From Bradyrhizobium agreste (GTDB lineage Bacteria > Pseudomonadota > Alphaproteobacteria > Rhizobiales > Xanthobacteraceae): DNA of 64,000 bases. Every line of letters starts with the position of its first letter. The first letter of the stretch is position 1. The notes beneath the pieces were generated by a model. That model saw nothing but the letters and a program-made list of their open reading frames with translations. It made no database searches and was not told where the DNA came from. Where the stretch lies: contig NZ_JACCHP010000003.1 of the NCBI RefSeq assembly GCF_016031625.1, positions 186,001 to 250,000 on the forward strand. Reading direction: 5' to 3'. This document shows, in pieces, positions 1-64,000 of this stretch. Made by a program: the position numbers and the translations under genes.

Positions 1-103
1 GGGCTCTGACCCGATGCCGATGACGCCGGCGGACTTTTCGCGGTTCATCGGCGGTGAGGTGAAGAAATGGGAGGCTGTTACCGCAAGGGCAAAGAAAAAA
101 TAG
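1..103 (+). CDS. Bug/TctC-family tripartite tricarboxylate transporter substrate-binding protein, C-terminal end (partial)
   Basis: Only the last 33 codons lie in the window, read from base 2 and ending at TAG 101-103. The tail reads GSDPMPMTPADFSRFIGGEV followed by KKWEAV. A proline-containing T-P-A-D/E-F turn, then F-I and a final E-x-x-K-W-x-x-V helix, is the typical C-terminus of periplasmic Bug-type binding proteins. These proteins deliver carboxylates or other small anions to TctAB-type permeases or act as orphan receptors. The bulk of the gene, its signal peptide and any permease partners lie left of the window. The family call rests on this short tail alone. Confidence 0.6.
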   Translation, partial: GSDPMPMTPADFSRFIGGEVKKWEAVTARAKKK

Positions 104-409
104 AGATCGGCCCGGCCTTTGATCCCCGACCGGCGCCCAACATTTGACGGCGCCTGATTGCTGTAAGCTCCTGCGGCCCCCTTCCCGTGTTCAATCCTTC
201 GGTTAGGGCCCCCGTGGTTGGATTGCTCCGGCGAACCTTCCGCTTGCGGTGGGCAACGGAAAATTCGGAGAGTGTGGGCCAGTTCATAGAATTGAACGCC
301 CGAGAGCCGCACAATTCGCAAATAGCGTTGCATAACGAAACACGTTTCGGTTGCCGGGCCCTGGCGCACAGACGCGTTGGGCCCGCGCGCGACCCGGGGG
401 GCCAAAGAC
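104..409. other. Intergenic stretch upstream of the DyP-P450 gene
   Basis: About 300 bases separate the Bug-protein stop from the next start. I see no convincing ORF, RNA gene or strong terminator. It presumably holds the promoter of the gene starting at 410, but I could not pick out -35/-10 elements with confidence. Confidence 0.5.
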
Positions 410-3400
410 ATGCGTCGCGATTTGACCATCAAGACCGGCAACATGGCCGGTACGTCCGATTTCAGGGTGATGGCTCCGATCAAGAAGGGGTTCGTGCCGT
501 CCCTGGATGCGACCACGTACAAGACGCGCGTCAAGTACGTGTTGCGGGCGCTGAACAGCGGACGCGCCAATGCGTATGAATACGAGCTCGCCCGCGTGCT
601 GTCCGATTCCGTGGACCGCGTCGGTCGGATCCACTCGGTGGGCATTGCCGTGCTCGAGCCTGAGGACGAATCCGTCGATGCCACGGACTACGTGCTGCTG
701 ACGGCGACGTTCGACGGTTCGTGGGAGGCCTATGTCCGCGTCATCTGGCAGAAGGCTGCCCGGCTGCTCGATCTCATTTTCTGCAATACCGAGGGTTATT
801 GGCTCGGTCACGAGAACACCTACGAAGACTGGGGTATCTGGCTCAAGAGCAGGCAGACCGAGGCCTATTTCCTCTATGCCACCCCCGACCTGACCGTGGA
901 TGACACGCGCTTCCTGCGGATGGAGGAGCGCGTCTATCGGCGCGCCTCGGGCGCCGGCGCCGATCAGATCGTCACGCGGATCAGGATTCCGTCGCCGGAA
1001 GAGATCGCGCGGCGCTCGGTTTTCCAGGGCGTCGATCCGACCAATGCCGGCTTCAGCGAACCGCTGACGCCCGAAGCGGCCGGCAGGCCGGCCTTCCGCC
1101 ACGGCATACTTGCGCTGGCGGGGCTCTACCGCCTGGCCGACTTCTATCCTCCGGGGACGCATGATGGCGTGGTTCTACATCGGGCCGCCCACGAGCTGCT
1201 GCCGGAATTCGTCACCATGATCAACAACCCCGCCTATGCGGAAGGCGTCAAGCGCGCCAGCCGGCGCTATGAGGAAGCCCTGCGCTGGTTGATGACCCCG
1301 CCCGACGTGGCGCCGGTACGGCGTAACCTGCCCCTCGCCTTGCCGGCCAAACCGCCGTTGGACGATCCCGGCAACGTGCAAGGCGGGATCGTCACCGCCT
1401 ACCCCGATTCGGATCACGGCTGCCTGTTGCTGTTGCAGTTCGCCAATCCGGCCGCACTGGCCGCGTTTCTCGACGTCCTCAAGGTGACGTCCGAAGCCGA
1501 CGTTCCGACGCCCGGGCAGATCGTCACCAACATCGCATTCACGGTCGAGGGACTGCGTCAGGCCGGCCTGTCCGACGAAGAGGTGCGCACTCTGCCGGAA
1601 GAGTTTGTGCAGGGCATGGAACGACGCGCCGGCCTGCTCGGCGACGTGCGCTGGAATCATCCCCAGCGCTGGCGCCTTCCGGCCAGCAATTGGGCGCTCG
1701 GGATCAACGCGCCGGACCTGCCCGAAGGCGACCCGGCGCCGCGCATCAGCATGAGCTCGGTCCATGCCGTCCTGCAGCTCCGCCTGTTGCTGTCCAAGGA
1801 TGCGCAGACGACGGCCGATGCGAGAAATGCGTTGATGGCGGAAATGACTCGGCTGGTCGAGGTTGATGCGGGTGTCAGACCCCTTTCGATTCAGTGGATG
1901 CAGCGCCAGCGCGATAAGCGATCCGGCACCATGCAGGACCATTTCGGGTTCACCGACGGCAGCTCGAACCCGGTGCTGCACGAGCGCCAGGCCGGCAGGT
2001 CCTATTCCAATCAGGTGCATCTCGGCGAGATTCTGTGCGGCTACCCGAATCTCGCCGACGAGACGGCGCCGTTCGGCAACGCGACCAATCGTGCTCACGC
2101 GATGCTCCGAGACGGCAGCTTTATGGCATTGCGTAAGCTCCGACAGGACGTCGAGCAGCTCGAGGAGGTCCTCGCCCGCGCGACGCGACAGGCCACCGAG
2201 ACGGCTGGACCGGACACACCTGCCCTGACGCGCGAGACGCTGATGGCCAAGATGATGGGACGCTGGCCGACCGGCCATCCCCAGGCCGGCCAACCCCTGA
2301 CCCCTACTCCGCCGCCCGACGGGCAGTGCAACGACTTCAACTACATCCCCGATCCGCAGGGACAATTCTGCCCGTTTCACGCGCATATTCGGCGCGCCAA
2401 TCCGCGCGTCGCGATCACCAAGGCGGATGCCGGCGCCCGGCCACCACGGATCGTCAGGCGCGGCATGTCCTATGGTCCGCCCGTCCGGCGTGATGACCCG
2501 CAAGCCGCCAAATCCACCCTGCAACAGGAGCGCGGCCTGGTTTTCATGGCCTACAATGCCAGCCTCGGCGAGCAGTTCGAGGTGGTGCAGAGCTGGCTCT
2601 CTGGCGGTAACAGCTCGGGTTCGACCTCGGGCGTAAGCGATCCTTTCCTTGGCCTCGCCGAGCCTGGCCGGCTCCGCCATTTCCGTTTCGAGCATGGCGG
2701 CCAGACCATGCGCGTGGCGCTGGACGGCTCGGACCGGCTCCACGACGAACCCCGTCCGTTCGTTCGTCTGGAATGGGGAGCGTATTTCTTTGCACCATCG
2801 AAGAAGGCGCTTGCCGATCTGCAGCGATGGGCGGCTGGCCAGGGACATAAACCGGCGGTGACCTGGAGCGCGGATCAGGGGGAAAAGGAGATCGCGCGTC
2901 TGCGCCTGATCGAGCGCCAGCAGGGCGAGGCCGCGGCGATGGCCGCGTGGAAGACAGCGCTAGAAGATCCGGATTCAGCCTCGCATTTCGTCAATGCGTC
3001 GATCTGGGCTGCGATCCGCGAGCGCCACGGCGGCGCGCTCCGCACGCCCTTCGGGGTCTTGGTGGCCGACCGCGACATGGTCTACCAGGTGTTCGCCGAT
3101 TCCGACACCAAGCTGACCATCACCGGCTATCTTCCCCGCATGCTGCGGTCGTTCGGCATCCTCTATCTTGGCCGCGACGCCGGACAGCCAGACCAGGTCT
3201 ACGAGCAGGAATCCGAGGCCTGCAACGCTGCGATCATGGCCCTCGACCAGCCCGCCGCATTCGAGCTGGCGCGCGCGGTCACGCAGAAGGTGCTGGGCTT
3301 CATGGTCAAGCAGACGATCGACTATGCCGCCAGCGACGGCGAAGCGAGCTGGGAACTGACCGTCGACGTGCATGAATTGGTGGATCCGCTGCTCGCCGCC

Positions 3401-4225
3401 TTCTGCGAAGCGTGGTTCGGGATGAGCGAAGAAGGGGGGCATTTCCGCCGCGTCGGCTATCGCTGGGATTGGAAGCCAGGCGAGCCGCCCGGTTATCCCG
3501 GCCATTTCCTCTCCCCTTCGCGCTACATCTTCCAGCCGCACCCGAACGCGACAGTGGAGGCGATCGGCGCGGCACATGGTGAGGCTGCGCGCCGTGCCAT
3601 GGAAGGCTTCCTCACGCAGTTCGGGCCGACGAACGGGCCGGTGACAAAGGCGGTCTATAACTCGCCGCGGGGCACCGGCGACATTCCGTTCGTGGCGCGC
3701 ACGGTCGCCGGCGCCATGATGGGATTCATTCCGACCGTCGACGGCAACCTGCGACGGATATTGAACGAATGGCTGCGCGAAGGAACGCTATGGGCGTTGC
3801 GCGCTCGCTATGCCGGCACGGTGGCAAAGAACTACATGGATGCCCTCAACCGGCTGAGGGACGACTTCATCCCGGCGATGCAGCTTCGCGCGGTGCCCGA
3901 ACTGATCTGGCGGACGGCCGTCGTTTCGCAAACCATCGGAGGTGTCGAGGTCAGGCCCGGAGACGTCATCGTCGCCGGCGCGGTCTCCGCCACCCAGCAG
4001 AGTCTCGCCGAAGGTCGTCAGGACATCTATCACGCCTTCGGCGGCAACCGCAGGGTCACCGGGCATCCCACGCATTCATGTCCCGGAGCAGACCCGGCAC
4101 TGGCGGTGATGCTGGGCTTCTTCAGCGCATTGGTGGAGACGGCGCTACCCTTGCGGGCCGGGCCCATTCCAATGAGCCTGACGATGGACGGACGAGTTCC
4201 CGCGCCGAGCCCACCTCCATCCTAA
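410..4225 (+). CDS. DyP-type peroxidase fused to a divergent cytochrome P450 domain (about 1,271 aa)
   Basis: Three parts are visible. Residues about 1-310 have no clear family; they hold an alpha/beta-looking segment (TFDGSWEAYVRVIW near residue 115). Residues about 318-800 form a complete DyP-type peroxidase: it starts at VQGGIV, has the GFTDG motif (513-517, catalytic Asp516), CPFHAHIRRANPR with proximal haem ligand His659, and RRGMSYG with distal Arg684. Residues about 855-1271 look like a P450: a GGVEVRPGDVIV strand and a cysteine loop, HSCPG, with candidate thiolate Cys1224, 47 residues before the end, as in P450s. The P450 is atypical: the usual FGxGxH spacing is disrupted, the ExxR glutamate is not evident (PAMQLR aligns there), and the I-helix segment VAGAMMGF lacks the acid-alcohol pair. 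This suggests peroxide-driven or hydroperoxide-rearranging chemistry rather than a normal monooxygenase (inference). No signal peptide is seen. ATG 410 is chosen; TTG 377 and ATG 443 are alternatives in the same frame. Confidence 0.82.
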   Translation: MRRDLTIKTGNMAGTSDFRVMAPIKKGFVPSLDATTYKTRVKYVLRALNSGRANAYEYELARVLSDSVDRVGRIHSVGIAVLEPEDESVDATDYVLLTATFDGSWEAYVRVIWQKAARLLDLIFCNTEGYWLGHENTYEDWGIWLKSRQTEAYFLYATPDLTVDDTRFLRMEERVYRRASGAGADQIVTRIRIPSPEEIARRSVFQGVDPTNAGFSEPLTPEAAGRPAFRHGILALAGLYRLADFYPPGTHDGVVLHRAAHELLPEFVTMINNPAYAEGVKRASRRYEEALRWLMTPPDVAPVRRNLPLALPAKPPLDDPGNVQGGIVTAYPDSDHGCLLLLQFANPAALAAFLDVLKVTSEADVPTPGQIVTNIAFTVEGLRQAGLSDEEVRTLPEEFVQGMERRAGLLGDVRWNHPQRWRLPASNWALGINAPDLPEGDPAPRISMSSVHAVLQLRLLLSKDAQTTADARNALMAEMTRLVEVDAGVRPLSIQWMQRQRDKRSGTMQDHFGFTDGSSNPVLHERQAGRSYSNQVHLGEILCGYPNLADETAPFGNATNRAHAMLRDGSFMALRKLRQDVEQLEEVLARATRQATETAGPDTPALTRETLMAKMMGRWPTGHPQAGQPLTPTPPPDGQCNDFNYIPDPQGQFCPFHAHIRRANPRVAITKADAGARPPRIVRRGMSYGPPVRRDDPQAAKSTLQQERGLVFMAYNASLGEQFEVVQSWLSGGNSSGSTSGVSDPFLGLAEPGRLRHFRFEHGGQTMRVALDGSDRLHDEPRPFVRLEWGAYFFAPSKKALADLQRWAAGQGHKPAVTWSADQGEKEIARLRLIERQQGEAAAMAAWKTALEDPDSASHFVNASIWAAIRERHGGALRTPFGVLVADRDMVYQVFADSDTKLTITGYLPRMLRSFGILYLGRDAGQPDQVYEQESEACNAAIMALDQPAAFELARAVTQKVLGFMVKQTIDYAASDGEASWELTVDVHELVDPLLAAFCEAWFGMSEEGGHFRRVGYRWDWKPGEPPGYPGHFLSPSRYIFQPHPNATVEAIGAAHGEAARRAMEGFLTQFGPTNGPVTKAVYNSPRGTGDIPFVARTVAGAMMGFIPTVDGNLRRILNEWLREGTLWALRARYAGTVAKNYMDALNRLRDDFIPAMQLRAVPELIWRTAVVSQTIGGVEVRPGDVIVAGAVSATQQSLAEGRQDIYHAFGGNRRVTGHPTHSCPGADPALAVMLGFFSALVETALPLRAGPIPMSLTMDGRVPAPSPPPS

Positions 4226-4236
4226 TGCTCAAACCT

Positions 4237-4275
4237 AAAGTGCGATGACGATTGATCCTAATCGCATCGCGCTTT
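4237..4275. terminator. Hairpin between convergent genes, bidirectional terminator or repeat unit
   Basis: AAAGTGCGATGACGATT and AATCGCATCGCGCTTT form a 16-17 bp stem with one mismatch and one bulge around a 6-base loop. A-rich and T-rich ends flank the stem, so it could terminate from both sides. It sits between the DyP-P450 stop (4225) and the stop of the convergent cyclase-like gene (4301). From memory, similar AAAGCGCGATGCGATT hairpins are frequent in Bradyrhizobium intergenic DNA. Confidence 0.6.
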
Positions 4276-4300
4276 GGAGCCGTGGACAGGTGCGCAGCGA

Positions 4301-7300
4301 CTAGACGGCACAATGCTGAGCGAGCTGATCGTTCGCGTAGATGATGGGCGTGCCGATGACGAGCCTGATCGTCTGCTCCGCATGCCAGTTCATGCCGAGC
4401 GCACGCAGTTTCTCCGCGGCTTCCATCATGGTCTGGCGAGCCGCCTCGCCCCGGCCCTGCCCTGCGAGAAGCTCGCCGCGCAGGGCCAGGTTCAGGGCCG
4501 CATCGCGCAGCGAACCGCGCCAGCCTGCGGAGGTTTCGGCCCGTCGCAACCAGCGCTCGCTAAGGCCGAAATCCTGGCGCAGGGCTGCGAGTTTCGCCAG
4601 CGAGCGGCATGCCGCCGCCTCGCCCAGTCGCTCGCCTTCGCGCGCGCGGCGCAGGACATGGGCGGCATACCGCCGCGCCGTCTCGACATCGCCTTCGGCC
4701 GTCGCCGCCTCGACCAGCCAGCTATATTGAACCGACGTGTAGAATTGAAAGTCGCGCCGCTCCATCCATTCCGCGGCATTCCGCAACTGCAGCAAGCCAT
4801 CGGCGTCGCCGGTCGCCGACCAGCGGGCAAATCCCGAGGCGGCCCGGCAATCGGCCAGAAGCAGCAGGCTGCGCGTGTTCTCGGCGATGCGCGCCCCTTC
4901 CACGGCAAGCTGCTCCGCCTCCTGCCAGCGGCCCTGCCAGATCAGCGCGACGGCAATCCAGTTGCGCACGGAGTTGACGACCGGGTGGGTCGAGCCTTCG
5001 ACCAGAGCCATGCCTTCACCGAAACAGGCGTGGGCGCCCTCGAAATCGCCGCGATCCGCGAGGATGCCGCCCTTGCATGCCAGCGCATAAGCCGCCCCGA
5101 AGGATATCGCACCATGACGCCGGCTGCGTTGCTGCTTGGTCGAAATGGCGGCGTCGATCAAGGCGATGGCTTCGTCGTACTGACAGCTTGCAGCCAGAAT
5201 CTGCCCGAGCGTCGCTTCGATCTGGGCGATCAGGCGACGATCTTCGAGCTTGCGTGCCAATTCCAGTGCCGTCCGCGTGTGCGTCACGGCCTCGCGGAAG
5301 CGGCCGAACCCGTAGCACATCCAGCCGAGCCATTCGTAGGCGCTGGCCATCGCGGCGGTCTCGCCGAGGGAGGACGCGATCGCAACCGCGCGTTCGAACA
5401 CGGAGGTATCGTCGGTCAGCGACAGCGGGTCGAAGATGTTGGCCATACCCAGCTTGTTGGCCAGCAAGCACCAGCGCAGCGATTGCTCGCGCGAGCGATC
5501 CGGCACGCGGTCCAGTGCTTCCATGGCAACCTGGTACTGCGCACTGGCACGATCGAGCGCAAATGCAGCCATGGCCTTGTCGCCGGCGCGTTCGGCATAA
5601 TGGGCTGCGCTCTCCCAATGACCTGCGCCTCGCGAATGGTAGGCCAGGGCTTCCATCGCATCCTCGCGATCTGCCTGCTCGGACCGTGCCAGCAAGGTGG
5701 CTTCGATACGCTTGTGCAATGCCTGACGCTCGTGCAGGCCAATGCTGTCGTATACCGCATCGCGCGTGATGCCGTGCTTGAAGCGAAGGACGCCGCCCGC
5801 TGGATCGGCATAGAGAAAGTCGGCGTCGGCCAATGCCCGCACGATGGCCGGGTCGGGTTCGCTGCCGCAGGCCGACACCAGCAACCCGTGCGGCACGGTG
5901 TTGCCAATGACGGCCGCGGCGCGGACCACCTTCGCCTCATCGGGCGGCAGACGTGCCAGGCGTGAGGCGACCAGGGTTGCGATCCAGCCCTGTTTGCTGC
6001 GCACTTCGAACGAGAAAGGATCGTTGGCGGCGATGGAATGGCAGAGCTCTTCGATGAACAACGGCACCCCGCCCGCGTAGGCATGGATGCGGGCCACGAG
6101 GAAAGGATCGGCCTGCGGCACCCAGCGTCGAACGGCAAGGTCGGTTTCCTGCCCCTGAAACGGTTCGAGAAGCAGGTGCGGCGCGCCGGAAATCCAATCG
6201 GTGCCGTCCTCGCGCGGCCGGCTGGCGAGGATGACGCGAGGTCCATTGGGCAATTCCAGCAACGCCTGAAGCAATTGGCGGCTCGCGTCGTCGGACCATT
6301 GCCAGTCGTCGACCACCAGCACCAGCGGGCCCTGTGCCGACAGGCCGGCGAAGAACGCGAGCAGATCGCCGACGATGCCGTCGACGGTGATGCGGCCGCC
6401 GCGCGCATCGGCGCCCGCCGACGCCAGTGCGAGGATCGATTCTGCGTTCGGACCGAGCTCGGCCGCCCATGGCTCCAGCGCCGCGCGCGCCGTTTCCTTG
6501 GCCTCGACGATCGAGGCGTCCGGTCGAATTCCCAAGGCAGCGCGTAGCATCTGCAGAAATGGTTGCAGAACCTCGGCACCGACGTAACTCTCGCAACTGC
6601 CTCGCAGCAGCCTGAAGCGCTCGGTGCCGACGTGCCCCAGCACTTCTTCCAGCAGGCGCGTCTTGCCGAGTCCCGGTCCGCCGACGACCACCGTGCAGCG
6701 TTGCGCGGGCGCAGCTGCCTCGCTCAGAAAGCGGGTCAGGAAGCCGAATATCTCGTTGCGGCCGATGAAGGGCGTCAGGCCGCGGCGCGAGGTTGCCTCG
6801 AAGCGCCGGGTCGCCGTGCTTCGGCCCAACACCAGCCTCGCCTGCGGCATTCCGGAAGCCGCCGGGAGGTGGGCGGCGAGCTCGAAGAAGTTGCCATGCG
6901 GCCCAAGGGCATCCAGGCTGGCCAGGATCTCATCCGGACCGGCGTGGCGCGACAGGTGCGCTGCCGTGTTCACGACATCGCCGATCAGGTCATACCGGCC
7001 GGACTCGATGTCGCCCTGGGTCAGAAGCACGGTGCCGGCATGGATACCCGAATGCATTCGAAGCGGCATCAGCGCCGGCGACACGCCGTCGTGGCGCAGC
7101 TGCCCGACCCATTCGTGAATGTCGAGTGCTGCCTCCGCAGCACGACGCCCGTCGTCTTCGCCGGACTTTGGAAAACCGAAAATAGCGAGGGCACCGTCTC
7201 CCTGGGTTCGGATGATGCGACCGCCGTGCTTCGCCACCGCGCGATGCCAGATCTGCCGCAATTGGCCGAGGAGTTCGGAAAGATGCTCGGACTCGATATC

Positions 7301-7390
7301 CCGGCCCAGGGCCGTTGATCCGACAAGGTCAGAGAACAGCACCGTCAATCGATGCCGTTCGCCTCTTGGGTCGCGGGTCTGCGTAATCAT
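4301..7390 (-). CDS. Class III cyclase-like domain / AAA ATPase / TPR signalling protein
   Basis: About 1,029 residues. Residues 15-150 form a class III nucleotide cyclase homology domain with both metal-binding aspartates 44 residues apart (Asp21 in LFSDLVGST, Asp65 in TQGDG). Residues 205-480 are an AAA/STAND-type ATPase with Walker A GGPGLGKT (237-244) and Walker B LVLVVDDWQWSD. The C-terminal half is helical and TPR-like, as in many multidomain bacterial regulators. The cyclase site is degenerate: Arg61 stands where the adenine-binding Lys is expected, and in NTAAH His145 replaces the transition-state Arg, although Asn141 and the specificity Asp134 remain. The protein may sense or bind nucleotide rather than make cAMP (inference). 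ATG at 7390 is used; a TTG two codons upstream (7396) is also possible. Confidence 0.8.
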   Translation of the reverse strand: MITQTRDPRGERHRLTVLFSDLVGSTALGRDIESEHLSELLGQLRQIWHRAVAKHGGRIIRTQGDGALAIFGFPKSGEDDGRRAAEAALDIHEWVGQLRHDGVSPALMPLRMHSGIHAGTVLLTQGDIESGRYDLIGDVVNTAAHLSRHAGPDEILASLDALGPHGNFFELAAHLPAASGMPQARLVLGRSTATRRFEATSRRGLTPFIGRNEIFGFLTRFLSEAAAPAQRCTVVVGGPGLGKTRLLEEVLGHVGTERFRLLRGSCESYVGAEVLQPFLQMLRAALGIRPDASIVEAKETARAALEPWAAELGPNAESILALASAGADARGGRITVDGIVGDLLAFFAGLSAQGPLVLVVDDWQWSDDASRQLLQALLELPNGPRVILASRPREDGTDWISGAPHLLLEPFQGQETDLAVRRWVPQADPFLVARIHAYAGGVPLFIEELCHSIAANDPFSFEVRSKQGWIATLVASRLARLPPDEAKVVRAAAVIGNTVPHGLLVSACGSEPDPAIVRALADADFLYADPAGGVLRFKHGITRDAVYDSIGLHERQALHKRIEATLLARSEQADREDAMEALAYHSRGAGHWESAAHYAERAGDKAMAAFALDRASAQYQVAMEALDRVPDRSREQSLRWCLLANKLGMANIFDPLSLTDDTSVFERAVAIASSLGETAAMASAYEWLGWMCYGFGRFREAVTHTRTALELARKLEDRRLIAQIEATLGQILAASCQYDEAIALIDAAISTKQQRSRRHGAISFGAAYALACKGGILADRGDFEGAHACFGEGMALVEGSTHPVVNSVRNWIAVALIWQGRWQEAEQLAVEGARIAENTRSLLLLADCRAASGFARWSATGDADGLLQLRNAAEWMERRDFQFYTSVQYSWLVEAATAEGDVETARRYAAHVLRRAREGERLGEAAACRSLAKLAALRQDFGLSERWLRRAETSAGWRGSLRDAALNLALRGELLAGQGRGEAARQTMMEAAEKLRALGMNWHAEQTIRLVIGTPIIYANDQLAQHCAV

Positions 7391-7635
7391 CGCCAATCGC
7401 AGCCAACTCGTTGACGAAATACAAAAACGGTCTCCAGCTGGTGCCGGAGCGGATGCAGCAAGTATTGCAAAAGGCCATAGTAACTCGCCTAACCCCCAAG
7501 TGGAAGCTCGCGCGATTGCATCGGCCTAACCTGTTCAAAAAGCTCATGTCTTGCCCTTGCCGGACGGCGCGTCGCCGCCTCGCCTGCACAGGCCAAGGCG
7601 GTGGATCAAAGCCGGAGGATATCGAGCTGGCGTTG

Positions 7636-8463
7636 CTAGCGGAGCGGCAGCCGCTCCAACTGGCTCTGCGCCTTCTTGACCGCGGCCGCATACCAGCTCT
7701 GGCTCGGGGCTTCCTTGGCGAAGCACGAAGTGAAGGCGGTCATAGCCTTGTCTTCGCGGGTCATCTCGCCGCGCGGGTCTTTCTTGTCGACGGGCTTTGC
7801 CATCATCTGCTTCCAGACCTTCTCGCAGGCCGGGATCGGGGTGGTCTTCACGACCTCCCTTGCCGCGAGGAAATAGACGTTGTCGCCCTGGATGGCGACA
7901 ACGTCGATTTCGTCCGGCGGACCCTTGAGGTCGCCATTGCCGCGCACGCCGAGCACAGCGGCCGCGACGCTCGCCCTTGCCGGCTTGGCGATCGGCAGCT
8001 CCGCATAGATCGCGAAGGCGGCGTCCTGGATGGCGTAATAATAGAAGCGGTCGGATTTCAACGCGGCGCCGCTCTCCTGCGGCATGCCGTCGTCGCGATG
8101 CTCGCCCAGCCAGTGCTTGAGCAGCCCGGTCGTGGTCACCACGGCCTGCATCTTGTCGCCTTCGGAAGCGAAGCTCAGCCCGTCGAGATGGCCGAAGCCG
8201 CTGTCGCTCCTGAACAGCGTATCGACGTTCGACTTGCCCTCGGCCGGGAGCCCCTTGATTGCGACCGGACCGATCAGACCACGCAGCACGCCAGTCAGCT
8301 CATTCACGGCCGCATCGTGTTGCCTATAGATCTCGTCGCTCTCCTTGGCGTTCGAGAATTTCGCGATGTAGCGGTCGCGCAGGTCGAGATAGTGTTGCTC
8401 GGGCGCAGCCGCCTTGGCGGGCGCGGCCAGGACGAGCAGGCAGAGCAAGGCAAGCAATCTCAT
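7636..8463 (-). CDS. Secreted hypothetical protein downstream of the siderophore receptor/PepSY genes
   Basis: About 275 residues starting MRLLALLCLLVLAAPAKAA, a good Sec signal peptide with probable cleavage after AKA. The frame continues upstream to 8529, but Met at 8463 gives the signal peptide and has a GGA about 11 bases upstream. The mature part is alpha/beta in composition, with cysteines in PACEKVW and FTSCFAKE that could form a disulfide. I do not recognise a family. It lies on the same strand 88 bases after the PepSY gene, so it may be periplasmic and co-expressed with iron uptake (inference). Confidence 0.7.
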   Translation of the reverse strand: MRLLALLCLLVLAAPAKAAAPEQHYLDLRDRYIAKFSNAKESDEIYRQHDAAVNELTGVLRGLIGPVAIKGLPAEGKSNVDTLFRSDSGFGHLDGLSFASEGDKMQAVVTTTGLLKHWLGEHRDDGMPQESGAALKSDRFYYYAIQDAAFAIYAELPIAKPARASVAAAVLGVRGNGDLKGPPDEIDVVAIQGDNVYFLAAREVVKTTPIPACEKVWKQMMAKPVDKKDPRGEMTREDKAMTAFTSCFAKEAPSQSWYAAAVKKAQSQLERLPLR

Positions 8464-8551
8464 TTGCAATTCCGGAAGACTGGAGATCGATCTCCGATCT
8501 TTGTGCCAACGCCGGGTGCGAAGGTTCATCCGTTCGCGGAATGCGGGCGCC

Positions 8552-9844
8552 CTACTCTGCCGGCGTGAGTTGCTCCCGGTTCAGCCGCAGGGCCGCGGTC
8601 TCGCGCACGCGAACGCGCGCGCGGCGCTTGCGCCACCAGATCACGACGCCGGTGACCGACAGCGCGGCCACCACGAGGCCCATCACCGAGATCAGGATGC
8701 GCCCGAACAGTCCAACGATGCGGCCCGAATGCAGCGGAAACTGCGCCTGCACGAAGATGTCGGCGGCGGTACCGACCCAGGGCAGTCGCTCGCCAATGGG
8801 GCGGCCGTCCTCGCTGTCGTAATAGAGCTGCGCCGGGCCGACGCCGCCGGCGCCGTGATCGTCGCCGGGGTGGAAGAAGGCCGCGGCATAGACGCCATGG
8901 GCTGGACCGTAATTGATCGAGCCGACGGGGACCGTCCATCCACGCGCCTTGCCGTCGGCCGCGGCGCGCGCGGCGATGTCGGCGAAGGTGACCTTGGGCT
9001 CGATGGGATCGTCAAGATCGCGATACGGCCGCTGCTCATAGGGCGTCGGGGTGTAGTTCGAGACCATCTTCATGAGCGGCGAGAACACCTCGAAATAGAG
9101 GTTCAGCGAAAACGCGGTGAAGGCGATGATGAACAGCACGCCCCACGTCCAGAGGCTGAAAGCGCGGTGGATGTCGAAATTGATCCGGTAGGCGCTGCCC
9201 GAGGTCTTGATGGTCCAGGCCGGCGCCCAACGCGCCCAGAAGCCACGCTCGAGCTGGCGCGCGACTTCGGGCGCCCGCGCGGCCTTGGCGCGCCGGCGCG
9301 AGGGCAGCGTCAGGTAGAAGCCGACGAAGCAATCGATGGTCCAGATGATGGCGATGATGCCGAGCACGCGCATGCCCCAGCGGTCGCTGCCCCAGAATTC
9401 CGGGATGTGCATCGTGTAGTGCAGCTTGTACAGAAACGAGACGAAATTCTCGCGCGTGACGGGCCACACCGCGCCCCAATAGCGCCGGCCGAGCTCCGCG
9501 CCGGTGTTGGGATCGAGGAAGACCTGATTGTAGTCGAGCGGGTAACGCTTGCCCGTCGCGGGATCGATCCGCGGCATGACGAAGAACCACAGCGAGTGGC
9601 CCTGCTCCGGCGTCATGAAGAGGTAGACGACGCGTGCGCGGGGATCGCGCTGCTCGATCATCTTGGCGAGCTCGATCGACGGAATGGCCGGGCCCTTCGT
9701 TGAGACATCGAACAGATGGCTGTTCAGGACGTCGTCGATCTCGTGGTCCCAGGAGATGATCGCGCCGGTAATGCCGGAGAAGAACAGGAATCCGGCCGTG
9801 AGCAGTCCCGCCCAGCGATGCAGCCTGCCGAATATCGCTCTCAT
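8552..9844 (-). CDS. PepSY-associated transmembrane protein, FegB-like
   Basis: 430 residues. The start MRAIFGRLHRWAGLLTAGFL, followed by FFSGITGAIISWDHEID, is the classic first PepSY-TM helix and periplasmic turn. Further hydrophobic helices lie near residues 155-180, 235-260 and 385-410, with a basic tail. Such inner-membrane proteins pair with TonB-dependent siderophore receptors and are thought to help reduce or release iron. In Bradyrhizobium the ferrichrome receptor FegA is followed by FegB of this family, and the order here (receptor, then PepSY protein, same strand) matches. A palindromic repeat separates it from the receptor, so expression may be partly uncoupled. Confidence 0.85.
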   Translation of the reverse strand: MRAIFGRLHRWAGLLTAGFLFFSGITGAIISWDHEIDDVLNSHLFDVSTKGPAIPSIELAKMIEQRDPRARVVYLFMTPEQGHSLWFFVMPRIDPATGKRYPLDYNQVFLDPNTGAELGRRYWGAVWPVTRENFVSFLYKLHYTMHIPEFWGSDRWGMRVLGIIAIIWTIDCFVGFYLTLPSRRRAKAARAPEVARQLERGFWARWAPAWTIKTSGSAYRINFDIHRAFSLWTWGVLFIIAFTAFSLNLYFEVFSPLMKMVSNYTPTPYEQRPYRDLDDPIEPKVTFADIAARAAADGKARGWTVPVGSINYGPAHGVYAAAFFHPGDDHGAGGVGPAQLYYDSEDGRPIGERLPWVGTAADIFVQAQFPLHSGRIVGLFGRILISVMGLVVAALSVTGVVIWWRKRRARVRVRETAALRLNREQLTPAE

Positions 9845-9898
9845 GGTTCGCCTCTCATCAAGAGGTCTATCGCATATTTGGGCGCTAAAGCCCCCACA

Positions 9899-9984
9899 GC
9901 GTCATGGCCGGGCCTGTCCCGGCCATCCACGTCTTTTCCCCTGCACAAGAGAACGTGGATGCCCGGGACAAGCCCGGGCATGAC
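9899..9984. repeat. Large palindromic intergenic repeat, GTCATGGCCGGG / CCCGGGCATGAC type
   Basis: A left arm at about 9899-9932 (GCGTCATGGCCGGGCCTGTC and onward to CCACGT) and a right arm at about 9953-9984 (ACGTGGATGCCCGGGACAAG onward to GCATGAC) form an imperfect stem of roughly 30 bp with a 20-base centre. It lies between the receptor stop and the PepSY start on the transcribed strand. It resembles palindromic units I recall as highly repeated in Bradyrhizobium and Rhodopseudomonas. It could attenuate or stabilise the receptor-PepSY transcript. Confidence 0.8.
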
Positions 9985-10022
9985 GACCTTCTGTGAGAGT
10001 TCGAATGCGATCGCCATCAATT

Positions 10023-12338
10023 TCACCAACGATAAGTCAGCTTGCCGATCGCCTTGCGCCCCTCGGCGTAGAAGCAGCCCGCGAGGCTGTAGCACGCAGC
10101 GACGTAGCGCGTGTCTGCAAGGTTGGTCACGTTCAGCGACAGCCGCCAATTGTCATGGGTATAGGCCAGGAGCGCGTCCAGCACGGTCGAGGCGCCCACC
10201 TTGAAGGTGTTGGCGTCGTCGCCCCAGGTCGCGCCGACATGGCGGATGCCGCCGCCGAACTGCAGGCCGGCGAGCGGCCCGTTCTGCAGCGTATAGTCGC
10301 TCCACAGCGAAGCGCGATTGAGCGGCACGGTGGTCGGCGCCTTGCCGACATTCACCGGATCGTGCGTGACGATAGCATCGACATAGGCATAGGCCGCACG
10401 CAGGTTCCAGCCGTCGGCGAGCGACATGGTGCCTTCGAGCTCGATGCCGCGCGACTTCACCTGCCCGATCTGCTCGTAAAAGGTGGCTGCAGGCACGTAC
10501 ACAGCGACGTTGTCGCGCGTCAGGTCGAACGCGGCGAAGGTGAATAGCGCGTTCCAGCCGATCGGCTGGTACTTGACGCCGACCTCGTATTGGACACCGG
10601 TCTCGGGATTGAGCATCCGTCCGCCAAAGCCGGTCGCGAGCAGCGGCAGGAACGATTCCGAGTAGCTGAAATAGGGCGCGATGCCGTTGTCGAAATTGTA
10701 CATGACGGCGGCACGGCCGGTGAAGGCCGAAGCGTCCTTCGCGACCGTCGTGTTGGCGATGCCGTTGTCGACCTGCGTCGTCACGAAATCCTGACGTCCG
10801 CCGAGCTGGAACGAGAGCCGGCCGAGCTTGATCTGATCCTGCGCATAGAGGCCCACCTGCGACTGTCTAACACCAGTCTTGTCGCTCGGCAGCCCGTCCA
10901 CAGCATAATCGTAGCTGTACACCGGGTTGAAGACGTTGATCGTCGGAGACGAGGTCGTCACGCCATAGGCGGTGTCGCGGAAAGAGGTGTTGCGGTAGTC
11001 GACGCCGACCAGCATGGTGTGGCCGAGAATGCCGGTGTTGAACTTGCCCTGGAGCTGATTATCGACGGCGAAGGAGTTGATGTAGGTGTTGCTGTAGCTG
11101 CCATAGCGCGCGAGCTGCCCTGCGGCTTCGTCGGTATAGCCGCCGCCGTAAAACACCTTCTCCTCGTTGTGCTGGTAGGCGTAGCGCAGGTTCTGGCGAA
11201 ACGTGAGGTAATCGCTGAAATCGTGCGAGAGCTGGTAGCCGATCGTTGCGATCTCGGTGTTGAACGCATCGAAGCTCGGCACGCCCGCGAAGAACGAGAC
11301 CGGGATGGTGCGGCCGTTGTTCGGCCAGACCGTGCCCGAGGCCGGCAGGAACTGGAGGCCCCACCCTGCCCGGTCCTTCTGGTAGTTGGCGAGCAAGGTG
11401 ATGGTGGTGTCCTCGCTCGGCTTGAAGGTGACGGCGGGCGCGATGAAGACGCGATTGTCCTTGCTGAAGTCGACCTGGGTCTCGCCGTCGCGCACGACGC
11501 CGGTCAGGCGCCACAGCACCGTGCCTTCCTTGTTCGCGGGGCCGCCCATGTCGAACTGACCCTGATAGCGGTTGAAGCTGCCGCCGGAGATCGAGACCTC
11601 GCCGAACTGCTGCGCCGTCGGCAGCTTGGTCACGTAGTTGAGAATGCCGCCGGTGCCGCTGCCGCCATACATGGCGGAGGACGGGCCCTTGAGCACCTCG
11701 ATGCGCTCGGCCCCATAGGGGTCGAGGCCATTGAAGTGCACGTAATTGCTGGAGGGAATCCGCAGGCCGTCGACAAAGAGGCCCGGCATCGTCATGTCGA
11801 AGCCGCGGATCTGGAGGCCGCCGAAGCGGGTGTCCGAGCCGCCATTGACGTCGCCGCTGACGCCGGCGGTGTAGCGCAAGGCTTCGCCGATCGACACCGC
11901 GCCCTGGTTTCTGATCTGATCGGTGGTGATGACCGACACCGACTGCGGCGTTTCGATCAAGAGCGTATCGGTCTTGGTTGCGGTGCCGCTGCGCGTCGCG
12001 ACGAAACCGCGTACCGGGCCATTGGCGCGTTCGCCCGTTGCACCGTTCGATGCGGCCGACTGGGTTGGTGCAGCCTGCTGCGCCGGAGCGCGGCGATTGG
12101 CGCGTGCGGTGCGCGTCGCCGCCGCCCGTCGCGACGACGCAATCGCCGAAGGAAGCGCGCGCTGCGCCGGCGCTTCGACGGTGACCGGAGGAATCTGCGT
12201 CTGCGCCTCCACGGCAGCGAAGGGAACGAGAGAGAATGTACTGACAGCCCCGAGCAAAAGCACCTGAATCTGTCGACGACGCGTGCCGCCACGCGAAGAA
12301 AGTTGAAAGTCGCTCACGTATTTCGAGGCCCCACGCAC
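10023..12338 (-). CDS. TonB-dependent siderophore receptor, FegA/FpvA-like
   Basis: About 771 residues. After a basic start (GTG 12338, or GTG 12317) comes a signal-like segment (QVLLLGAVSTFSLVPFAAVE, cleavage near EAQ) and an Ala/Arg-rich linker. The plug domain is next (ETPQSVSVITTDQI, RYTAGVSG, RIEVLKGPSSAMYG) and then a long beta-barrel ending GKLTYRW with a terminal aromatic residue, as expected for BAM-assembled porins. It would import a ferric siderophore across the outer membrane with TonB-ExbBD energy. The plug wording is that of the ferrichrome/hydroxamate subgroup, which fits the FegB-like neighbour, but the ligand cannot be read from sequence. A possible Irr/ICE-like element lies upstream at 12411. 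Confidence 0.92.
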   Translation of the reverse strand: MRGASKYVSDFQLSSRGGTRRRQIQVLLLGAVSTFSLVPFAAVEAQTQIPPVTVEAPAQRALPSAIASSRRAAATRTARANRRAPAQQAAPTQSAASNGATGERANGPVRGFVATRSGTATKTDTLLIETPQSVSVITTDQIRNQGAVSIGEALRYTAGVSGDVNGGSDTRFGGLQIRGFDMTMPGLFVDGLRIPSSNYVHFNGLDPYGAERIEVLKGPSSAMYGGSGTGGILNYVTKLPTAQQFGEVSISGGSFNRYQGQFDMGGPANKEGTVLWRLTGVVRDGETQVDFSKDNRVFIAPAVTFKPSEDTTITLLANYQKDRAGWGLQFLPASGTVWPNNGRTIPVSFFAGVPSFDAFNTEIATIGYQLSHDFSDYLTFRQNLRYAYQHNEEKVFYGGGYTDEAAGQLARYGSYSNTYINSFAVDNQLQGKFNTGILGHTMLVGVDYRNTSFRDTAYGVTTSSPTINVFNPVYSYDYAVDGLPSDKTGVRQSQVGLYAQDQIKLGRLSFQLGGRQDFVTTQVDNGIANTTVAKDASAFTGRAAVMYNFDNGIAPYFSYSESFLPLLATGFGGRMLNPETGVQYEVGVKYQPIGWNALFTFAAFDLTRDNVAVYVPAATFYEQIGQVKSRGIELEGTMSLADGWNLRAAYAYVDAIVTHDPVNVGKAPTTVPLNRASLWSDYTLQNGPLAGLQFGGGIRHVGATWGDDANTFKVGASTVLDALLAYTHDNWRLSLNVTNLADTRYVAACYSLAGCFYAEGRKAIGKLTYRW

Positions 12339-12763
12339 TGCCGGCTTCGCCGGTACCGTTCTTGATGCCTCGCCCTAACTCAGGCGGTTTTCGAGCGCGA
12401 GAGGAACCGGGTTAGAATTTCTCCAGACGTGTGCGCAGCATGTGCGGCGAATGCGCTCAGGCATGCTTCGCAGTTTGGAATGTTTCCAAGGCAGAAACAG
12501 AATCGGCTTGTCAGCAACATCAGGAAACGATTCAGCGATGCCGCAGCCGTCGTTTGAAGGCGCTGGGTGCGTCTCCGACTCTCGCTGAGCGGTCCGACGT
12601 CCACGTGGCTAGCGAGACTTTTCGATCTTCACGTCGTGCGTCACGAACGTCTCCAAATCCACTTTGCGGCGATGCTAGCCTATTCGGCCTCACAAATATG
12701 GGACCCGGTTGCGCTGCAACGCGTACTCGACAGGCGGGGACCATTGCGCCTATCTTCCGCCCC
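12339..12763. other. Divergent promoter region between siderophore receptor and nitrile hydratase
   Basis: 425 bases without a believable gene; frames crossing it have no family signal. It must hold the promoters for the leftward receptor gene and the rightward nitrile hydratase operon. The only site I can point to is the ICE-like element at 12411-12427. No cobalamin riboswitch fold was recognised. Confidence 0.5.
12411..12427. promoter_or_regulatory. Possible Irr (ICE-like) iron control element
   Basis: GTTAGAATTTCTCCAGA matches 10 of 14 arm positions of the rhizobial ICE palindrome (TTTAGAA-N3-TTCTAAA), with the left half much better than the right. It lies about 75-90 bases upstream of the receptor start. 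An iron-responsive site here is biologically sensible, but the match is partial. Confidence 0.25.
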
Positions 12764-13387
12764 ATGAGCTACGATCACGACCACCATCACGATCATTCCG
12801 AGCTGTCCGAGACCGAGCTGCGCGTCCGCGCGCTCGAGACGATCCTGACGGAAAAGGGCTACATCGAGCCCGCTGCGCTCGACGCCATCATCCAGGCCTA
12901 CGAGACCAAGATCGGCCCGCACAATGGCGCGCGCGTGGTCGCCAAGGCCTGGACCGATCCGGCGTTCAAGACGGCGCTGCTGCAGGACGGCTCCAAGGCC
13001 ATCGGCACCCTCGGCCATATCAGCCGCGTCGGCGATCATCTCGTCGTGGTCGAGAACACGCCCGAGCGGCACAACATGGTCGTGTGCACGCTGTGCTCCT
13101 GCTACCCCTGGGAAATGCTCGGGCTGCCGCCGGTCTGGTACAAGGCCGCGCCCTACCGCTCCCGCGCGGTCAAGGACCCGCGCGGCGTGCTCGCCGATTT
13201 CGGGATCGCGCTGCCCAAGGACGTCGAAATCCGGGTGTGGGATTCCACCGCCGAGACGCGCTTCCTGGTGCTGCCGATGCGCCCCGCCGGCACGGAAGGC
13301 TGGAGCGAGGAGCAGCTCGCCGAGCTCGTGACGCGCGATTCCATGATCGGCACTGGTTTCCCCAGAACGCCGGGAGCACCGTCGTGA
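12764..13387 (+). CDS. nthA: Nitrile hydratase alpha subunit, cobalt type
   Basis: 207 residues. Nitrile hydratase converts nitriles to amides; the alpha chain carries the metal. The claw motif VCTLCSC, followed by [14 protein letters not shown], is clear. Thr in CTLCSC (rather than Ser in CSLCSC) marks the non-corrin cobalt class, in which two cysteines become sulfinic/sulfenic acids. The N-terminus [13 protein letters not shown] is His-rich and might help metal loading (inference). ATG 12764 is chosen because the upstream extension of this frame has no family similarity. Its TGA overlaps the beta-subunit start by 4 bases (GTGA), so translation is coupled. Confidence 0.95.
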
Positions 13388-14043
13388 ACGGCGTGCACGA
13401 CATGGGCGGCATGGACGGGTTCGGCAAGGTCGAGCCCGAGCCGAACGAGCCGATGTTTCACGCGGAATGGGAGTCGCGCGTGCTGGCCATGGTGCGCGCG
13501 ATGGGCGCGGCCGGCGCCTTCAACATCGACACCTCGCGCTTCTATCGCGAGACCTTGCCGCCGCATGTGTACCTGTCGAGCTCCTATTATAAGAAGTGGT
13601 TTCTCGGGCTCGAGGAGATGCTGATCGACAAGGGCTATCTCACCCGCGAGGAGGTCGCTGCCGGCCATGCGATGCAGCCTGCAAAGGCGCTCAAGCACGG
13701 CAAGTTCGACCGCGCCAATGTCGAGCGCGTGATGGTGCGCGGCAAGTTCGATCGCCCTGCCCCGGCGCCGGCGAAATTCAAGATCGGCGATCGCGTGCGC
13801 GCCAGGAATATTCATCCAGCCACGCACACGCGGCTGCCGCGCTATGTGCGCGGCCATGTCGGCGTGGTCGAGCTGAACCACGGCTGCCACGTGTTTCCGG
13901 ACACGGCGGCGATGGAGCGCGGCGAGAACCCGCAATGGCTCTACACCGTCGTGTTCGAGGGCCGCGATCTCTGGGGCGAGGACGGCGATCCCACGCTGAA
14001 GGTCTCGATCGACGCATTCGAGCCCTATCTGGAGCCGGCGTGA
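13384..14043 (+). CDS. nthB: Nitrile hydratase beta subunit
   Basis: 219 residues starting at GTG 13384 with [14 protein letters not shown], the standard beta-subunit N-terminus. The C-terminal SH3-like barrel is visible as [20 protein letters not shown], then YVRGHVGVV, then a [11 protein letters not shown] motif and [15 protein letters not shown]. It forms the heterodimer that closes the active site over the alpha-chain metal. It overlaps the alpha gene by 4 bases, and its own stop overlaps the accessory gene start (TGATG). Confidence 0.95.
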
Positions 14044-14420
14044 TGAGCAGCGCGCTTGCGGCCGCGGCGACGGCGGCGATCCCGAGCATTCCGCGCGACG
14101 ACGACGGCCCGGTGTTCCGCGCGCCCTGGGAGGCGCATGCCTTCGCGATGGCCTTGAGCCTGCACGAGCGTGGCGTATTCACCTGGCCGGAATGGGCCGC
14201 AAGCCTCGCCGACGAGATCAAGCGCGCCCAGGCCGCCGGCGACCCTGATACCGGCGAGACCTACTATCTGCACTGGCTCGCCACGCTGGAGGGCCTCGTC
14301 GCGCGGAAAGGCGTCGCCTCATTGGAGACGCTGCACCGCTACCGCGACGCTTGGGACCACGCCGCGGATCGCACCCCGCACGGCAAGCCGATCGAGCTCA
14401 GGCCGGAGGATTTTGGCTAG
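14043..14420 (+). CDS. Nitrile hydratase accessory (activator) protein
   Basis: 125 residues, ATG 14043 overlapping the beta stop. The sequence RAPWEAHAFAMALSLHERG followed by FTWPEWAASLADEI, and later YYLHWLATLEGLV, is the conserved core of the small nitrile hydratase activators. These are related to the beta N-terminal domain and deliver cobalt through subunit swapping with alpha in cobalt-type enzymes. It completes a three-gene, fully overlapping operon. No cobalt permease gene is seen nearby. Confidence 0.9.
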   Translation: MSSALAAAATAAIPSIPRDDDGPVFRAPWEAHAFAMALSLHERGVFTWPEWAASLADEIKRAQAAGDPDTGETYYLHWLATLEGLVARKGVASLETLHRYRDAWDHAADRTPHGKPIELRPEDFG

Positions 14421-14445
14421 CCGTCGCTGAGTTCGTCATTGCGAA

Positions 14446-14590
14446 TCTCGTGGCCCGGACAAGCTGCAACGCGCCAGCGTTGCGGCGCAGAGCCGGGACC
14501 CAGACGGCGACACCATGCGTTACGGAAACATGGGCCCCGGCTCTGCAGCGCACCGCTGAAGGAGCGCTGCGCTGCGTCCTGGGCACGAGA
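14446..14590. repeat. Large palindromic intergenic repeat, TCTCGTGGCCCGGAC / GTCCTGGGCACGAGA type
   Basis: Two imperfect arms of about 55-60 bases face each other. Outer blocks are TCTCGTGGCCCGGAC versus the complement of GTCCTGGGCACGAGA; inner blocks are GCAGAGCCGGGACCCA versus the complement of TGGGCCCCGGCTCTGC. It sits between two convergent genes (nitrile hydratase accessory and queC) and could act as a bidirectional terminator. It belongs to a different family from the palindrome at 9899. Confidence 0.75.
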
Positions 14591-14605
14591 GGAATATGAC
14601 GCGGC

Positions 14606-15319
14606 CTAGCCGCCTGCCACAAACTCCCGCCACCCCTTCGCCCGCAAACTGCACGCCGGGCACTCACCGCAGCCATAGCCCCAATCGTGCGGCGCACCGC
14701 GTTCGCCGAGATAGCAGGTGTGGGACTGCTCGCGGATGAGATCGACCAGCCCATCACCGCCGAGGTCGTGCGCCAGCTTCCAGGTCGCGGCCTTGTCGAT
14801 CCACATCAACGGGGTATGCAATTCGAACGTCTTGGCCATGCCGAGCGAGAGTGCGAACTGCATGGCGCGGATGGTCTCGTCGCGGCAGTCGGGATAGCCG
14901 GAATAGTCGGTCTCGCACATGCCGCCGACGATGTGGCTGATGCCGCGCCGGTAGGCCAGCGCCGCGGCAAAGGTGAGGAACACGAGGTTGCGGCCCGGCA
15001 CGAAGGTGTTGGGCAGGCCGTCCGCGCCCATCGCGATCGCGACGTCGCGCGTCAGCGCCGTCTCGGAGACGGCCGCAAGCGTCGGGATCGACAGCGTGTG
15101 GCTCTCGCCCAGCCTTGCGGCCCAATCGGCGCGCAGGGCCTTGATGCCGTCGAGCAGCCGGTCGCGGCAGGCAAGCTCGATGGCGTGGCGCTGGCCGTAG
15201 TCGAACCCCAGCGTCTCCACGCGGGCGAAGCGGCTCAGCGCCCAGGCGAGGCAGGTGGTGGAATCCTGACCGCCGGAGAACAGCACCAGCGCGGTTTCGG
15301 AGGAAAGTGCATCACTCAT
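14606..15319 (-). CDS. queC: 7-cyano-7-deazaguanine synthase QueC
   Basis: 237 residues. QueC makes preQ0 from 7-carboxy-7-deazaguanine with ATP and ammonia, for tRNA queuosine. The PP-loop ATP motif [11 protein letters not shown] is near residue 13, and the zinc site is [17 protein letters not shown] near the C-terminus. The frame stays open to 15445, but ATG 15319 places the PP-loop at its normal distance from the start. It is divergent from mazG with about 125 bases between; no preQ1 riboswitch was recognised there. Confidence 0.95.
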
Positions 15320-15444
15320 GGCCCGCTTTAGCACCGCGCGACGTGCCCGCCAATCGGTGGAAATCGGCCTGTTCCGCCGCCTTGCGCTGGGATCGGGAGC
15401 CCGCTTTTGGCATAAGGCTCTGTATCCCAGGAGACTGCCCGACA

Positions 15445-16281
15445 ATGACCCCTTCCCGCGACATTTCCCGCCTGATCGAGATCATGGCGGCGCTGCGCAC
15501 CCCGGTGACCGGGTGCCCCTGGGATCTCGAGCAGGACTTTGCGACGATTGCGCCTTACACGATCGAGGAAGCCTATGAGGTGGTCGACGCCATCACCCGC
15601 GGCGATCTCGACGATTTGCGCGAGGAGCTCGGCGATCTCCTGCTCCAGGTCGTGTTCCACGCCCAGATGGCCTCGGAGCAGAACGCGTTCGATTTTGGCG
15701 ACGTGGTCGAGGCCATCACCCGCAAGATGATCCGGCGCCATCCTCACGTCTTCGCCGACAAGGACGGCAATCTCGCCCCGCATCACGTCAAGGAAGTCTG
15801 GGACCGCATCAAGGCCGAGGAGAAGGCCGAGCGCGCCGCCCGCCGGCCGCCAGAGGACGTGCCAGCGCACAGGTCGCTGCTATCGAGCGTGAAGGCCGGC
15901 CAGCCGGCGCTGACGCGTGCGATGGAGCTGCAGCGCAAGGCCTCCACCGTCGGCTTCGACTGGAACGACCCGCGCGCGGTCTTGCAAAAAATTCGCGAGG
16001 AAGCCGACGAGATCGAAGCGGCATTGGACCGCAACGACCGCGCGGGCCTGGCGGAAGAGACCGGCGACCTGATGTTCGCCCTCGTCAACCTCGCCCGCCA
16101 TGTCGACGCCGATCCGGAAAGCGCCCTGCGTGCGACCAACGCGAAATTCGAGCGGCGCTTTGCCTATATCGAGCGGGCGCTGGAGGCGCAGGGCCGGACG
16201 CTGGAGCAGGCTTCGCTGGCGGAGATGGACGCGCTGTGGAATGCGGCGAAGGGCGAGAAGGAACGCGGGGACGAGCGATGA
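15445..16281 (+). CDS. mazG: Nucleoside triphosphate pyrophosphohydrolase MazG
   Basis: 278 residues, the usual size of the two-domain enzyme. It hydrolyses (d)NTPs to monophosphates and pyrophosphate, clearing damaged nucleotides. The start [20 protein letters not shown] leads into YEVVDAI, and the metal-binding helix is [16 protein letters not shown] second MazG unit follows after the linker ([10 protein letters not shown], then [16 protein letters not shown]). ATG 15445 has an AGGAG about 11 bases upstream. Confidence 0.95.
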
Positions 16282-16329
16282 TGCTCGCCCCTTGCCTGGG
16301 CCTCAACGACGAAGGCAACGTCGGTCGTC

Positions 16330-16551
16330 TCAGTCGACAGCGCTCTTCTTTCCCTTGCCCTTTCCTTGCGCGTCGTCCGCAGCTCCCTCAATGATTGTCA
16401 GCATGTAGAGCGGAAAGGTAGCGGCCTGAAGCTCACCCTGAACGGTGAACCATTGGCAATCGATGTTGTTGCCATTGATCGAATGAACCGTCATCAAAGG
16501 TCCGCCGCCACGAAGACGGACACGATCTCCGAGATTCAACTGAGCGGCCAT
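16330..16551 (-). CDS. DUF2158 (YodC-like) small protein
   Basis: 73 residues. LNLGDRVRLRGGGPLMTVHS followed by CQWFTVQGELQAATFP matches the short DUF2158 family (a KVGD-V-x-LKSGGP-x-MTV pattern and a W-x-W/F segment). Function is unknown. The C-terminus is lysine-rich (GKGKGKKSAVD). ATG 16551 is preferred over the upstream frame start because a GAGG lies just upstream and the family begins here. Confidence 0.8.
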   Translation of the reverse strand: MAAQLNLGDRVRLRGGGPLMTVHSINGNNIDCQWFTVQGELQAATFPLYMLTIIEGAADDAQGKGKGKKSAVD

Positions 16552-16704
16552 GGAAAACCTCGCAAATAAATCTATGGGATGCAAAAGCTGGTAAACCGAG
16601 ATCGGAAGCCTCCGATACGGAACGTCCAGAGTAGAGGTTCTGGCGGCCAACGCAACTACAGATAGATCAAATCCATCGAGATTTCCGTGCGCGCATTGCG
16701 TCCG

Positions 16705-18084
16705 TCACGCCACGCGGGGCACGGCATCGAACCTGCTCACCACGATATCCCGCTTGGTCTCGTCCACCCGCACGGTCATGTCGAAGCGGCCGTCGTGCAG
16801 CTCCTTCGACAGCACCTCGGCATTGCGGTGCAGCCAGCTGATGCCGGCGCCGTCGCCGGCGTCGATGGAGAGATCGAGCGTGGTGCGCTTGGCGGCGAGC
16901 CGCTGCTCGATCGCGGCGAGCAGAGCATCGATGCCCTCGCCCGACACGGCTGAGACCAGCATCGCCGGATGATCCTCCGGCCTGCGCGCGGCGATGTTGA
17001 GCAGCTCTTCGCGTTGCTCGGGGTCGAAACGGTCGATCTTGTTCCAGACCTCGATGATGCGGCCGGAATCGTCCGGGTTGATGCCGAGCTGGCGCAGCAC
17101 GGCGTCGACGTCGCTCTGCTGCGCCTCGGCGTCTTCATGCGAGATGTCGCGGACATGCAGGATGACGTCGGCCTCCAGCACCTCCTCCAGCGTGGCGCGG
17201 AAGGCGGCGACGAGCTGCGTCGGCAGGTTGGAGATGAAGCCGACGGTGTCCGACAGCATCGCCTTGCCGCCATGCGCCAGGTTGAGCGCCCGCAAGGTGG
17301 GATCGAGCGTCGCAAACAGCATGTCGGCCGCCTGCACGTCGGCACGGGTCAGGCGATTGAACAGCGTCGACTTGCCGGCATTGGTGTAACCGACCAGCGC
17401 GACGACACGATACGGCACGCGTTGACGGCCGGCGCGATGCAGACGCCGCGTCGCCTGCACCTTTTTGAGCTCGCTCTCCAGCTTGGAGATACGTTCCTGG
17501 ATCAGGCGCCGGTCGGCCTCGATCTGGGTCTCGCCGGGGCCGCCCATGAAGCCGAAACCGCCGCGCTGCCGTTCGAGATGGGTCCAGGACCGCACCAGGC
17601 GCGAGCGCTGGTAATTGAGATGCGCAAGCTCGACCTGCAGCGAGCCTTCCCTGGTCTTGGCGCGGCGGCCGAAGATTTCGAGAATGAGCCCGGTGCGGTC
17701 GAGCACCTTGGCGTGCCATTCCTTTTCGAGATTGCGCTGCTGGATCGGCGACAATGCGCAATCCATCACCACGAGCTCGACCTCGAGGGTTTTGATCAGC
17801 CCGGCGATCTCCTCGACCTTGCCCTTGCCGATATAGGTCGCGGGCCGGATCTGGGAGACCGGAGCGACGATCGCATCGGCAATGACGAGATCGATCGCAC
17901 GCGCGAGGCCGGCGGCTTCATCGAGCCGGGCCTCGGTGTCTCGCAGGGCATGAGTCTCCGATTGCGCGTCGGCGCTGCCCGCGCGCACGCGCAAGTAGGG
18001 GCCGATGACAAGCACCCGCCCCGTCTGCGTAGCCCCTGCCGACCGCGGACGGTCGGCATCCCCGTCGAAATTCCGGGGTTCCAA
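16705..18084 (-). CDS. hflX: GTPase HflX
   Basis: 459 residues. HflX binds ribosomes and splits stalled or heat-damaged 70S particles. The N-terminal domain contains TYIGKGKVEEI and DCALSPIQQRNLEKEW. A coiled helix (RRLIQERISKLESELKKV) leads to the G domain with G1 GYTNAGKSTLFNRL, G3 DTVGFISNLP and G4 NKID. The start is TTG 18084, since an in-frame TGA immediately precedes it; a GAGAG lies about 10 bases upstream. It begins 11 bases after the hfq stop, the conserved hfq-hflX arrangement. Confidence 0.95.
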   Translation of the reverse strand: MEPRNFDGDADRPRSAGATQTGRVLVIGPYLRVRAGSADAQSETHALRDTEARLDEAAGLARAIDLVIADAIVAPVSQIRPATYIGKGKVEEIAGLIKTLEVELVVMDCALSPIQQRNLEKEWHAKVLDRTGLILEIFGRRAKTREGSLQVELAHLNYQRSRLVRSWTHLERQRGGFGFMGGPGETQIEADRRLIQERISKLESELKKVQATRRLHRAGRQRVPYRVVALVGYTNAGKSTLFNRLTRADVQAADMLFATLDPTLRALNLAHGGKAMLSDTVGFISNLPTQLVAAFRATLEEVLEADVILHVRDISHEDAEAQQSDVDAVLRQLGINPDDSGRIIEVWNKIDRFDPEQREELLNIAARRPEDHPAMLVSAVSGEGIDALLAAIEQRLAAKRTTLDLSIDAGDGAGISWLHRNAEVLSKELHDGRFDMTVRVDETKRDIVVSRFDAVPRVA

Positions 18085-18095
18085 TCAGATCACTC

Positions 18096-18344
18096 TCAAG
18101 CCGGCTGGTCCTCGCCGCCTTCGAACAGCTGAATCGGAGCGCCCGGCATGATGGTCGAGATCGCATGCTTGTAGACGAGCTGCGAATGACCGTCGCGCCG
18201 AAGCAGCAAACAGAAATTGTCGAACCAGGTCACGATGCCCTGGAGCTTCACTCCGTTGACCAGAAAGATCGTCAGTGGCGTCTTGGTTTTGCGAACGTGA
18301 TTAAGGAAGGTGTCCTGTAGGTTTTGCGCGCGGTCTGCCGCCAT
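18096..18344 (-). CDS. hfq: RNA chaperone Hfq
   Basis: 82 residues, the length usual in this group. The Sm1 motif runs from [20 protein letters not shown] through [14 protein letters not shown], and Sm2 is [10 protein letters not shown]. Hfq hexamers pair small RNAs with mRNAs; in rhizobia Hfq also affects nif and nitrogen regulation. It is first of an hfq-hflX unit and lies 250 bases after ntrX on the same strand. Confidence 0.98.
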
Positions 18345-18593
18345 TGTTTTTGTCTCGCTTTGAGTTTCTTTTTATTGCGCCGGATGCGGCCCTCTTTGTG
18401 GAGTTCGGGGCCTCCTCCGGTTGCCGTCCTTCATGAGATCCCCCTCGGAAGGAACAGCGGTTCGATTAGAGGACAGGTCGGGATATTAGGCAAGCCGCTT
18501 CAAGCGGCAGGCCCGGCCCTATTGCCCCGAAAAATTACGGAAATCGATGATTTTCTTCGCCTATCTCCAAGATGCCACTGCAACGTCGCAGCA

Positions 18594-19964
18594 TCAGCCG
18601 ACGCCGAGCGCCTTCAACTTCCGGTGCAAGGCCGAACGTTCCATGCCAACGAACTCGGCCGTTCGAGAAATATTTCCTGAGAAACGGCTGATCTGTGCAA
18701 TCAAATAGTCACGCTCGAAGACCTCGCGGGCCTCGCGCAACGGCAAGCCCATGATGTGCTCGCCATTGTTGCTGGTCGGCATCGCCGGCACCATCGAGCC
18801 GACGTCCTGCGGCAGCATGTCGGCGGTGATGATGACCTCCGGCCCGCCAGCGGCCAGAATCATGACTCTTTCAACGTTGTTGCGGAGCTGACGCACATTG
18901 CCGGGCCAGACGTGCGATTGCAGCACCGCCATCGCGTCCTGACCGATCTGGCGCTTGGGCAAGCCGCTGCCGGCCGAGATCTGCTCCATGAAATAGTCGA
19001 TCAATTCCGGAATGTCCTCGCGCCGCTCCGACAGTGCGGGCACGCGGATCGGCACCACCGAGAGCCGGTGGTAAAGATCCTCGCGGAAACGGCCGGCCGC
19101 GATCTCCTCTTCGAGATTGCGTGCGGTCGATGAGATGATGCGCACGTCGACCTGGACCTTGGCGGTGCCGCCGACGCGCTGGAACGACTGCTCCACCAGC
19201 ACGCGCAGGATCTTGTTCTGGGTCTCGCGCGGCATGTCCGCGATCTCGTCGATGAACAGCGTGCCGCCATGCGCCTCTTCGAGCGCGCCGGGCTTGCGCG
19301 GCTGCTCGCCGTTGGACTGCTCGACCCCGAACAGCTCATGCTCCATTCGCTCGGGCGTGATTGCGGCGGCGTTGATGACGACGAACGGACCGTCGGCGCG
19401 GCCCGAGGCGGCATGCAGCGTGCGCGCGGTCAGCTCCTTGCCGGCGCCGGCGGGGCCGACGATCAGGATGCGGCTGTTGGCCTTGGCCGCACGCTCGATG
19501 GTCTGGCGCAGCTGGTTCATGCTGGGCGAGCGGCCGACCAGCTGGCTGGCGCTCGGGGCGAGCTGCTTCAGCTCCTTGACCTCGCGCTTCAGCCGCGAGT
19601 TCTCCAGCGCTCTGGTCGCGACCAGGATGAGACGGTCGGCCTTGAACGGCTTCTCGATGAAGTCGTAGGCGCCGCGCTTGATCGCGGCGACCGCGGTCTC
19701 GATGTTGCCGTGGCCGGAAATCATGACGACGGGCAGATCGGCATTGTCCTTCTTGACCTGCTCCAGAAGCTGCAGGCCGTCGAGCTTGGAGCCTTGCAGC
19801 CAGATGTCGAGAAACACCAGATGCGGCCTGCGATTGGCAATCTCGGCGAGCGCCGTATCGCTGTCGCGTGCGGTCCTCGTGACGAACCCCTCGTCTTCGA
19901 GAATGCCCGCAACGAGATCGCGAATATCGGCCTCATCATCGACAATCAGAATTTCACTTGCCAT
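18594..19964 (-). CDS. ntrX: Nitrogen assimilation response regulator NtrX
   Basis: 456 residues: receiver domain (IVDDEADIRDLVAGIL; phospho-acceptor Asp in LVFLDIWLQ), AAA+ domain (Walker A-like GPAGAGKE; Walker B GGTLFIDEIADM) and a Fis-type helix-turn-helix ending RTAEFVGMERSALHRKLKAL. The sigma-54 contact loop GAFTGA is absent; the equivalent stretch reads FGVEQSNGEQPRKPGALEE. This is known for alphaproteobacterial NtrX and means it likely works without sigma-54. It is partner of NtrY, 17 bases upstream in the same operon. Confidence 0.96.
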   Translation of the reverse strand: MASEILIVDDEADIRDLVAGILEDEGFVTRTARDSDTALAEIANRRPHLVFLDIWLQGSKLDGLQLLEQVKKDNADLPVVMISGHGNIETAVAAIKRGAYDFIEKPFKADRLILVATRALENSRLKREVKELKQLAPSASQLVGRSPSMNQLRQTIERAAKANSRILIVGPAGAGKELTARTLHAASGRADGPFVVINAAAITPERMEHELFGVEQSNGEQPRKPGALEEAHGGTLFIDEIADMPRETQNKILRVLVEQSFQRVGGTAKVQVDVRIISSTARNLEEEIAAGRFREDLYHRLSVVPIRVPALSERREDIPELIDYFMEQISAGSGLPKRQIGQDAMAVLQSHVWPGNVRQLRNNVERVMILAAGGPEVIITADMLPQDVGSMVPAMPTSNNGEHIMGLPLREAREVFERDYLIAQISRFSGNISRTAEFVGMERSALHRKLKALGVG

Positions 19965-19981
19965 GGATCGCGCCTGTCTTG

Positions 19982-22348
19982 TCAGCTGCCTGTTGAGGCT
20001 TCGATTTTGGTTGAATCATTGGTCTTTTCAGCCGGCTCTTTGGTTCCGGCGGCCGGCTCTTTTGTTTCCTGGTTCTTGACGGATTCCGTAAGCGTTTGCT
20101 CGGCTGTCGCGGACTTTGCGGGTTGCCCTGAGACGGCAAAGCGCATCCGCATCCAGGCGCCGCGCTGGCCTTCCCGGAAGTCGGAGGCGTCCTTCAGCTC
20201 GATCCGCCCGCCATGGTCTTCCAGCACGCGGCCGACGATCGCGAGCCCCAGCCCGGTGCCCTTGGCGCGCGTGGTGACGTAGGGCTCGAGCAGACGCGAG
20301 CGCGCGACCTTGGGCAGGCCGATGCCGTTGTCGATGACATCGATCAGCACGTCGTCGCCCTCGCGCGACACCACGACGTCGATACGGCCTTTTCCGTTTT
20401 CCTGGCCGAGTTCCTCGGGCGGGACCTGCTCGATCGCCTCGGTGGCGTTCTTGACGATGTTGGTGACCGCCTGCGAGATCAGGCGCCGGTCGAACTGGGC
20501 GCGCAACGGATCCTGCTTGAACTCGGCCTCGATGTCGATTTCGGGATGGGCGACCTTCATCAGGAACACCGCCTGACGCACCGTGTCGGCGACGTCCTCG
20601 CCCTCCATCACCGGCTTGGGCATCCGCGCAAAGCGCGAGAACTCGTCGACCATGCGCCTGATGTCGTCGACCTGACGAACGATGGTGTCGGTGCACTGGT
20701 CGAAGATCTGCTTGTCCTTGTCCTCTGTGATGGTCTTGCCGAACTTGCGGCGGATGCGCTCGGCCGAGAGCTGGATCGGCGTCAGCGGGTTCTTGATCTC
20801 GTGGGCGATGCGGCGCGCCACGTCGCCCCAGGCCGAGGTGCGCTGCGCCGAGACCAGTTCGGTGATGTCGTCGAGCGTGATGATGTAGCTGTCGTGCGGC
20901 TGGTTCTTCTCGGCGCTGACGCGGACCGACAGGTTGCGCTCGGTGCCGTCGCGGGTGATCGTGATCTGGCCCTGCACCAGGCGCTGGGTTCCTTCCCGCG
21001 CCGTCTTCATCATCTCGTCGAGCTCGGGCAGCACGTCGGAGAGCGGGTGGCCGAGCGTTTCGGCTTCGGAGTGTCCGATCAGCTTCTCGGCGGAGCGATT
21101 GAGGATGCCGACGCTGCCGGACTCGTCGACGCCGATGATGCCGGCGCTCGCCGATGACAGCACCGCCTCGATGAAGCGGCGACGGCTGTCGATGAGGTCG
21201 CTGGCATTGACCAGCTCGTCGCGCTGGCTGCGCAATTCCTGCGTCATCTTGTTGAAGGTCTCGCCCAGCTGGGCGAGGTCACCTTCCGACTGATGCACCG
21301 GCACCTGGACATGCAGGTCGCCGGTCGAAACGGTGTGTGCCGCGTTCATCAGCCGCCGGATCGGCGCCACCAGCGAGTTGGCGAAGTTCAGCCCGATCAG
21401 CACCGAAGCCATGAGGATCGTCAGCGCGATCACCGCGAACATCAGCGCGAAGGCGACCTGGATGCCCAGCCTGCGCGACTCGATCTGGGCGTATTCGGCA
21501 ACGCTGACCTCGGTCTGCTTGAGCTGATTGACGACATTCGGATCGAGCGGCCTGGCGACATAGAGGAAGGTGTCGCTGAAGGCGCGCAGGCGGATCACCG
21601 CCGCGACGAAGCTCGCATCGGGGAGCACCGCGATCTCGGGCTCGTTCTCGTTGACGTTGCTGAGAAAGTCCGGCGCCGGCGGCGAATAAGCGAGCCGCAT
21701 GCCGGTGTCGGCGGATTCCAGGATGTTGGTGTTCTTGTCGATGATCATCGCGCCCGGCAGGTTGCGGGACGCGGCGCTCGCCGTCAGCATCTCGCGAAAC
21801 GAGCGGCGGTCCTGGTCGTAGAGCGGCCGGGCATGGGCGATATCGTTGGCCATGCCGAGAATGTCGCCGCGGATCAGCTGCGCGTGGTCCTGCATGTAGG
21901 CCCGCGCGATCGTCAGCGAGTTCTGGATCACCTCCTTGGTCGGCCCCGAGAACAACCGGTCCAGGCCGCGCTCGATGGTGACGTTGGCGACGACGGCGAC
22001 CAGCACCGCCGGCAGCACCGCCACGATCGAGAACAGGCTGACGATCTGAACATGAAGGCGCGCCGCCGCCCTGCCCCGCCGCCGCGCCAGGATCAGCTGC
22101 CAGAGCTCCCGGATGATGATCCCGACCAGCAGCAGGATCGTCGCGGCATTGATCAGATAGAATGTGCGGACCACCGCGGGCGTCGGCTCGATCGTGCTCA
22201 GACCCGTCAGGACCAGGAAGGTCAGCAAGGCCGACAGCAGCGCCAGCGCCACGGCAAAGGGCGCCAGCCAGCGTCGCACCGACCAACGCCGGGGCTCTTC
22301 CGCTGGGGCCGTGTCAAAGTGTGCGGCCGAGGTCTCTGCGCTGGTCAT
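19982..22348 (-). CDS. ntrY: Nitrogen regulation sensor histidine kinase NtrY
   Basis: 788 residues. Three N-terminal membrane helices (residues about 30-115), a long periplasmic sensor segment, a further helix near 330, HAMP, PAS (SAGIIGVDESGSVGILNRSA), the H-box [20 protein letters not shown] and an ATPase domain (DNGIGLP, GTGLGLAIV). The tail is rich in Lys, Glu and Thr. It phosphorylates NtrX. ATG 22348 is chosen although the frame is open to 22480, because the upstream residues do not fit the family. No strong ribosome-binding site is visible. Confidence 0.95.
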   Translation of the reverse strand: MTSAETSAAHFDTAPAEEPRRWSVRRWLAPFAVALALLSALLTFLVLTGLSTIEPTPAVVRTFYLINAATILLLVGIIIRELWQLILARRRGRAAARLHVQIVSLFSIVAVLPAVLVAVVANVTIERGLDRLFSGPTKEVIQNSLTIARAYMQDHAQLIRGDILGMANDIAHARPLYDQDRRSFREMLTASAASRNLPGAMIIDKNTNILESADTGMRLAYSPPAPDFLSNVNENEPEIAVLPDASFVAAVIRLRAFSDTFLYVARPLDPNVVNQLKQTEVSVAEYAQIESRRLGIQVAFALMFAVIALTILMASVLIGLNFANSLVAPIRRLMNAAHTVSTGDLHVQVPVHQSEGDLAQLGETFNKMTQELRSQRDELVNASDLIDSRRRFIEAVLSSASAGIIGVDESGSVGILNRSAEKLIGHSEAETLGHPLSDVLPELDEMMKTAREGTQRLVQGQITITRDGTERNLSVRVSAEKNQPHDSYIITLDDITELVSAQRTSAWGDVARRIAHEIKNPLTPIQLSAERIRRKFGKTITEDKDKQIFDQCTDTIVRQVDDIRRMVDEFSRFARMPKPVMEGEDVADTVRQAVFLMKVAHPEIDIEAEFKQDPLRAQFDRRLISQAVTNIVKNATEAIEQVPPEELGQENGKGRIDVVVSREGDDVLIDVIDNGIGLPKVARSRLLEPYVTTRAKGTGLGLAIVGRVLEDHGGRIELKDASDFREGQRGAWMRMRFAVSGQPAKSATAEQTLTESVKNQETKEPAAGTKEPAEKTNDSTKIEASTGS

Positions 22349-22525
22349 TCCGGCAATGGCGGTGCTGAAAACGGGTCCGCGGACGCGCGGATACTGATGT
22401 ATTCGTACCACATTGTTGCCGAATTGCGACAATTCCGCGGCGTCACCCCCGCGGCCGGCTAGCGCTATCCACAGGCACATGCCGGTGAGACGGAACGGAT
22501 TCCCACCATCCCGGCTTGATCCTTC

Positions 22526-22672
22526 ATGGATAGGATCTTTCTCGCGACGATGGTTTCAGCCGTTCTGCTGCTGATCGTGGCCGCCGACCTCCTGGTCAAC
22601 GGCCTCGGCCTTCAGCAGCCGCCCCTGAACGTCGCAAGCGTGGTGCCGGCATCCGGCGGACTGGTCAGATAG
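22526..22672 (+). CDS. Small single-helix membrane protein between ntrY and ntrC
   Basis: 48 residues read on the strand opposite to its neighbours. MDRIFLATMVSAVLLLIVAA forms one clear transmembrane helix or uncleaved signal, followed by a short polar tail with QQPP and VVPASGG. The frame has a clean start and stop, and the hydrophobic pattern is not that of a random antisense frame. No strong Shine-Dalgarno sequence is seen. Function unknown. It is divergent from ntrY (178 bases from its start), so its promoter would face the ntrY promoter. Confidence 0.55.
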   Translation: MDRIFLATMVSAVLLLIVAADLLVNGLGLQQPPLNVASVVPASGGLVR

Positions 22673-22788
22673 ATGTGATGGCCGCGTTGCGGCCGAAATG
22701 ACCAATTTGAATGTGCGGGTGGAACATTACAGTCCCGTCAGGACTTCTGCTCACCGCGTCAGCCACAACGGCCAGCGCGATCCGGACA

Positions 22789-22822
22789 GGCTCAGCTCTG
22801 CCTTGGTAGGAGGAGCTGAGCC
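22789..22822 (-). terminator. Strong stem-loop after ntrC
   Basis: GGCTCAGCTC (22789-22798) and GAGCTGAGCC (22813-22822) form a perfect 10-bp stem with a 14-base loop, about 19 bases beyond the ntrC stop. There is no U-tract, so this may be a Rho-type boundary or mRNA 3' stabiliser rather than a classic intrinsic terminator. Confidence 0.5.
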
Positions 22823-22840
22823 ACCGGCCGCTTCGAGAGA

Positions 22841-24283
<1,443 letters not shown>

Positions 24284-24292
24284 TGTTAATCC

Positions 24293-25468
24293 TCATTTTG
24301 CCCCCTGTGACGCAGGCGACGACTTCCCGGCAGAGCCGTCGCGACTGCTTTGATCGGAGTGTTTCACCGACGTGGAGTACATCGGCATCAGCACGCGGAA
24401 GGTGGTCTTGCGCGGCTGAGATTCGCATTCGATGATGCCCCCGTGATCGCCGACGATCTTGGCCACCAGCGCAAGGCCGAGACCCGAGCCGGTCTGCTTG
24501 GTGGTCACGAAGGGATCGAACAGGTTGGGCAGAAGATCGTCGGGCACGCCGGGTCCGTTGTCCTTCACGCAGAATTCGAGCGGAAGGGATACCCGGGATT
24601 TTTGACCGGGGACTGACAGGCGCACGCCGGGGCGGAACGCGGTGGTCAGCTGAATCTCAGAGTCGGGCACGTCGATCAGCGCTTCGGCGGCGTTCTTCAC
24701 GAGATTGAGGAACACCTGGATCAGCTGGTCCTGGTTCGCCAGCACCGGCGGCAGCGAGGGATCGTAGTCCTCGATGAAGCGGATGTTGCGGGCAAAGCCC
24801 GATTGCGCCAGCCGCTTCACGTGATCGAGCACCGAATGGATGTTGACGGGACCGCGCACCACGGGGCGCTCGTCGCCGAACACTTCCATGCGGTCGACCA
24901 GCGTCACGATGCGGTCGGCCTCGTCGCAGATCAGCCGCGTCAGCATGCGGTCCTCGGACGAGGCCTGCTGCTCCAGCAGCTGTGCCGCGCCGCGAATGCC
25001 CGAAAGCGGATTCTTGATTTCGTGCGCGAGCATTGCTGCTAGCGCTATCACCGAGCGCGCTGCGCTGCGGTGGGTGAGCTGCCGGTCCATCTTGTCGGCG
25101 ATGGTGCGCTCCTGCAGCATCACGACGATATGGCCGGGCCGCTCGGTGAGCGGCGCGACGTGCAGGTCGACCTGGCGGTCGCCGCCCATGCGCGGCGTGC
25201 CGAGATCGACCTTGTATTCGTTGACCGGCGAGTTCGAGGAGCGCACCTGGTCGATCAGCGCCAGCAAGGGGCTGCCGAACGGCACCAGCTCCTTCAGCGA
25301 CTGCCGCTTCAGGAATTGCGTGGAGATCTCGAAGAAGGCTTCGGTCGCGATGTTGGCGGCGACGATCTTGCCGTCCGGCCCGATCAGGAGCACGGGATTG
25401 GGAAGCGCGTCCAGGATCGCATCGCTGTCGGACAGAACGGGCCGACGATGTTCAGCGGCTGAGCTCAT
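24293..25468 (-). CDS. ntrB: Nitrogen regulation sensor kinase NtrB
   Basis: 391 residues, soluble. PAS domain ([20 protein letters not shown]), H-box [20 protein letters not shown], and ATPase with N, G1 and G2 boxes ([29 protein letters not shown]). It phosphorylates or dephosphorylates NtrC according to PII status. ATG 25468 overlaps the dusB stop as ATGA, so translation is coupled; the upstream open frame lies inside dusB and is not used. Confidence 0.97.
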
Positions 25469-26541
25469 GCAGCAGCGCTCCATGCGAAGTCGTCGAAGGC
25501 GTCTTGCAGTGAACCGTGAACGAGGCGCGGATCCTCCGAGACCAGGATCTTCTGCCGCCAGGATCTCAGCTTCTCGGCCGGCGCACGGCTCGCCTGCGCT
25601 GCGACGTCGAGCGCCCAGCCCAGATGCTTGCGGGCATGCCGCAGCCCGATGCGCAGACCATAGAGCGCACAAACGCCATCATAGAGCGTGCGGACATAAT
25701 GCAGCTGGGTCTCCAGCGAGGGCGCGGCTTCCGCGGCTCCGCCTTTCAGGCGGCGGCCGATCTGGCCCGGCAGCCAGGGCTGGCCCTGCGCGCCGCGGCC
25801 GATCATCACGGCGTCGGCGCCCGAGGCGTCCAATGCCGCGAGCGCCTTCTCGTAGGAGGTGATGTCGCCGTTGACGACGAGCGGAATGGAGATGGCCTCG
25901 CGCACGGCGCGGATCGCATCCCAATCGGCCTCGCCCTTGTAGAACTGGCAGCGGGTGCGGCCGTGCACGGTGACGAGCTTGACCCCGGCGGCCTCCGCGC
26001 GCCGTGCCAGCTCCGGCGCGTTGCGGCTGCGGTCGTCCCAGCCGAGGCGCATCTTCAGCGTCACCGGCACCTTCACCGCCGCGATCGTCGCCTCGATCAG
26101 GCTGACCGCATGGTCGAGGTCGCGCATCAAGGCCGAGCCGGACTGCCCGCCGGTCACGTGGCGGGCGGGACAGCCCATGTTGATGTCGATGATATCGGCG
26201 CCTTCGGCTTCGGCGATCCGGGCGCCCTCCGCCATCCAGTGCGCCTCGCAGCCGGCGAGCTGCACCACATGCGGGCCGATTCCCGTGGCTTCGCAACGCA
26301 ACCGGGACATCCGGTGGCCATTGGCGAGCTCATCGCTCGCGGTCATTTCAGACACGACGAGACCAGCCCCAAGCTCGGCGGCCAGCCGGCGGACGGGCGA
26401 GTCAGTCACACCCGACATCGGCGCCAGGAAGACCGGGGTGGCGACTTCAATATCGCCTATTTTCAACGGCTTAGAGCCTGATACTGCCGAGCCGGTCACG
26501 GGGGTCTCGTTGACTGGGCAGGGCCTCATCGCGCCTGCCAT
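25465..26541 (-). CDS. dusB: tRNA-dihydrouridine synthase B (NifR3)
   Basis: 358 residues. It reduces uridine to dihydrouridine in tRNA D-loops using FMN and NADPH. Visible are [20 protein letters not shown], catalytic Cys in [45 protein letters not shown] and NGDI. The gene heads the nifR3-ntrB-ntrC operon of rhizobia, which is known to be autogenously repressed by NtrC in relatives. ATG 26541 is used; ATG 26529 is in frame. The promoter candidate ends only a few bases before the start, so the leader would be very short. Confidence 0.95.
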
Positions 26542-26545
26542 GATC

Positions 26546-26574
26546 TATCTTGCGCACAATTCTTGTGCAGTCAA
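26546..26574 (-). promoter_or_regulatory. Candidate dusB-ntrBC promoter
   Basis: On the minus strand TTGACT (26574-26569) is followed after 17 bases by AAGATA (26551-26546). The -35 is good and the -10 weak. The NtrC-type palindrome fills the spacer, the right geometry for repression. Confidence 0.4.
26553..26569. promoter_or_regulatory. NtrC-binding site
   Basis: On the minus strand TGCACAAGAATTGTGCG has the NtrC layout TGCAC-N7-GTGCA with one mismatch in the last half-site base. It starts 12 bases upstream of the dusB ATG and lies between the candidate -35 and -10. A second, single half-site (GTGCA, 26616-26620) lies further upstream. This fits NtrC autorepression of its own operon (established for rhizobial nifR3-ntrBC; inferred here). 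Confidence 0.65.
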
Positions 26575-26635
26575 GCGTCATGCCTACAGTTTAGACAGTT
26601 CTGCAGATCTTTCAAGTGCAGTGCAGCAAAATGCT

Positions 26636-26668
26636 GTTTCCCACAATCCGGGGAAACCCCCTTTTTTT
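26636..26668 (+). promoter_or_regulatory. Possible attenuator-like alternative hairpins in the ispDF leader
   Basis: GTTTCCC (26636-26642) can pair with GGGAAAC (26651-26657). Alternatively GGGG (26650-26653) pairs with CCCC (26657-26660), followed by a run of seven T (26662-26668), a short intrinsic-terminator shape. The two pairings share bases and cannot form together. The element lies about 75 bases before the ispDF start in the same direction. Confidence 0.35.
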
Positions 26669-26743
26669 GCGGGCCTGCCGTGCTAGAGGCATGCCGGCAA
26701 ATCACCCCCTGCTCTTTCATTGGCAATTGAGTATTTGAGTCCT

Positions 26744-27940
26744 ATGGCGAAATCACAGCGCACCGCGGTCGTCCTTGTCGCAGCCGGACGCGGATTGCGC
26801 GCCGGCGCCGGCGGGCCGAAGCAATATCGCGAGATCGGTGGCGTGCCCGTGATCCACCGCGCGATGGAAGCGTTCAGCCGTCACGCTGACGTGTTCGCGG
26901 TGCAGCCGGTGGTGAACCCCGACGACGGCGCCATGTTCACTGCCGCGGTCGCAGGGCTCAGGCACGAGCCGCCGACCAATGGGGGCGCGACGCGGCAGGC
27001 ATCGGTACTCGCCGGCCTTGAAGCGCTGGCGAAGCACAAGCCGGACATCGTGCTGATCCACGACGCCGCGCGGCCGTTCGTCTCGGAAGGCGTGATCTCG
27101 CGTGCGATCGAGGCGGCGAGCCGCACCGGTGCTGCGATCCCCACCGTTCCGGTCACCGACACCATCAAGGTCACCGGCGAAAGCGGCAACGTCGAGGCCA
27201 CACCGGAGCGCGCCTCCTTGCGAATCGCACAGACGCCGCAATCCTTTCGCTTCGACGTCATCCTCGAGGCGCATCGTCGCGCGGCAAGGGATGGACGCTC
27301 GGATTTCACCGACGATGCCGCGATTGCCGAATGGGCGGGATTGACGGTTGCAACCTTTGAAGGCGATGTTGCCAACATGAAGCTCACAACTCCCGAGGAT
27401 TTCGTGCGCGAGGAAGCGCGCCTGGCCGCGCAGCTCGGCGACATCAGGACCGGCACCGGCTATGACGTGCACGCCTTCGGCGAAGGCGACCACGTCATGA
27501 TCTGCGGCGTCCGCGTGCCACACGCCAAGGGCTTCCTGGCTCATTCCGACGGCGATGTCGGCCTGCATGCGCTGGTCGACGCCATTCTCGGCGCGCTCGC
27601 CGACGGCGACATCGGCTCGCATTTCCCGCCGAGCGATCCGAAGTGGAAGGGCGCCTCCTCCGACCAGTTCCTCAAATACGCCATCGAGCGCGTCACGGCG
27701 CGTGGCGGCCGCGTCGCCAATCTCGAGGTGACGCTGATCTGCGAGCGGCCCAAGATCGGTCCGTTGCGCGACACCATGCGGGCGCGCATTGCCGAGATCT
27801 CGGGCGTCGACATCTCGCGCGTCGCGGTGAAGGCGACCACCAGCGAGCGGCTCGGCTTCACCGGCCGTGAGGAAGGCATCGCGGCGACCGCGAGCGCCAC
27901 CATCCGCCTGCCCTTTAACGAAAAGACTTGGAGCGTGTAA
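26744..27940 (+). CDS. ispDF: Bifunctional IspD/IspF enzyme of the MEP isoprenoid pathway
   Basis: 398 residues. The N-terminal IspD domain (about 1-225; [36 protein letters not shown]) adds CMP to methylerythritol phosphate. The C-terminal IspF domain (about 233-398; [52 protein letters not shown]) forms the 2,4-cyclodiphosphate. This fusion is typical of alphaproteobacteria; IspE, the intervening step, is absent here. ATG 26744 is chosen over TTG 26720. The cinA start follows 3 bases after its stop. Confidence 0.97.
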
Positions 27941-27943
27941 GCC

Positions 27944-28555
27944 ATGGTGGGCGGCAGCGACGCACGCGCCCTTTCCCGCTCGCTGCTCGATTTATGCCGG
28001 ATGCGCAAGCTGACGATCGCGACCGCCGAATCCTGCACCGGCGGCCTCGTTGCGGGCGCGCTGACCGACATCCCCGGCTCCTCCGATGTGATCGACCGCG
28101 GCTTCGTCACCTATTCCAACGAGGCCAAGCGCGCGATGCTTGGCGTCGAGGCGAGCACGCTGGCCAATTTCGGCGCCGTCAGCAAGGAGACCGCGACCGC
28201 GATGGCGATCGGTGCGCTGGAGCGCGCCGATGTCGATCTCGCCGTCGCCATCACCGGCATCGCCGGCCCGGGCGGCGCCACGCCCGGCAAGCCGGTCGGT
28301 CTCGTGCACTTCGCGGCCGCCGCGCGCGATGGCCGGATCATCCACCGCGAGCACCGCTTCGGCGCCATCGGTCGCAGCGCCGTGCGCGCCCGCTCCGTGG
28401 TCGAGGCTCTGCGCATGCTGATGGACCTCGCCCGCGGCCCGCAAGTCACGGCCAAGCCGCAACGTGCCGTCGCAAGCCGCCTGCGCCCGCGCGTGACCCG
28501 CTCGCCGCGCCGGCATGCGGTGAAGCGCAGGCCGCCACGTTCGCCGCGGGGATAA
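27944..28555 (+). CDS. CinA-family C-terminal domain protein (nicotinamide-nucleotide amidohydrolase PncC type)
   Basis: 203 residues. TIATAESCTGGLVAGALTDI followed by PGSSDVIDRGFVTYSNEAK, and AITGIAGPGGATPGKPVGLV, are the CinA C-terminal signatures of NMN deamidases, which recycle nicotinamide mononucleotide. The N-terminal MocF-like domain of full-length CinA is missing, as is usual in this family branch. Residues after about 168 form an unusual tail rich in Arg, Pro and Lys that may bind nucleic acid or be disordered. Translation is probably coupled to ispDF. Confidence 0.9.
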   Translation: MVGGSDARALSRSLLDLCRMRKLTIATAESCTGGLVAGALTDIPGSSDVIDRGFVTYSNEAKRAMLGVEASTLANFGAVSKETATAMAIGALERADVDLAVAITGIAGPGGATPGKPVGLVHFAAAARDGRIIHREHRFGAIGRSAVRARSVVEALRMLMDLARGPQVTAKPQRAVASRLRPRVTRSPRRHAVKRRPPRSPRG

Positions 28556-28700
28556 AGCAGCTCAGGCCGCCGACGCGAGCAACGCGCTCGCATGATCGAG
28601 CACGCACTGCTTGACCGCGTTGGCTTCAGACGGTTTCGCCTTTGCGCTGACGGTCAATATGCCGAAGGTGGCCCGGGTCGACGCGCAAGATGCAGCGAAG

Positions 28701-29171
28701 TTACGTCGACGCCAGCTTCGGCCGGCCGTAGATCGCGTCCGCCCGCTTCTCGAACGCAGTCGAGAACCGCGCGAATGCAGCATCGAACATCGAGCCCATC
28801 AGCATCGCCAGCATGCGGCTCTTGAATTCGTAGGCGAGGAAGAAACCGACGTCGCAGACGCCCTCACCTTTGGGCTCGAACGTCCAACGGTTTTCCAGAT
28901 TCCTGAACGGACCTTGCAGATATTCGACCAGGATCTTCAGATTGGCGCGGTCGAGCGTCACGCGGCTGGTGAAGGACTCCCTCACCAGCTTGAACGACAC
29001 CGTCATGTCCGCGATCAGCACCTCGGTGCCGTCGGGCTTCGCCATGCGCTGCCGGACCTTGAGGGCGCTGCACAGCGGCACGAATTCCGGGTAGCGCTCG
29101 ACATCGGCGACCAGATCAAACATCTCGGACGCACTGTGGTTGACGCGGTGCTTGCTCGAAACTCGATGCAT
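28701..29171 (-). CDS. RatA/COQ10-type START-domain protein
   Basis: 156 residues. FDLVADVERYPEFVPLCSAL and LAYEFKSRMLAMLMGSMFD are typical of the SRPBCC family of yeast Coq10 and bacterial RatA. Databases often label these ribosome-association toxins, but in alphaproteobacteria a role in handling ubiquinone is more likely. The gene begins 6 bases after lipA ends on the same strand, a conserved pairing. Start ATG 29171 (MHRVSSKHRVNHSASEMF). Confidence 0.9.
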   Translation of the reverse strand: MHRVSSKHRVNHSASEMFDLVADVERYPEFVPLCSALKVRQRMAKPDGTEVLIADMTVSFKLVRESFTSRVTLDRANLKILVEYLQGPFRNLENRWTFEPKGEGVCDVGFFLAYEFKSRMLAMLMGSMFDAAFARFSTAFEKRADAIYGRPKLAST

Positions 29172-29177
29172 GGTACG

Positions 29178-30134
29178 TCAGCGGGCGTGAGCTGCCCGCG
29201 CAGCCTTCAGTCTCGCGAAATCCTCGCCGGCATGATGCGACGAGCGGGTGAGCGGGCTAGCCGACACCATCAGGAATCCCTTGGTGTAGGCGATCTTTTC
29301 ATAGGACGAGAACTCGTCCGGCGGCACGTAGCGCATCACCGCGTGATGTTTGCGGGTCGGCTGCAGATATTGGCCGATGGTCAGGAAGTCGACGTCGGCC
29401 GAGCGCAGATCGTCCATCACCTGCTGCACCTCATGGCGCTCCTCGCCGAGGCCGACCATGATACCGGACTTGGTGAAGATGGTGGGATCGAGCTCCTTGA
29501 CCCGCTGCAGCAGCCGGATCGAATGGAAATAGCGCGCGCCCGGCCGCACCGTGAGATAGCGCGACGGCACGGTCTCGAGATTGTGGTTGAACACGTCGGG
29601 CCTCGCCGCGACGACGATTTCGAGCGCGCCTTCCTTGCGCAGGAAGTCGGGTGTCAGGATCTCGATCGTGGTCGAAGGGCACGCGGTCCGGATCGCGCGG
29701 ATGGTCTGGGCGAAATGCTCGGCGCCGCCGTCAGCGAGGTCGTCGCGGTCGACCGAGGTGATGACGACGTGGGCCAGGCCCAGCTTGGCGGTCGCTTCGG
29801 CGACGTGCTGCGGCTCGGCCGCATCCAGCGCATTCGGCAGGCCGGTCTTGACGTTGCAGAAGGCGCAGGCCCGGGTGCAGGTGTCCCCCATGATCATGAA
29901 GGTCGCGTGTTTCTTGTCCCAGCACTCGCCGATGTTCGGGCAACCCGCCTCCTCGCACACCGTGTGCAGGCCGTTCGACCGGACGATGTTGCGGGTGTCG
30001 GCATAGCCGCGGGTGTTGGGCGCGCGCACGCGGATCCAGTCCGGCTTCGGCGGCGAAGCGGAATCAGGCCGATTCACCTTTTCAGGGTGGCGCGGGCGCA
30101 GCGGGTTCGAGATGGTATCGACAATAACGACCAT
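29178..30134 (-). CDS. lipA: Lipoyl synthase
   Basis: 318 residues. A radical SAM enzyme that inserts two sulfurs into octanoyl groups on lipoyl domains. Auxiliary cluster cysteines are in [12 protein letters not shown], the radical SAM triad in [10 protein letters not shown], and the C-terminal serine ligand in RSSHHAG. Length and motif order are normal. It is followed by the RatA/COQ10 gene on the same strand. Confidence 0.98.
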
Positions 30135-30264
30135 GGGGTGTCCGGTCTGTTCAGGCCCTACCTAGTCGGTCTGGCCTGGCATCGCAACCCGGCTCGCCCC
30201 GCTTCAGGGAACATGGCAGATATGGGCAATATCCTGCTCTGTTTTCAGGCGATTCTCACCTCGA

Positions 30265-30867
30265 ATGGCTCCAATCTCGAACACTTCACCGCCGCGGCTC
30301 GGCAAGCAGCTGAAGCGCGCCTTCTTCGGACGCAGCGTGCACGAGGTCGCACACGATCTCATCGGTGCCACCATGCTGGTCGACGGCGTCGGCGGGATCA
30401 TTGTCGAGGTCGAGGCCTATCATCATACCGACCCAGCCGCGCACTCCTATCGCGGACCGACGCCGCGGAACCAGGTCATGTTCGGTCCGCCGGGCTTTGC
30501 CTATGTCTACCGCTCCTACGGCATCCACTGGTGCGTGAACTTCGTCTGCGAGGAAGAAGGCTCGGCCAGCGCCGTGCTGATCCGCGCGCTGGAGCCGACG
30601 CACGGCTTAGCTGCGATGCGCCGACGCCGGCATCTGCAGGACGCGCACGCGCTGTGCTCGGGCCCAGGCAAGTTGACCGAAGCGCTCGGCATCACCATCG
30701 CGCACAACGCCCTGCCGCTGGATCGGCCTCCCATCGCGCTGCATGCGCGGACCGAGGATGTCGAGGTCGCAACCGGCATCCGCATCGGCATCACCAAGGC
30801 AGTCGAGCTGCCCTGGCGCTATGGCGTCAGGGACTCGAAATTCTTGAGCAAGCCGTTTCCGAAGTAA
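30265..30867 (+). CDS. DNA-3-methyladenine glycosylase, AAG/Mpg type
   Basis: 200 residues. It removes alkylated purines (3-methyladenine, hypoxanthine) to start base-excision repair. The catalytic region [20 protein letters not shown] and the following [20 protein letters not shown] with [10 protein letters not shown] are diagnostic. The C-terminus contains [17 protein letters not shown]. It stands alone between divergent lipA and convergent valS, whose stop is 2 bases away. Confidence 0.96.
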
Positions 30868-30869
30868 GC

Positions 30870-33746
30870 CTAAGACGCCTGCTTCAGCCGCTCCAGCGCC
30901 TCGAGCAGCTTGGCCTTGCGGGCCAGCGCCGCCTCACGCTTTTCGCGCTCCTCCTCGACCACCTCCTCGGCCGCGTTGGCGACGAACTTCTCGTTCGCCA
31001 GCTTGGATTCGGCGCGCTTGATGTCGGCCTCGGCCTTGGCGATCTCCTTGTCGAGACGCGCGCGCTCGGCGGCGACGTCGATCACGCCCTTGAGCGGCAG
31101 CGCGGCGACTTCACCGCGCACCAGCAGCTGGACAGCGCCGTCAGGCGCGCGGTCGGCGAACGACATGTCCGACAGCCGCGCCATGCGCTTGATGACATCG
31201 GTCCAGCGCGGCGCGCGCTCCTTCGTCTCCGCGGAGGCGCCTGCGAGCACCAGCGCCGTCAGCGTTGCCGGCGCGATGTTCATCTCGGCGCGCACCGAGC
31301 GGATCTGCGTGACGAGGTCGATGACCCAGCCGATCTCGGCCTCGGCAGCCGGGTCGGTGAAGTCGGCATGATCGAAGATCGGCAGGACCCAGGCCGGCGA
31401 GACGAGCGCATCGGTCGGTCCCGTGGTCACCGCGAGCATCGCGAGCTGCTCCGGCGTCGGCTCGACCGGCCTCAGCGGCCACGGCGCCAGCGCGAGCAGG
31501 CCCTCGCGCTTGGCCGTCACTTCCCACAGCTCCTCGGTGATGAAGGGCATGAAGGGATGCAGCAGCTTCAGGATCTCGTCGCGCGCCCAGGCGACCATGG
31601 CGCGGGTCTCGTCCTTGGCCGAGCTGTCCGGACCGAGCAGCACGGGCTTGGCGAGCTCGACATACCAGTCGCAATAGACGTTCCAGACGAAGCGGTAGAT
31701 GCTGCCGGCGGCATCGTTGAAGCGATAGGCTTCGATCGCCTCGGTCACCTCGCGCGTGGTGTGGGCTGTCTCATGCGCGATCCAGCGGTTCAGCGTCTCC
31801 TTCGCCTTCGCCGGCTCGAAGCCTTCCGGCACGGCACAATGGTTCATCTCCGCGAACCGGCACGCGTTCCAGAGCTTGGTCGCGAAATTGCGGTAGCCTT
31901 CGACGCGACTGGTGGCGAGCTTGATGTCGCGGCCCTGCGCTGCCATCGCCGCCAGCGTGAAGCGCAGCGCGTCCGCGCCGTATTCGTCGATCAGGTGGAG
32001 CGGATCGATGACGTTGCCCTTCGACTTCGACATCTTGGCGCCCTTCTCGTCGCGAACGAGGGCGTGGATGTAGACGGTCGAGAACGGCACCTCCTTCATG
32101 AAGTGCAGGCCCATCATCATCATGCGGGCGACCCAGAAGAAGATGATGTCGAAGCCGGTCACCAGCGCATTGGTCGGGTAGTAGCGCTGCACCTCGGGCG
32201 TCTCGTCTGGCCAGCCGAGCGTCGAGAACGGCCACAGCGCCGAGGAGAACCAGGTGTCGAGCACATCCTCGTCGCGCGTGATGAAGCCTTCGCGCTTGTT
32301 GCGGTCGAGCGCCATCTCGCGGCCCTGCTCGGGCGTGATGACTTCCTGCTCGACGTAATAGCCGAGCGCGTGGCTGACGGCCTCCTCCTCGGTCTCGGCG
32401 ACGAAGACCTTGCCGTCAGGCCCGTACCAGGCCGGGATCTGGTGACCCCACCAGAGCTGACGCGAGATGCACCAGGGCTGGATGTTCTCCATCCAGTCGA
32501 AATAGGTCTTTTCCCAGTTCTTCGGCACGAACGTCGTTTCGCCCGAACGCACCGCCGCGATCGCAGGCTTCGCCAGCGTCTTCGCGTCGACATACCACTG
32601 GTCGGTCAGATACGGCTCGATCACGCTGCCAGAGCGATCGCCGTGCGGCACCGTGTGGGTGTGCGGCTCGATCCGCTCGACGAAGCCGAACGATTCCAGC
32701 CGCTCGACGATGCGCTTGCGCGCGGCGAAGCGGTCGACCTTGTGGAACTCCTCGGCGAATTGCGCGGCGCCTTCGGGCAGGTCGTGCAGATAATCCTCGT
32801 TGTTGAGGAGATCGAGACAGCCTTCCCTGTCGAGCACGCTGATCCGGCGCAGGCCGTGGCGGTTGCCGACCTCGAAATCGTTGAAGTCGTGCGCCGGCGT
32901 CACCTTCACGGCGCCCGATCCCTTCTCCGGATCGGAATATTCGTCGGCGACGATCTGGATCTTGCGGCCGACCAGCGGCAGGATGACGTTCTTGCCGATC
33001 AGCTTCTGATAGCGCTCATCCTCCGGATGCACGGCCACGCCGGTGTCGCCGAGCATGGTCTCGGGGCGCGTGGTAGCGACGACGATGAAGCTCGAGGGAT
33101 CCTCGGGGCTGAACGTCTTGCCCTCGATCGGATAGCGCAGATACCAGAGGTGGCCCTTGACCTCGGTCTGCTGCACCTCGAGATCCGAAATCGCGGTGAG
33201 CAGCTTGGTGTCCCAGTTCACCAGCCGCTTGTCCTTGTAGATCAGGCCCTCGCGGTGCAGCTCGACGAACACCTTGACGACGGCCTTCGACAGGCCCTCG
33301 TCCATGGTGAAGCGCTCGCGCGACCAGTCGCAGGACGCACCGAGACGCTTGAGCTGGTTGATGATGGTGTCGCCGCTCTCGGCCTTCCACTGCCAGACCC
33401 GCTCCAGAAACTTCTCGCGGCCCATCTCGCGGCGGCCGGGCTGCTGGCGCTCCATCAGCTGCCGCTCGACCACCATCTGGGTGGCGATGCCGGCATGGTC
33501 GGTGCCGGGCTGCCACAGCACGTCGCGGCCGCGCATGCGCTCGAACCGGCACAGGATGTCCTGCAGCGTATTGTTGAGGGCGTGGCCCATGTGCAGCGAG
33601 CCCGTCACGTTCGGCGGCGGGATCACGATGGTGAAAGGCACGGCATCACGGCGGTCGGGCCGGCCAGCCTTGAACGCAAGGCTGTCCTCCCACACCACGG
33701 ACATGCGGGTTTCGATATCGGCGGGCTGGTAATTTTTCTCGATCAT
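30870..33746 (-). CDS. valS: Valyl-tRNA synthetase
   Basis: 958 residues. Class I aminoacyl-tRNA synthetase with HMGH near the start (PPNVTGSLHMGHALNNTLQD), the editing domain (TTRPETMLGDTGVAVHPED) and KMSKS in EKGAKMSKSKGNVIDP. The C-terminal coiled-coil arm (ERARLDKEIAKAEADIKRAE) binds tRNA. Length is normal. Probably monocistronic; popZ lies upstream 142 bases away on the same strand. Confidence 0.98.
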   Translation of the reverse strand: MIEKNYQPADIETRMSVVWEDSLAFKAGRPDRRDAVPFTIVIPPPNVTGSLHMGHALNNTLQDILCRFERMRGRDVLWQPGTDHAGIATQMVVERQLMERQQPGRREMGREKFLERVWQWKAESGDTIINQLKRLGASCDWSRERFTMDEGLSKAVVKVFVELHREGLIYKDKRLVNWDTKLLTAISDLEVQQTEVKGHLWYLRYPIEGKTFSPEDPSSFIVVATTRPETMLGDTGVAVHPEDERYQKLIGKNVILPLVGRKIQIVADEYSDPEKGSGAVKVTPAHDFNDFEVGNRHGLRRISVLDREGCLDLLNNEDYLHDLPEGAAQFAEEFHKVDRFAARKRIVERLESFGFVERIEPHTHTVPHGDRSGSVIEPYLTDQWYVDAKTLAKPAIAAVRSGETTFVPKNWEKTYFDWMENIQPWCISRQLWWGHQIPAWYGPDGKVFVAETEEEAVSHALGYYVEQEVITPEQGREMALDRNKREGFITRDEDVLDTWFSSALWPFSTLGWPDETPEVQRYYPTNALVTGFDIIFFWVARMMMMGLHFMKEVPFSTVYIHALVRDEKGAKMSKSKGNVIDPLHLIDEYGADALRFTLAAMAAQGRDIKLATSRVEGYRNFATKLWNACRFAEMNHCAVPEGFEPAKAKETLNRWIAHETAHTTREVTEAIEAYRFNDAAGSIYRFVWNVYCDWYVELAKPVLLGPDSSAKDETRAMVAWARDEILKLLHPFMPFITEELWEVTAKREGLLALAPWPLRPVEPTPEQLAMLAVTTGPTDALVSPAWVLPIFDHADFTDPAAEAEIGWVIDLVTQIRSVRAEMNIAPATLTALVLAGASAETKERAPRWTDVIKRMARLSDMSFADRAPDGAVQLLVRGEVAALPLKGVIDVAAERARLDKEIAKAEADIKRAESKLANEKFVANAAEEVVEEEREKREAALARKAKLLEALERLKQAS

Positions 33747-33888
33747 GGGGCTGCTAGAAAGCCGCGCGAGGGGGCCAAGTCAACGAAAAGCTCAGGGAAA
33801 ACGCGGCGGCAACAGCGCTTTCCGGCCCGGGGGCCGGGGCTCGAAAATGACACCCTATCCGGGCTTTATGAGGGCCCTTCGGCCGCGC

Positions 33889-34647
33889 TCAGCGGCCCCC
33901 GCGCGAGACCCGCTCGATTTCGGCCTTCACGATGCGTTCAACGAGGCCGGGCAGGTTGTCGTCGAGCCAGGACTTCAGCATCGGCCGCAGCATCTCCTTG
34001 ACCAGATCCTCCAGCGTCCGCGCGTTGCTGCTGAGCACCGTATGGGCCAGGGAGTTGAAGGCGGATTCGACCGCGGAGACCGTCGATTGCGCCAGGATCG
34101 GCTGCTGCGGGGGCAGCGGCGGCGCGTCGAAGTCCACCGGCGCGTAGGACGGCGGCGGAGCGGGCCGCGGCTGCGGCGGCTCGGCGAATTCGAGATCGTC
34201 GCGTGGCTCGACCTTGCGGAAGCTCGGCGGCGGTGGAGGCGGCGTCGGGTCCATCGCCATGTCGTCGGTGAGTTCGAGCACGTCCGGCTCGGGCTCTGGC
34301 TCGGGCGCGCGGACCTCAGGCGCCGGTGTGGCCGCATCGAGACCCGCCAGCAGCGCGTCGATATCGTCCTGGCTGTTGGATGCGTCCGCCGCGGGCGCAG
34401 GTGGCGACGCCGGCTTTGCAGCCGGCGGCGGTACGGGCTTCTCGGCGGCGGGTTTGGGCGGAGCGACCTTGGATGGCGGAATGTCGTTCATCGCCTGCGG
34501 CTTCGGCGGCGCGGCGGGCGCAGCAGCCTTCTCGGGTTTGGCGGCCTCGGCCGGCGGAGGCTTTGCCTCATCGTCGGCAATGATGCGCCGGATCGAGGCC
34601 AGAATCTCCTCCATCGAGGGTTCTGTGACCTTTGCAGGCTGCGTCAT
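33889..34647 (-). CDS. popZ: Polar organizing protein PopZ (DUF2497)
   Basis: 252 residues. PopZ self-assembles at the cell pole and anchors ParB-bound origins. The N-terminal helix EPSMEEILASIRRIIADDE is the partner-binding motif. A long disordered middle rich in Pro, Ala, Glu and Asp follows. The C-terminal oligomerisation region is RTLEDLVKEMLRPMLKSWLD followed by DNLPGLVERIVKAEIERV. ATG 34647 is chosen because a GGAG lies 8 bases upstream; GTG 34659 is in frame. Confidence 0.93.
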   Translation of the reverse strand: MTQPAKVTEPSMEEILASIRRIIADDEAKPPPAEAAKPEKAAAPAAPPKPQAMNDIPPSKVAPPKPAAEKPVPPPAAKPASPPAPAADASNSQDDIDALLAGLDAATPAPEVRAPEPEPEPDVLELTDDMAMDPTPPPPPPSFRKVEPRDDLEFAEPPQPRPAPPPSYAPVDFDAPPLPPQQPILAQSTVSAVESAFNSLAHTVLSSNARTLEDLVKEMLRPMLKSWLDDNLPGLVERIVKAEIERVSRGGR

Positions 34648-34949
34648 CTCCGACTCCACATCATCAACGCCCTCGCATGCGTTGTTTTACACCAAGCACG
34701 GCAGGATTGGCCGGTTCCGCAACGACAGGTCCCCATTTTCGTCGCCGCAGCCCGACTTGTCCCCAGATCACGGCTCGACGTGCAGCGGTGCGCCCTGCCC
34801 CCGCACTGAAGCGTTACGCACATGACATCAATGCGGGGCGAATCGACCCGCATCATCTTGGCAAGGCTATGTCAGGGATTTTGACGATTGCAAGCAAAGC
34901 ACCGGTCGACCTCGGCTGTTCGCGGAGATCGACCGGACGATTACGGGAA
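34648..34949. other. Intergenic stretch between tolC and popZ
   Basis: About 300 bases with no believable gene. It contains ATGCGGG / CCCGCAT (34831-34837 and 34847-34853), a 7-bp stem with a 9-base loop. It holds the popZ promoter and the 3' end of tolC. Confidence 0.45.
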
Positions 34950-36353
34950 TCAGCGGCCGTCCGGCGTGCGCACACCCGCCCAGCTGTCGCGGACCTGATG
35001 GTAGTGAACGCTGGGGTCGTAGGTCGTGGTCGCAAGGCCGAGGACTTGCGGCGACAGACGCCCGACCGCCGCGAGGACGTTATAGGATGCGACGACGCGA
35101 TCGTGCTGCGCGGTCACCAACGCAACGCGCGCATTCACCAGCGCCTGCTGCGCATTGAGTACGTCCAGCGTGGTGCGCTGGCCGGCCTTGGCCTCCTCAC
35201 GTACGCCGTTCAGGGCGATCTCGGACGCGGCCACCTGCGCCTGGGCCGACTGCACCTGCGCCTTGGTGGCCTGCAGCGAGCCCCACCATTGCACAACGGT
35301 CGCACGGGTCTGGTCGCGAGTCGTTTCGAGGTTGAGGCGCTGCTGCGCCAGGTTCTCCTTGGACTGGCGGATCAGCGCGTATTCGCTACCGCCCTGATAA
35401 ATCGGCACCGAGAGCTGCGCGATCGCGGATGCGCTGAACGAGCGCAACGAAATCAAGGACTGTTCGTTGGCCTGCGTGGCCGATGCCTGGATGGTCATCG
35501 TCGGCAGCAACGCACCTTCGGCGACCTTGACCTGCAGGTAATTGACGTCGATGCCGAACATCGCGGCCGTGACGTTGGGATGCTCGATGAGGCCAAGCTC
35601 GATCGCTGCGGCAAGGGTCGCGGGCAGGAAACGATCGACGGGTGAACCGGGTGCAAGATTCGTCGGCTCGTTGCCGATGATGCGGCGGAAGTTTGCGCGC
35701 GTGGTGGTGAGATTTGCCTCCGCGGTAAGGGCCTGGGTCCTGCCGGCGGCCAGCTGTGCTTCCGATTGCGCAACGTCGGTGCGCGTCACCTCGCCGACAT
35801 TGAAGCGATCGCGGGTCTGCTTCAATGTCTGCTCGAGCACGCGTACGTTGCTGCGCTGGACTTCCAGCGTTGCGGCATCGCGCAAATAGTCCATGTAGGT
35901 CGTTGCCGCCTGAAGCAGCACAGTTTGATCGAGGCTGCGCAGCGCTTCGCGGGCCCCGGACACCTGGCTCTCCGCCGCCCGCGTTCTGTTGGCGGTCTGA
36001 TTGCCATTGTAGAGCGTCTGCGAAGCGGTAATTCCAGCGCTGCGAGGTAACGTGGTTCCGTGGATCGAGTTGGTGCCGACGCCGCTCTGCAGATCCTGAT
36101 ATTGATAGCCACCGCTTGCCGTCATCGAGACCCGCGGACGATAGCCAGACAAGGCCTGCGGCACGTTTTCGTCGGTCGAGCGCACCTGGGCACGCTGCGC
36201 GTTGAGCTGCGGATTGTTCTGATAGGCGCGCACCAGTGCAGCGTCGATCGTATCCGCCAAGGCAGGCGTCGGCCCGGCAAGCGCCAGCAGCAGGACCGAA
36301 ACCGCAGCTCCGGTGAAGAGCTTCACCCCATGCATCCGTGAAATTCCGTTCAT
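34950..36353 (-). CDS. tolC: TolC-family outer-membrane efflux protein
   Basis: 467 residues. Signal peptide about residues 1-33 (LFTGAAVSVLLLALAGPTPA, then LADTID). Two structural repeats typical of TolC follow: NNPQLNAQRAQVRSTDENVP in the first, and LAQQRLNLETTRDQTRATVV with GQRTTLDVLNAQQALVNARV in the second. It forms the trimeric exit duct for type I secretion or RND pumps. The upstream same-strand pcm gene is a recurrent neighbour of tolC in Rhizobiales (from memory). No lipobox, unlike the outer-membrane factor at 51591. Confidence 0.94.
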   Translation of the reverse strand: MNGISRMHGVKLFTGAAVSVLLLALAGPTPALADTIDAALVRAYQNNPQLNAQRAQVRSTDENVPQALSGYRPRVSMTASGGYQYQDLQSGVGTNSIHGTTLPRSAGITASQTLYNGNQTANRTRAAESQVSGAREALRSLDQTVLLQAATTYMDYLRDAATLEVQRSNVRVLEQTLKQTRDRFNVGEVTRTDVAQSEAQLAAGRTQALTAEANLTTTRANFRRIIGNEPTNLAPGSPVDRFLPATLAAAIELGLIEHPNVTAAMFGIDVNYLQVKVAEGALLPTMTIQASATQANEQSLISLRSFSASAIAQLSVPIYQGGSEYALIRQSKENLAQQRLNLETTRDQTRATVVQWWGSLQATKAQVQSAQAQVAASEIALNGVREEAKAGQRTTLDVLNAQQALVNARVALVTAQHDRVVASYNVLAAVGRLSPQVLGLATTTYDPSVHYHQVRDSWAGVRTPDGR

Positions 36354-36538
36354 TCTAACGCCCGGCTCGTGCCCGCGAGCCGGGTTACCGTATCAATGGA
36401 GTCGTTGCCCCGTCGCAACATAGGACGCGGTCAAGCGCGACGGAACCACCCGAGGGTGGTTCTCAGTGGAAACTCTTCACGTGCAGCATCCCGGCCACAC
36501 TTCTGATTCAGAACGGGATTTGGGGCGGTTTTGGGCCA

Positions 36539-37201
36539 TCAGAAGACGAAGGCAGCCGCCCGTTCCAGCCCGGGAAGGACCGGGGCGGCGGCCTCGAACA
36601 GGGCCCGATGGCCGAATTCGCCGTGGGTACGGGTCACGATCAGCGCGCGCGGCGGCCTCGATTCGGCCGACACCCCCACCAGACGCCCCCCCTCCTTCAG
36701 CTGCCCGAGCAGAGCTTCCGGCATCACCTCGGCCGCGCCGTTGAGAACAATTACATCATAGGGGGCGGCAGCAGGGTCCCCGTCGGTGCAAGCCGCCGCC
36801 TTGCAGGCGACGTTAGAAAGCCCCTGGGCCGTGACGGCGTCTCTGGCCTTGGCGGCCAACGCCGAATCGCACTCGGTCGCCGTGACCTGACGCGCCAGCT
36901 TGGCGGCCAGTGCGGCGAGGTAGCCGGTGGCGCAGCCGACGACCAGAACGTTGTCGCCCTCGCCGATTTCGGCGGCCTGGAGCAGCTTGCCGGTCAGCGC
37001 CGGCTTGATCAGGAACCGCTTGGCGGGGCCTTCGCTCACGTCGAGGTCGAGATCGAGGTAAGCCAGCGCCTGCCTGCCGGCCGGCACGAACGCCTCGCGC
37101 GGCACCGTGAGCATGGCATCGAGAACACGACGGTCGGTGACGTCATTGGTGCGCACCTGGCCATCGACCATTTTTTGGCGCGCGGTCGAAAAACCGGACA
37201 T
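36539..37201 (-). CDS. Divergent protein-L-isoaspartate O-methyltransferase-like protein
   Basis: 220 residues with a PCMT-type Rossmann methyltransferase fold (GQVRTNDVTDRRVLDAMLTV, PREAFVP, SAM loop VLVVGCATGYLAAL). Several PCMT hallmarks are changed: the SAM loop is VGCATGY rather than the usual EIGTGSGY, and the substrate-loop S-Q-P is replaced in RFLIKPALTGKLL. It may therefore not repair isoaspartate. ATG 37201 is chosen because the upstream frame start (37261) adds non-family residues. Likely expressed with tolC, 185 bases downstream. Confidence 0.82.
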   Translation of the reverse strand: MSGFSTARQKMVDGQVRTNDVTDRRVLDAMLTVPREAFVPAGRQALAYLDLDLDVSEGPAKRFLIKPALTGKLLQAAEIGEGDNVLVVGCATGYLAALAAKLARQVTATECDSALAAKARDAVTAQGLSNVACKAAACTDGDPAAAPYDVIVLNGAAEVMPEALLGQLKEGGRLVGVSAESRPPRALIVTRTHGEFGHRALFEAAAPVLPGLERAAAFVF

Positions 37202-37320
37202 TTGCGGACCCTGCAATGCGGACGATGCCGCGGAGAAAAATCGCGGCATCTTTTGGAGCATGCTCGGTCAAAACGCAACATGGCGGTTCGAGGGCCGGCA
37301 AGGCTGCCGCACCTGGCGGA

Positions 37321-37500
37321 TTACTCGATGGCGACCGCGAGGCGACCGATCAGAGCGGCGACCTCGTCCAGCCGCGCCGAATCGGGCGTCTCGACCGCGC
37401 GCGCCAGACAGGCGAGGCATTCGTCGTCGCTCAAATTGGGGACGTCGGCAGGCAGAATCGAGGGGGCCATATGCGAATGGTCGATGTGGGTGTCTCGCAT
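37321..37500 (-). CDS. Small conserved-looking hypothetical protein (59 aa)
   Basis: MRDTHIDHSHMAPSILPADV continues to PNLSDDECLACLARAVETPD and ends LIGRLAVAIE. A GGAG is placed 8 bases before ATG 37500, and the frame closes with TAA at 37321. The acidic helix with two cysteines (CLAC) and the clean ribosome-binding site argue for a real gene. No family recognised. It lies upstream of the divergent pcm and could be its first operon member (120-base gap). Confidence 0.7.
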   Translation of the reverse strand: MRDTHIDHSHMAPSILPADVPNLSDDECLACLARAVETPDSARLDEVAALIGRLAVAIE

Positions 37501-37714
37501 GAAATCAGCTCCGTGAAGATCCGGCAGCCGCGAGGCTCGGAATCAATTGAGCCGATTTGACGCCGCCCCGATGGCGCGATGGCGTCCATGCACACATCTG
37601 TTTTGAAGGCGATTCCGGCCAGGGATCCGCCGACGTACCGCTCAGACGGCAACGCAACGGCATCGCGCATCACATCAAGACACGATCGCAACCAATTGAA
37701 GTTATGGAAAGATT

Positions 37715-37789
37715 TGGCTCCCCGGGCTGGATTCGAACCAGCGACCATCCGATTAACAGTCGGATGCTCTACCGCTGAGCTACCGAGGA
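37715..37789 (-). tRNA. tRNA-Asn (GTT)
   Basis: 75 bases including an encoded CCA. The acceptor stem TCCTCGG pairs with CCGGGGA. The anticodon arm TCCGA-CTGTTAA-TCGGA gives anticodon GTT. The T arm contains GGTTCGAATCC. Cloverleaf complete. Confidence 0.97.
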
Positions 37790-37835
37790 AAAGGGCGAAC
37801 CGTTCGTTCGCGCGCGGCTGCGTATAACAAAGCCG

Positions 37836-37880
37836 CTTGCGCTTGCAAAGGACGAATTCACCGTCCTCTGCAAACGCAAG
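37836..37880 (-). terminator. Terminator-like hairpin after the flotillin gene
   Basis: CTTGCGCTTGCAAAGGACG (37836-37854) pairs with CGTCCTCTGCAAACGCAAG (37862-37880): 19 bp with two non-Watson-Crick positions and a 7-base loop. It lies 14 bases beyond the flotillin stop and before tRNA-Asn. No U-tract follows. Confidence 0.6.
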
Positions 37881-37893
37881 CCTGTCACCAGGA

Positions 37894-39591
37894 TTACTCG
37901 GCGGCCTCGGTCTTTTCGAGGACCGCGGCCGGCGCAGGCACGGCCGCGCCGTTGCTCTTTCCTGTCACGGCGCCGACCAGCGCCTTTACCGGATCGTCGC
38001 CGGGCGCAAAGCCGCTCTGGCGCAGGATCTCGTCGATCATCGGACGCAGCGCATGGACCTTGAGCAGCTCGCCGGCCAGACCTTCGCCGAAGCCGACATT
38101 GCCGCCGCTCGCGCCGTTGCCGCCGAACGCGCCGCCGGTGTGCAGGATGCGGACGTCCTTGAGGTTCGCAATCGGCTTCACCATCTCGGCCAGGGCCGAG
38201 GGCATGGTCTCGATCCGCTTCTTGGCGATCTCGAAATCAATCACGTTGCTGCCGAGCTTGTTCTGCGCCTCGTTCTTCATGGTGATGACGGCAGCTTCCG
38301 CCTCGCCGATGTTGCGCACGCCGACCGCCTTGATCTTGTTGGATTCGGCTTCCGCCGTGGCCAGCGTCTTGACGGCCTCGGCGCGGTCGAGCGAGGCCTT
38401 CTTCTCGGCTTCGGCCGCGACGATCAGCTCGGTCGACTTGCGCTCGGCCTCGGTCCGGGCGGCGAGCACCTGGGTGAGACGGGCGCGATCGGCGACCTCG
38501 ACCGCGCGTGCGGTCACGACCTTTTCTTCGGCCGAGACGGCCAGCGCTTCGGCGGCCTTGGCCTCGGCGACGGCTTCCGAGGTCTGCTTGCTCTTCGCCG
38601 CGATCTGGATCTCGTTCTCCTGCGTCGCGATCTGGATCTCGCGCTGGGCGTCGGTCTTGCGCTTGTTGATTGCGAGGTCCGACTCGATCACCGCGGTTTC
38701 CTTGACCTGCTTGGCGCCGGCCTCCTTCTCGGCAACCGCCCTGTCAGTATCGATGCGGGCATTCTCCTCGGTCAGGCGCGCGGTCTGCGTCGCGGTTGCG
38801 ACCTCGGCGCGGGTGCTCGCCGTCTTGTTGGCGATGTCGCGCTCTTGCGACAGCTCCGCCTCTTTCTTGGTGCGTTCGATGGTCAGGGTCTGCTGCCGCG
38901 CCTCGAGGTCCTTCTGCGCGATCGCCACCTCGTTGTCGCGCACGATGGCGTTGCGGTCGCGGCGACGGGTCTCGGTGATGGTCTTCAGCTGCGTGAGGCC
39001 TTCGGCGTCGAAGAAGTTCTCGGGGTTGAAGAACTTGACGTCGGTCTGGTCGAGCTTGGTCAGCGACACCGATTCCAGCTCGAGGCCGTTCGACTTGACG
39101 TCGGACTCGACCGTGGACTGCACGTGCTTGACGAAATCCGAGCGCTTCTCCTGAAGCTCCAGGATGGTCATGGTCGCCGCGACCGAGCGCAGGCCGTCGA
39201 CGAATTTCGCCTCGACCTGGTTGCGCAGCGCCTCGGCGTCATTGGTCAATGCGCCGAGCGTCTGGCTCGCGAGCGCGATGCTCTCCTCGTCGGGACGGAC
39301 GCGGACGTAGAACTCGGCGACGATGTCGACGCGCAGGCGGTCCTTGGTGATCAGGGATTCCCGCTCCTTGCGCTCGACGGTGAGGCGCAACGTCTTCAAA
39401 TTGACGCTGGCATAGGAGTGGAAGATCGGCAGGATCATGGCGCCGCCATCGAGCACGACCTTCTTGCCGCCGAGCCCGGTGCGCACGAAGGCCTCGTCGC
39501 GGGTGGCGCGCTTGTAGAGAATCGTGAAGACGATCCCCAGGACGACGATCAGCGCGACGCCGATCACGGCCGGGACTGCGATGTCGAACAT
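37894..39591 (-). CDS. Flotillin-family membrane scaffold protein (YqiK-like)
   Basis: 565 residues. One N-terminal membrane helix (VPAVIGVALIVVLGIVFTIL), then an SPFH/band-7 domain (AFVRTGLGGKKVVLDGGAMI, RVDIVAEFYVRV), then a very long Glu/Ala coiled coil (residues about 190-430) with the repeated EA/KA heptads typical of flotillins. Flotillins organise ordered membrane patches. It is third in an operon with a PspA-containing gene and a YqiJ-like gene, the recurring partnership of flotillin, NfeD/OB-fold and PspA in bacteria. Confidence 0.92.
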   Translation of the reverse strand: MFDIAVPAVIGVALIVVLGIVFTILYKRATRDEAFVRTGLGGKKVVLDGGAMILPIFHSYASVNLKTLRLTVERKERESLITKDRLRVDIVAEFYVRVRPDEESIALASQTLGALTNDAEALRNQVEAKFVDGLRSVAATMTILELQEKRSDFVKHVQSTVESDVKSNGLELESVSLTKLDQTDVKFFNPENFFDAEGLTQLKTITETRRRDRNAIVRDNEVAIAQKDLEARQQTLTIERTKKEAELSQERDIANKTASTRAEVATATQTARLTEENARIDTDRAVAEKEAGAKQVKETAVIESDLAINKRKTDAQREIQIATQENEIQIAAKSKQTSEAVAEAKAAEALAVSAEEKVVTARAVEVADRARLTQVLAARTEAERKSTELIVAAEAEKKASLDRAEAVKTLATAEAESNKIKAVGVRNIGEAEAAVITMKNEAQNKLGSNVIDFEIAKKRIETMPSALAEMVKPIANLKDVRILHTGGAFGGNGASGGNVGFGEGLAGELLKVHALRPMIDEILRQSGFAPGDDPVKALVGAVTGKSNGAAVPAPAAVLEKTEAAE

Positions 39592-39614
39592 GACTTTCTC
39601 CGCTGTGGGACTTG

Positions 39615-40274
39615 CTAATTGCTTAGAGTGGGCTTGGACGGCTTGAGTTCATCGTCGGCCTTCACCGCGACGAAGCGTGTGCCATCGCGATCTACCAGGA
39701 GGACCATGGTTCCCTGCGGCAAAGGTCCCGATGACGGCGCCGCGACCGCCGAGACGAAATGGCGGTTACCGTGGACGTCGGCGACGCTGACGCGGCCGGG
39801 CGGCCCCTGGTCGAGCGGGCCGACGACGACCTCCCCGATCCGGCCGACGAGATCCCCAAGGCCCACGACGTAGCTTTCGTCCTTGGGTATGACCCGCGCG
39901 ATGGCCCTGCTGGCGCCGCGCACCAGCGGAACCGACGCCACGACGGCCCCGACGGAGGCGACCGTGGCCGGCAAGGGACCCGCAACCATTCGCGCGAGGT
40001 CCTGGATCAGGAAGCCGGTGATGGAGAAGGCGCCGAGCAGCAGCAGCAGGAAGATCAAGAGCGGCACGCCGCCGACATTGATCCAGGAGATGGCGTTGAG
40101 CACGCCGTTGTCGCTGGGATGAGCAAAATCGATGTTGGTGCCGAGCATCTCGCTCAAGGAGGCCCCGACCAGCATCGAGATCACCTCGACCGAGCCGACG
40201 ATGACGATCATGGCCGCTGCAATCGCGAACGGCCTGACCTCAGGCGACATGACGTGTTCGAGCAGAGCGCTCAT
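39615..40274 (-). CDS. YqiJ-like membrane protein with OB-fold domain
   Basis: 219 residues. Three hydrophobic segments (FAIAAAMIVIVGSVEVISML; VGGVPLLIFLLLLLGAFSIT; AGPLPATVASVGAVVASVPL). A soluble C-terminal beta domain follows (GLGDLVGRIGEVVVGPLDQG, then PGRVSVADVHGNRHFV), an OB-fold like that of NfeD proteins. NfeD/YqiJ proteins work with flotillins. It lies 23 bases before the flotillin gene and 10 bases after the PspA gene. Confidence 0.85.
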   Translation of the reverse strand: MSALLEHVMSPEVRPFAIAAAMIVIVGSVEVISMLVGASLSEMLGTNIDFAHPSDNGVLNAISWINVGGVPLLIFLLLLLGAFSITGFLIQDLARMVAGPLPATVASVGAVVASVPLVRGASRAIARVIPKDESYVVGLGDLVGRIGEVVVGPLDQGPPGRVSVADVHGNRHFVSAVAAPSSGPLPQGTMVLLVDRDGTRFVAVKADDELKPSKPTLSN

Positions 40275-40284
40275 GGCACGGCAC

Positions 40285-41439
40285 TCAGGAGCCCGACTTC
40301 AGCCGGGCCAGCCTCGCTGCGATCTCTTTGTCGCGATGGAGCGTGCTCAGCTCGTCGATGTCGCTCGAATAAGGAATTCCCGGCGGCACGCCGGTGGTCC
40401 GTGCCACCGCCCTGCCCGCTCGCAGCGCCTTGGCGGCAGCGGAGGTGCCGCCGGATTTCCGTGACGACATCGACGCCTGTGGCCTGGCGGCCGCCTCGCT
40501 CTTTTCGAGATCGGCGCGGCGCTGCTCGGCATCCTGGAGCGCCGACAGCACCGCACGCAGCGAGGTGACGCACTGTTCGATCTTCTCGTTGTTCTCGTCG
40601 ACGGCGCGGGAGAGCACCTCGAACTGCGCCTCCAGATCCATTTGCCGCGCGATGCCGGCGCGGGCGAGATCATCGCGCCCGTCCACGACCGCGGCCTCGA
40701 TCTTGGCGGTAAGATCGGTCATCGCCCGCTCGATCTCGCTGCGGCGCGCGTTGAGACGATATTCCTCGGCGCGCGCGGCGGCGAGCGCATCGCGCGCTTC
40801 CGTCTCGGCGCGCTCGATCTCGCGGATGGCTTGACCGACCACCTTCAGCTTGTTCTTGCCTTCCGCCTGCTCGATCGCGTCGTACGCGATCCCGGCAATG
40901 AGACGTCCCACCCGGGACAGGAGGTTGTCGGGAGCGGCAGCGATGGTATCCATGGCGTTCTCCTCCTCTGGCAGGCTGTTCGGCGTGACGCCGTAGTGAA
41001 CTTCGAAACCGTCGTCGGTGCGGATGAGGCGCGCCGGCACGCTCTGCCCCCAGCCCTCGGCATAGCCGGCGTAGTCGAAGGGCACGCTGAAGCGCCCTTG
41101 CACGGTCGCGATCGAAATGGTGGCGGGCCCCTTGATCTTGGCGAGCTTGTCGTCGAGCGGCAGGCGGCGCCCTGGCGAGGCGCGATACTCGTTGCGGTCG
41201 CGCAGGCCCAGAGTCACCAGCCGCGAGGGCAGCGCGGTCTGTTTGCGGATCGGCTCATAGGCATGGGCGTGGAGCAGGACCACGTTGGAACCCACATTGT
41301 GAGTCCGCGCCACCTCCTCGAGGATCTCCATCATGCGGTCATAGGCCTGAAACGTCGCCTCGATGGCGGCCTTGGCGGCCGGGTCAGGGGCAAGCCTGTA
41401 ACGCAGCGCGGACGGCGTGTTTCGGGGCGACTGGCTCAT
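40285..41439 (-). CDS. TnpB-like N-terminal region fused in frame to a PspA/IM30 domain
   Basis: 384 residues from ATG 41439. Residues 163-384 are PspA/IM30-like: an N-terminal amphipathic helix (DNLLSRVGRLIAGIAYDAIE) followed by long charged coiled coils, as in ESCRT-III-like membrane-repair proteins. Residues about 10-160 resemble the N-terminal half of IS200/IS605 TnpB (Cas12f relatives): ALRYRLAPDP; LHAHAYEPIRKQTALPSRLV (56-75); RRLPLDDKLA (91-100); TISIATVQGRFSVPF; ARLIRTDDGFEVHYGV; then P-E-E-E. It stops just where TnpB would begin its RuvC nuclease, so no nuclease is present. ATG 41439 has no ribosome-binding site and follows a long palindrome; an internal ATG (40953) has an excellent one, so a 222-residue PspA alone may also or instead be made. 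It heads the operon with YqiJ-like and flotillin genes. The PspA call is firm; the TnpB relation comes from motif reading. Confidence 0.8.
   Translation of the reverse strand: MSQSPRNTPSALRYRLAPDPAAKAAIEATFQAYDRMMEILEEVARTHNVGSNVVLLHAHAYEPIRKQTALPSRLVTLGLRDRNEYRASPGRRLPLDDKLAKIKGPATISIATVQGRFSVPFDYAGYAEGWGQSVPARLIRTDDGFEVHYGVTPNSLPEEENAMDTIAAAPDNLLSRVGRLIAGIAYDAIEQAEGKNKLKVVGQAIREIERAETEARDALAAARAEEYRLNARRSEIERAMTDLTAKIEAAVVDGRDDLARAGIARQMDLEAQFEVLSRAVDENNEKIEQCVTSLRAVLSALQDAEQRRADLEKSEAAARPQASMSSRKSGGTSAAAKALRAGRAVARTTGVPPGIPYSSDIDELSTLHRDKEIAARLARLKSGS
40961..40969 (-). promoter_or_regulatory. Consensus internal ribosome-binding site for a PspA-only product
   Basis: On the minus strand AGAGGAGGA is followed by GAACGCC and ATG (40953). 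This places AGGAGG 8 bases before the start, ideal spacing, while also encoding Glu-Glu-Glu of the fused frame. Confidence 0.7.
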
Positions 41440-41445
41440 GGAAAG

Positions 41446-41474
41446 CACTAAAGCACCATTTTGGTGCTTTAGTG
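41446..41474. promoter_or_regulatory. 29-bp perfect inverted repeat just upstream of the PspA operon
   Basis: CACTAAAGCACCA (41446-41458), a TTT spacer and TGGTGCTTTAGTG (41462-41474): 13-bp perfect arms, ending 7 bases before ATG 41439. It looks like an operator for a dimeric repressor, or a leader hairpin sequestering the start region. The half TGGTGCTTTAGTG is partly echoed by TGCTTT right before the start codon. Confidence 0.7.
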
Positions 41475-41831
41475 AGAGGAAGCTCGATCACGTTCTGCTG
41501 ATCCATATGCACTCTGTCGGTTAGTCGCGACGGTCCGGGCCCACGTTCAAAGCGGCCGATCACTCCTAGCTCACGACCAATCAAGACATCTTGCACGCGC
41601 CGGTTGCAATTTGAGTCGAAATGCGGGGAGCGTTCTGTAGGCCGTCACTCGCTCTGCGCCTAGAGCGAAATCGATTTCTCCATCTCGCCAAGGCCCCCGA
41701 ATGTCATCGGCCTCCGCCGACGCAACTCCACGGTCGTCCACAGTCTGTCCGCAGCATATCCACAGGCTGACCAGCGCGAATCGTGAGGGTGCGCGAGGCA
41801 CTTGCTGCGCACAAACCCACAAGCTCGGCGT
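41475..41831. other. Gene-free stretch upstream of the PspA operon
   Basis: About 355 bases with no convincing gene on either strand. It includes the short perfect palindrome AAATCGATTT within GAGCGAAATCGATTTCTC (about 41663-41680). The promoter of the PspA operon must lie here; I could not identify a sigma-54 -24/-12 pair like that of enterobacterial psp. Confidence 0.45.
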
Positions 41832-42092
41832 TCAACCGCCGGCCTGATCGAATACGCTGCGGCAGGCCTCGCTGAGGCTGCCGCGGTTGCGGCGCAGGCA
41901 GGCGGTGATGGCGCGGACGTTGGGGATCTCGCCGGCGCAGAGCCGGTAGACGTCAGGGGTACAGGCCCGCCGCTGCTCCGCCGTTCCCTGTGCATGAGCC
42001 GCGGAGGCAAACAGCGTCAGGAACAGCCCGACTGTTGAGGCGCCCCGCGCCCGGCTTTTCACGCCCGCAAACCGCAAGAACCTCGCCTTCAT
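41832..42092 (-). CDS. Small secreted cysteine-containing protein
   Basis: 86 residues. Signal peptide ending near ASAAHAQG (VGLFLTLFASAAHA). The mature part has four cysteines in RRACTPDVYRLCAGEIPNVR, AITACLRRNRG and SLSEACRSVF, a C-x7-C plus C-x11-C pattern of small secreted cysteine-rich-repeat proteins common in Bradyrhizobiaceae (from memory). Likely periplasmic with two disulfides. ATG 42092 gives the signal peptide; the frame is open further upstream. Confidence 0.8.
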   Translation of the reverse strand: MKARFLRFAGVKSRARGASTVGLFLTLFASAAHAQGTAEQRRACTPDVYRLCAGEIPNVRAITACLRRNRGSLSEACRSVFDQAGG

Positions 42093-42354
42093 GACCAGTC
42101 TCCCGCTCGGCCCTGCCCGCTCCGGCCTGCATTGGCCGGCACGGGGCAAAGGGGTAGGAGAAATAAACCGCCGGGAATGTGATCTCCTCCACACCCGCTG
42201 CGCGGCGGCGGCTCGTAGGGTTGCTCCGGGGATTTTCAGGAATCGCTAACCATTCGGGGCCCAATCGCCGCATCGTTAAAATGCGAACGATCGGGTCAAT
42301 CCGGAAACAAACGTGCTTTGCGACATTGCGCCATCCGCGTTCTGCGAGGGTGTG

Positions 42355-42561
42355 ATGAGCGAAGCCGAATTCAATTTGCTGCTGGATGCTGTCCGGGACG
42401 CCATGGCCTTTGAGGATTTCGCGCCCGTGCCGGTGGAGGAATACGTGCCCCGCTCATGGAGCTTCGACACAACGCCCAAGGTTGCCAATAAGGCCGCCAA
42501 TGACAACGAGGGCGCCTGGCCCCTCCTGCCCTTTCCCGACGGCTGGTACGCGGCCTGCTGA
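42355..42561 (+). CDS. Small hypothetical protein (68 aa)
   Basis: MSEAEFNLLLDAVRDAMAFE then DFAPVPVEEYVPRSWSFD, followed by VANKAANDNEGAWPLLPFPD and a GWYAAC end. A GAGGG lies just before ATG 42355. The A-A-N-D-N sequence recurs in small rhizobial proteins (from memory). Function unknown; acidic helical N-terminus with an aromatic C-terminus. Confidence 0.6.
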   Translation: MSEAEFNLLLDAVRDAMAFEDFAPVPVEEYVPRSWSFDTTPKVANKAANDNEGAWPLLPFPDGWYAAC

Positions 42562-42641
42562 GGCCGACTTCTCGTAAGCGGATGCGGCTCGCCGTGCGGG
42601 CGGCCCGGCCTCACGAGCCCCCACGCCCCGTGCAACGACGA

Positions 42642-42821
42642 TCAATTCTTGAGTCGCTCTTCACCGTCCCGCGGTGCCCGCTCGGGTACGGCCGGCGGGA
42701 AGATGCTGTCGTAGATCGCGCGCGCCTCACGAATGAGACGAGCCTTCTCCAGCTCGGATTTCGAGACAAATCGGACGATTTCGCCCACGTGCTCTCCAGC
42801 GCTCGTTGATGGGACATGCAT
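42642..42821 (-). CDS. Small hypothetical protein (59 aa)
   Basis: MHVPSTSAGEHVGEIVRFVS followed by KSELEKARLIREARAIYDSI and FPPAVPERAPRDGEERLKN. The predicted helix with REARAIYDSIFPP resembles short conserved rhizobial proteins. ATG 42821 is chosen; the frame continues upstream into tRNA-Cys, so that extension is not coding. No recognised domain. Confidence 0.6.
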   Translation of the reverse strand: MHVPSTSAGEHVGEIVRFVSKSELEKARLIREARAIYDSIFPPAVPERAPRDGEERLKN

Positions 42822-42968
42822 CACTTCGCAGATGCGAAGTCTGTGCCATCCGAACTGAATCGCGGGTTTCCGCCAAGCCCCGGACAAATCCGGTGGGCGC
42901 GGCTCGTCAGGCCTTGCTCGAAAGCCAAGACAAACTCGCATTTCTGCTGGAAAATCAGAAGCTTGTGA

Positions 42969-43042
42969 TGGAGGCCACGACCAGAATTGAACTGGTGTAC
43001 ACGGTTTTGCAGACCGTTGCGTAACCACTCCGCCACGTGGCC
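42969..43042 (-). tRNA. tRNA-Cys (GCA)
   Basis: 74 bases including encoded CCA. The acceptor stem GGCCACG pairs with CGTGGCC, discriminator T. The anticodon loop CTGCAAA gives GCA. T arm GGTTCAATTCT region present (GTTCAAT). Cloverleaf complete. Confidence 0.97.
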
Positions 43043-43126
43043 CCGTAAGGGCGGACCAATATAGGGGATCAATGGCTTAGGCAACCCCACGGCCCGCGGG
43101 TAGCGCAGCGAAATGTCCAGCCGAAA

Positions 43127-43867
43127 TCAGGCGCGCTTGCCGCGTCGGAAGTCGCGCCGGCGGCCCTTGGGCGCGGGCTTGGGTGCCAGTTCCGGCATCT
43201 CGTCCTGGACCTCGCGGTAGCGAGCCAGCATCCGTTCGAAACTGGCATGAAGCGTCTCGGCGATATCAGGGCGCCGCTCGAGGCCGGCGAGGATGGTCGC
43301 GGCGGCTTCGATCGTCGAGAGGCCGTCGCGGCGCGGCTCCTTGCGCAAGCGCCCGTAGCGAGAGGGATGTGCCGGATTGAGGATCACGCGCTGGCATTTC
43401 AGCATCCAGGGATTGCGCCACCACAGCGCCTTGGCCTGGCTCCAGGTGCCGTCGAGCAGCACCACGCCTTCGAGCTTGCCGAGGATCGCGCGCTGGTTCT
43501 CCGCGATTTCGCCCTTGCGGTTGAGCGCGACGATCTCGCCTTCGGCATCGAGGTCGGCAGCGCGCGCCGAGCCGAGATAGAGCACGGCCCAGCGCGCGGC
43601 ATTCTCGACCGGCCGCCCCAGCGCCTTGGACAGGCTCGGCCAGGACAGGCCGACCCGCACCGTGGCATCGGCGAAGTGCCTGGCCAGCAGCCGCGCCGTG
43701 CCGAGCGCCCTGTCCTGCTCCTGCGGATGCTGGAGGATCAGCAGCGAGAGCCGGTTTTCAATCGGCGTGACGCTGTCGCAGATGCACAGCGGCATCGGCT
43801 TTTGGCAGTGCGGGCATTCGGGGATCGGCTCGGCCGGCGCGGCGGCAGTCTCGGGCGGCTTGGACAT
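43127..43867 (-). CDS. DTW-domain tRNA-uridine aminocarboxypropyltransferase
   Basis: 246 residues. The family (TapT/TuaA) forms acp3U in tRNA from SAM. Visible are the zinc-like cysteines CPHCQKPMPLCICDSV, the LLILQHPQEQDRALGTARL strand, the DTW-type motif as DGTWSQAKALWWRNPWM, and the PSRYGRLRKEPRRDGLSTIE loop. The C-terminal tail is basic (KGRRRDFRRGKRA). Start MSKPPETAAAPAEP. Next to tRNA-Cys, though adjacency need not mean substrate. Confidence 0.88.
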   Translation of the reverse strand: MSKPPETAAAPAEPIPECPHCQKPMPLCICDSVTPIENRLSLLILQHPQEQDRALGTARLLARHFADATVRVGLSWPSLSKALGRPVENAARWAVLYLGSARAADLDAEGEIVALNRKGEIAENQRAILGKLEGVVLLDGTWSQAKALWWRNPWMLKCQRVILNPAHPSRYGRLRKEPRRDGLSTIEAAATILAGLERRPDIAETLHASFERMLARYREVQDEMPELAPKPAPKGRRRDFRRGKRA

Positions 43868-43903
43868 GGCGCCGCTATACGCTTCGCGCGGCGCTGCAAC
43901 AAC

Positions 43904-46900
43904 CTATTCCGCCGGTGCCGCCAGCGGACGCGGCTCGGAGCGGCGCCGCATGCGGTCGATCAGGAGGTAGATCACGGGCGTCGTGTACAGCGTCAGGATC
44001 TGCGAGACGAACAGGCCGCCGATGATGGTGATGCCGAGCGGGCGACGCAGCTCCGTGCCGGGGCCGGTCGCGATGACCAGCGGAATGCCGGCAAACAGCG
44101 CGGCCATGGTCGTCATCAGGATCGGGCGGAAGCGCGCCTGGCAGGCCTCGAAGATCGCCTCGGCCGAGGACAGCCCGCGCTGGCGCTCGGCATCGAGCGC
44201 GAAGTCCACCATCATGATGCCGTTCTTCTTGACGATGCCGATCAAGAGGATGATGCCGACGAAGGCGATCACCGTCAGCGGCGTGTTGGTGAGCTGCAAG
44301 GCCAGCAGCGCACCTAAGCCGGCCGAGGGCAGCGTCGAGATGATCGTGAGCGGATGGGCGAGGCTCTCATAGAGCACCCCGAGGACGATATACATCGCGA
44401 CCAACGCGCCGAGAATCAGGAGCGGCTGGCGACCGCTGGTCCTGGCGAAGTCGCCGGCGTTGCCGTCGAAGCTGCCGCGAATGCCTTCGGGCATGTGCAA
44501 CTCGTCGACCGCACGCTGGATGTTCTGGGTCGCCGCCTGAAGCGGCACGTCCGGCATCAGATTGAAGGACACCGTGGTCGATGGGAACGACTGCGAATGA
44601 TAGACGGCGAGCGCAGCGAGCCCGCGCGTCGTGCGCACCACGGCCGACAACGGCACCTGCGCATCACCCGCGCCGGCGACGTAGATGCGATCGAGATTGG
44701 AGGGATCGACCTGGAACTTCGGGTCGATCTCCAGCACGGTCATGTACTGGTTGCGCTGGGTATAGATGATGGAGATCTGCCGCTGTGCGAAAGCATTGTT
44801 CAGCGCGTTGTCGATGTCCTGGACCCTGACGCCGAGCGCGGACGCCTTCTGGCGGTCGATGGAGAGCGTCAGCTGCAGCCCGCCGGGGTCACGATCGCTG
44901 GAGATGTCGGTGATGCCCTCGACGCTCTCCATGCGCTTGGCCACGATCGGCGCCCATGTCTGCAGCAGGCCGAGATCGGTGCTGGTGAGCGTATATTGGT
45001 AGTCGGAATCGCTCTGCCGCCCGCCCGCGCGCACGTCCTGGGCGGCGAACATGAAGAGGCGGATGCCGGGCACGGGATACAGCGCACGCCTGAGCCGGTC
45101 GATCACGACCTGCGTCGATACGTGGGCGCGCTCCTCCGGCGGTTTCAGGCTGATGAACATGGTGCCGCGGTTCGAGGTCGCCGGCCCTGGGCCCCCGCCT
45201 CCGCTGCCGACCGTCGAGCCGATGCCGGCCACGGCCGGATCCTGCATCACGATCTCGGCGAGCCGCTGCTGCAGGCCGAGCATCGACTGGAACGAGATGT
45301 CCGCCGAGGCGCGCGTCGCGCCGATGATGAAGCCGGAATCGTCCGTCGGGAAGTAGCCCTTGGGAACCTTGATGTAGAGCGTCACCGTGAGAGCGATGGT
45401 GGCGAAGAACACCAGCAGCGTCAACAGCGGGAATTCCAGCACGGTGCGCAGGCTGCGGGCGTAGAACACGATGGTGCGCGACAGCGCGCCTTCAACGATG
45501 CGATCGAACAGCGTTGCCGTGCCGGAGGTGGTCTGCCGGATGTAATGGGCGCAAATCATCGGCGTGACCGTCAGCGATACCAGCGTCGAAACCAGAATGG
45601 CGAAGGTCAGCGTCAGCGAGAATTCGCGCAAGAGTCGGCCGACGACGCCGTCCATGAAGATCAGCGGCGTGAACGCCGCGATCAGCGACAGGCTGATCGA
45701 GACCACGGTGAAGCCGATCTGCCTGGCGCCCTCCTGCGCCGCCCGGAACGGCCGCATGCCGTGCTCGAGATTGCGGAACATGTTCTCGATCATGACGATG
45801 GCGTCGTCGACGACGAAGCCGACGGAGATGGCAAGCGCCATCAGCGACAAATTGTCGATGGAGAAGCCCGCGACCCACATGCCGGCGCACGTGCCGGCGA
45901 GTGCCAGCGGCACCGAGATGCCGGCCGCGATGGTCGGGGTCAGCCGCCGCAGGAACACGAACACGACGACCATCACCAAGACGGCCGTTGCCAGCAGCGT
46001 CCATTGCATGTCCAGCACGCTGGCGCGGATCGTGCCGGTTCGATCGACCAGGGTCGAGATCTCGACACCGGCGGGTATCCACTGTTTCAGTTCGGGGATC
46101 AGCGCCTTGACCCGGTCGACGGTGTCGATGACGTTGGCATCGCCCTGCTTGGTGATCTGAATCAGAACTGCCGGTTGCTTGTTGAACCAGGCGATCGAGC
46201 GGACGTTGCGGACGGAATCCTCGATGTCGGCGACGTCGGACAGCCGCACGAAATTGGTGCCCGAGCCCTTGATGACGATGTCGCGGAACTCCTTCGCCGT
46301 GCGCATCTGCCTGTTCAGCGACAGCGTTTCGCTTTGGCGCTCGCCTTGGAAGATGCCCACGGGGCCGAGCGCGTTGGCGCCGATGATCGCGGTCCGGATG
46401 TCATCGGTCGAAATTCCGGCATTGGACAGCGCAACCGGGTTGAGCTGCACCCGCACGGCCGGCTGGTCGGCGCCGGAGATCGACACGTTGCCGACGCCCG
46501 GCACCTGGGAGATGCGTTGCGCCAAAACGCTGTCGGCGACGTCGTAGATCGCCGAGGGAGAGATCGTCTTTGAGGTCAACGCCAGCACGAAGATGGGTGC
46601 GCCGGCGGTGTTCGCCTTGCGGAAACGCGGCAGCGACGGCAGGTCGCTCGGCAGGTCGACCATCGCGGCGTTGATGGCCGCCTGCACGTCACGCGCGGCC
46701 TTGTCGATGTTGCGGCCGATGTCGAACTGGAGCTGGATGCTGGTCGTGCCGAGGCTCGAGGTCGAGGTGATCTGGTTGATGCCGGCGATCTCTCCCAACC
46801 GCCGCTCCAGTGGCGAAGCCACCGTCGCCGCCATCACGGACGGGTCGGCACCGGGCCGGCTGGCGGAGACGAAGATGGAGGGGAAGTCGACGTTCGGGAC

Positions 46901-47011
46901 CGAGGCGACGGGCAGGAACTGGTAGGCGACGACCCCCAGCAGGAACAGCCCGATCGACAGCAGCGTGGTCGCGACCGGGCGGCGGATGAAGGGCTCCGAG
47001 ATCGATGCCAT
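43904..47011 (-). CDS. RND multidrug efflux permease, MdtC-like
   Basis: About 1,035 residues. A proton-driven inner-membrane pump with twelve helices and two large periplasmic loops. Family signatures: EPFIRRPVATTLLSIGLFLL; VNISGADQPAVRV; charged residues of the proton relay in FVVDDAIVMIENMFRN; and GIPLVIATGPGTELRRPLGI. Start ATG 47011 overlaps the stop of the upstream permease (TGATG). With that gene it would form the B2C-type heterotrimer known for MdtBC. Confidence 0.94.
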   Translation of the reverse strand: MASISEPFIRRPVATTLLSIGLFLLGVVAYQFLPVASVPNVDFPSIFVSASRPGADPSVMAATVASPLERRLGEIAGINQITSTSSLGTTSIQLQFDIGRNIDKAARDVQAAINAAMVDLPSDLPSLPRFRKANTAGAPIFVLALTSKTISPSAIYDVADSVLAQRISQVPGVGNVSISGADQPAVRVQLNPVALSNAGISTDDIRTAIIGANALGPVGIFQGERQSETLSLNRQMRTAKEFRDIVIKGSGTNFVRLSDVADIEDSVRNVRSIAWFNKQPAVLIQITKQGDANVIDTVDRVKALIPELKQWIPAGVEISTLVDRTGTIRASVLDMQWTLLATAVLVMVVVFVFLRRLTPTIAAGISVPLALAGTCAGMWVAGFSIDNLSLMALAISVGFVVDDAIVMIENMFRNLEHGMRPFRAAQEGARQIGFTVVSISLSLIAAFTPLIFMDGVVGRLLREFSLTLTFAILVSTLVSLTVTPMICAHYIRQTTSGTATLFDRIVEGALSRTIVFYARSLRTVLEFPLLTLLVFFATIALTVTLYIKVPKGYFPTDDSGFIIGATRASADISFQSMLGLQQRLAEIVMQDPAVAGIGSTVGSGGGGPGPATSNRGTMFISLKPPEERAHVSTQVVIDRLRRALYPVPGIRLFMFAAQDVRAGGRQSDSDYQYTLTSTDLGLLQTWAPIVAKRMESVEGITDISSDRDPGGLQLTLSIDRQKASALGVRVQDIDNALNNAFAQRQISIIYTQRNQYMTVLEIDPKFQVDPSNLDRIYVAGAGDAQVPLSAVVRTTRGLAALAVYHSQSFPSTTVSFNLMPDVPLQAATQNIQRAVDELHMPEGIRGSFDGNAGDFARTSGRQPLLILGALVAMYIVLGVLYESLAHPLTIISTLPSAGLGALLALQLTNTPLTVIAFVGIILLIGIVKKNGIMMVDFALDAERQRGLSSAEAIFEACQARFRPILMTTMAALFAGIPLVIATGPGTELRRPLGITIIGGLFVSQILTLYTTPVIYLLIDRMRRRSEPRPLAAPAE

Positions 47012-50000
47012 CACTGCATCCCCTCGGTCGCGCCGGCGACCGGCGGGCCGCCGGATCCGGCCGGCGGCAGCGCCTGCTCGAGACGGCGGTTGATGCGATC
47101 GAGCGCGAGATAGATCACGGGGGTCGTGTAAAGCGTCAGGAGCTGGCTGAGCAGCAGACCGCCGATGATGGAGATGCCGAGCGGAAAGCGCAGCTCGGCG
47201 CCGGTGCCGCTCTCGATCGCCAGCGGCAGCGCCCCGAACAGCGCCGCCAGCGTCGTCATCATGATGGGGCGAAAGCGCAGGAGACAGGCCTGCACGATGG
47301 CTTCATTGGGCGACATGCCCTGCCCGCGTTCGGCATCCAGCGCGAAGTCGATCATCATGATCGCGTTCTTCTTGACGATGCCCATCAAGAGGATGATGCC
47401 GATCAGGCCGATCACCGAGAGGTCCTGTCCGCACAACATCAACGCCAGGATGGCGCCGACGCCGGCCGAGGGCAGCGTCGACAGGATCGTGATCGGATGG
47501 ATATAGCTCTCGTAGAGCACGCCTAACACGATGTAGATCGTGATGACGGCGGCGAGCAGCAGCCAGGGCTGGCCGGCCAGTGCCTTGGCGAATTCGGCGG
47601 CATCGCCGGCATAGACGCCGACGATGCTGCCCGGCATGGCAATGCGGGTCTCGATCACCTTCACGGCTTCGACGGCATCGCCGAGCGCCGCGCCCGGCGC
47701 CACGTTGAAGCTGAGCGACACCGACGGGAATTGCGCCTGGTGCGAGATCGCCAGCGGCGCCGTGGTCCGCTTCAGCGTCGCCACGGCCGACAGCGGCACC
47801 TGGGCATTGGGCGCGCCGGCGGTGGCGCTCGCGGCACCCGGCAGATAGAGCTTTGAGAGGATCGAGGGATCGCGCTGATACATCGGCAGCGCCTCCAGCA
47901 CCACGCGGTACTGGTTGGCCTGACCGTAGATGGTCGAGATCTGCCGCTGCGCGAAGGCATCGTTCAGCGTGTCGGTGATTCCTTGCAGGCTGACGCCAAG
48001 CTGGCCGGCCCGCGTGCGGTCGACATCGAGCTGCGCCCGCAGGCCGCCCTCCTGCGCCTCCGACGAGACGTCCCGGAACAGGGGATCGCGCCGCATCTCC
48101 GCAACCAGCTTGCGCGCCCATTCCGAGACCAGCGTCGCATCGGTGCCGGTCAGTGTGTACTGGTATTGCGAGCGGCTCGACTGGGTCGAGATCTGCACGT
48201 CCTGCACCGGCTGGAAATACACGGTCATCCCCGGGATGCCGGAGACCCTCTCCTTCAGCCGGGTCACGACCACGCTGACATCGTCGCGGCGCTCGCCGCG
48301 CGGCCGCAAGCTCATGACGAGGCGCCCGACATTGGTGGTCGGGTTGACGGAGCCCGCACCGATCACCGAGACCACGCCGACCACATCAGGGTCGGCCCTG
48401 ATGGCATCGGCCGCCTCGGCCTGTCGCCTCTTCATCTCCGCAAACGACACGTCGGGCCCCGCCTCCGTCACTGCCGTGATCGAGGCCGTGTCCTGCAGCG
48501 GCAGGAAGCCCTTGGGCGCGACGACATACAGCACCAGGGTCGCGATCAGCGCGGCGAAAGTCACGACCAGCGTGGCGCGCTGGCGCTCCAGCACCCACAA
48601 CAGCGATCTGTGATAGGCATCCACCGTGCGGTCGATGAAGCGGCTGATCGCGGCCAGTCCCGGCACGGCCAGCTCCTCGTGCGCGTGCTTGAGCAGTCGC
48701 GAGCACATCATCGGCGTCAGCGTCAGCGAGACCACCGCCGAGGTCACGACCGCAATCGTCAAGGTCAGCGCGAATTCGCGGAACATGCGCCCGACGAGGC
48801 CCGACATGAACAGCAGCGGGATGAAGACCGCAATCAGCGACACCGTCAGCGAGATCACGGTGAAGCCGATTTCGCTGGCGCCCTTCAAGGAGGCCTCCAT
48901 CGCGCCATCGCCATTTTCCATGTGGCGCACGATGTTCTCGATCATCACGATGGCATCGTCGACGACGAATCCGGTGCCAATCGTCAGCGCCATCAGCGAC
49001 AGATTGTCGAGGCTGAAGCCGGCAAAATACATGATGCCGAAGCTCGTGATCAGCGACAGCGGCAGGGCGACGCCGGCGATCACGGTCGCGCGCAACGAAC
49101 GCAGGAACAATAGCACGACCAGCGTCACCAGCACGACGGCAAGGATCAGCGTGAACTGTACGTCGCGCACCGAGGCGCGGATGGTGACGGTACGATCGGA
49201 CACGATGGTGAGGTTCACGCCGGCCGGGATCGCACGCTGCAGTTTCGGGATCTCGGCGCGGATCTGGCTGACCACGTCGATGACGTTGGCGCCGGGCTGG
49301 CGCTGGATGTCGATGATGACCGCCGGCGTGCCCTGGTACCAGCCGCCGGTGCGGTCGTTCTCGAGACCGTCGACGATCTGCGCGACGTCGGCAATGGTCA
49401 CCGGCGAGCCGTTGCGGTAGGCGATGATGACGGGCTTGTAGGCGTCGGCCGCGGCAATCTGGTCGTTGGCGGCGATGATGTAGGATTGCTGAGCGCCGTC
49501 GAGCGAGCCTTTCGGCCCTGATACATTGGCATTGGCGATCGCGGTGCGTAGATCCTCCATCGCGATGCCGTAGGCCGCAAGCCGCGCCAGATCGGCCTGG
49601 ATGCGCACGGCCGGCTTCAGCCCGCCCAACACGGAGACGCGCCCGACGCCGGAGATCTGGCTCAAACGTTGCGCCAGGATAGTGTCGGCGATGTCGCTCA
49701 TCGCCCGCAGCGAGATCGTGTCCGAGCGCAGCGCCAGCGTCATCACCGGCGCATCCGCCGGGTTTACCTTAGCGTAGGTCGGCGGGTAAGGCAGCGTCTT
49801 GGGCAGCACGCCCGCGGCGGCATTGATCGCGGCCTGCACGTCCTGCGTCGCACCGTCGATGTCGCGGTTGAGGTCGAACTGCAGCGAGATCTGGCTGACG
49901 CCGAACGAGCTCGTCGAGTTCATCGCCGACAGGGACGGGATCTGGCCGAGCTGCCGCTCCAGCGGCGCGGTGATCAGCGAGGCGATCACGTCGGGGCTCG

Positions 50001-50160
50001 CGCCCGGCAGCTGCGTCGTCACCTGCACGGTCGGGAAATCGACCTGCGGCAGCGCCGAGACCGGCAGTGCGAAATAGCCGAGCAGCCCGCCGATCAGAAG
50101 CGCAATGCCGAGCAGCGAGGTCGCGATCGGCCGGCGGATGAAGGGTTCGGAGACACCCAT
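47011..50160 (-). CDS. RND multidrug efflux permease, MdtB-like
   Basis: 1,049 residues starting MGVSEPFIRRPIATSLLGIA. Same fold as its neighbour, with the relay segment GFVVDDAIVMIENIVRHMEN and the C-terminal GALPLAIESGTGAELRFPLG. Two unequal RND permeases in tandem behind a single adaptor is the MdtABC layout, so they probably assemble together. Substrates cannot be read off; MdtABC relatives export bile salts, novobiocin and flavonoid-like compounds. Confidence 0.94.
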   Translation of the reverse strand: MGVSEPFIRRPIATSLLGIALLIGGLLGYFALPVSALPQVDFPTVQVTTQLPGASPDVIASLITAPLERQLGQIPSLSAMNSTSSFGVSQISLQFDLNRDIDGATQDVQAAINAAAGVLPKTLPYPPTYAKVNPADAPVMTLALRSDTISLRAMSDIADTILAQRLSQISGVGRVSVLGGLKPAVRIQADLARLAAYGIAMEDLRTAIANANVSGPKGSLDGAQQSYIIAANDQIAAADAYKPVIIAYRNGSPVTIADVAQIVDGLENDRTGGWYQGTPAVIIDIQRQPGANVIDVVSQIRAEIPKLQRAIPAGVNLTIVSDRTVTIRASVRDVQFTLILAVVLVTLVVLLFLRSLRATVIAGVALPLSLITSFGIMYFAGFSLDNLSLMALTIGTGFVVDDAIVMIENIVRHMENGDGAMEASLKGASEIGFTVISLTVSLIAVFIPLLFMSGLVGRMFREFALTLTIAVVTSAVVSLTLTPMMCSRLLKHAHEELAVPGLAAISRFIDRTVDAYHRSLLWVLERQRATLVVTFAALIATLVLYVVAPKGFLPLQDTASITAVTEAGPDVSFAEMKRRQAEAADAIRADPDVVGVVSVIGAGSVNPTTNVGRLVMSLRPRGERRDDVSVVVTRLKERVSGIPGMTVYFQPVQDVQISTQSSRSQYQYTLTGTDATLVSEWARKLVAEMRRDPLFRDVSSEAQEGGLRAQLDVDRTRAGQLGVSLQGITDTLNDAFAQRQISTIYGQANQYRVVLEALPMYQRDPSILSKLYLPGAASATAGAPNAQVPLSAVATLKRTTAPLAISHQAQFPSVSLSFNVAPGAALGDAVEAVKVIETRIAMPGSIVGVYAGDAAEFAKALAGQPWLLLAAVITIYIVLGVLYESYIHPITILSTLPSAGVGAILALMLCGQDLSVIGLIGIILLMGIVKKNAIMMIDFALDAERGQGMSPNEAIVQACLLRFRPIMMTTLAALFGALPLAIESGTGAELRFPLGISIIGGLLLSQLLTLYTTPVIYLALDRINRRLEQALPPAGSGGPPVAGATEGMQ

Positions 50161-50197
50161 GGGTTATGCCTGCCGCTTCAAGCGGCTGTTGTCGGGA

Positions 50198-51601
50198 TCA
50201 TGGCTGCTTGGCTCCACTTTCCGATGCCCCCGGCCCCGGCGCCGGTCCTGTCTGCCCCTTCTGGTCGCCTTCGCTGCTCTTGCGCTTGGCGCGCAACTCG
50301 CCGTCTTTGCCTTGTCCGTCTTTCTGCCCGTCTTTCTGGCCCTCTTTGGCACCGTCCTTCCTCTGGGCGTCCGGTGCGCGCGAGCGCTTGCGCGGGGCAA
50401 GATCAGCCGACGGCGTCTGGTCGTCGCGGCCGACGATCACCTTGGAGCCGTCGGACAGATTGGCAAAGCCCGTGGTGACGACCCTGTCGCTCGCTGTCAG
50501 CCCGCTGGCGATCACGGCGTCATGCTCGTTCTGCTGGGTCACCGTCACGGGCTTGGCCGAGACGATGTTGTCCTCGCCGATGACGTAGCTGAAAGTGCCG
50601 ATCGGGCCGCGCTGCACCGCGGAGGTCGGCACCACCAGGGCCTGCGTCAAGGTTTCGACCTTGAGGCGGACATTGACGAACTGGCCCGGCCAGAGCTGGT
50701 GATTGGCATTGGGGAATTCGGCCTTGAGCCTGAGCGTGCCGGTGGTCTGGTCGACCTGGTTGTCGATGCCGGTGAGCTTGCCGGTATCGATCACGGTGAC
50801 GCCGTCATTGCCGAACACGTCGACTGCGAGCGGGCCCTTCGCCGCGGCCGCATTGACCCGCATGATCTGCTGCTGCGGCAGGCTGAACCACACCGCGATC
50901 GGCTGTAATTGCGTGATCACCACGAGGCCCGTGGTGTCGGAGGCATGAATGATGTTGCCCTGGTCGACCTGGCGCAGGCCGGCGCGGCCCGAGATCGGCG
51001 CCACGATCTTGGTGTAGCTCAGCGTCGCCGCCGCGTTGTCGATCGCGGCCTGGTCGGCCTTGACCAGCGCCTCGGTCTGGGCGACCAGCGCGCGCTGGGT
51101 GTCGGCCTGCTGCTTGGAGCCGGCGTTGGAGGCAGCGAGCTGCTCGTAGCGCGCGAGATCGATGCGTTGGTTGGCGAGCTGAGCCTGATCCTGCGCCTTC
51201 TTGGCAACCGCCTGGTCGTACTGCGCCTGATAGATCGCCGGATCGATCTCGCCGAGCACGTCGCCCTTCTTGACGTCCTGGCCTTCCGTGAAGTTGACCG
51301 CGATCAGCTTGCCGTCGACCTGCGAGCGCACGGTCACGGTGTTGAGCGCGCGGATCGCGCCGACGCCGTCGAGATAAACCGGCACGTCCTGGATGCGCGG
51401 GCTCGCCGCCAGCACCGGCACCGGCAGATCGGGGCGCTGATTGCGGTTGTTCGTCTGCTGCTGATGCATGACGATCCAGCCGACATAGCCGAGGCCGCCG
51501 AGGATCGCGAGCGTGATCAGGGTCATCACGAAGCCGCGGCCGCGCGATCTCTTCGCCGTCCCCTCTTCCGCGCCCTGCTTGGTGTCCGGCTTAAAGAGCA
51601 T
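50198..51601 (-). CDS. RND efflux periplasmic adaptor, MdtA-like
   Basis: 467 residues. One N-terminal anchor helix (FVMTLITLAILGGLGYVGWI), then the biotinyl-lipoyl halves (NTVTVRSQVDGKLIAVNFTE, GRAGLRQVDQGNIIH), a coiled-coil hairpin between (AKKAQDQAQLANQRIDLARY), and a beta barrel. The C-terminal tail of about 75 residues is unusually long and rich in Lys, Gly, Gln and Asp (DGAKEGQKDGQKDGQGKDGE), probably disordered. Start ATG 51601 overlaps the outer-membrane factor stop by 11 bases. Confidence 0.94.
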   Translation of the reverse strand: MLFKPDTKQGAEEGTAKRSRGRGFVMTLITLAILGGLGYVGWIVMHQQQTNNRNQRPDLPVPVLAASPRIQDVPVYLDGVGAIRALNTVTVRSQVDGKLIAVNFTEGQDVKKGDVLGEIDPAIYQAQYDQAVAKKAQDQAQLANQRIDLARYEQLAASNAGSKQQADTQRALVAQTEALVKADQAAIDNAAATLSYTKIVAPISGRAGLRQVDQGNIIHASDTTGLVVITQLQPIAVWFSLPQQQIMRVNAAAAKGPLAVDVFGNDGVTVIDTGKLTGIDNQVDQTTGTLRLKAEFPNANHQLWPGQFVNVRLKVETLTQALVVPTSAVQRGPIGTFSYVIGEDNIVSAKPVTVTQQNEHDAVIASGLTASDRVVTTGFANLSDGSKVIVGRDDQTPSADLAPRKRSRAPDAQRKDGAKEGQKDGQKDGQGKDGELRAKRKSSEGDQKGQTGPAPGPGASESGAKQP

Positions 51602-53075
51602 TGACCGGTTTCTCCATTCGCGGCTCCCAGCCGCCGCCGAGCGCCTGGTACAGGCTGACGATGGCCAGAAGCCGTGCGAGTTGGGCCTGCGACAGCGCGT
51701 CTTCCGCCTGGAACAGGGTCAGTTGGGTGTTGAGCACGGTGACGATGTCGGCGGTGCCGGCACGCAATTGCTGCTCGGAGAGATCGAAGGCGCGGCGCGA
51801 GGCGGCGACGACATCGCGCTGCAATTGCAGCTTGATCGTGGTCTGCTTGATCGAGAACAGCGCGTTGTCGACGTCGGCAAAGGCCTGGATGATGGTCTTG
51901 CGATAGGTCTGCAGCAGCTCGTCCTGCCGCGCCTTGGCCAATTCGAAATTGCCGAGGATCCTGCCGCCGTCGAAGATCGGTTGCGTCGCGCTGCCGACGA
52001 GCTGGAAGAAGGCCGCATGCGGCTGGAACAGCGAGACCAGCGCCGCGCTCTGATAGCCGCCGCTGCCGGTGAGCTGGATGGTCGGAAAGAATTGTGCGCG
52101 TGCATTGCCGATGTTGGCCGTGGCGGAGGCGAGCTGCGCCTCCTGGCGACGGATGTCCGGCCGCTGCGTCAGCAGCTCCGACGGCAGGCCGGGCGTCACG
52201 CGCGGGATCGCGATCCGGTCCAGAGAGCCGCCGTGAACGCGCACGCTCTCCGGCGGCCGCGAGACCAGTACGGCGAGCGCGTTGACGTTCTGGTCCAGCG
52301 TCTGGCGCAGCGGCGGCACCAGTGCCTTCTGGTTCGCCAGCACGCTCTCCTGCTGGGCGACGTCGAGATCGCTGCCGGTGCCGGCCCTGCGGCGCTCCCT
52401 GACCGCATCGAGGATGCGCTGCGCGCTCGCGATATTGCGCTGCGAGGTCCTGATGCGGTCCTGCGAGGCCAGCACCTGGAAATAGGCGTTGGCGACGGCG
52501 GCGAGCGTGGTCAGCGCGACCGTGTCGCGATCGAAACGGTTGGCGTGCGCCGTCTCCTCCGCCGATTGCAGCGCGTCGCGGTTCTGGCCCCAGAAATCGA
52601 GCTGATAGCTCGCACTCAGCGAGGCCGAATAATTGACGACCTCGCGCCCGCCGATCGACAGACCCGAGGAGCTTGCGCCCGAGGTGCGCGAATAGGTCTC
52701 CGATCCGGCTGTCGACACGCTCGGCAGCAGCGCCGCGCCGGCCTGCCGCGCCTGGGCGTCGGCCTGGACGATGCGCGCAACCGCGGCGGCGATGTCGAGG
52801 TTGACGGTCTGCGCCTCCTCCATCAGCTGCGTCAGCTCCGCAGAGCGGAAGCCGCGCCACCAATCCAGCGACGGCGGCGCATCGCCCTTGCCGGCATATT
52901 TGTAGTGCGAGGGAACGTCGAGCGCGGGATCAGGGAGGTCCTGGGTCAGCACGCAAGCCCCCGAGGCGGCGGCGAGGCACAGCACCGCGATCCATCGCGC
53001 CGAGTGCAGCGTTCCGAATGCAGAACCGAGAGACCGCCGCGAGGCGATCGCTGGAACTTGTTGTGTCACGTCCAC
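51591..53075 (-). CDS. RND efflux outer-membrane factor lipoprotein (NodT/OprM family)
   Basis: 494 residues. Signal peptide with lipobox SGAC (IAVLCLAAASGACVLTQDLP), so it is a lipid-anchored outer-membrane factor. The duct repeats include QLMEEAQTVNLDIAAAVARI and RTYSRTSG; then LQRDVVAASRRAFDLSEQQL and GTADIVTVLNTQLTLFQAED. It is transcribed first, followed by adaptor and two permeases, giving a self-contained tripartite pump. The start of 53075 gives a somewhat long n-region (about 25 residues) before the hydrophobic core. Confidence 0.92.
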   Translation of the reverse strand: MDVTQQVPAIASRRSLGSAFGTLHSARWIAVLCLAAASGACVLTQDLPDPALDVPSHYKYAGKGDAPPSLDWWRGFRSAELTQLMEEAQTVNLDIAAAVARIVQADAQARQAGAALLPSVSTAGSETYSRTSGASSSGLSIGGREVVNYSASLSASYQLDFWGQNRDALQSAEETAHANRFDRDTVALTTLAAVANAYFQVLASQDRIRTSQRNIASAQRILDAVRERRRAGTGSDLDVAQQESVLANQKALVPPLRQTLDQNVNALAVLVSRPPESVRVHGGSLDRIAIPRVTPGLPSELLTQRPDIRRQEAQLASATANIGNARAQFFPTIQLTGSGGYQSAALVSLFQPHAAFFQLVGSATQPIFDGGRILGNFELAKARQDELLQTYRKTIIQAFADVDNALFSIKQTTIKLQLQRDVVAASRRAFDLSEQQLRAGTADIVTVLNTQLTLFQAEDALSQAQLARLLAIVSLYQALGGGWEPRMEKPVNAL

Positions 53076-53851
53076 CCCCTGCGGGGCAGATCAAGCCGCC
53101 GCCACGCTGCCGGACTAACCGATTCGCGGCGGGGTGGTCGGGAGGCTTTGGACGGCGCGTTCACAGCGATGATGCTTTCTGCGGAACCTGAGTTTCATCC
53201 TAGCTGGGCGCGGAACGGCGGGACAGTGCCGCAATTGCGAGGTGTCCGAGCCAACGAGCCGGGAATGGATCAACAAGAATACCAAAAGTGCCTGTGCTGC
53301 AGCGGCTTCTTTCATTACGAAGCATCTGGAAACGTAAGCAAGCTTACCAAGATTTCATGTGATATTGCGGCCACACCCGGTGCTGCAGAGGTATTGCATA
53401 TGAATTTCAGCAGGATTGTCCGCGGGCACGGCTGGTGAGGGCTCTCGCCAACCAGGGACAGCCTCCGCATTCCTCGACAATCCCAATTCCTCGACAATCC
53501 CACCGCGAGGCACCCCCAGCCTCCTCCGCAAGCAGGAGAGGAGTCCAGTCCCGATGCCGAAGCATCGCTCGCCCGGCCGCGACCCGTCTCGCCCGTGGCA
53601 AGAATTGGTCGCGACAACGCTGATCGGGAGCGCGGTCGTTTCGTGCACTGGCCGGGGGTCGGCCGATTCCTGCTACCGGATGTCCCCCCTCACGGCCGCG
53701 CGCATCATCGCTGGTCTCCTCTCAAGCATATCACTGTTTGCGCGGGTGTTTCGGTCGGGTTCGCCGCAGCGCAAAAGCCTTTCCCTTTGGCCTCTCAAGC
53801 ACTAGGTTCGGGCCAAAGCCGATCAACCCCTTGCCAGTGATTTCCCCTGAC
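53076..53851. other. Gene-free stretch between the RND operon and cysK
   Basis: About 775 bases. Several frames are open on both strands, but none shows domain signal, signal peptide or a good ribosome-binding site. It holds the RND operon promoter near its left end, a 17-base tandem repeat at 53469, and the cysK promoter near its right end. It might contain remnants of a degraded gene. Confidence 0.5.
53469..53502. repeat. Tandem 17-base duplication
   Basis: ATTCCTCGACAATCCCA occurs twice head-to-tail (53469-53485 and 53486-53502) with no mismatch. Perfect duplication in a gene-free stretch suggests recent slippage or the edge of a repeat element. Confidence 0.8.
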
Positions 53852-54886
53852 ATGCCCATTCGCAACGACGTTGTCGAAGCCATCGGCAACACTCCCCTCA
53901 TCAAGCTCAAGCGCGCTTCGGAATTGACCGGCTGCACCATCCTGGGCAAGGCCGAGTTCATGAATCCCGGTCAGTCCGTGAAGGACCGCGCCGGCAAATG
54001 GATGATCCTGGAGGCCGAGAAGCGCGGCGAGCTGAAGCCCGGCGGGCTCGTGGTGGAAGCGACCGCCGGCAATACCGGCATCGGCCTTGCCGTTGTTGCG
54101 AGCGCGCGCGGCTACCGCACCCTGATCGTGATCCCCGAGACGCAGAGCCAGGAGAAGAAGGACTTTCTGAAGCTGTGCGGTGCCGAGCTGATCGAGGTGC
54201 CGGCCCTTCCCTACGCCAACCCCAACAATTATCAGCATGTCGGCCGGCGGCTTGCCGACGAACTGCGCAAGACCGAGCCCAATGGCGTCCTGTTCGCCGA
54301 CCAGTGGAACAACCTTGATAACGCCAAGGCGCATTACGAATCCACAGGGCCTGAGATCTGGGAGCAGACCGGCGGCAAGGTCGACGGCTTCGTCTGCTCG
54401 GTCGGCAGCGGCGGCACGATCGCCGGCGTCAGCCGCTATTTGAAGGAGAAGAACAACAACATCCGCATCGCCTGCGCCGATCCGCACGGCGCCGGTATGT
54501 ACGAATATTTCAGGACCGGCGATCCGAAGGCGACGCCAGGCGGCTCGATCACGGAGGGCATCGGCCTCAACCGCGCCACCGCGATCGTCGAGACCGCCGA
54601 GGTCGACGATGCCTATCTCATTCCCGACACCGACGCCGTCAGTGCGATCTACGAGCTGCTCCAGCACGAAGGTCTGTGCCTCGGCGGCTCCACGGGTATC
54701 AATGTTGTCGGCGCGATGCGGCTTGCGAAGCAGCTCGGGCCCGGCAAGACGATCGTCACCGTGCTGTGCGATTCCGGCAGCCGCTATCTGTCGAAGCTGT
54801 TCAACGCGGACTTCATGCGCGCCAAGAACCTGCCGGTGCCGGAATGGCTGGAGAAGCGCAGCAACATCAAGCCGCCCTTCGTCTGA
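53852..54886 (+). CDS. cysK: Cysteine synthase A (O-acetylserine sulfhydrylase)
   Basis: 344 residues. A PLP enzyme making cysteine from O-acetylserine and sulfide. The PLP lysine is in NPGQSVKDRAGKWMI. Substrate loop EATAGNTGIGLAVVA; phosphate-binding SVGSGGTIAGVSRYL; SITEGIG; C-terminal LGGSTGINVVGA and LCDSGSRYLSKLF. The C-terminus (VPEWLEKRSNIKPPFV) extends beyond the usual 310-325 residues. ATG 53852 is chosen (MPIRNDVVEAIGNTPLIKL), the normal CysK start. Confidence 0.95.
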   Translation: MPIRNDVVEAIGNTPLIKLKRASELTGCTILGKAEFMNPGQSVKDRAGKWMILEAEKRGELKPGGLVVEATAGNTGIGLAVVASARGYRTLIVIPETQSQEKKDFLKLCGAELIEVPALPYANPNNYQHVGRRLADELRKTEPNGVLFADQWNNLDNAKAHYESTGPEIWEQTGGKVDGFVCSVGSGGTIAGVSRYLKEKNNNIRIACADPHGAGMYEYFRTGDPKATPGGSITEGIGLNRATAIVETAEVDDAYLIPDTDAVSAIYELLQHEGLCLGGSTGINVVGAMRLAKQLGPGKTIVTVLCDSGSRYLSKLFNADFMRAKNLPVPEWLEKRSNIKPPFV

Positions 54887-55244
54887 TCGTCACAAGAACG
54901 CTCGCGTCGCGGATGCACGCCCTCAACGCGGCCGCGGTTCGGCCCGTTCAGGCCACTTCGCCGCGTTCCGCAGCCGCGGCGCAATAGTCGCGCCAGAACT
55001 GGCGATCGCGGATTGACCTCGAGCAGGGTCTTGACGCCCGCGATCGCCCGCGCCCCTACACTGGCAGGCCAACAACTATGTGTTCGGCGTGGAAGGCACG
55101 ATCTCCGGCCTCGACAACAAGGGCACCGTCGTAAACAACGTCTCTGCAACGTCTCTCTCCGGAGGATGGGCCCGAAGAGAGGCAAGCCGATTCGGATAGT
55201 GCGAGGCTTGCGGTCAGACCAGCGAGGCCGCCGGTCGCCGAATC
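54887..55244. other. Gene-poor stretch between cysK and aapP, with porin-like remnant
   Basis: 358 bases between converging genes. Apart from the outer-membrane-protein-like fragment at 55062 I see no gene. No strong terminator was found for either neighbour. Confidence 0.5.
55062..55165 (+). pseudogene. Fragment resembling an Omp25/Omp31-type outer-membrane protein
   Basis: One frame reads WQANNYVFGVEGTISGLDNK followed by GTVVNNV. This closely resembles the W-Q-x-N-x-W/Y-V-F-G-x-E-G strand of rhizobial Omp25/31 beta-barrel proteins. It has no start, no following strands and no upstream match in frame, so I read it as a short remnant left by deletion or recombination. Confidence 0.45.
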
Positions 55245-55982
55245 TCAGCGCAGAATTTGGCTCAGGAACAGCTTCGTGCGGGCGTGCTGCGGGGCGGCGA
55301 AGAACTCGTTCGGGGTGTTGGCCTCGATGATCTGCCCGGCGTCCATGAACACGACGCGATTGGCGACCTCGCGGGCAAAGCCCATCTCGTGGGTGACGAC
55401 CAGCATGGTCATGCCTTCCTCGGCGAGGTCGACCATGGTGTCGAGCACCTCCTTGACCATTTCGGGATCGAGCGCCGAAGTCGGCTCGTCGAACAGCATC
55501 ACCTTCGGGTTCATGGTCAGGGCCCGGGCAATCGCGACGCGCTGCTGCTGGCCGCCGGACATCTGCCCCGGAAACTTGTTGGCCTGATGCGGGATCTTGA
55601 CCCGCTCCAGGAATTTCATCGCGGTCTCCTCGGCGTCCTTTTTCGGGATGTTGCGCACCCAGATCGGCGCCAGCGTGCAATTGTCGAGCACGGTCAGATG
55701 CGGGAACAGGTTGAAGCTCTGGAACACCATGCCGACTTCGCGGCGGACCGCGTCGATGTGCTTGAGGTTCGGCCCGAGCTCGATGCCGTCGACGACGATC
55801 TCGCCCTCCTGGAATTCCTCCAGCGCATTGATGCAGCGGATAAGCGTGGACTTGCCCGAGCCCGAGGGACCGCAGATCACGATGCGCTCGCCCTTCTGCA
55901 CCGCGAGATCGATATCACGCAAGACGTGGAATTCGCCGTACCATTTGTTCAGGCCGGAAATCTTGACGATGGGCTCGGACAT
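55245..55982 (-). CDS. aapP: General L-amino acid ABC transporter ATPase AapP
   Basis: 245 residues. Walker [14 protein letters not shown]-loop [12 protein letters not shown], signature [15 protein letters not shown], Walker [16 protein letters not shown], switch THEMG. Start [20 protein letters not shown] is typical of the polar amino-acid family; its N-terminal segment and context identify AapP. Last gene of aapJQMP, beginning 11 bases after the aapM stop. A longer open frame upstream of it is the out-of-frame shadow of aapM. Confidence 0.95.
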
Positions 55983-55993
55983 GGTGGCCTCGA

Positions 55994-57514
55994 TCAGTTG
56001 CGGCGGTGGGCGTTGAGGCGGTGCTCGACGAACAAGGAATAGCGAGACATTCCAAAGCAGAACATGAAGTAGATGATCCCGGCGAAGGCGAAGCCGGTGA
56101 ACGCAGTCGACGGCGTCGACCATTTCGGATCCGCGAACGAGGCGCGCAGCGACCCGAGCAGATCGAACAGAGCCACGATCGAGACCAGCGAGGTGTCCTT
56201 GAACAGCGAGATGAAGCTGTTGACGAGGTTCGGAATGACGTGCCGCAGCGCCTGCGGCAGCACGATCAGCGAGGTCGTCTTCCACCAGGACAGCCCGAGG
56301 GCAGCGGCCGCCTCGCTCTGGCCACGCGGGATCGCCGCGAGCCCGCCGCGGACGTTCTCGGCCTGATAGGCGCCGGTGAACAGCGCGATGCCGATCAGCG
56401 CACGCACCAGGCCATCGACGGTGAAATTGCCGGGCAGGAAAAGGGGCAGCATGTAGGTTGCGAAGAACAGCACGGTGATCAGCGGCACGCCGCGCCAGAA
56501 CTCGATGAAGGCGATCGAGAAGATCCGGATCAACGGAATGGTCGAGCGGCGACCGAGCGCGAGCGCGATGCCGATCGGCAGCGATGTGACGATGCCGGTG
56601 ACGGAGACCACCAGCGTCACCAGGAGGCCGCCCCACAGATTCGTCGTCACGACCGGCAAGCCGCCGTGGTCGAGATCCATCAGCTTGATCACGATGGCGA
56701 TGGCGATGAAGGTGGCGATGCTCGATGCCAGAGCCCGCCCGCCGGTGCGAACACCGCCGCCGAGGACGAAGGTGATCAGGCAGACGATCGCGGCCGTGAC
56801 GGCGAAATCCGTCCAGACCGACTGGCCCGTGCCCTGGATGTAATCGCGCAGCCAGGTGAGCGGAAAGATCAGCCAATGGATCACAGTGCCGAGCAGCGCG
56901 ATGAGGCTCCCGAGCACCCACAGCAGCGGTCCGATCGCCGAGGTTTTGCTCGAGGTGAGCAGCGCCTGTCCGGCACCGACGATGCTCTCATCGAACAATT
57001 GCAGCAGCCCGGCCGTCCAGCTCAGCCCAAAGCCCTTGATGCCGCCGCCGTGCAGCAGGAAGAACGCCACGACCGGAAAGGCGACGAAGAACAGGCCGGC
57101 ATTCAGGCCCTTCGCCGGCAGCCGCGGAATGAGCAGCGGCAGCAGCAGGATTGCTGCGAGCAACAGCGTCAAGTTCACCCGCCAACGCTCGGCCTCGGGA
57201 TAGAAGCCGTAGATCAGTTGCGGGAACTTCGCCTGGATGTAGGGCCAGCAGGCGCCGACCGCAAAGCCGGCGTTCTCGGCGAGGCACGCGGCGCGGTCCT
57301 TGCCGCTCCAGACCGCATCGACCATCAGGAACTTGACGGAGGGAACGATGGTGAACCAAAGCAGCAAGGCGCCCAGGATCGTCAGCAGGATGTTGGTCGG
57401 CGAGTTGAACAGGCGCGTGCGCATCAGGCCGATGAAGCCCGTGGTCTTCACCGGCGCCGGACGCTCGGCGAGCAGGTCCCGGCGGACGAAGCTGGATGAG
57501 ATGACATCGCTCAT
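55994..57514 (-). CDS. aapM: General L-amino acid ABC permease AapM (long form)
   Basis: 506 residues. The C-terminal half is a classic HisM-type permease: [40 protein letters not shown], and the EAA loop [20 protein letters not shown]. The N-terminal half holds several additional hydrophobic segments ([53 protein letters not shown]), making it clearly longer than the roughly 385-430 residues I recall for AapM/BztC. ATG 57514 overlaps the aapQ stop as ATGA. Confidence 0.93.
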
Positions 57515-58716
57515 GCGCCGAGACTCCGGCTGACGCGCCACCCGTAGACGCTCATGATCGCGCTGGTGAGGAGCGAGATCAGGAGATAGACGCCCATCGT
57601 CATGGCGATGATCTCGATCGCCTGCCCGGTCTGGCTCAGCGACGTGCCGGCAAACACCGACACCAGGTCAGGATAGCCGATCGCGACCGCCAGCGACGAG
57701 TTCTTGGTGAGATTGAGGTACTGGTTGGTCAGCGGCGGCACGATGACGCGCATGGCCTGCGGCACGACGATGAGGCGGAGCGTGGCGCCGCGGCTGAGGC
57801 CGAGCGAGGATCCCGCCTCCATCTGCCCCTTGTGAACGGACAGGATGCCGGCGCGCACGATCTCGGCAATGAAGGCGGCGGTATAGGTCGACAGCGCCAC
57901 CGCCAGCGCCACGAATTCGGGGATGATGCGTGAGCCGCCGGCGAAGTTGAACCCTCGCAACTGCGGCAACTCGAAAGTGAAGGGCAGACCGAAAACCAGC
58001 ATCGTGGCCAGCGGAAGCGCGAACAGCAGGGCCAGCACGGAAGGCCAGATGCGGATCACCTGCCCGCGCTGAAACAGAGCTCGCCTTGCGTAGAAATGCA
58101 GGGCCAGCGAGGCGACGATGCCGAACGCCAGCACCGCAAGGAACGGCGCGAGACCGCTCTGGCCGATCGGGCTGGGAACGACGAGGCCGCGATTGCTGAT
58201 GAAGGCAATGCCGAACACGGAAATGCTCTGCCGCGGATTGGGCAAGGCCGCGAGCACCGCCAGATACCAGAACAGGATCTGGAACAGCAGCGGCAGGTTG
58301 CGGATGACCTCGACATAGATCTCGCCGACCCGCGACAGCAGCCAGTTGGGCGACAGCCGGCACAGCGCGACGATGAAGCCGATCACCGTGGCGAAGAAGA
58401 TGCCCACCACGGAGACTATGAGCGTATTCAACAGCCCGACCACGAACACGCGCAGGAACGTGTCCGAGCCGGTATAGGAGATCAGGGTCTGGTTGACGTC
58501 GAAGCCGGCATTGTTCCTGAGGAAGCCGAAACCGGCGGCAATGTGCTGGTTCTCCAGATTGGCACGGGCGTTGGAGACGATCTCGTAGCCGATCCAGCCC
58601 AGGATCGCCGCGAAGGCAAACTGGACGGCAACGCCGTTCCAGCCTGCCTTGCCGCCCAGAATGCGCCGGATCTTCAGCGCGATCTGGGGCGGCGGTTTTC
58701 GGGCCTCGGTGGTCAT
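57511..58716 (-). CDS. aapQ: General L-amino acid ABC permease AapQ
   Basis: 401 residues, about eight membrane helices. LNTLIVSVVGIFFATVIGFI, YVEVIRNLPLLFQILFWYLA, and the EAA loop GSSLGLSRGATLRLIVVPQA followed by MRVIVPPLTNQYLN. The long periplasmic insertion between helices (NPRQSISVFGIAFISNRGLV) is typical of AapQ/BztB. It pairs with AapM to form the channel. It follows aapJ by 25 bases and overlaps aapM. Confidence 0.95.
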   Translation of the reverse strand: MTTEARKPPPQIALKIRRILGGKAGWNGVAVQFAFAAILGWIGYEIVSNARANLENQHIAAGFGFLRNNAGFDVNQTLISYTGSDTFLRVFVVGLLNTLIVSVVGIFFATVIGFIVALCRLSPNWLLSRVGEIYVEVIRNLPLLFQILFWYLAVLAALPNPRQSISVFGIAFISNRGLVVPSPIGQSGLAPFLAVLAFGIVASLALHFYARRALFQRGQVIRIWPSVLALLFALPLATMLVFGLPFTFELPQLRGFNFAGGSRIIPEFVALAVALSTYTAAFIAEIVRAGILSVHKGQMEAGSSLGLSRGATLRLIVVPQAMRVIVPPLTNQYLNLTKNSSLAVAIGYPDLVSVFAGTSLSQTGQAIEIIAMTMGVYLLISLLTSAIMSVYGWRVSRSLGA

Positions 58717-58741
58717 GCCGCTGCCGGCCGATCAGGGGCGA

Positions 58742-59758
58742 TTAGCGGATCGGCGGCGCGTACTGAAGACCGCCCTTGTTCCAGAGATTGTTGACACCGC
58801 GATTGATGGCGAGCGGCGAGCCGGCGCCGACGTTGCGATCGAACACCTCGCCGTAATTGCCGACGGTCTTCACGATCCGCACCACCCAATCCTTGGTCAG
58901 GCCGAGCTGCTCGCCGAAATTGCCGTCACTGCCGAGCACGCGTTTCAGCTCGGGATTCTCCAGCTTCGCCTTCTCGTCGACGTTCTTCGAGGTCACGCCG
59001 AGCTCTTCGGCGGTGAGCATCGCAAACAGCGTCCATTTCACGATGTCGAACCACTGGTCGTCGCCGTGGCGCACCATCGGGCCGAGCGGCTCCTTCGAGA
59101 TGATCTCGGGCAGCACCATATGGTCGTTGGGATTGGCGAGCTTGAGGCGGTTGGCGTACAGGCCCGACTGGTCGGTGGTAAAGACGTCGCAACGGCCGGC
59201 TTCATAGGCCTTGACGGTTTCGTCGTTGGTGGCGAACGCGATCACCTCGTACTTCATGTTGTTGGCCTTGAAGTAGTCGGCGAGATTCTGCTCGGTGGTG
59301 GTGCCGGTCTGCACGCAGACCGATGCGCTGTTGAGCTCGAGCGCCGAATTCACCTTGAGCGACTTCTTCACCATGAAGCCCTGCCCGTCGTAATAGGTCA
59401 CGCCGGTAAAGTTGGCGCCGAGCGAGGTGTCGCGCGAGATGGTCCAGGTGGTGTTGCGCGAAAGCACGTCGATCTCGCCGGATTGCAGTGCGGTGAAGCG
59501 GTCCTTGGCGGACAGCGGCACGAATTTGACCTTGGTCGGATCGTTGAAGATCGCGCCGGCAATGGCGCGGCAGACGTCGACGTCGATGCCGGTCCAGTTG
59601 CCCTTGTCGTCGGGCGAGGAGAAGCCCGGCAGGCCCTGGCTGACGCCGCAGGACAGCATGCCCCGATCCTTGACGGTCTTGAGCGTTTGCGCCTCGGCGG
59701 CTTGGGCGGTGAGGCCGGCGGCGAGAGCAAGGGTGAGAGCCAGGGTTACGCGTTTCAT
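58742..59758 (-). CDS. aapJ: General L-amino acid ABC transporter binding protein AapJ
   Basis: 338 residues. Signal peptide MKRVTLALTLALAAGLTAQA with cleavage near AEA. Mature domain: DRGMLSCGVSQGLPGFSSPD, DVDVCRAIAGAIF, ALQSGEIDVLSRNTTWTISR, and the C-terminal SPLAINRGVNNLWNKGGLQY. It binds a broad range of L-amino acids in the periplasm. First gene of aapJQMP; in Rhizobium the operon is under nitrogen control, and a sigma-54-like site lies about 90 bases upstream. Confidence 0.96.
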   Translation of the reverse strand: MKRVTLALTLALAAGLTAQAAEAQTLKTVKDRGMLSCGVSQGLPGFSSPDDKGNWTGIDVDVCRAIAGAIFNDPTKVKFVPLSAKDRFTALQSGEIDVLSRNTTWTISRDTSLGANFTGVTYYDGQGFMVKKSLKVNSALELNSASVCVQTGTTTEQNLADYFKANNMKYEVIAFATNDETVKAYEAGRCDVFTTDQSGLYANRLKLANPNDHMVLPEIISKEPLGPMVRHGDDQWFDIVKWTLFAMLTAEELGVTSKNVDEKAKLENPELKRVLGSDGNFGEQLGLTKDWVVRIVKTVGNYGEVFDRNVGAGSPLAINRGVNNLWNKGGLQYAPPIR

Positions 59759-60152
59759 GGGCTTTGGCCTTTCAAGGTCGTCTCAAGGTCAGGAATGTTG
59801 TCTTTAGGATCGTCTCTGCCAGGCAGGTCTTCTAAGAATCTGGCCTTGCAAGAGTCATGCTGGAAAACCTTGCCGAACACTCGCCGATCTCGGGAGGCCA
59901 TACCTTCATCCCCGCCGCTGGCGCCCGCCGTTATGGCTGTGGCGCATAGTCCGGTCAGGCAATGGATCGAAGGTCGCAGCAGGCCCCTCAACATGCGGCG
60001 ACTGAATAGCACCTGCGCATCACAGAACGACTGGCGAGCGGGGTCAAGGGGTTGACGGGACTCTTCTGTGTTCTGTTATTAACGACCGCGGCCTTTCGGC
60101 CGCCCCGCGGGCGCGACGCGCCCGGTGGAAACGCGGTTTTGAAAGCAGACGC
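59759..60152. other. Divergent promoter region aapJ / metC
   Basis: About 395 bases without a gene. Left part: the sigma-54-like site at 59846. Right part: two small GC stem-loops just before metC (GCGGCC-TTTC-GGCCGC near 60090 and GGGCGC-GAC-GCGCCC near 60109), which could shape metC translation. I do not recognise a SAM or SAH riboswitch. Confidence 0.45.
59846..59863 (-). promoter_or_regulatory. Weak sigma-54 (-24/-12) promoter candidate for aapJ
   Basis: On the minus strand CCAGCATGACTCTTGCA has a perfect -12 element (TTGCA) and correct 4-base spacing, but the -24 element reads CAGCATG instead of TGGCACG, losing one of the key G bases. Its distance to the aapJ ATG (about 90 bases) and the nitrogen-scavenging role make it plausible. 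Confidence 0.3.
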
Positions 60153-61337
60153 ATGGATTCCTCGCACCCCCAAGAGCAGCACGCCGAGACCCGGCTGGTC
60201 ACCTCCGGCCGCGACACCAAGGCGCAGAAGGGGTTCGTCAATCCGCCGGTCTTCCACGGTTCGACCGTACTCTATCCAACAGCCGAGGACCTGCACGCCC
60301 ATCGCAGCGAGTTCACCTATGGCCGCCACGGCACCCCGACGACCAGGGCTTTCCAGGATACTCTAATGGCGCTGGAGGGGCCGCAATGCGCCGGCGTCGG
60401 CATCGTGCCGTCCGGCCTGTCGGCGATCTCGACCACCCTGCTCTCGGTGCTGAAGGCCGGCGATCACATTCTGGTTGTCGACAACATCTATCGGCCTTCG
60501 CGCAATTTCTGCAACGGCATGCTGACCCGCTATGGCGTCGAGACCACTTATTTCGATCCGCTGATCGGCGCCGGCATCGACAAGCTGTTCAAGCCCAACA
60601 CCCGGGCCGTTCTGGTGGAGGCGCCGGGCTCACAGTCGTTCGAGATGCCCGACATCCGCGCCATCGCCGAAGTCGCGCATGGGCGCGGCGCGCTCGTCAT
60701 CGACGACAACACCTGGGCGACGCCGCTCTATCACCGCTCGCTGGAACAGGGCGTCGACATCAGCATGCAGGCCGCCACGAAATATATCGGCGGCCATTCC
60801 GACATCATGTTCGGCACGATTTCCGCCAATGCCAAGGCCTGGCCGATGATTGCCGAAGGCATCCGCCTGCTCGGCGTCTGCGCCGGCCCCGACGACGTCT
60901 TCCTGGCGCTGCGCGGCCTCCGCACGTTGTCGGTGCGGCTGGCGCAGCATCATCGCTCCGGGCTCGAGATGGCGCGCTGGCTGGCGGCGAGGCCTGAGGT
61001 CGCGCGCGTGCTGCATCCCGGGCTCGAAACCGATCCCGGTCATGCGATCTGGAAGCGCGACTTCACCGGCGCCTCGGGCCTGTTCAGCATCGTGCTGAAG
61101 CCGGCGCCGCAGAAGGCAGTCGACACCATGCTCAACACGCTCAAGCTGTTCGGAATGGGCTTTTCCTGGGGCGGGTTCGAGAGCCTTGCGATTCCCTTTG
61201 ATTGCGACGCCTATCGCACCGCGACCAAATGGGCGCCCGGCGGCCCGACGCTACGTCTCCACATCGGGCTCGAGAGCACCGACGATCTCAAGGCCGATCT
61301 CGACCGCGGCTTCGCTGCCTTCAAAGCGGCGATGTGA
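60153..61337 (+). CDS. metC: Cystathionine beta-lyase
   Basis: 394 residues. A PLP enzyme of the Cys/Met metabolism family that splits cystathionine to homocysteine, pyruvate and ammonia. Motifs: TYGRHGTPTTRAFQDTLMAL, SGLSAISTTLLSVLKAGDHI, DNTWATPLYHRSLEQGVDIS, and the PLP lysine in SMQAATKYIGGHSDIMFG. The C-terminal SWGGFESLAIPFD and RLHIGLESTDDLKADLDRGF distinguish MetC-type enzymes. Divergent from aapJ. Confidence 0.93.
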   Translation: MDSSHPQEQHAETRLVTSGRDTKAQKGFVNPPVFHGSTVLYPTAEDLHAHRSEFTYGRHGTPTTRAFQDTLMALEGPQCAGVGIVPSGLSAISTTLLSVLKAGDHILVVDNIYRPSRNFCNGMLTRYGVETTYFDPLIGAGIDKLFKPNTRAVLVEAPGSQSFEMPDIRAIAEVAHGRGALVIDDNTWATPLYHRSLEQGVDISMQAATKYIGGHSDIMFGTISANAKAWPMIAEGIRLLGVCAGPDDVFLALRGLRTLSVRLAQHHRSGLEMARWLAARPEVARVLHPGLETDPGHAIWKRDFTGASGLFSIVLKPAPQKAVDTMLNTLKLFGMGFSWGGFESLAIPFDCDAYRTATKWAPGGPTLRLHIGLESTDDLKADLDRGFAAFKAAM

Positions 61338-61431
61338 GCATCAGGATTGGGCATCTCGCCTGGCAAACGTGCCACTGCAAAGTCTGATGCAGCCAACTGG
61401 CGGGATTGAACGAGCGGAGCCGAATCCTGGA

Positions 61432-61770
61432 TCAGCGGTCCAGCGTCTTCGAGGCGGTGCCGCGGTTCTTCCAGATCAGCATGATGTTTCTGATATAGAT
61501 GATGGTCGCGAGCGACTGTCCGAGGATGATCACGGGCTCGCGCTTGACGACGCCATAGACCAGCGTCATCAGCCCGCCGCCCATCGAGCAGAACCAGAAC
61601 GCCATCGGCACGACGCTGTTGCCGGCGCGCTCGCTCGCGATCCACTGTACCAGGAACCGCGCCGTGAAGAAGAGCTGCGCGACCAGGCCGAATGCCAGCC
61701 AGAAGTCGAACTTGGCGACGAAGACGTCATAGAGATAATTGCTCAGCGCCTGACCGTATTGAATGATCAT
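61432..61770 (-). CDS. LpxB N-terminal-domain-like (LAB_N) membrane protein
   Basis: 112 residues, three hydrophobic helices. FDFWLAFGLVAQLFFTARFL followed by VQWIASERAGNSVVPMAFWF, then CSMGGGLMTLVYGVVKREPV and the GQSLATIIYIRNIMLIWK end, is the lipid-A-disaccharide synthase N-terminal-like family found beside GT2 and ArnT-type genes. It overlaps the upstream GT2 stop as ATGA. Probably a flippase-like or partner protein for an undecaprenyl-linked sugar (inference). Confidence 0.9.
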   Translation of the reverse strand: MIIQYGQALSNYLYDVFVAKFDFWLAFGLVAQLFFTARFLVQWIASERAGNSVVPMAFWFCSMGGGLMTLVYGVVKREPVIILGQSLATIIYIRNIMLIWKNRGTASKTLDR

Positions 61771-62537
61771 GCGTTCACCTCGGTCACCTCAGGCGTCGGC
61801 TTCTTGCGGCGGATGAGCCACCAGACGCCGGCGAGATCCATGATGCCGATCCACAGCCGGTCGAAGAAACCATAGTTGGACACGCCCGAATGGCGCGGCC
61901 GGTCGATCACGTCGACATAGGCGATGTCGTAGCCTTCGCGGCGGACCAGCGCGGGCAGAAAGCGATGCAGCCCGTCGAAATAGGGCAGCATCAGGAAGAC
62001 GTCGCGGCGGAACGCCTTCAGCCCGCAGCCGGTGTCGCGCGTGCCGTCCTTCAGGATGGCGTTGCGAACGCCGTTGGCAACGCGTGATTGGAATTTCTTG
62101 AAGCCGGTATCCTTGCGCCCGACCCGCTGGCCGGCAGCGAGACCGACGCGCCCTGCCCCCTTCTCGACTGCCGCGATCAGGTCCGGCAGGAAGGCCGGAT
62201 TGTTCTGGCCATCGCCGTCGAGCGTCGCCACGATCTCTCCCCGCGCCGCGCGCACGCCGCTGCGCACGGCTGCCGACTGGCCGCCGGATCTTGCATGGCG
62301 AAGCTGACGCAGATTGCTCCGCTCTTTCATAACAGCGGCAAGCCGATCGCCGGTCGCGTCGGTGGAGCCGTCGTTGACGTAGATGATCTCATAGGGCCAG
62401 CGGCCATCGAGTGCCGCGCCGATCTCCGCGATCAGCGGCGCGATGTTGTCGGCTTCATTGCGCACGGGAACGACGATGGAAACCGAAGGCTGGGACGTCG
62501 ACAAATCGAGGCTCGTGGTTGGAATTGACCTGCCCAA
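61767..62537 (-). CDS. Family 2 glycosyltransferase, polyprenyl-phosphate type
   Basis: About 256 residues. VSIVVPVRNEADNIAPLIAE, YEIIYVNDGSTDATGDRL, the DXD-like ATLDGDGQNNPAFLPDLI, then SRVANGVRNAILKDGTRDTG and LPYFDGLHRFLPALVRREGY are typical of dolichol/undecaprenyl-phosphate sugar transferases. No ATG lies in a sensible place; TTG 62537 is my guess (TTG 62504 possible), because the longer frame runs into the PAP2 gene. It would charge a lipid carrier for the neighbouring GT39 enzyme. Confidence 0.85.
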   Translation of the reverse strand: MGRSIPTTSLDLSTSQPSVSIVVPVRNEADNIAPLIAEIGAALDGRWPYEIIYVNDGSTDATGDRLAAVMKERSNLRQLRHARSGGQSAAVRSGVRAARGEIVATLDGDGQNNPAFLPDLIAAVEKGAGRVGLAAGQRVGRKDTGFKKFQSRVANGVRNAILKDGTRDTGCGLKAFRRDVFLMLPYFDGLHRFLPALVRREGYDIAYVDVIDRPRHSGVSNYGFFDRLWIGIMDLAGVWWLIRRKKPTPEVTEVNA

Positions 62538-62568
62538 GGGAACCGGCGGTCCCGGCAGGCAGCCGCTT

Positions 62569-63417
62569 TTATGGGGCGGATGCCCGGTGGGCAACCCTTT
62601 TGAGGCGGTTGGAAACCGTCCCAGAAAGCGGCGCAATAGTGCCGTCGGCGCGGATGGCAAAGCCGAGCTTTCGGGCCGCAAACCAGTAGCGGACGGCCAT
62701 GGCGCCGACCGTTCCGACCAGAGCGCCGGCCACGACATCGCTCGGGTGATGCGCCAGCAGCACCAGGCGCGTCAGCAGGATCACGATTGCGTAAGTGAAC
62801 ATGAAGACGCGCAGGCGCGGCCACAATGCCGATACGGCAAACGCCAGGGCGAACGCAGCCACGGCGTGGCTTGACGGCAGGCTGGCATAAGCCCCGGTGC
62901 CCTCGAACGGGACGAAGTTGAACGGATTGGCCTTGCCCCCGACGAACGGACGTCCGCGGCCGATCAGATATTTCAGCATCTCGGCCACGAAGGCTGACAA
63001 GGCAACCGACAGAAACATGAATTGCAGCCGCGTGCCGACGCCGAGCAGCAGCGCGCGACGGCTCCCGCGCAGCCCGGCCGCGACCAGAGCCAGCACCACC
63101 AGCGCAACCCCCAGCACCGAGAGGATATACTCGTCCTTGCCGAAATCGGTCAGGATGCGGATCGGCCACAGGCTCGGCGTGCCGCGCGGCGGCATCAGCA
63201 GGATCTCGGTCTGATCGAACGCGACCATCAGCGCGATGACAAGCGCTGCGCCCGCCGCGGCAAGCCACAGCGAATGCCGCGCCAGCTTCCGGGCGGCCTC
63301 GGCGCGGCAAGAATGCGAGGGCGACCGCACGAGCTGCGCCAGCGCGCGCCAGGACACGGCGAGCAATTGCGCGGGATAGCTGGCATCATGCGGCGCGATG
63401 TCGGTCGGAGCCCCCAT
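62569..63417 (-). CDS. PAP2-family membrane phosphatase
   Basis: 282 residues, about six helices. The three phosphatase motifs are intact: KYLIGRGRP (K-x6-R-P), SLPSSHA (PSxH) and RLVLLAHHPSD (R-x5-H-x3-D). Such enzymes dephosphorylate undecaprenyl pyrophosphate, phosphatidate or lipid A. In this cluster (GT2, LpxB-N-like, GT39) a lipid A 1- or 4'-phosphatase or lipid-carrier recycling role is likely. ATG 63417 (MGAPTDIAPHDASYPAQLL) is chosen over the frame start at 63519, which lies in the next gene. Confidence 0.9.
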   Translation of the reverse strand: MGAPTDIAPHDASYPAQLLAVSWRALAQLVRSPSHSCRAEAARKLARHSLWLAAAGAALVIALMVAFDQTEILLMPPRGTPSLWPIRILTDFGKDEYILSVLGVALVVLALVAAGLRGSRRALLLGVGTRLQFMFLSVALSAFVAEMLKYLIGRGRPFVGGKANPFNFVPFEGTGAYASLPSSHAVAAFALAFAVSALWPRLRVFMFTYAIVILLTRLVLLAHHPSDVVAGALVGTVGAMAVRYWFAARKLGFAIRADGTIAPLSGTVSNRLKRVAHRASAP

Positions 63418-63418
63418 C

Positions 63419-64000
63419 CTATTCGGTACCTTCCGAGCGGAAGATCGAGATCGAAATCGCGCGCCCTTGCGAGAAATTATAGCCCTCGATGCGCGCGCCG
63501 ACCTTGTAGCGCAACCCAATCGCCTCGGCGCGCTGCACGAAGCTGCGCTCCGAGCGCTGCTCGATCAGCGCGAAGCGGCAGCTGCCCTGCCGCAGGAAGT
63601 CCGCCGCACCGGAGCCGTCGGTGAGCACGGTCCGGGTGCCCGCCAGAAAGACGAGACTCGGCTCGTGATAACCGGCCGCAGCCGCCTTCGGTCCGACGCA
63701 GGTGACGTTGCGAAGCGCGCGCGCGATCTCGATACTGGGAAACAGCGGCGTCAGCGACGGCAGCAGGATGCCGTAAATCGTCACGGCCAGCATCAGGGCT
63801 GCGACCAGGGCGTTGAGCAATGACCGCTCGGCGCGGTTGGTATCGAACAGCCACCAGGCGAACAGGCCGAAGATCAGCGCGGCTGCGATGAACGGCCAGG
63901 CCACGAAGGCGGGCTGCCGCGTCAGCATCACCGCGCCGACCACCGCAATGATCGAGGCCGCTGCGGGGATCGCGAACCACCAGGCCGAGCCGCGCATCAG
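63419..64000 (-). CDS. ArnT-like GT39 glycosyltransferase, C-terminal part (partial)
   Basis: At least 193 residues, open to the window edge. Four hydrophobic helices (FAIPAAASIIAVVGAVML; FVAWPFIAAALIFGLFAWWL; LLNALVAALMLAVTIYGILL) and a soluble periplasmic end (YHEPSLVFLAGTRTVLTDGS, GADFLRQGS-like, RAEAIGLRYKVGARIEGYNF). This matches the end of polyprenyl-phosphate-sugar-using PMT/ArnT proteins. The catalytic N-terminal loops lie beyond the window. Stop at 63419, one base from the PAP2 start. Confidence 0.75.
   Translation of the reverse strand: MMRGSAWWFAIPAAASIIAVVGAVMLTRQPAFVAWPFIAAALIFGLFAWWLFDTNRAERSLLNALVAALMLAVTIYGILLPSLTPLFPSIEIARALRNVTCVGPKAAAAGYHEPSLVFLAGTRTVLTDGSGAADFLRQGSCRFALIEQRSERSFVQRAEAIGLRYKVGARIEGYNFSQGRAISISIFRSEGTE

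What the first reader, a model, noticed from the sequence alone, without database searches (positions are those of the whole stretch)
40285..41439. TnpB (IS605 OrfB)-like N-terminal region joined in frame to a PspA membrane-repair protein
Residues 10-160 follow the TnpB/Cas12f N-terminal pattern in order: RYRLAPDP start, LH-x2-AY-x2-IR-x4-LPSRLV, a LPLDDK box, SIATVQGRFSVPF, and a DDGFEVHYGV strand followed by P-E-E-E. They end where the RuvC nuclease would start, and a PspA domain begins at once. The cut at a domain border, the intact frame and an operon with flotillin suggest exaptation of a transposon RNA-binding module into an envelope-stress protein, distinct from known nuclease-dead TnpB repressors that keep the RuvC fold.
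Basis: partly seen in the sequence, partly recalled or inferred. Interest (0 to 1): 0.85.

Follow-up and report, generated by a model that had tools for sequence, protein, structure and literature searches.

The report
Transposon-derived DNA reader fused to PspA
A piece of a transposon's RNA-guided nuclease, with its cutting half gone, is joined to a membrane-repair protein in many soil bacteria, where it probably recognises a short DNA site in its own promoter and so controls its own operon.

Summary
The gene is real: 384 aa, one open frame, PspA at residues 172-336. Residues about 10-153 have the TnpB WED-REC fold: Foldseek ranks 1-17 are all TnpB/Cas12/Fanzor, VIA Z 11.2 to ISDra2 TnpB 1-184, and family sequences retrieve true TnpBs. 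The match ends where RuvC begins. The fusion is open in 129 of 130 distinct orthologs from at least three bacterial orders, all followed by yqiJ, under purifying selection. TnpB-like positive charge is gone, but a promoter dyad, AAAGCAC-N7-GTGCTTT here, is present in 129 of 130 loci and has no second exact copy in 17 carrier genomes tested. Its base 5 follows residue 73: GTG/CAC with Arg in 117 of 117, with Gln in 0 of 13. Of 362 columns only residue 73 matches perfectly; it aligns to TnpB's TAM-reading segment. Best explanation: a guide-free, TnpB-derived autorepressor fused to its membrane-stress sensor. DNA binding is untested, and only three independent residue changes were seen.

The parts
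40285..41439 (-). fusion gene: TnpB-derived WED-REC domain + PspA (384 aa and stop)
40954..41439 (-). residues 1-162: N-terminal part; folded domain about residues 10-153 with TnpB WED-REC fold, no RuvC
41221..41223 (-). codon of Arg73, start of the third REC helix; residue that covaries with the operator
41131..41133 (-). codon of Lys103, WED loop; second-best covarying residue
41450..41470 (.). dyad AAAGCAC-N7-GTGCTTT, proposed operator; the only exact copy in the genome
40960..40968 (-). GAGGAGGAG, Shine-Dalgarno-like stretch before an internal ATG
40285..40953 (-). PspA part (residues 163-384 and stop) from the internal ATG at 40951-40953; may also be made as a free protein (inferred)
39615..40274 (-). 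YqiJ-like membrane/OB-fold protein, next gene of the operon
   Evidence: a YqiJ homolog follows in 130 of 130 distinct loci
37894..39591 (-). flotillin (YqiK-like), third gene
   Evidence: found in 114 of 130 loci, and in 71 of 71 with over 2600 nt of downstream sequence

Best explanation
The N-terminal 160 residues descend from the WED-REC lobe of a transposon TnpB. They lost the nuclease half and most of the positive charge but kept the groove that reads the TAM duplex. This domain now acts without a guide: two copies, held together by PspA oligomers (or on their own), bind the dyad AAAGCAC-N7-GTGCTTT, which lies between the -35 and -10 boxes of the gene's own promoter, and repress the pspA-yqiJ-flotillin operon. 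The PspA part senses membrane damage; on binding the membrane it pulls the repressor off DNA and repairs the membrane, so sensor, effector and repressor are one chain. An internal start with its own Shine-Dalgarno site probably adds free PspA. Shown: fold, fusion, conservation, dyad, lack of further exact copies, and its covariation with residue 73. Inferred: binding, repression, dimer, release by membrane stress, promoter boxes, internal start, leaderless mRNA.
For: Fold and homology. Conserved fusion, synteny and purifying selection. Dyad with at least 5 of 7 complementary pairs in 129 of 130 distinct loci (the extraction favoured AA...TT ends), with TTG at the -35 register (within 0-2 bases) in 24 of 28 representatives. 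No second exact copy in the 17 R73-type genomes tested, all chosen among carriers of an exact dyad; none at all in 5 Bradyrhizobium genomes without the gene and in 3 Q73-type genomes. Covariation: among 130 distinct orthologs, Arg73 goes with GTG/CAC in at least one half-site in 117 of 117 (right half GTG in 115), Gln73 in 0 of 13; 92 of the 130 fall in two Bradyrhizobium-like clusters. Of 362 columns (151 N-domain, 211 PspA; 27 representatives) position 73 is the only perfect one (1.0); 103 (0.65) and 105 (0.52) rank next, and the best PspA column reaches 0.43. Bridged alignments put 72, 73 and 76 on ISDra2 K76, F77 and Q80 and 106-107 on T123-N124 in 3 of 3 modes; these ISDra2 residues read the TAM (PMC10097598, passages). 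On the tree both traits change 3 times, together. In G1202 the domain stands alone, 17 nt before yqiJ and with no room for PspA, and keeps an exact dyad. Charge loss. No transcription-factor gene recurs next to the operon in the six annotated plasmid loci.
Against: No binding or expression data. Only 3 independent changes (2 on well-supported branches), so the sign test cannot reach significance, and the tree warns of long branches (L149, L032, L138, L001). L032 (Q73) has no clear dyad in register. The window's own promoter has a poor -35 and the consensus scan found none. In 8 of 28 representatives an ATG overlaps the end of the dyad, so the start codon and a leaderless mRNA are less sure there. 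TnpB is known to bind its target with RNA (recalled), so guide-free reading would need a gain of affinity. Alignment of residue 73 to ISDra2 changed with the sequences used. The internal Shine-Dalgarno site is only modestly above synonymous shuffles (17 of 23 against mean 12.9, highest 19).
Confidence: 0.7

Rival explanations
1. A separate transcription factor, encoded elsewhere, binds the dyad; the TnpB-derived domain does something else, such as protein-protein contact or regulating PspA assembly.
For: No direct binding data exist; PspA oligomers and flotillin offer protein partners; the gene for a regulator could lie anywhere.
Against: With one exact dyad per genome this regulator would have a single target; residue 73 at the TAM-reading segment follows the operator base through 3 changes; the domain persists with the operator where PspA is missing from the operon (L166).
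Confidence: 0.13
2. It still works as an RNA-guided DNA binder like TldR, with a small guide RNA encoded elsewhere.
For: TnpB ancestry; TldR shows that TnpB relatives can be reused as regulators (abstract start of PMC13418256 in a listing).
Against: RuvC half absent; N-domain charge lost; no Rfam match but two tRNAs within 36-44 kb; a guided protein would not need a conserved dyad that tracks one residue.
Confidence: 0.06
3. The dyad is an mRNA hairpin in the leader and the domain, once an RNA binder, controls its own translation there.
For: Stem of 7 pairs with a 7-nt loop; at base 5 many Bradyrhizobium variants change the left arm to a G-U wobble (12 loci) and few the right arm (2 loci); the loop is rich in A or purines on the sense strand in most loci.
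Against: Promoter-like boxes flank the dyad in most representatives and in 16 of 28 the first ATG follows 10-12 nt later, which fits a leaderless mRNA that would not contain the dyad (inferred); the charge loss speaks against RNA binding.
Confidence: 0.07
4. A relic: the domain is an inert N-terminal extension kept only because it leads translation into PspA.
For: The internal start could make functional PspA alone.
Against: dN/dS about 0.10-0.13, 24 invariant positions in an 11-row alignment that reaches 30% identity, and presence without PspA in G1202.
Confidence: 0.04

Closest known systems
TnpB of IS200/IS605-type elements (e.g. Allomeiothermus silvanus WP_013157086.1; ISDra2 TnpB)
   Same: WED-REC fold; invariant L16, Y61, R65, D96, T112, G115, R116 shared with five TnpB or TnpB-like rows; residue 73 and loop 103-107 at or beside TAM-reading positions
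   Different: no RuvC or zinc ribbon, near-neutral charge, no omega-RNA found, fixed place before yqiJ-flotillin, own promoter dyad
TldR (TnpB-derived RNA-guided transcription factors; recalled, plus abstract start of PMC13418256)
   Same: TnpB relative reused as a regulator
   Different: TldR keeps a dead RuvC fold and uses a guide RNA (recalled); here RuvC is gone, charge is lost, and a dyad tracks one protein residue
PspA/IM30 with YqiJ and flotillin (Ravi et al. 2024, PMC11237479, section 13 read, other passages by find)
   Same: PspA domain; operon with YqiJ-like and flotillin-like genes
   Different: that text names tandem PspA, NlpC/P60 and PspAA fusions and does not contain 'transposase' or 'OrfB'; its supplements and web app were not seen
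E. coli PspA-PspF control (recalled)
   Same: PspA links membrane stress to transcription of its own operon
   Different: there PspA inhibits a separate sigma-54 activator; here the DNA reader would be part of PspA itself

Membership tests
TnpB | WED-REC N-terminal lobe | tested here: met
   Foldseek ranks 1-17 and VIA Z 11.2, rmsd 5.4, 148 residues aligned to 8bf8_A
TnpB | RuvC nuclease with D-E-D and zinc ribbon | tested here: not met
   chain continues into PspA; no RuvC or OrfB zinc-ribbon match in Pfam or NCBIfam
TnpB | omega-RNA at the 3' end of the gene / right end of the element | tested here: inconclusive
   no Rfam family but two tRNAs in 36000-44000; undescribed RNAs would be missed
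TldR | retained but inactive RuvC fold | tested here: not met
TldR | guide RNA matching a target promoter | not tested
   needs RNA data
PspA/IM30 | PspA_IM30 domain | tested here: met
   PF04012 E 3e-13, 50.3 bits against cut-off 33.9
PspA/IM30 | long coiled-coil hairpin | tested here: met
   model helices 197-252 and 256-317, pLDDT about 90 in most blocks
PspA/IM30 | N-terminal amphipathic membrane helix | tested here: inconclusive
   a helix is predicted at 173-191 but with low confidence in part, and its amphipathic character was not measured
PspA equivalog (TIGR02977) | phage-shock PspA score cut-off | tested here: not met
   36 bits against a cut-off of 242.95
dyad-binding transcription factor | specific binding to the operator | not testable with these tools
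   covariation only

The most novel reading that the evidence does not exclude
A new class of transcription factor: a TAM-reading TnpB lobe that works without guide RNA and without a nuclease, recognising a dyad operator by a one-residue code (Arg for GTG, Gln for GTC/GTA), built into PspA so that one polypeptide senses membrane stress, repairs the membrane and controls its own operon.
Probability: 0.6. Interest if true: 0.93.

Novelty: new variant of a known kind. Interest (0 to 1): 0.86.

Why it matters
Reuses of TnpB that I know of (Cas12, TldR; recalled) keep a guide RNA and the RuvC fold. This one appears to have kept only the part that reads the TAM and turned it into an ordinary DNA-binding domain. 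If so, it gives a guide-free TAM reader with a visible specificity code, a new origin for a transcription factor fold, and an answer to how these bacteria might control pspA-yqiJ-flotillin operons from within the operon. The claim can be tested with one purified domain and short DNA duplexes. If binding fails, the conserved fusion is still a domain architecture that I found described nowhere, hidden in plasmid records as 'PspA/IM30 family protein'.

Tried and rejected
Sequence profiles A2 and A4 against PDB sequences: no hit up to E 10; the relation shows only by fold or through TnpBs close to the family. Pfam and NCBIfam scans of six divergent N-domains: nothing above a curated cut-off and nothing TnpB-related. 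tblastn with the window's own N-domain listed no annotated TnpB in plasmids, only a TnpB-N-like Thermobacillus protein at E 0.06; a divergent ortholog in phages gave only E of 1 or worse. hhalign of A4 to the single ISDra2 sequence was not informative, and MAFFT without bridging TnpBs placed Q80 on residue 80 or 71. The regular expression for the PspA start missed 4 of 27 rows with PspA and took the wrong Met in two, L018 and L136. Hits rejected as unrelated by reading their frames: G422, G1052, G601, G087. In the operator count L023 (low score, contig end) and nine loci (TnpB or TnpB-like L114-L117, L152; remnant L150; unrelated L153-L155) were dropped, leaving 150 loci, 130 distinct. Literature, titles and abstract starts only unless said; none described this fusion; only the held open-access library was searched. 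Passages of PMC9239133 and PMC8987985 do not mention it; in PMC9239133 'transposase' and 'fusion' do not occur.

Full report
WHAT WAS CHECKED. The frame at 40285-41439 (-) encodes 384 aa. Residues 172-336 match PspA_IM30 (E 3e-13). Downstream lie YqiJ (39615-40274) and flotillin (37894-39591), same strand. The N-terminal 162 residues have no significant match in Pfam or NCBIfam; the TnpB-related one is HTH_OrfB_IS605 at E 0.23.

IT IS A TnpB WED-REC DOMAIN. An AlphaFold2 model of residues 1-162 (21-row alignment; mean pLDDT 82.4, pTM 0.79) was compared with the PDB. Foldseek ranks 1-17 are all TnpB, Cas12, TranC or Fanzor chains (7wju E 1.9e-4; ISDra2 TnpB 8ex9 E 1.1e-3 and 8bf8 E 1.8e-3); the first unrelated chain is rank 18 at E 0.15. 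VIA-align gives Z 11.2 (rmsd 5.4, 148 residues) to ISDra2 TnpB residues 1-184, and the 50 rows shown are all of this superfamily. In ISDra2, WED is 1-12 and 117-176, REC 13-116, RuvC from 185 (PMC10097598, passages). So the match ends where RuvC would begin. Sequence agrees: tblastn with a divergent ortholog's N-domain (L030) finds annotated TnpBs at E 6e-5 and 0.01, and the family profile finds a complete TnpB (L152; RuvC and zinc-ribbon motifs visible) at E 7.9e-9. Against this, profile searches of PDB sequences found nothing and the window's own N-domain alone found no annotated TnpB in plasmids.

THE FUSION IS OLD AND KEPT. Whole fusions, own genome included where it was in the sample: 21 of 60 relatives (one further cut by a contig end, three hits PspA only); 24 of 397 genomes of the order plus one decayed remnant, G790; 6 of 385 in the class sample after dropping one unrelated hit; 9 of 398 in the phylum sample, all within the class, after dropping a TnpB and three unrelated hits; 8 of 75 genomes in the family of G245, and 4 of 17 in that of G096, one of which has the domain alone. 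Of the 36 genomes of the window's own genus, 15 have no match at all, so it is patchy. G245 and G395 represent two orders other than the window's. Among 130 distinct loci the frame runs on into PspA in 129, YqiJ follows in 130, and flotillin is found in 114, including 71 of 71 with over 2600 nt of downstream sequence. Plasmid copies in Shinella, Bosea, Rhizobium and Agrobacterium are annotated 'PspA/IM30 family protein' (one A. tumefaciens copy 'hypothetical protein'); the six fetched are followed by an OB-fold gene and a flotillin gene. dN/dS (NG86, ratio of means) is 0.098 for the N-domain and 0.119 for PspA in 12 Bradyrhizobium-type sequences, 0.127 and 0.114 in 8 of a second clade.

IT PROBABLY NO LONGER BINDS A GUIDE RNA. 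Net charge of the N-domain in 28 representatives is -6 to +6; four of five TnpB or TnpB-like N-domains have +11 to +16 (the halophile has -10) and ISDra2 has +16. RuvC, which in ISDra2 holds much of the omega-RNA (passages), is absent. Rfam finds only two tRNAs between 36 and 44 kb. This is indirect; no RNA test was possible.

A PRIVATE OPERATOR. At 41450-41470 lies AAAGCAC-N7-GTGCTTT, a perfect dyad that ends 10 bases before the start codon. It is the only exact copy in the 7.9-Mb genome, and matches with up to two mismatches are no commoner than a control (8 against 15). I then searched 25 chosen genomes: in 17 with an R73-type gene and an exact dyad there is exactly one copy, at that gene; there is none in 5 Bradyrhizobium genomes without the gene and none in 3 with a Q73-type gene. 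Of 130 distinct loci, 95 have all 7 pairs, 29 have 6, 5 have 5, and L032 has no clear dyad (the extraction favoured AA...TT ends). In 28 representatives TTG precedes the dyad within 0-2 bases of one register in 24, and a TATA-like stretch overlaps or follows its right arm in most; in 16 the first ATG follows 10-12 nt after it, in 8 an ATG overlaps its end; 22 have no Shine-Dalgarno match before the first ATG. This suggests a leaderless mRNA with the dyad in the core promoter. In the window itself the -35 is poor and the consensus scan found no promoter.

THE OPERATOR FOLLOWS ONE RESIDUE OF THE DOMAIN. In the 130 distinct orthologs residue 73 is Arg in 117 and Gln in 13. All 117 Arg proteins have GTG/CAC in at least one half-site (right half GTG in 115; L068 and L106 only on the left); none of 13 Gln proteins has (right halves GTC 5, GTA 2, TTA 2, ATC 2, CTC 1, and L032). 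The set is uneven: 92 of 130 fall in two clusters. In representatives at 85% identity position 73 is the only one of 362 columns with a perfect association; 103 and 105 come next (0.65 and 0.52), and the best of 211 PspA columns, an internal control with the same ancestry, reaches 0.43 (28 rows and N-domain alone give the same first three). On a tree built with residue 73 masked, both traits change three times and together; independent pairs are 3 (2 on well-supported branches), all concordant, too few for significance, and some long branches are uncertain. One change is shared by L163 and L166, Arg proteins inside a Gln clade whose operators have GTG. With bridging TnpBs, three alignment modes place 72, 73 and 76 on ISDra2 K76, F77 and Q80, and 106-107 on T123-N124; these residues read the TAM (PMC10097598, passages). 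Without bridges the placement varied. Tyr61, invariant in 22 rows that include five TnpB or TnpB-like rows, falls on ISDra2 Y52 in 2 of 3 modes.

THE DOMAIN CAN STAND ALONE. In G1202 (L166) the domain is a separate gene (185-codon frame) with R73 and an exact dyad; the YqiJ frame opens 17 nt after its last codon and flotillin follows, so PspA is missing from the operon. Whether PspA lies elsewhere in that genome was not searched. This fits a regulator of the operon rather than an accessory of PspA.

INTERNAL START. The PspA part begins with Met163 after GAGGAGGAG. A 5-nt or longer Shine-Dalgarno match precedes the PspA Met in 17 of 23 representatives, against 7 of 103 other in-frame Met codons, but synonymous shuffling gives a mean of 12.9 and a highest value of 19, because the Glu/Lys codons alone favour it. 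The full-length model (18-row alignment, pLDDT 76.2, pTM 0.42) has the N-domain, a low-confidence linker 154-178 and the PspA helices. Free PspA is plausible, not shown.

MECHANISM AND STANDING. I conclude that the TAM-reading lobe of a TnpB was recruited as an autorepressor of the operon, fused to its membrane sensor and effector. Origin and fusion: about 0.95 sure. Operator reading by the domain: about 0.75. Guide-free repression relieved by membrane binding: inferred. Ravi et al. 2024 (section 13 read, other passages by find) name tandem PspA, NlpC/P60 and PspAA fusions; 'transposase' and 'OrfB' do not occur in its main text. No title or abstract start listed in eight literature searches describes this fusion. 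I file it as a new variant of a known kind (host reuse of TnpB); if guide-free reading is proved it would be a new kind.

Noticed in passing
L116:2498-3028 (Thermobacillus composti plasmid pTHECO01): A 'hypothetical protein' of 176 residues that is only a TnpB-like N-terminal lobe, with a Shine-Dalgarno-like stretch before it, directly before an S-layer-domain gene: a possible second, independent RuvC-less TnpB reuse, or a truncated relic.
   Followed up: partly
window 41486-41503: A second dyad, GATCA-N8-TGATC, upstream of the operator, also in other Bradyrhizobium clade-1 loci (L003, L012, L013). Possible activator site.
   Followed up: no
L150:1456-1680 (G790): Decayed remnant of the fusion in a genome of the window's genus: pieces of the WED part joined to the last PspA residues.
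   Followed up: no
L045, L053, L058, L059, L066, L077, L080, L083, L107, L109, L112, L132 against L068, L106: Among imperfect R-type dyads base 5 is changed in the left half in 12 distinct loci and in the right half in 2, an asymmetry that a symmetric dimer does not explain.
   Followed up: no
window 37718-37789 and 42972-43042: Two tRNA genes flank the operon on the - strand (Rfam).
   Followed up: no
L032 (G395): Q73-type fusion whose promoter has TTGACT and a TATCTT-like stretch but no dyad in register; a partial dyad AAAGGAC-N7-TTACTTT lies further upstream.
   Followed up: no
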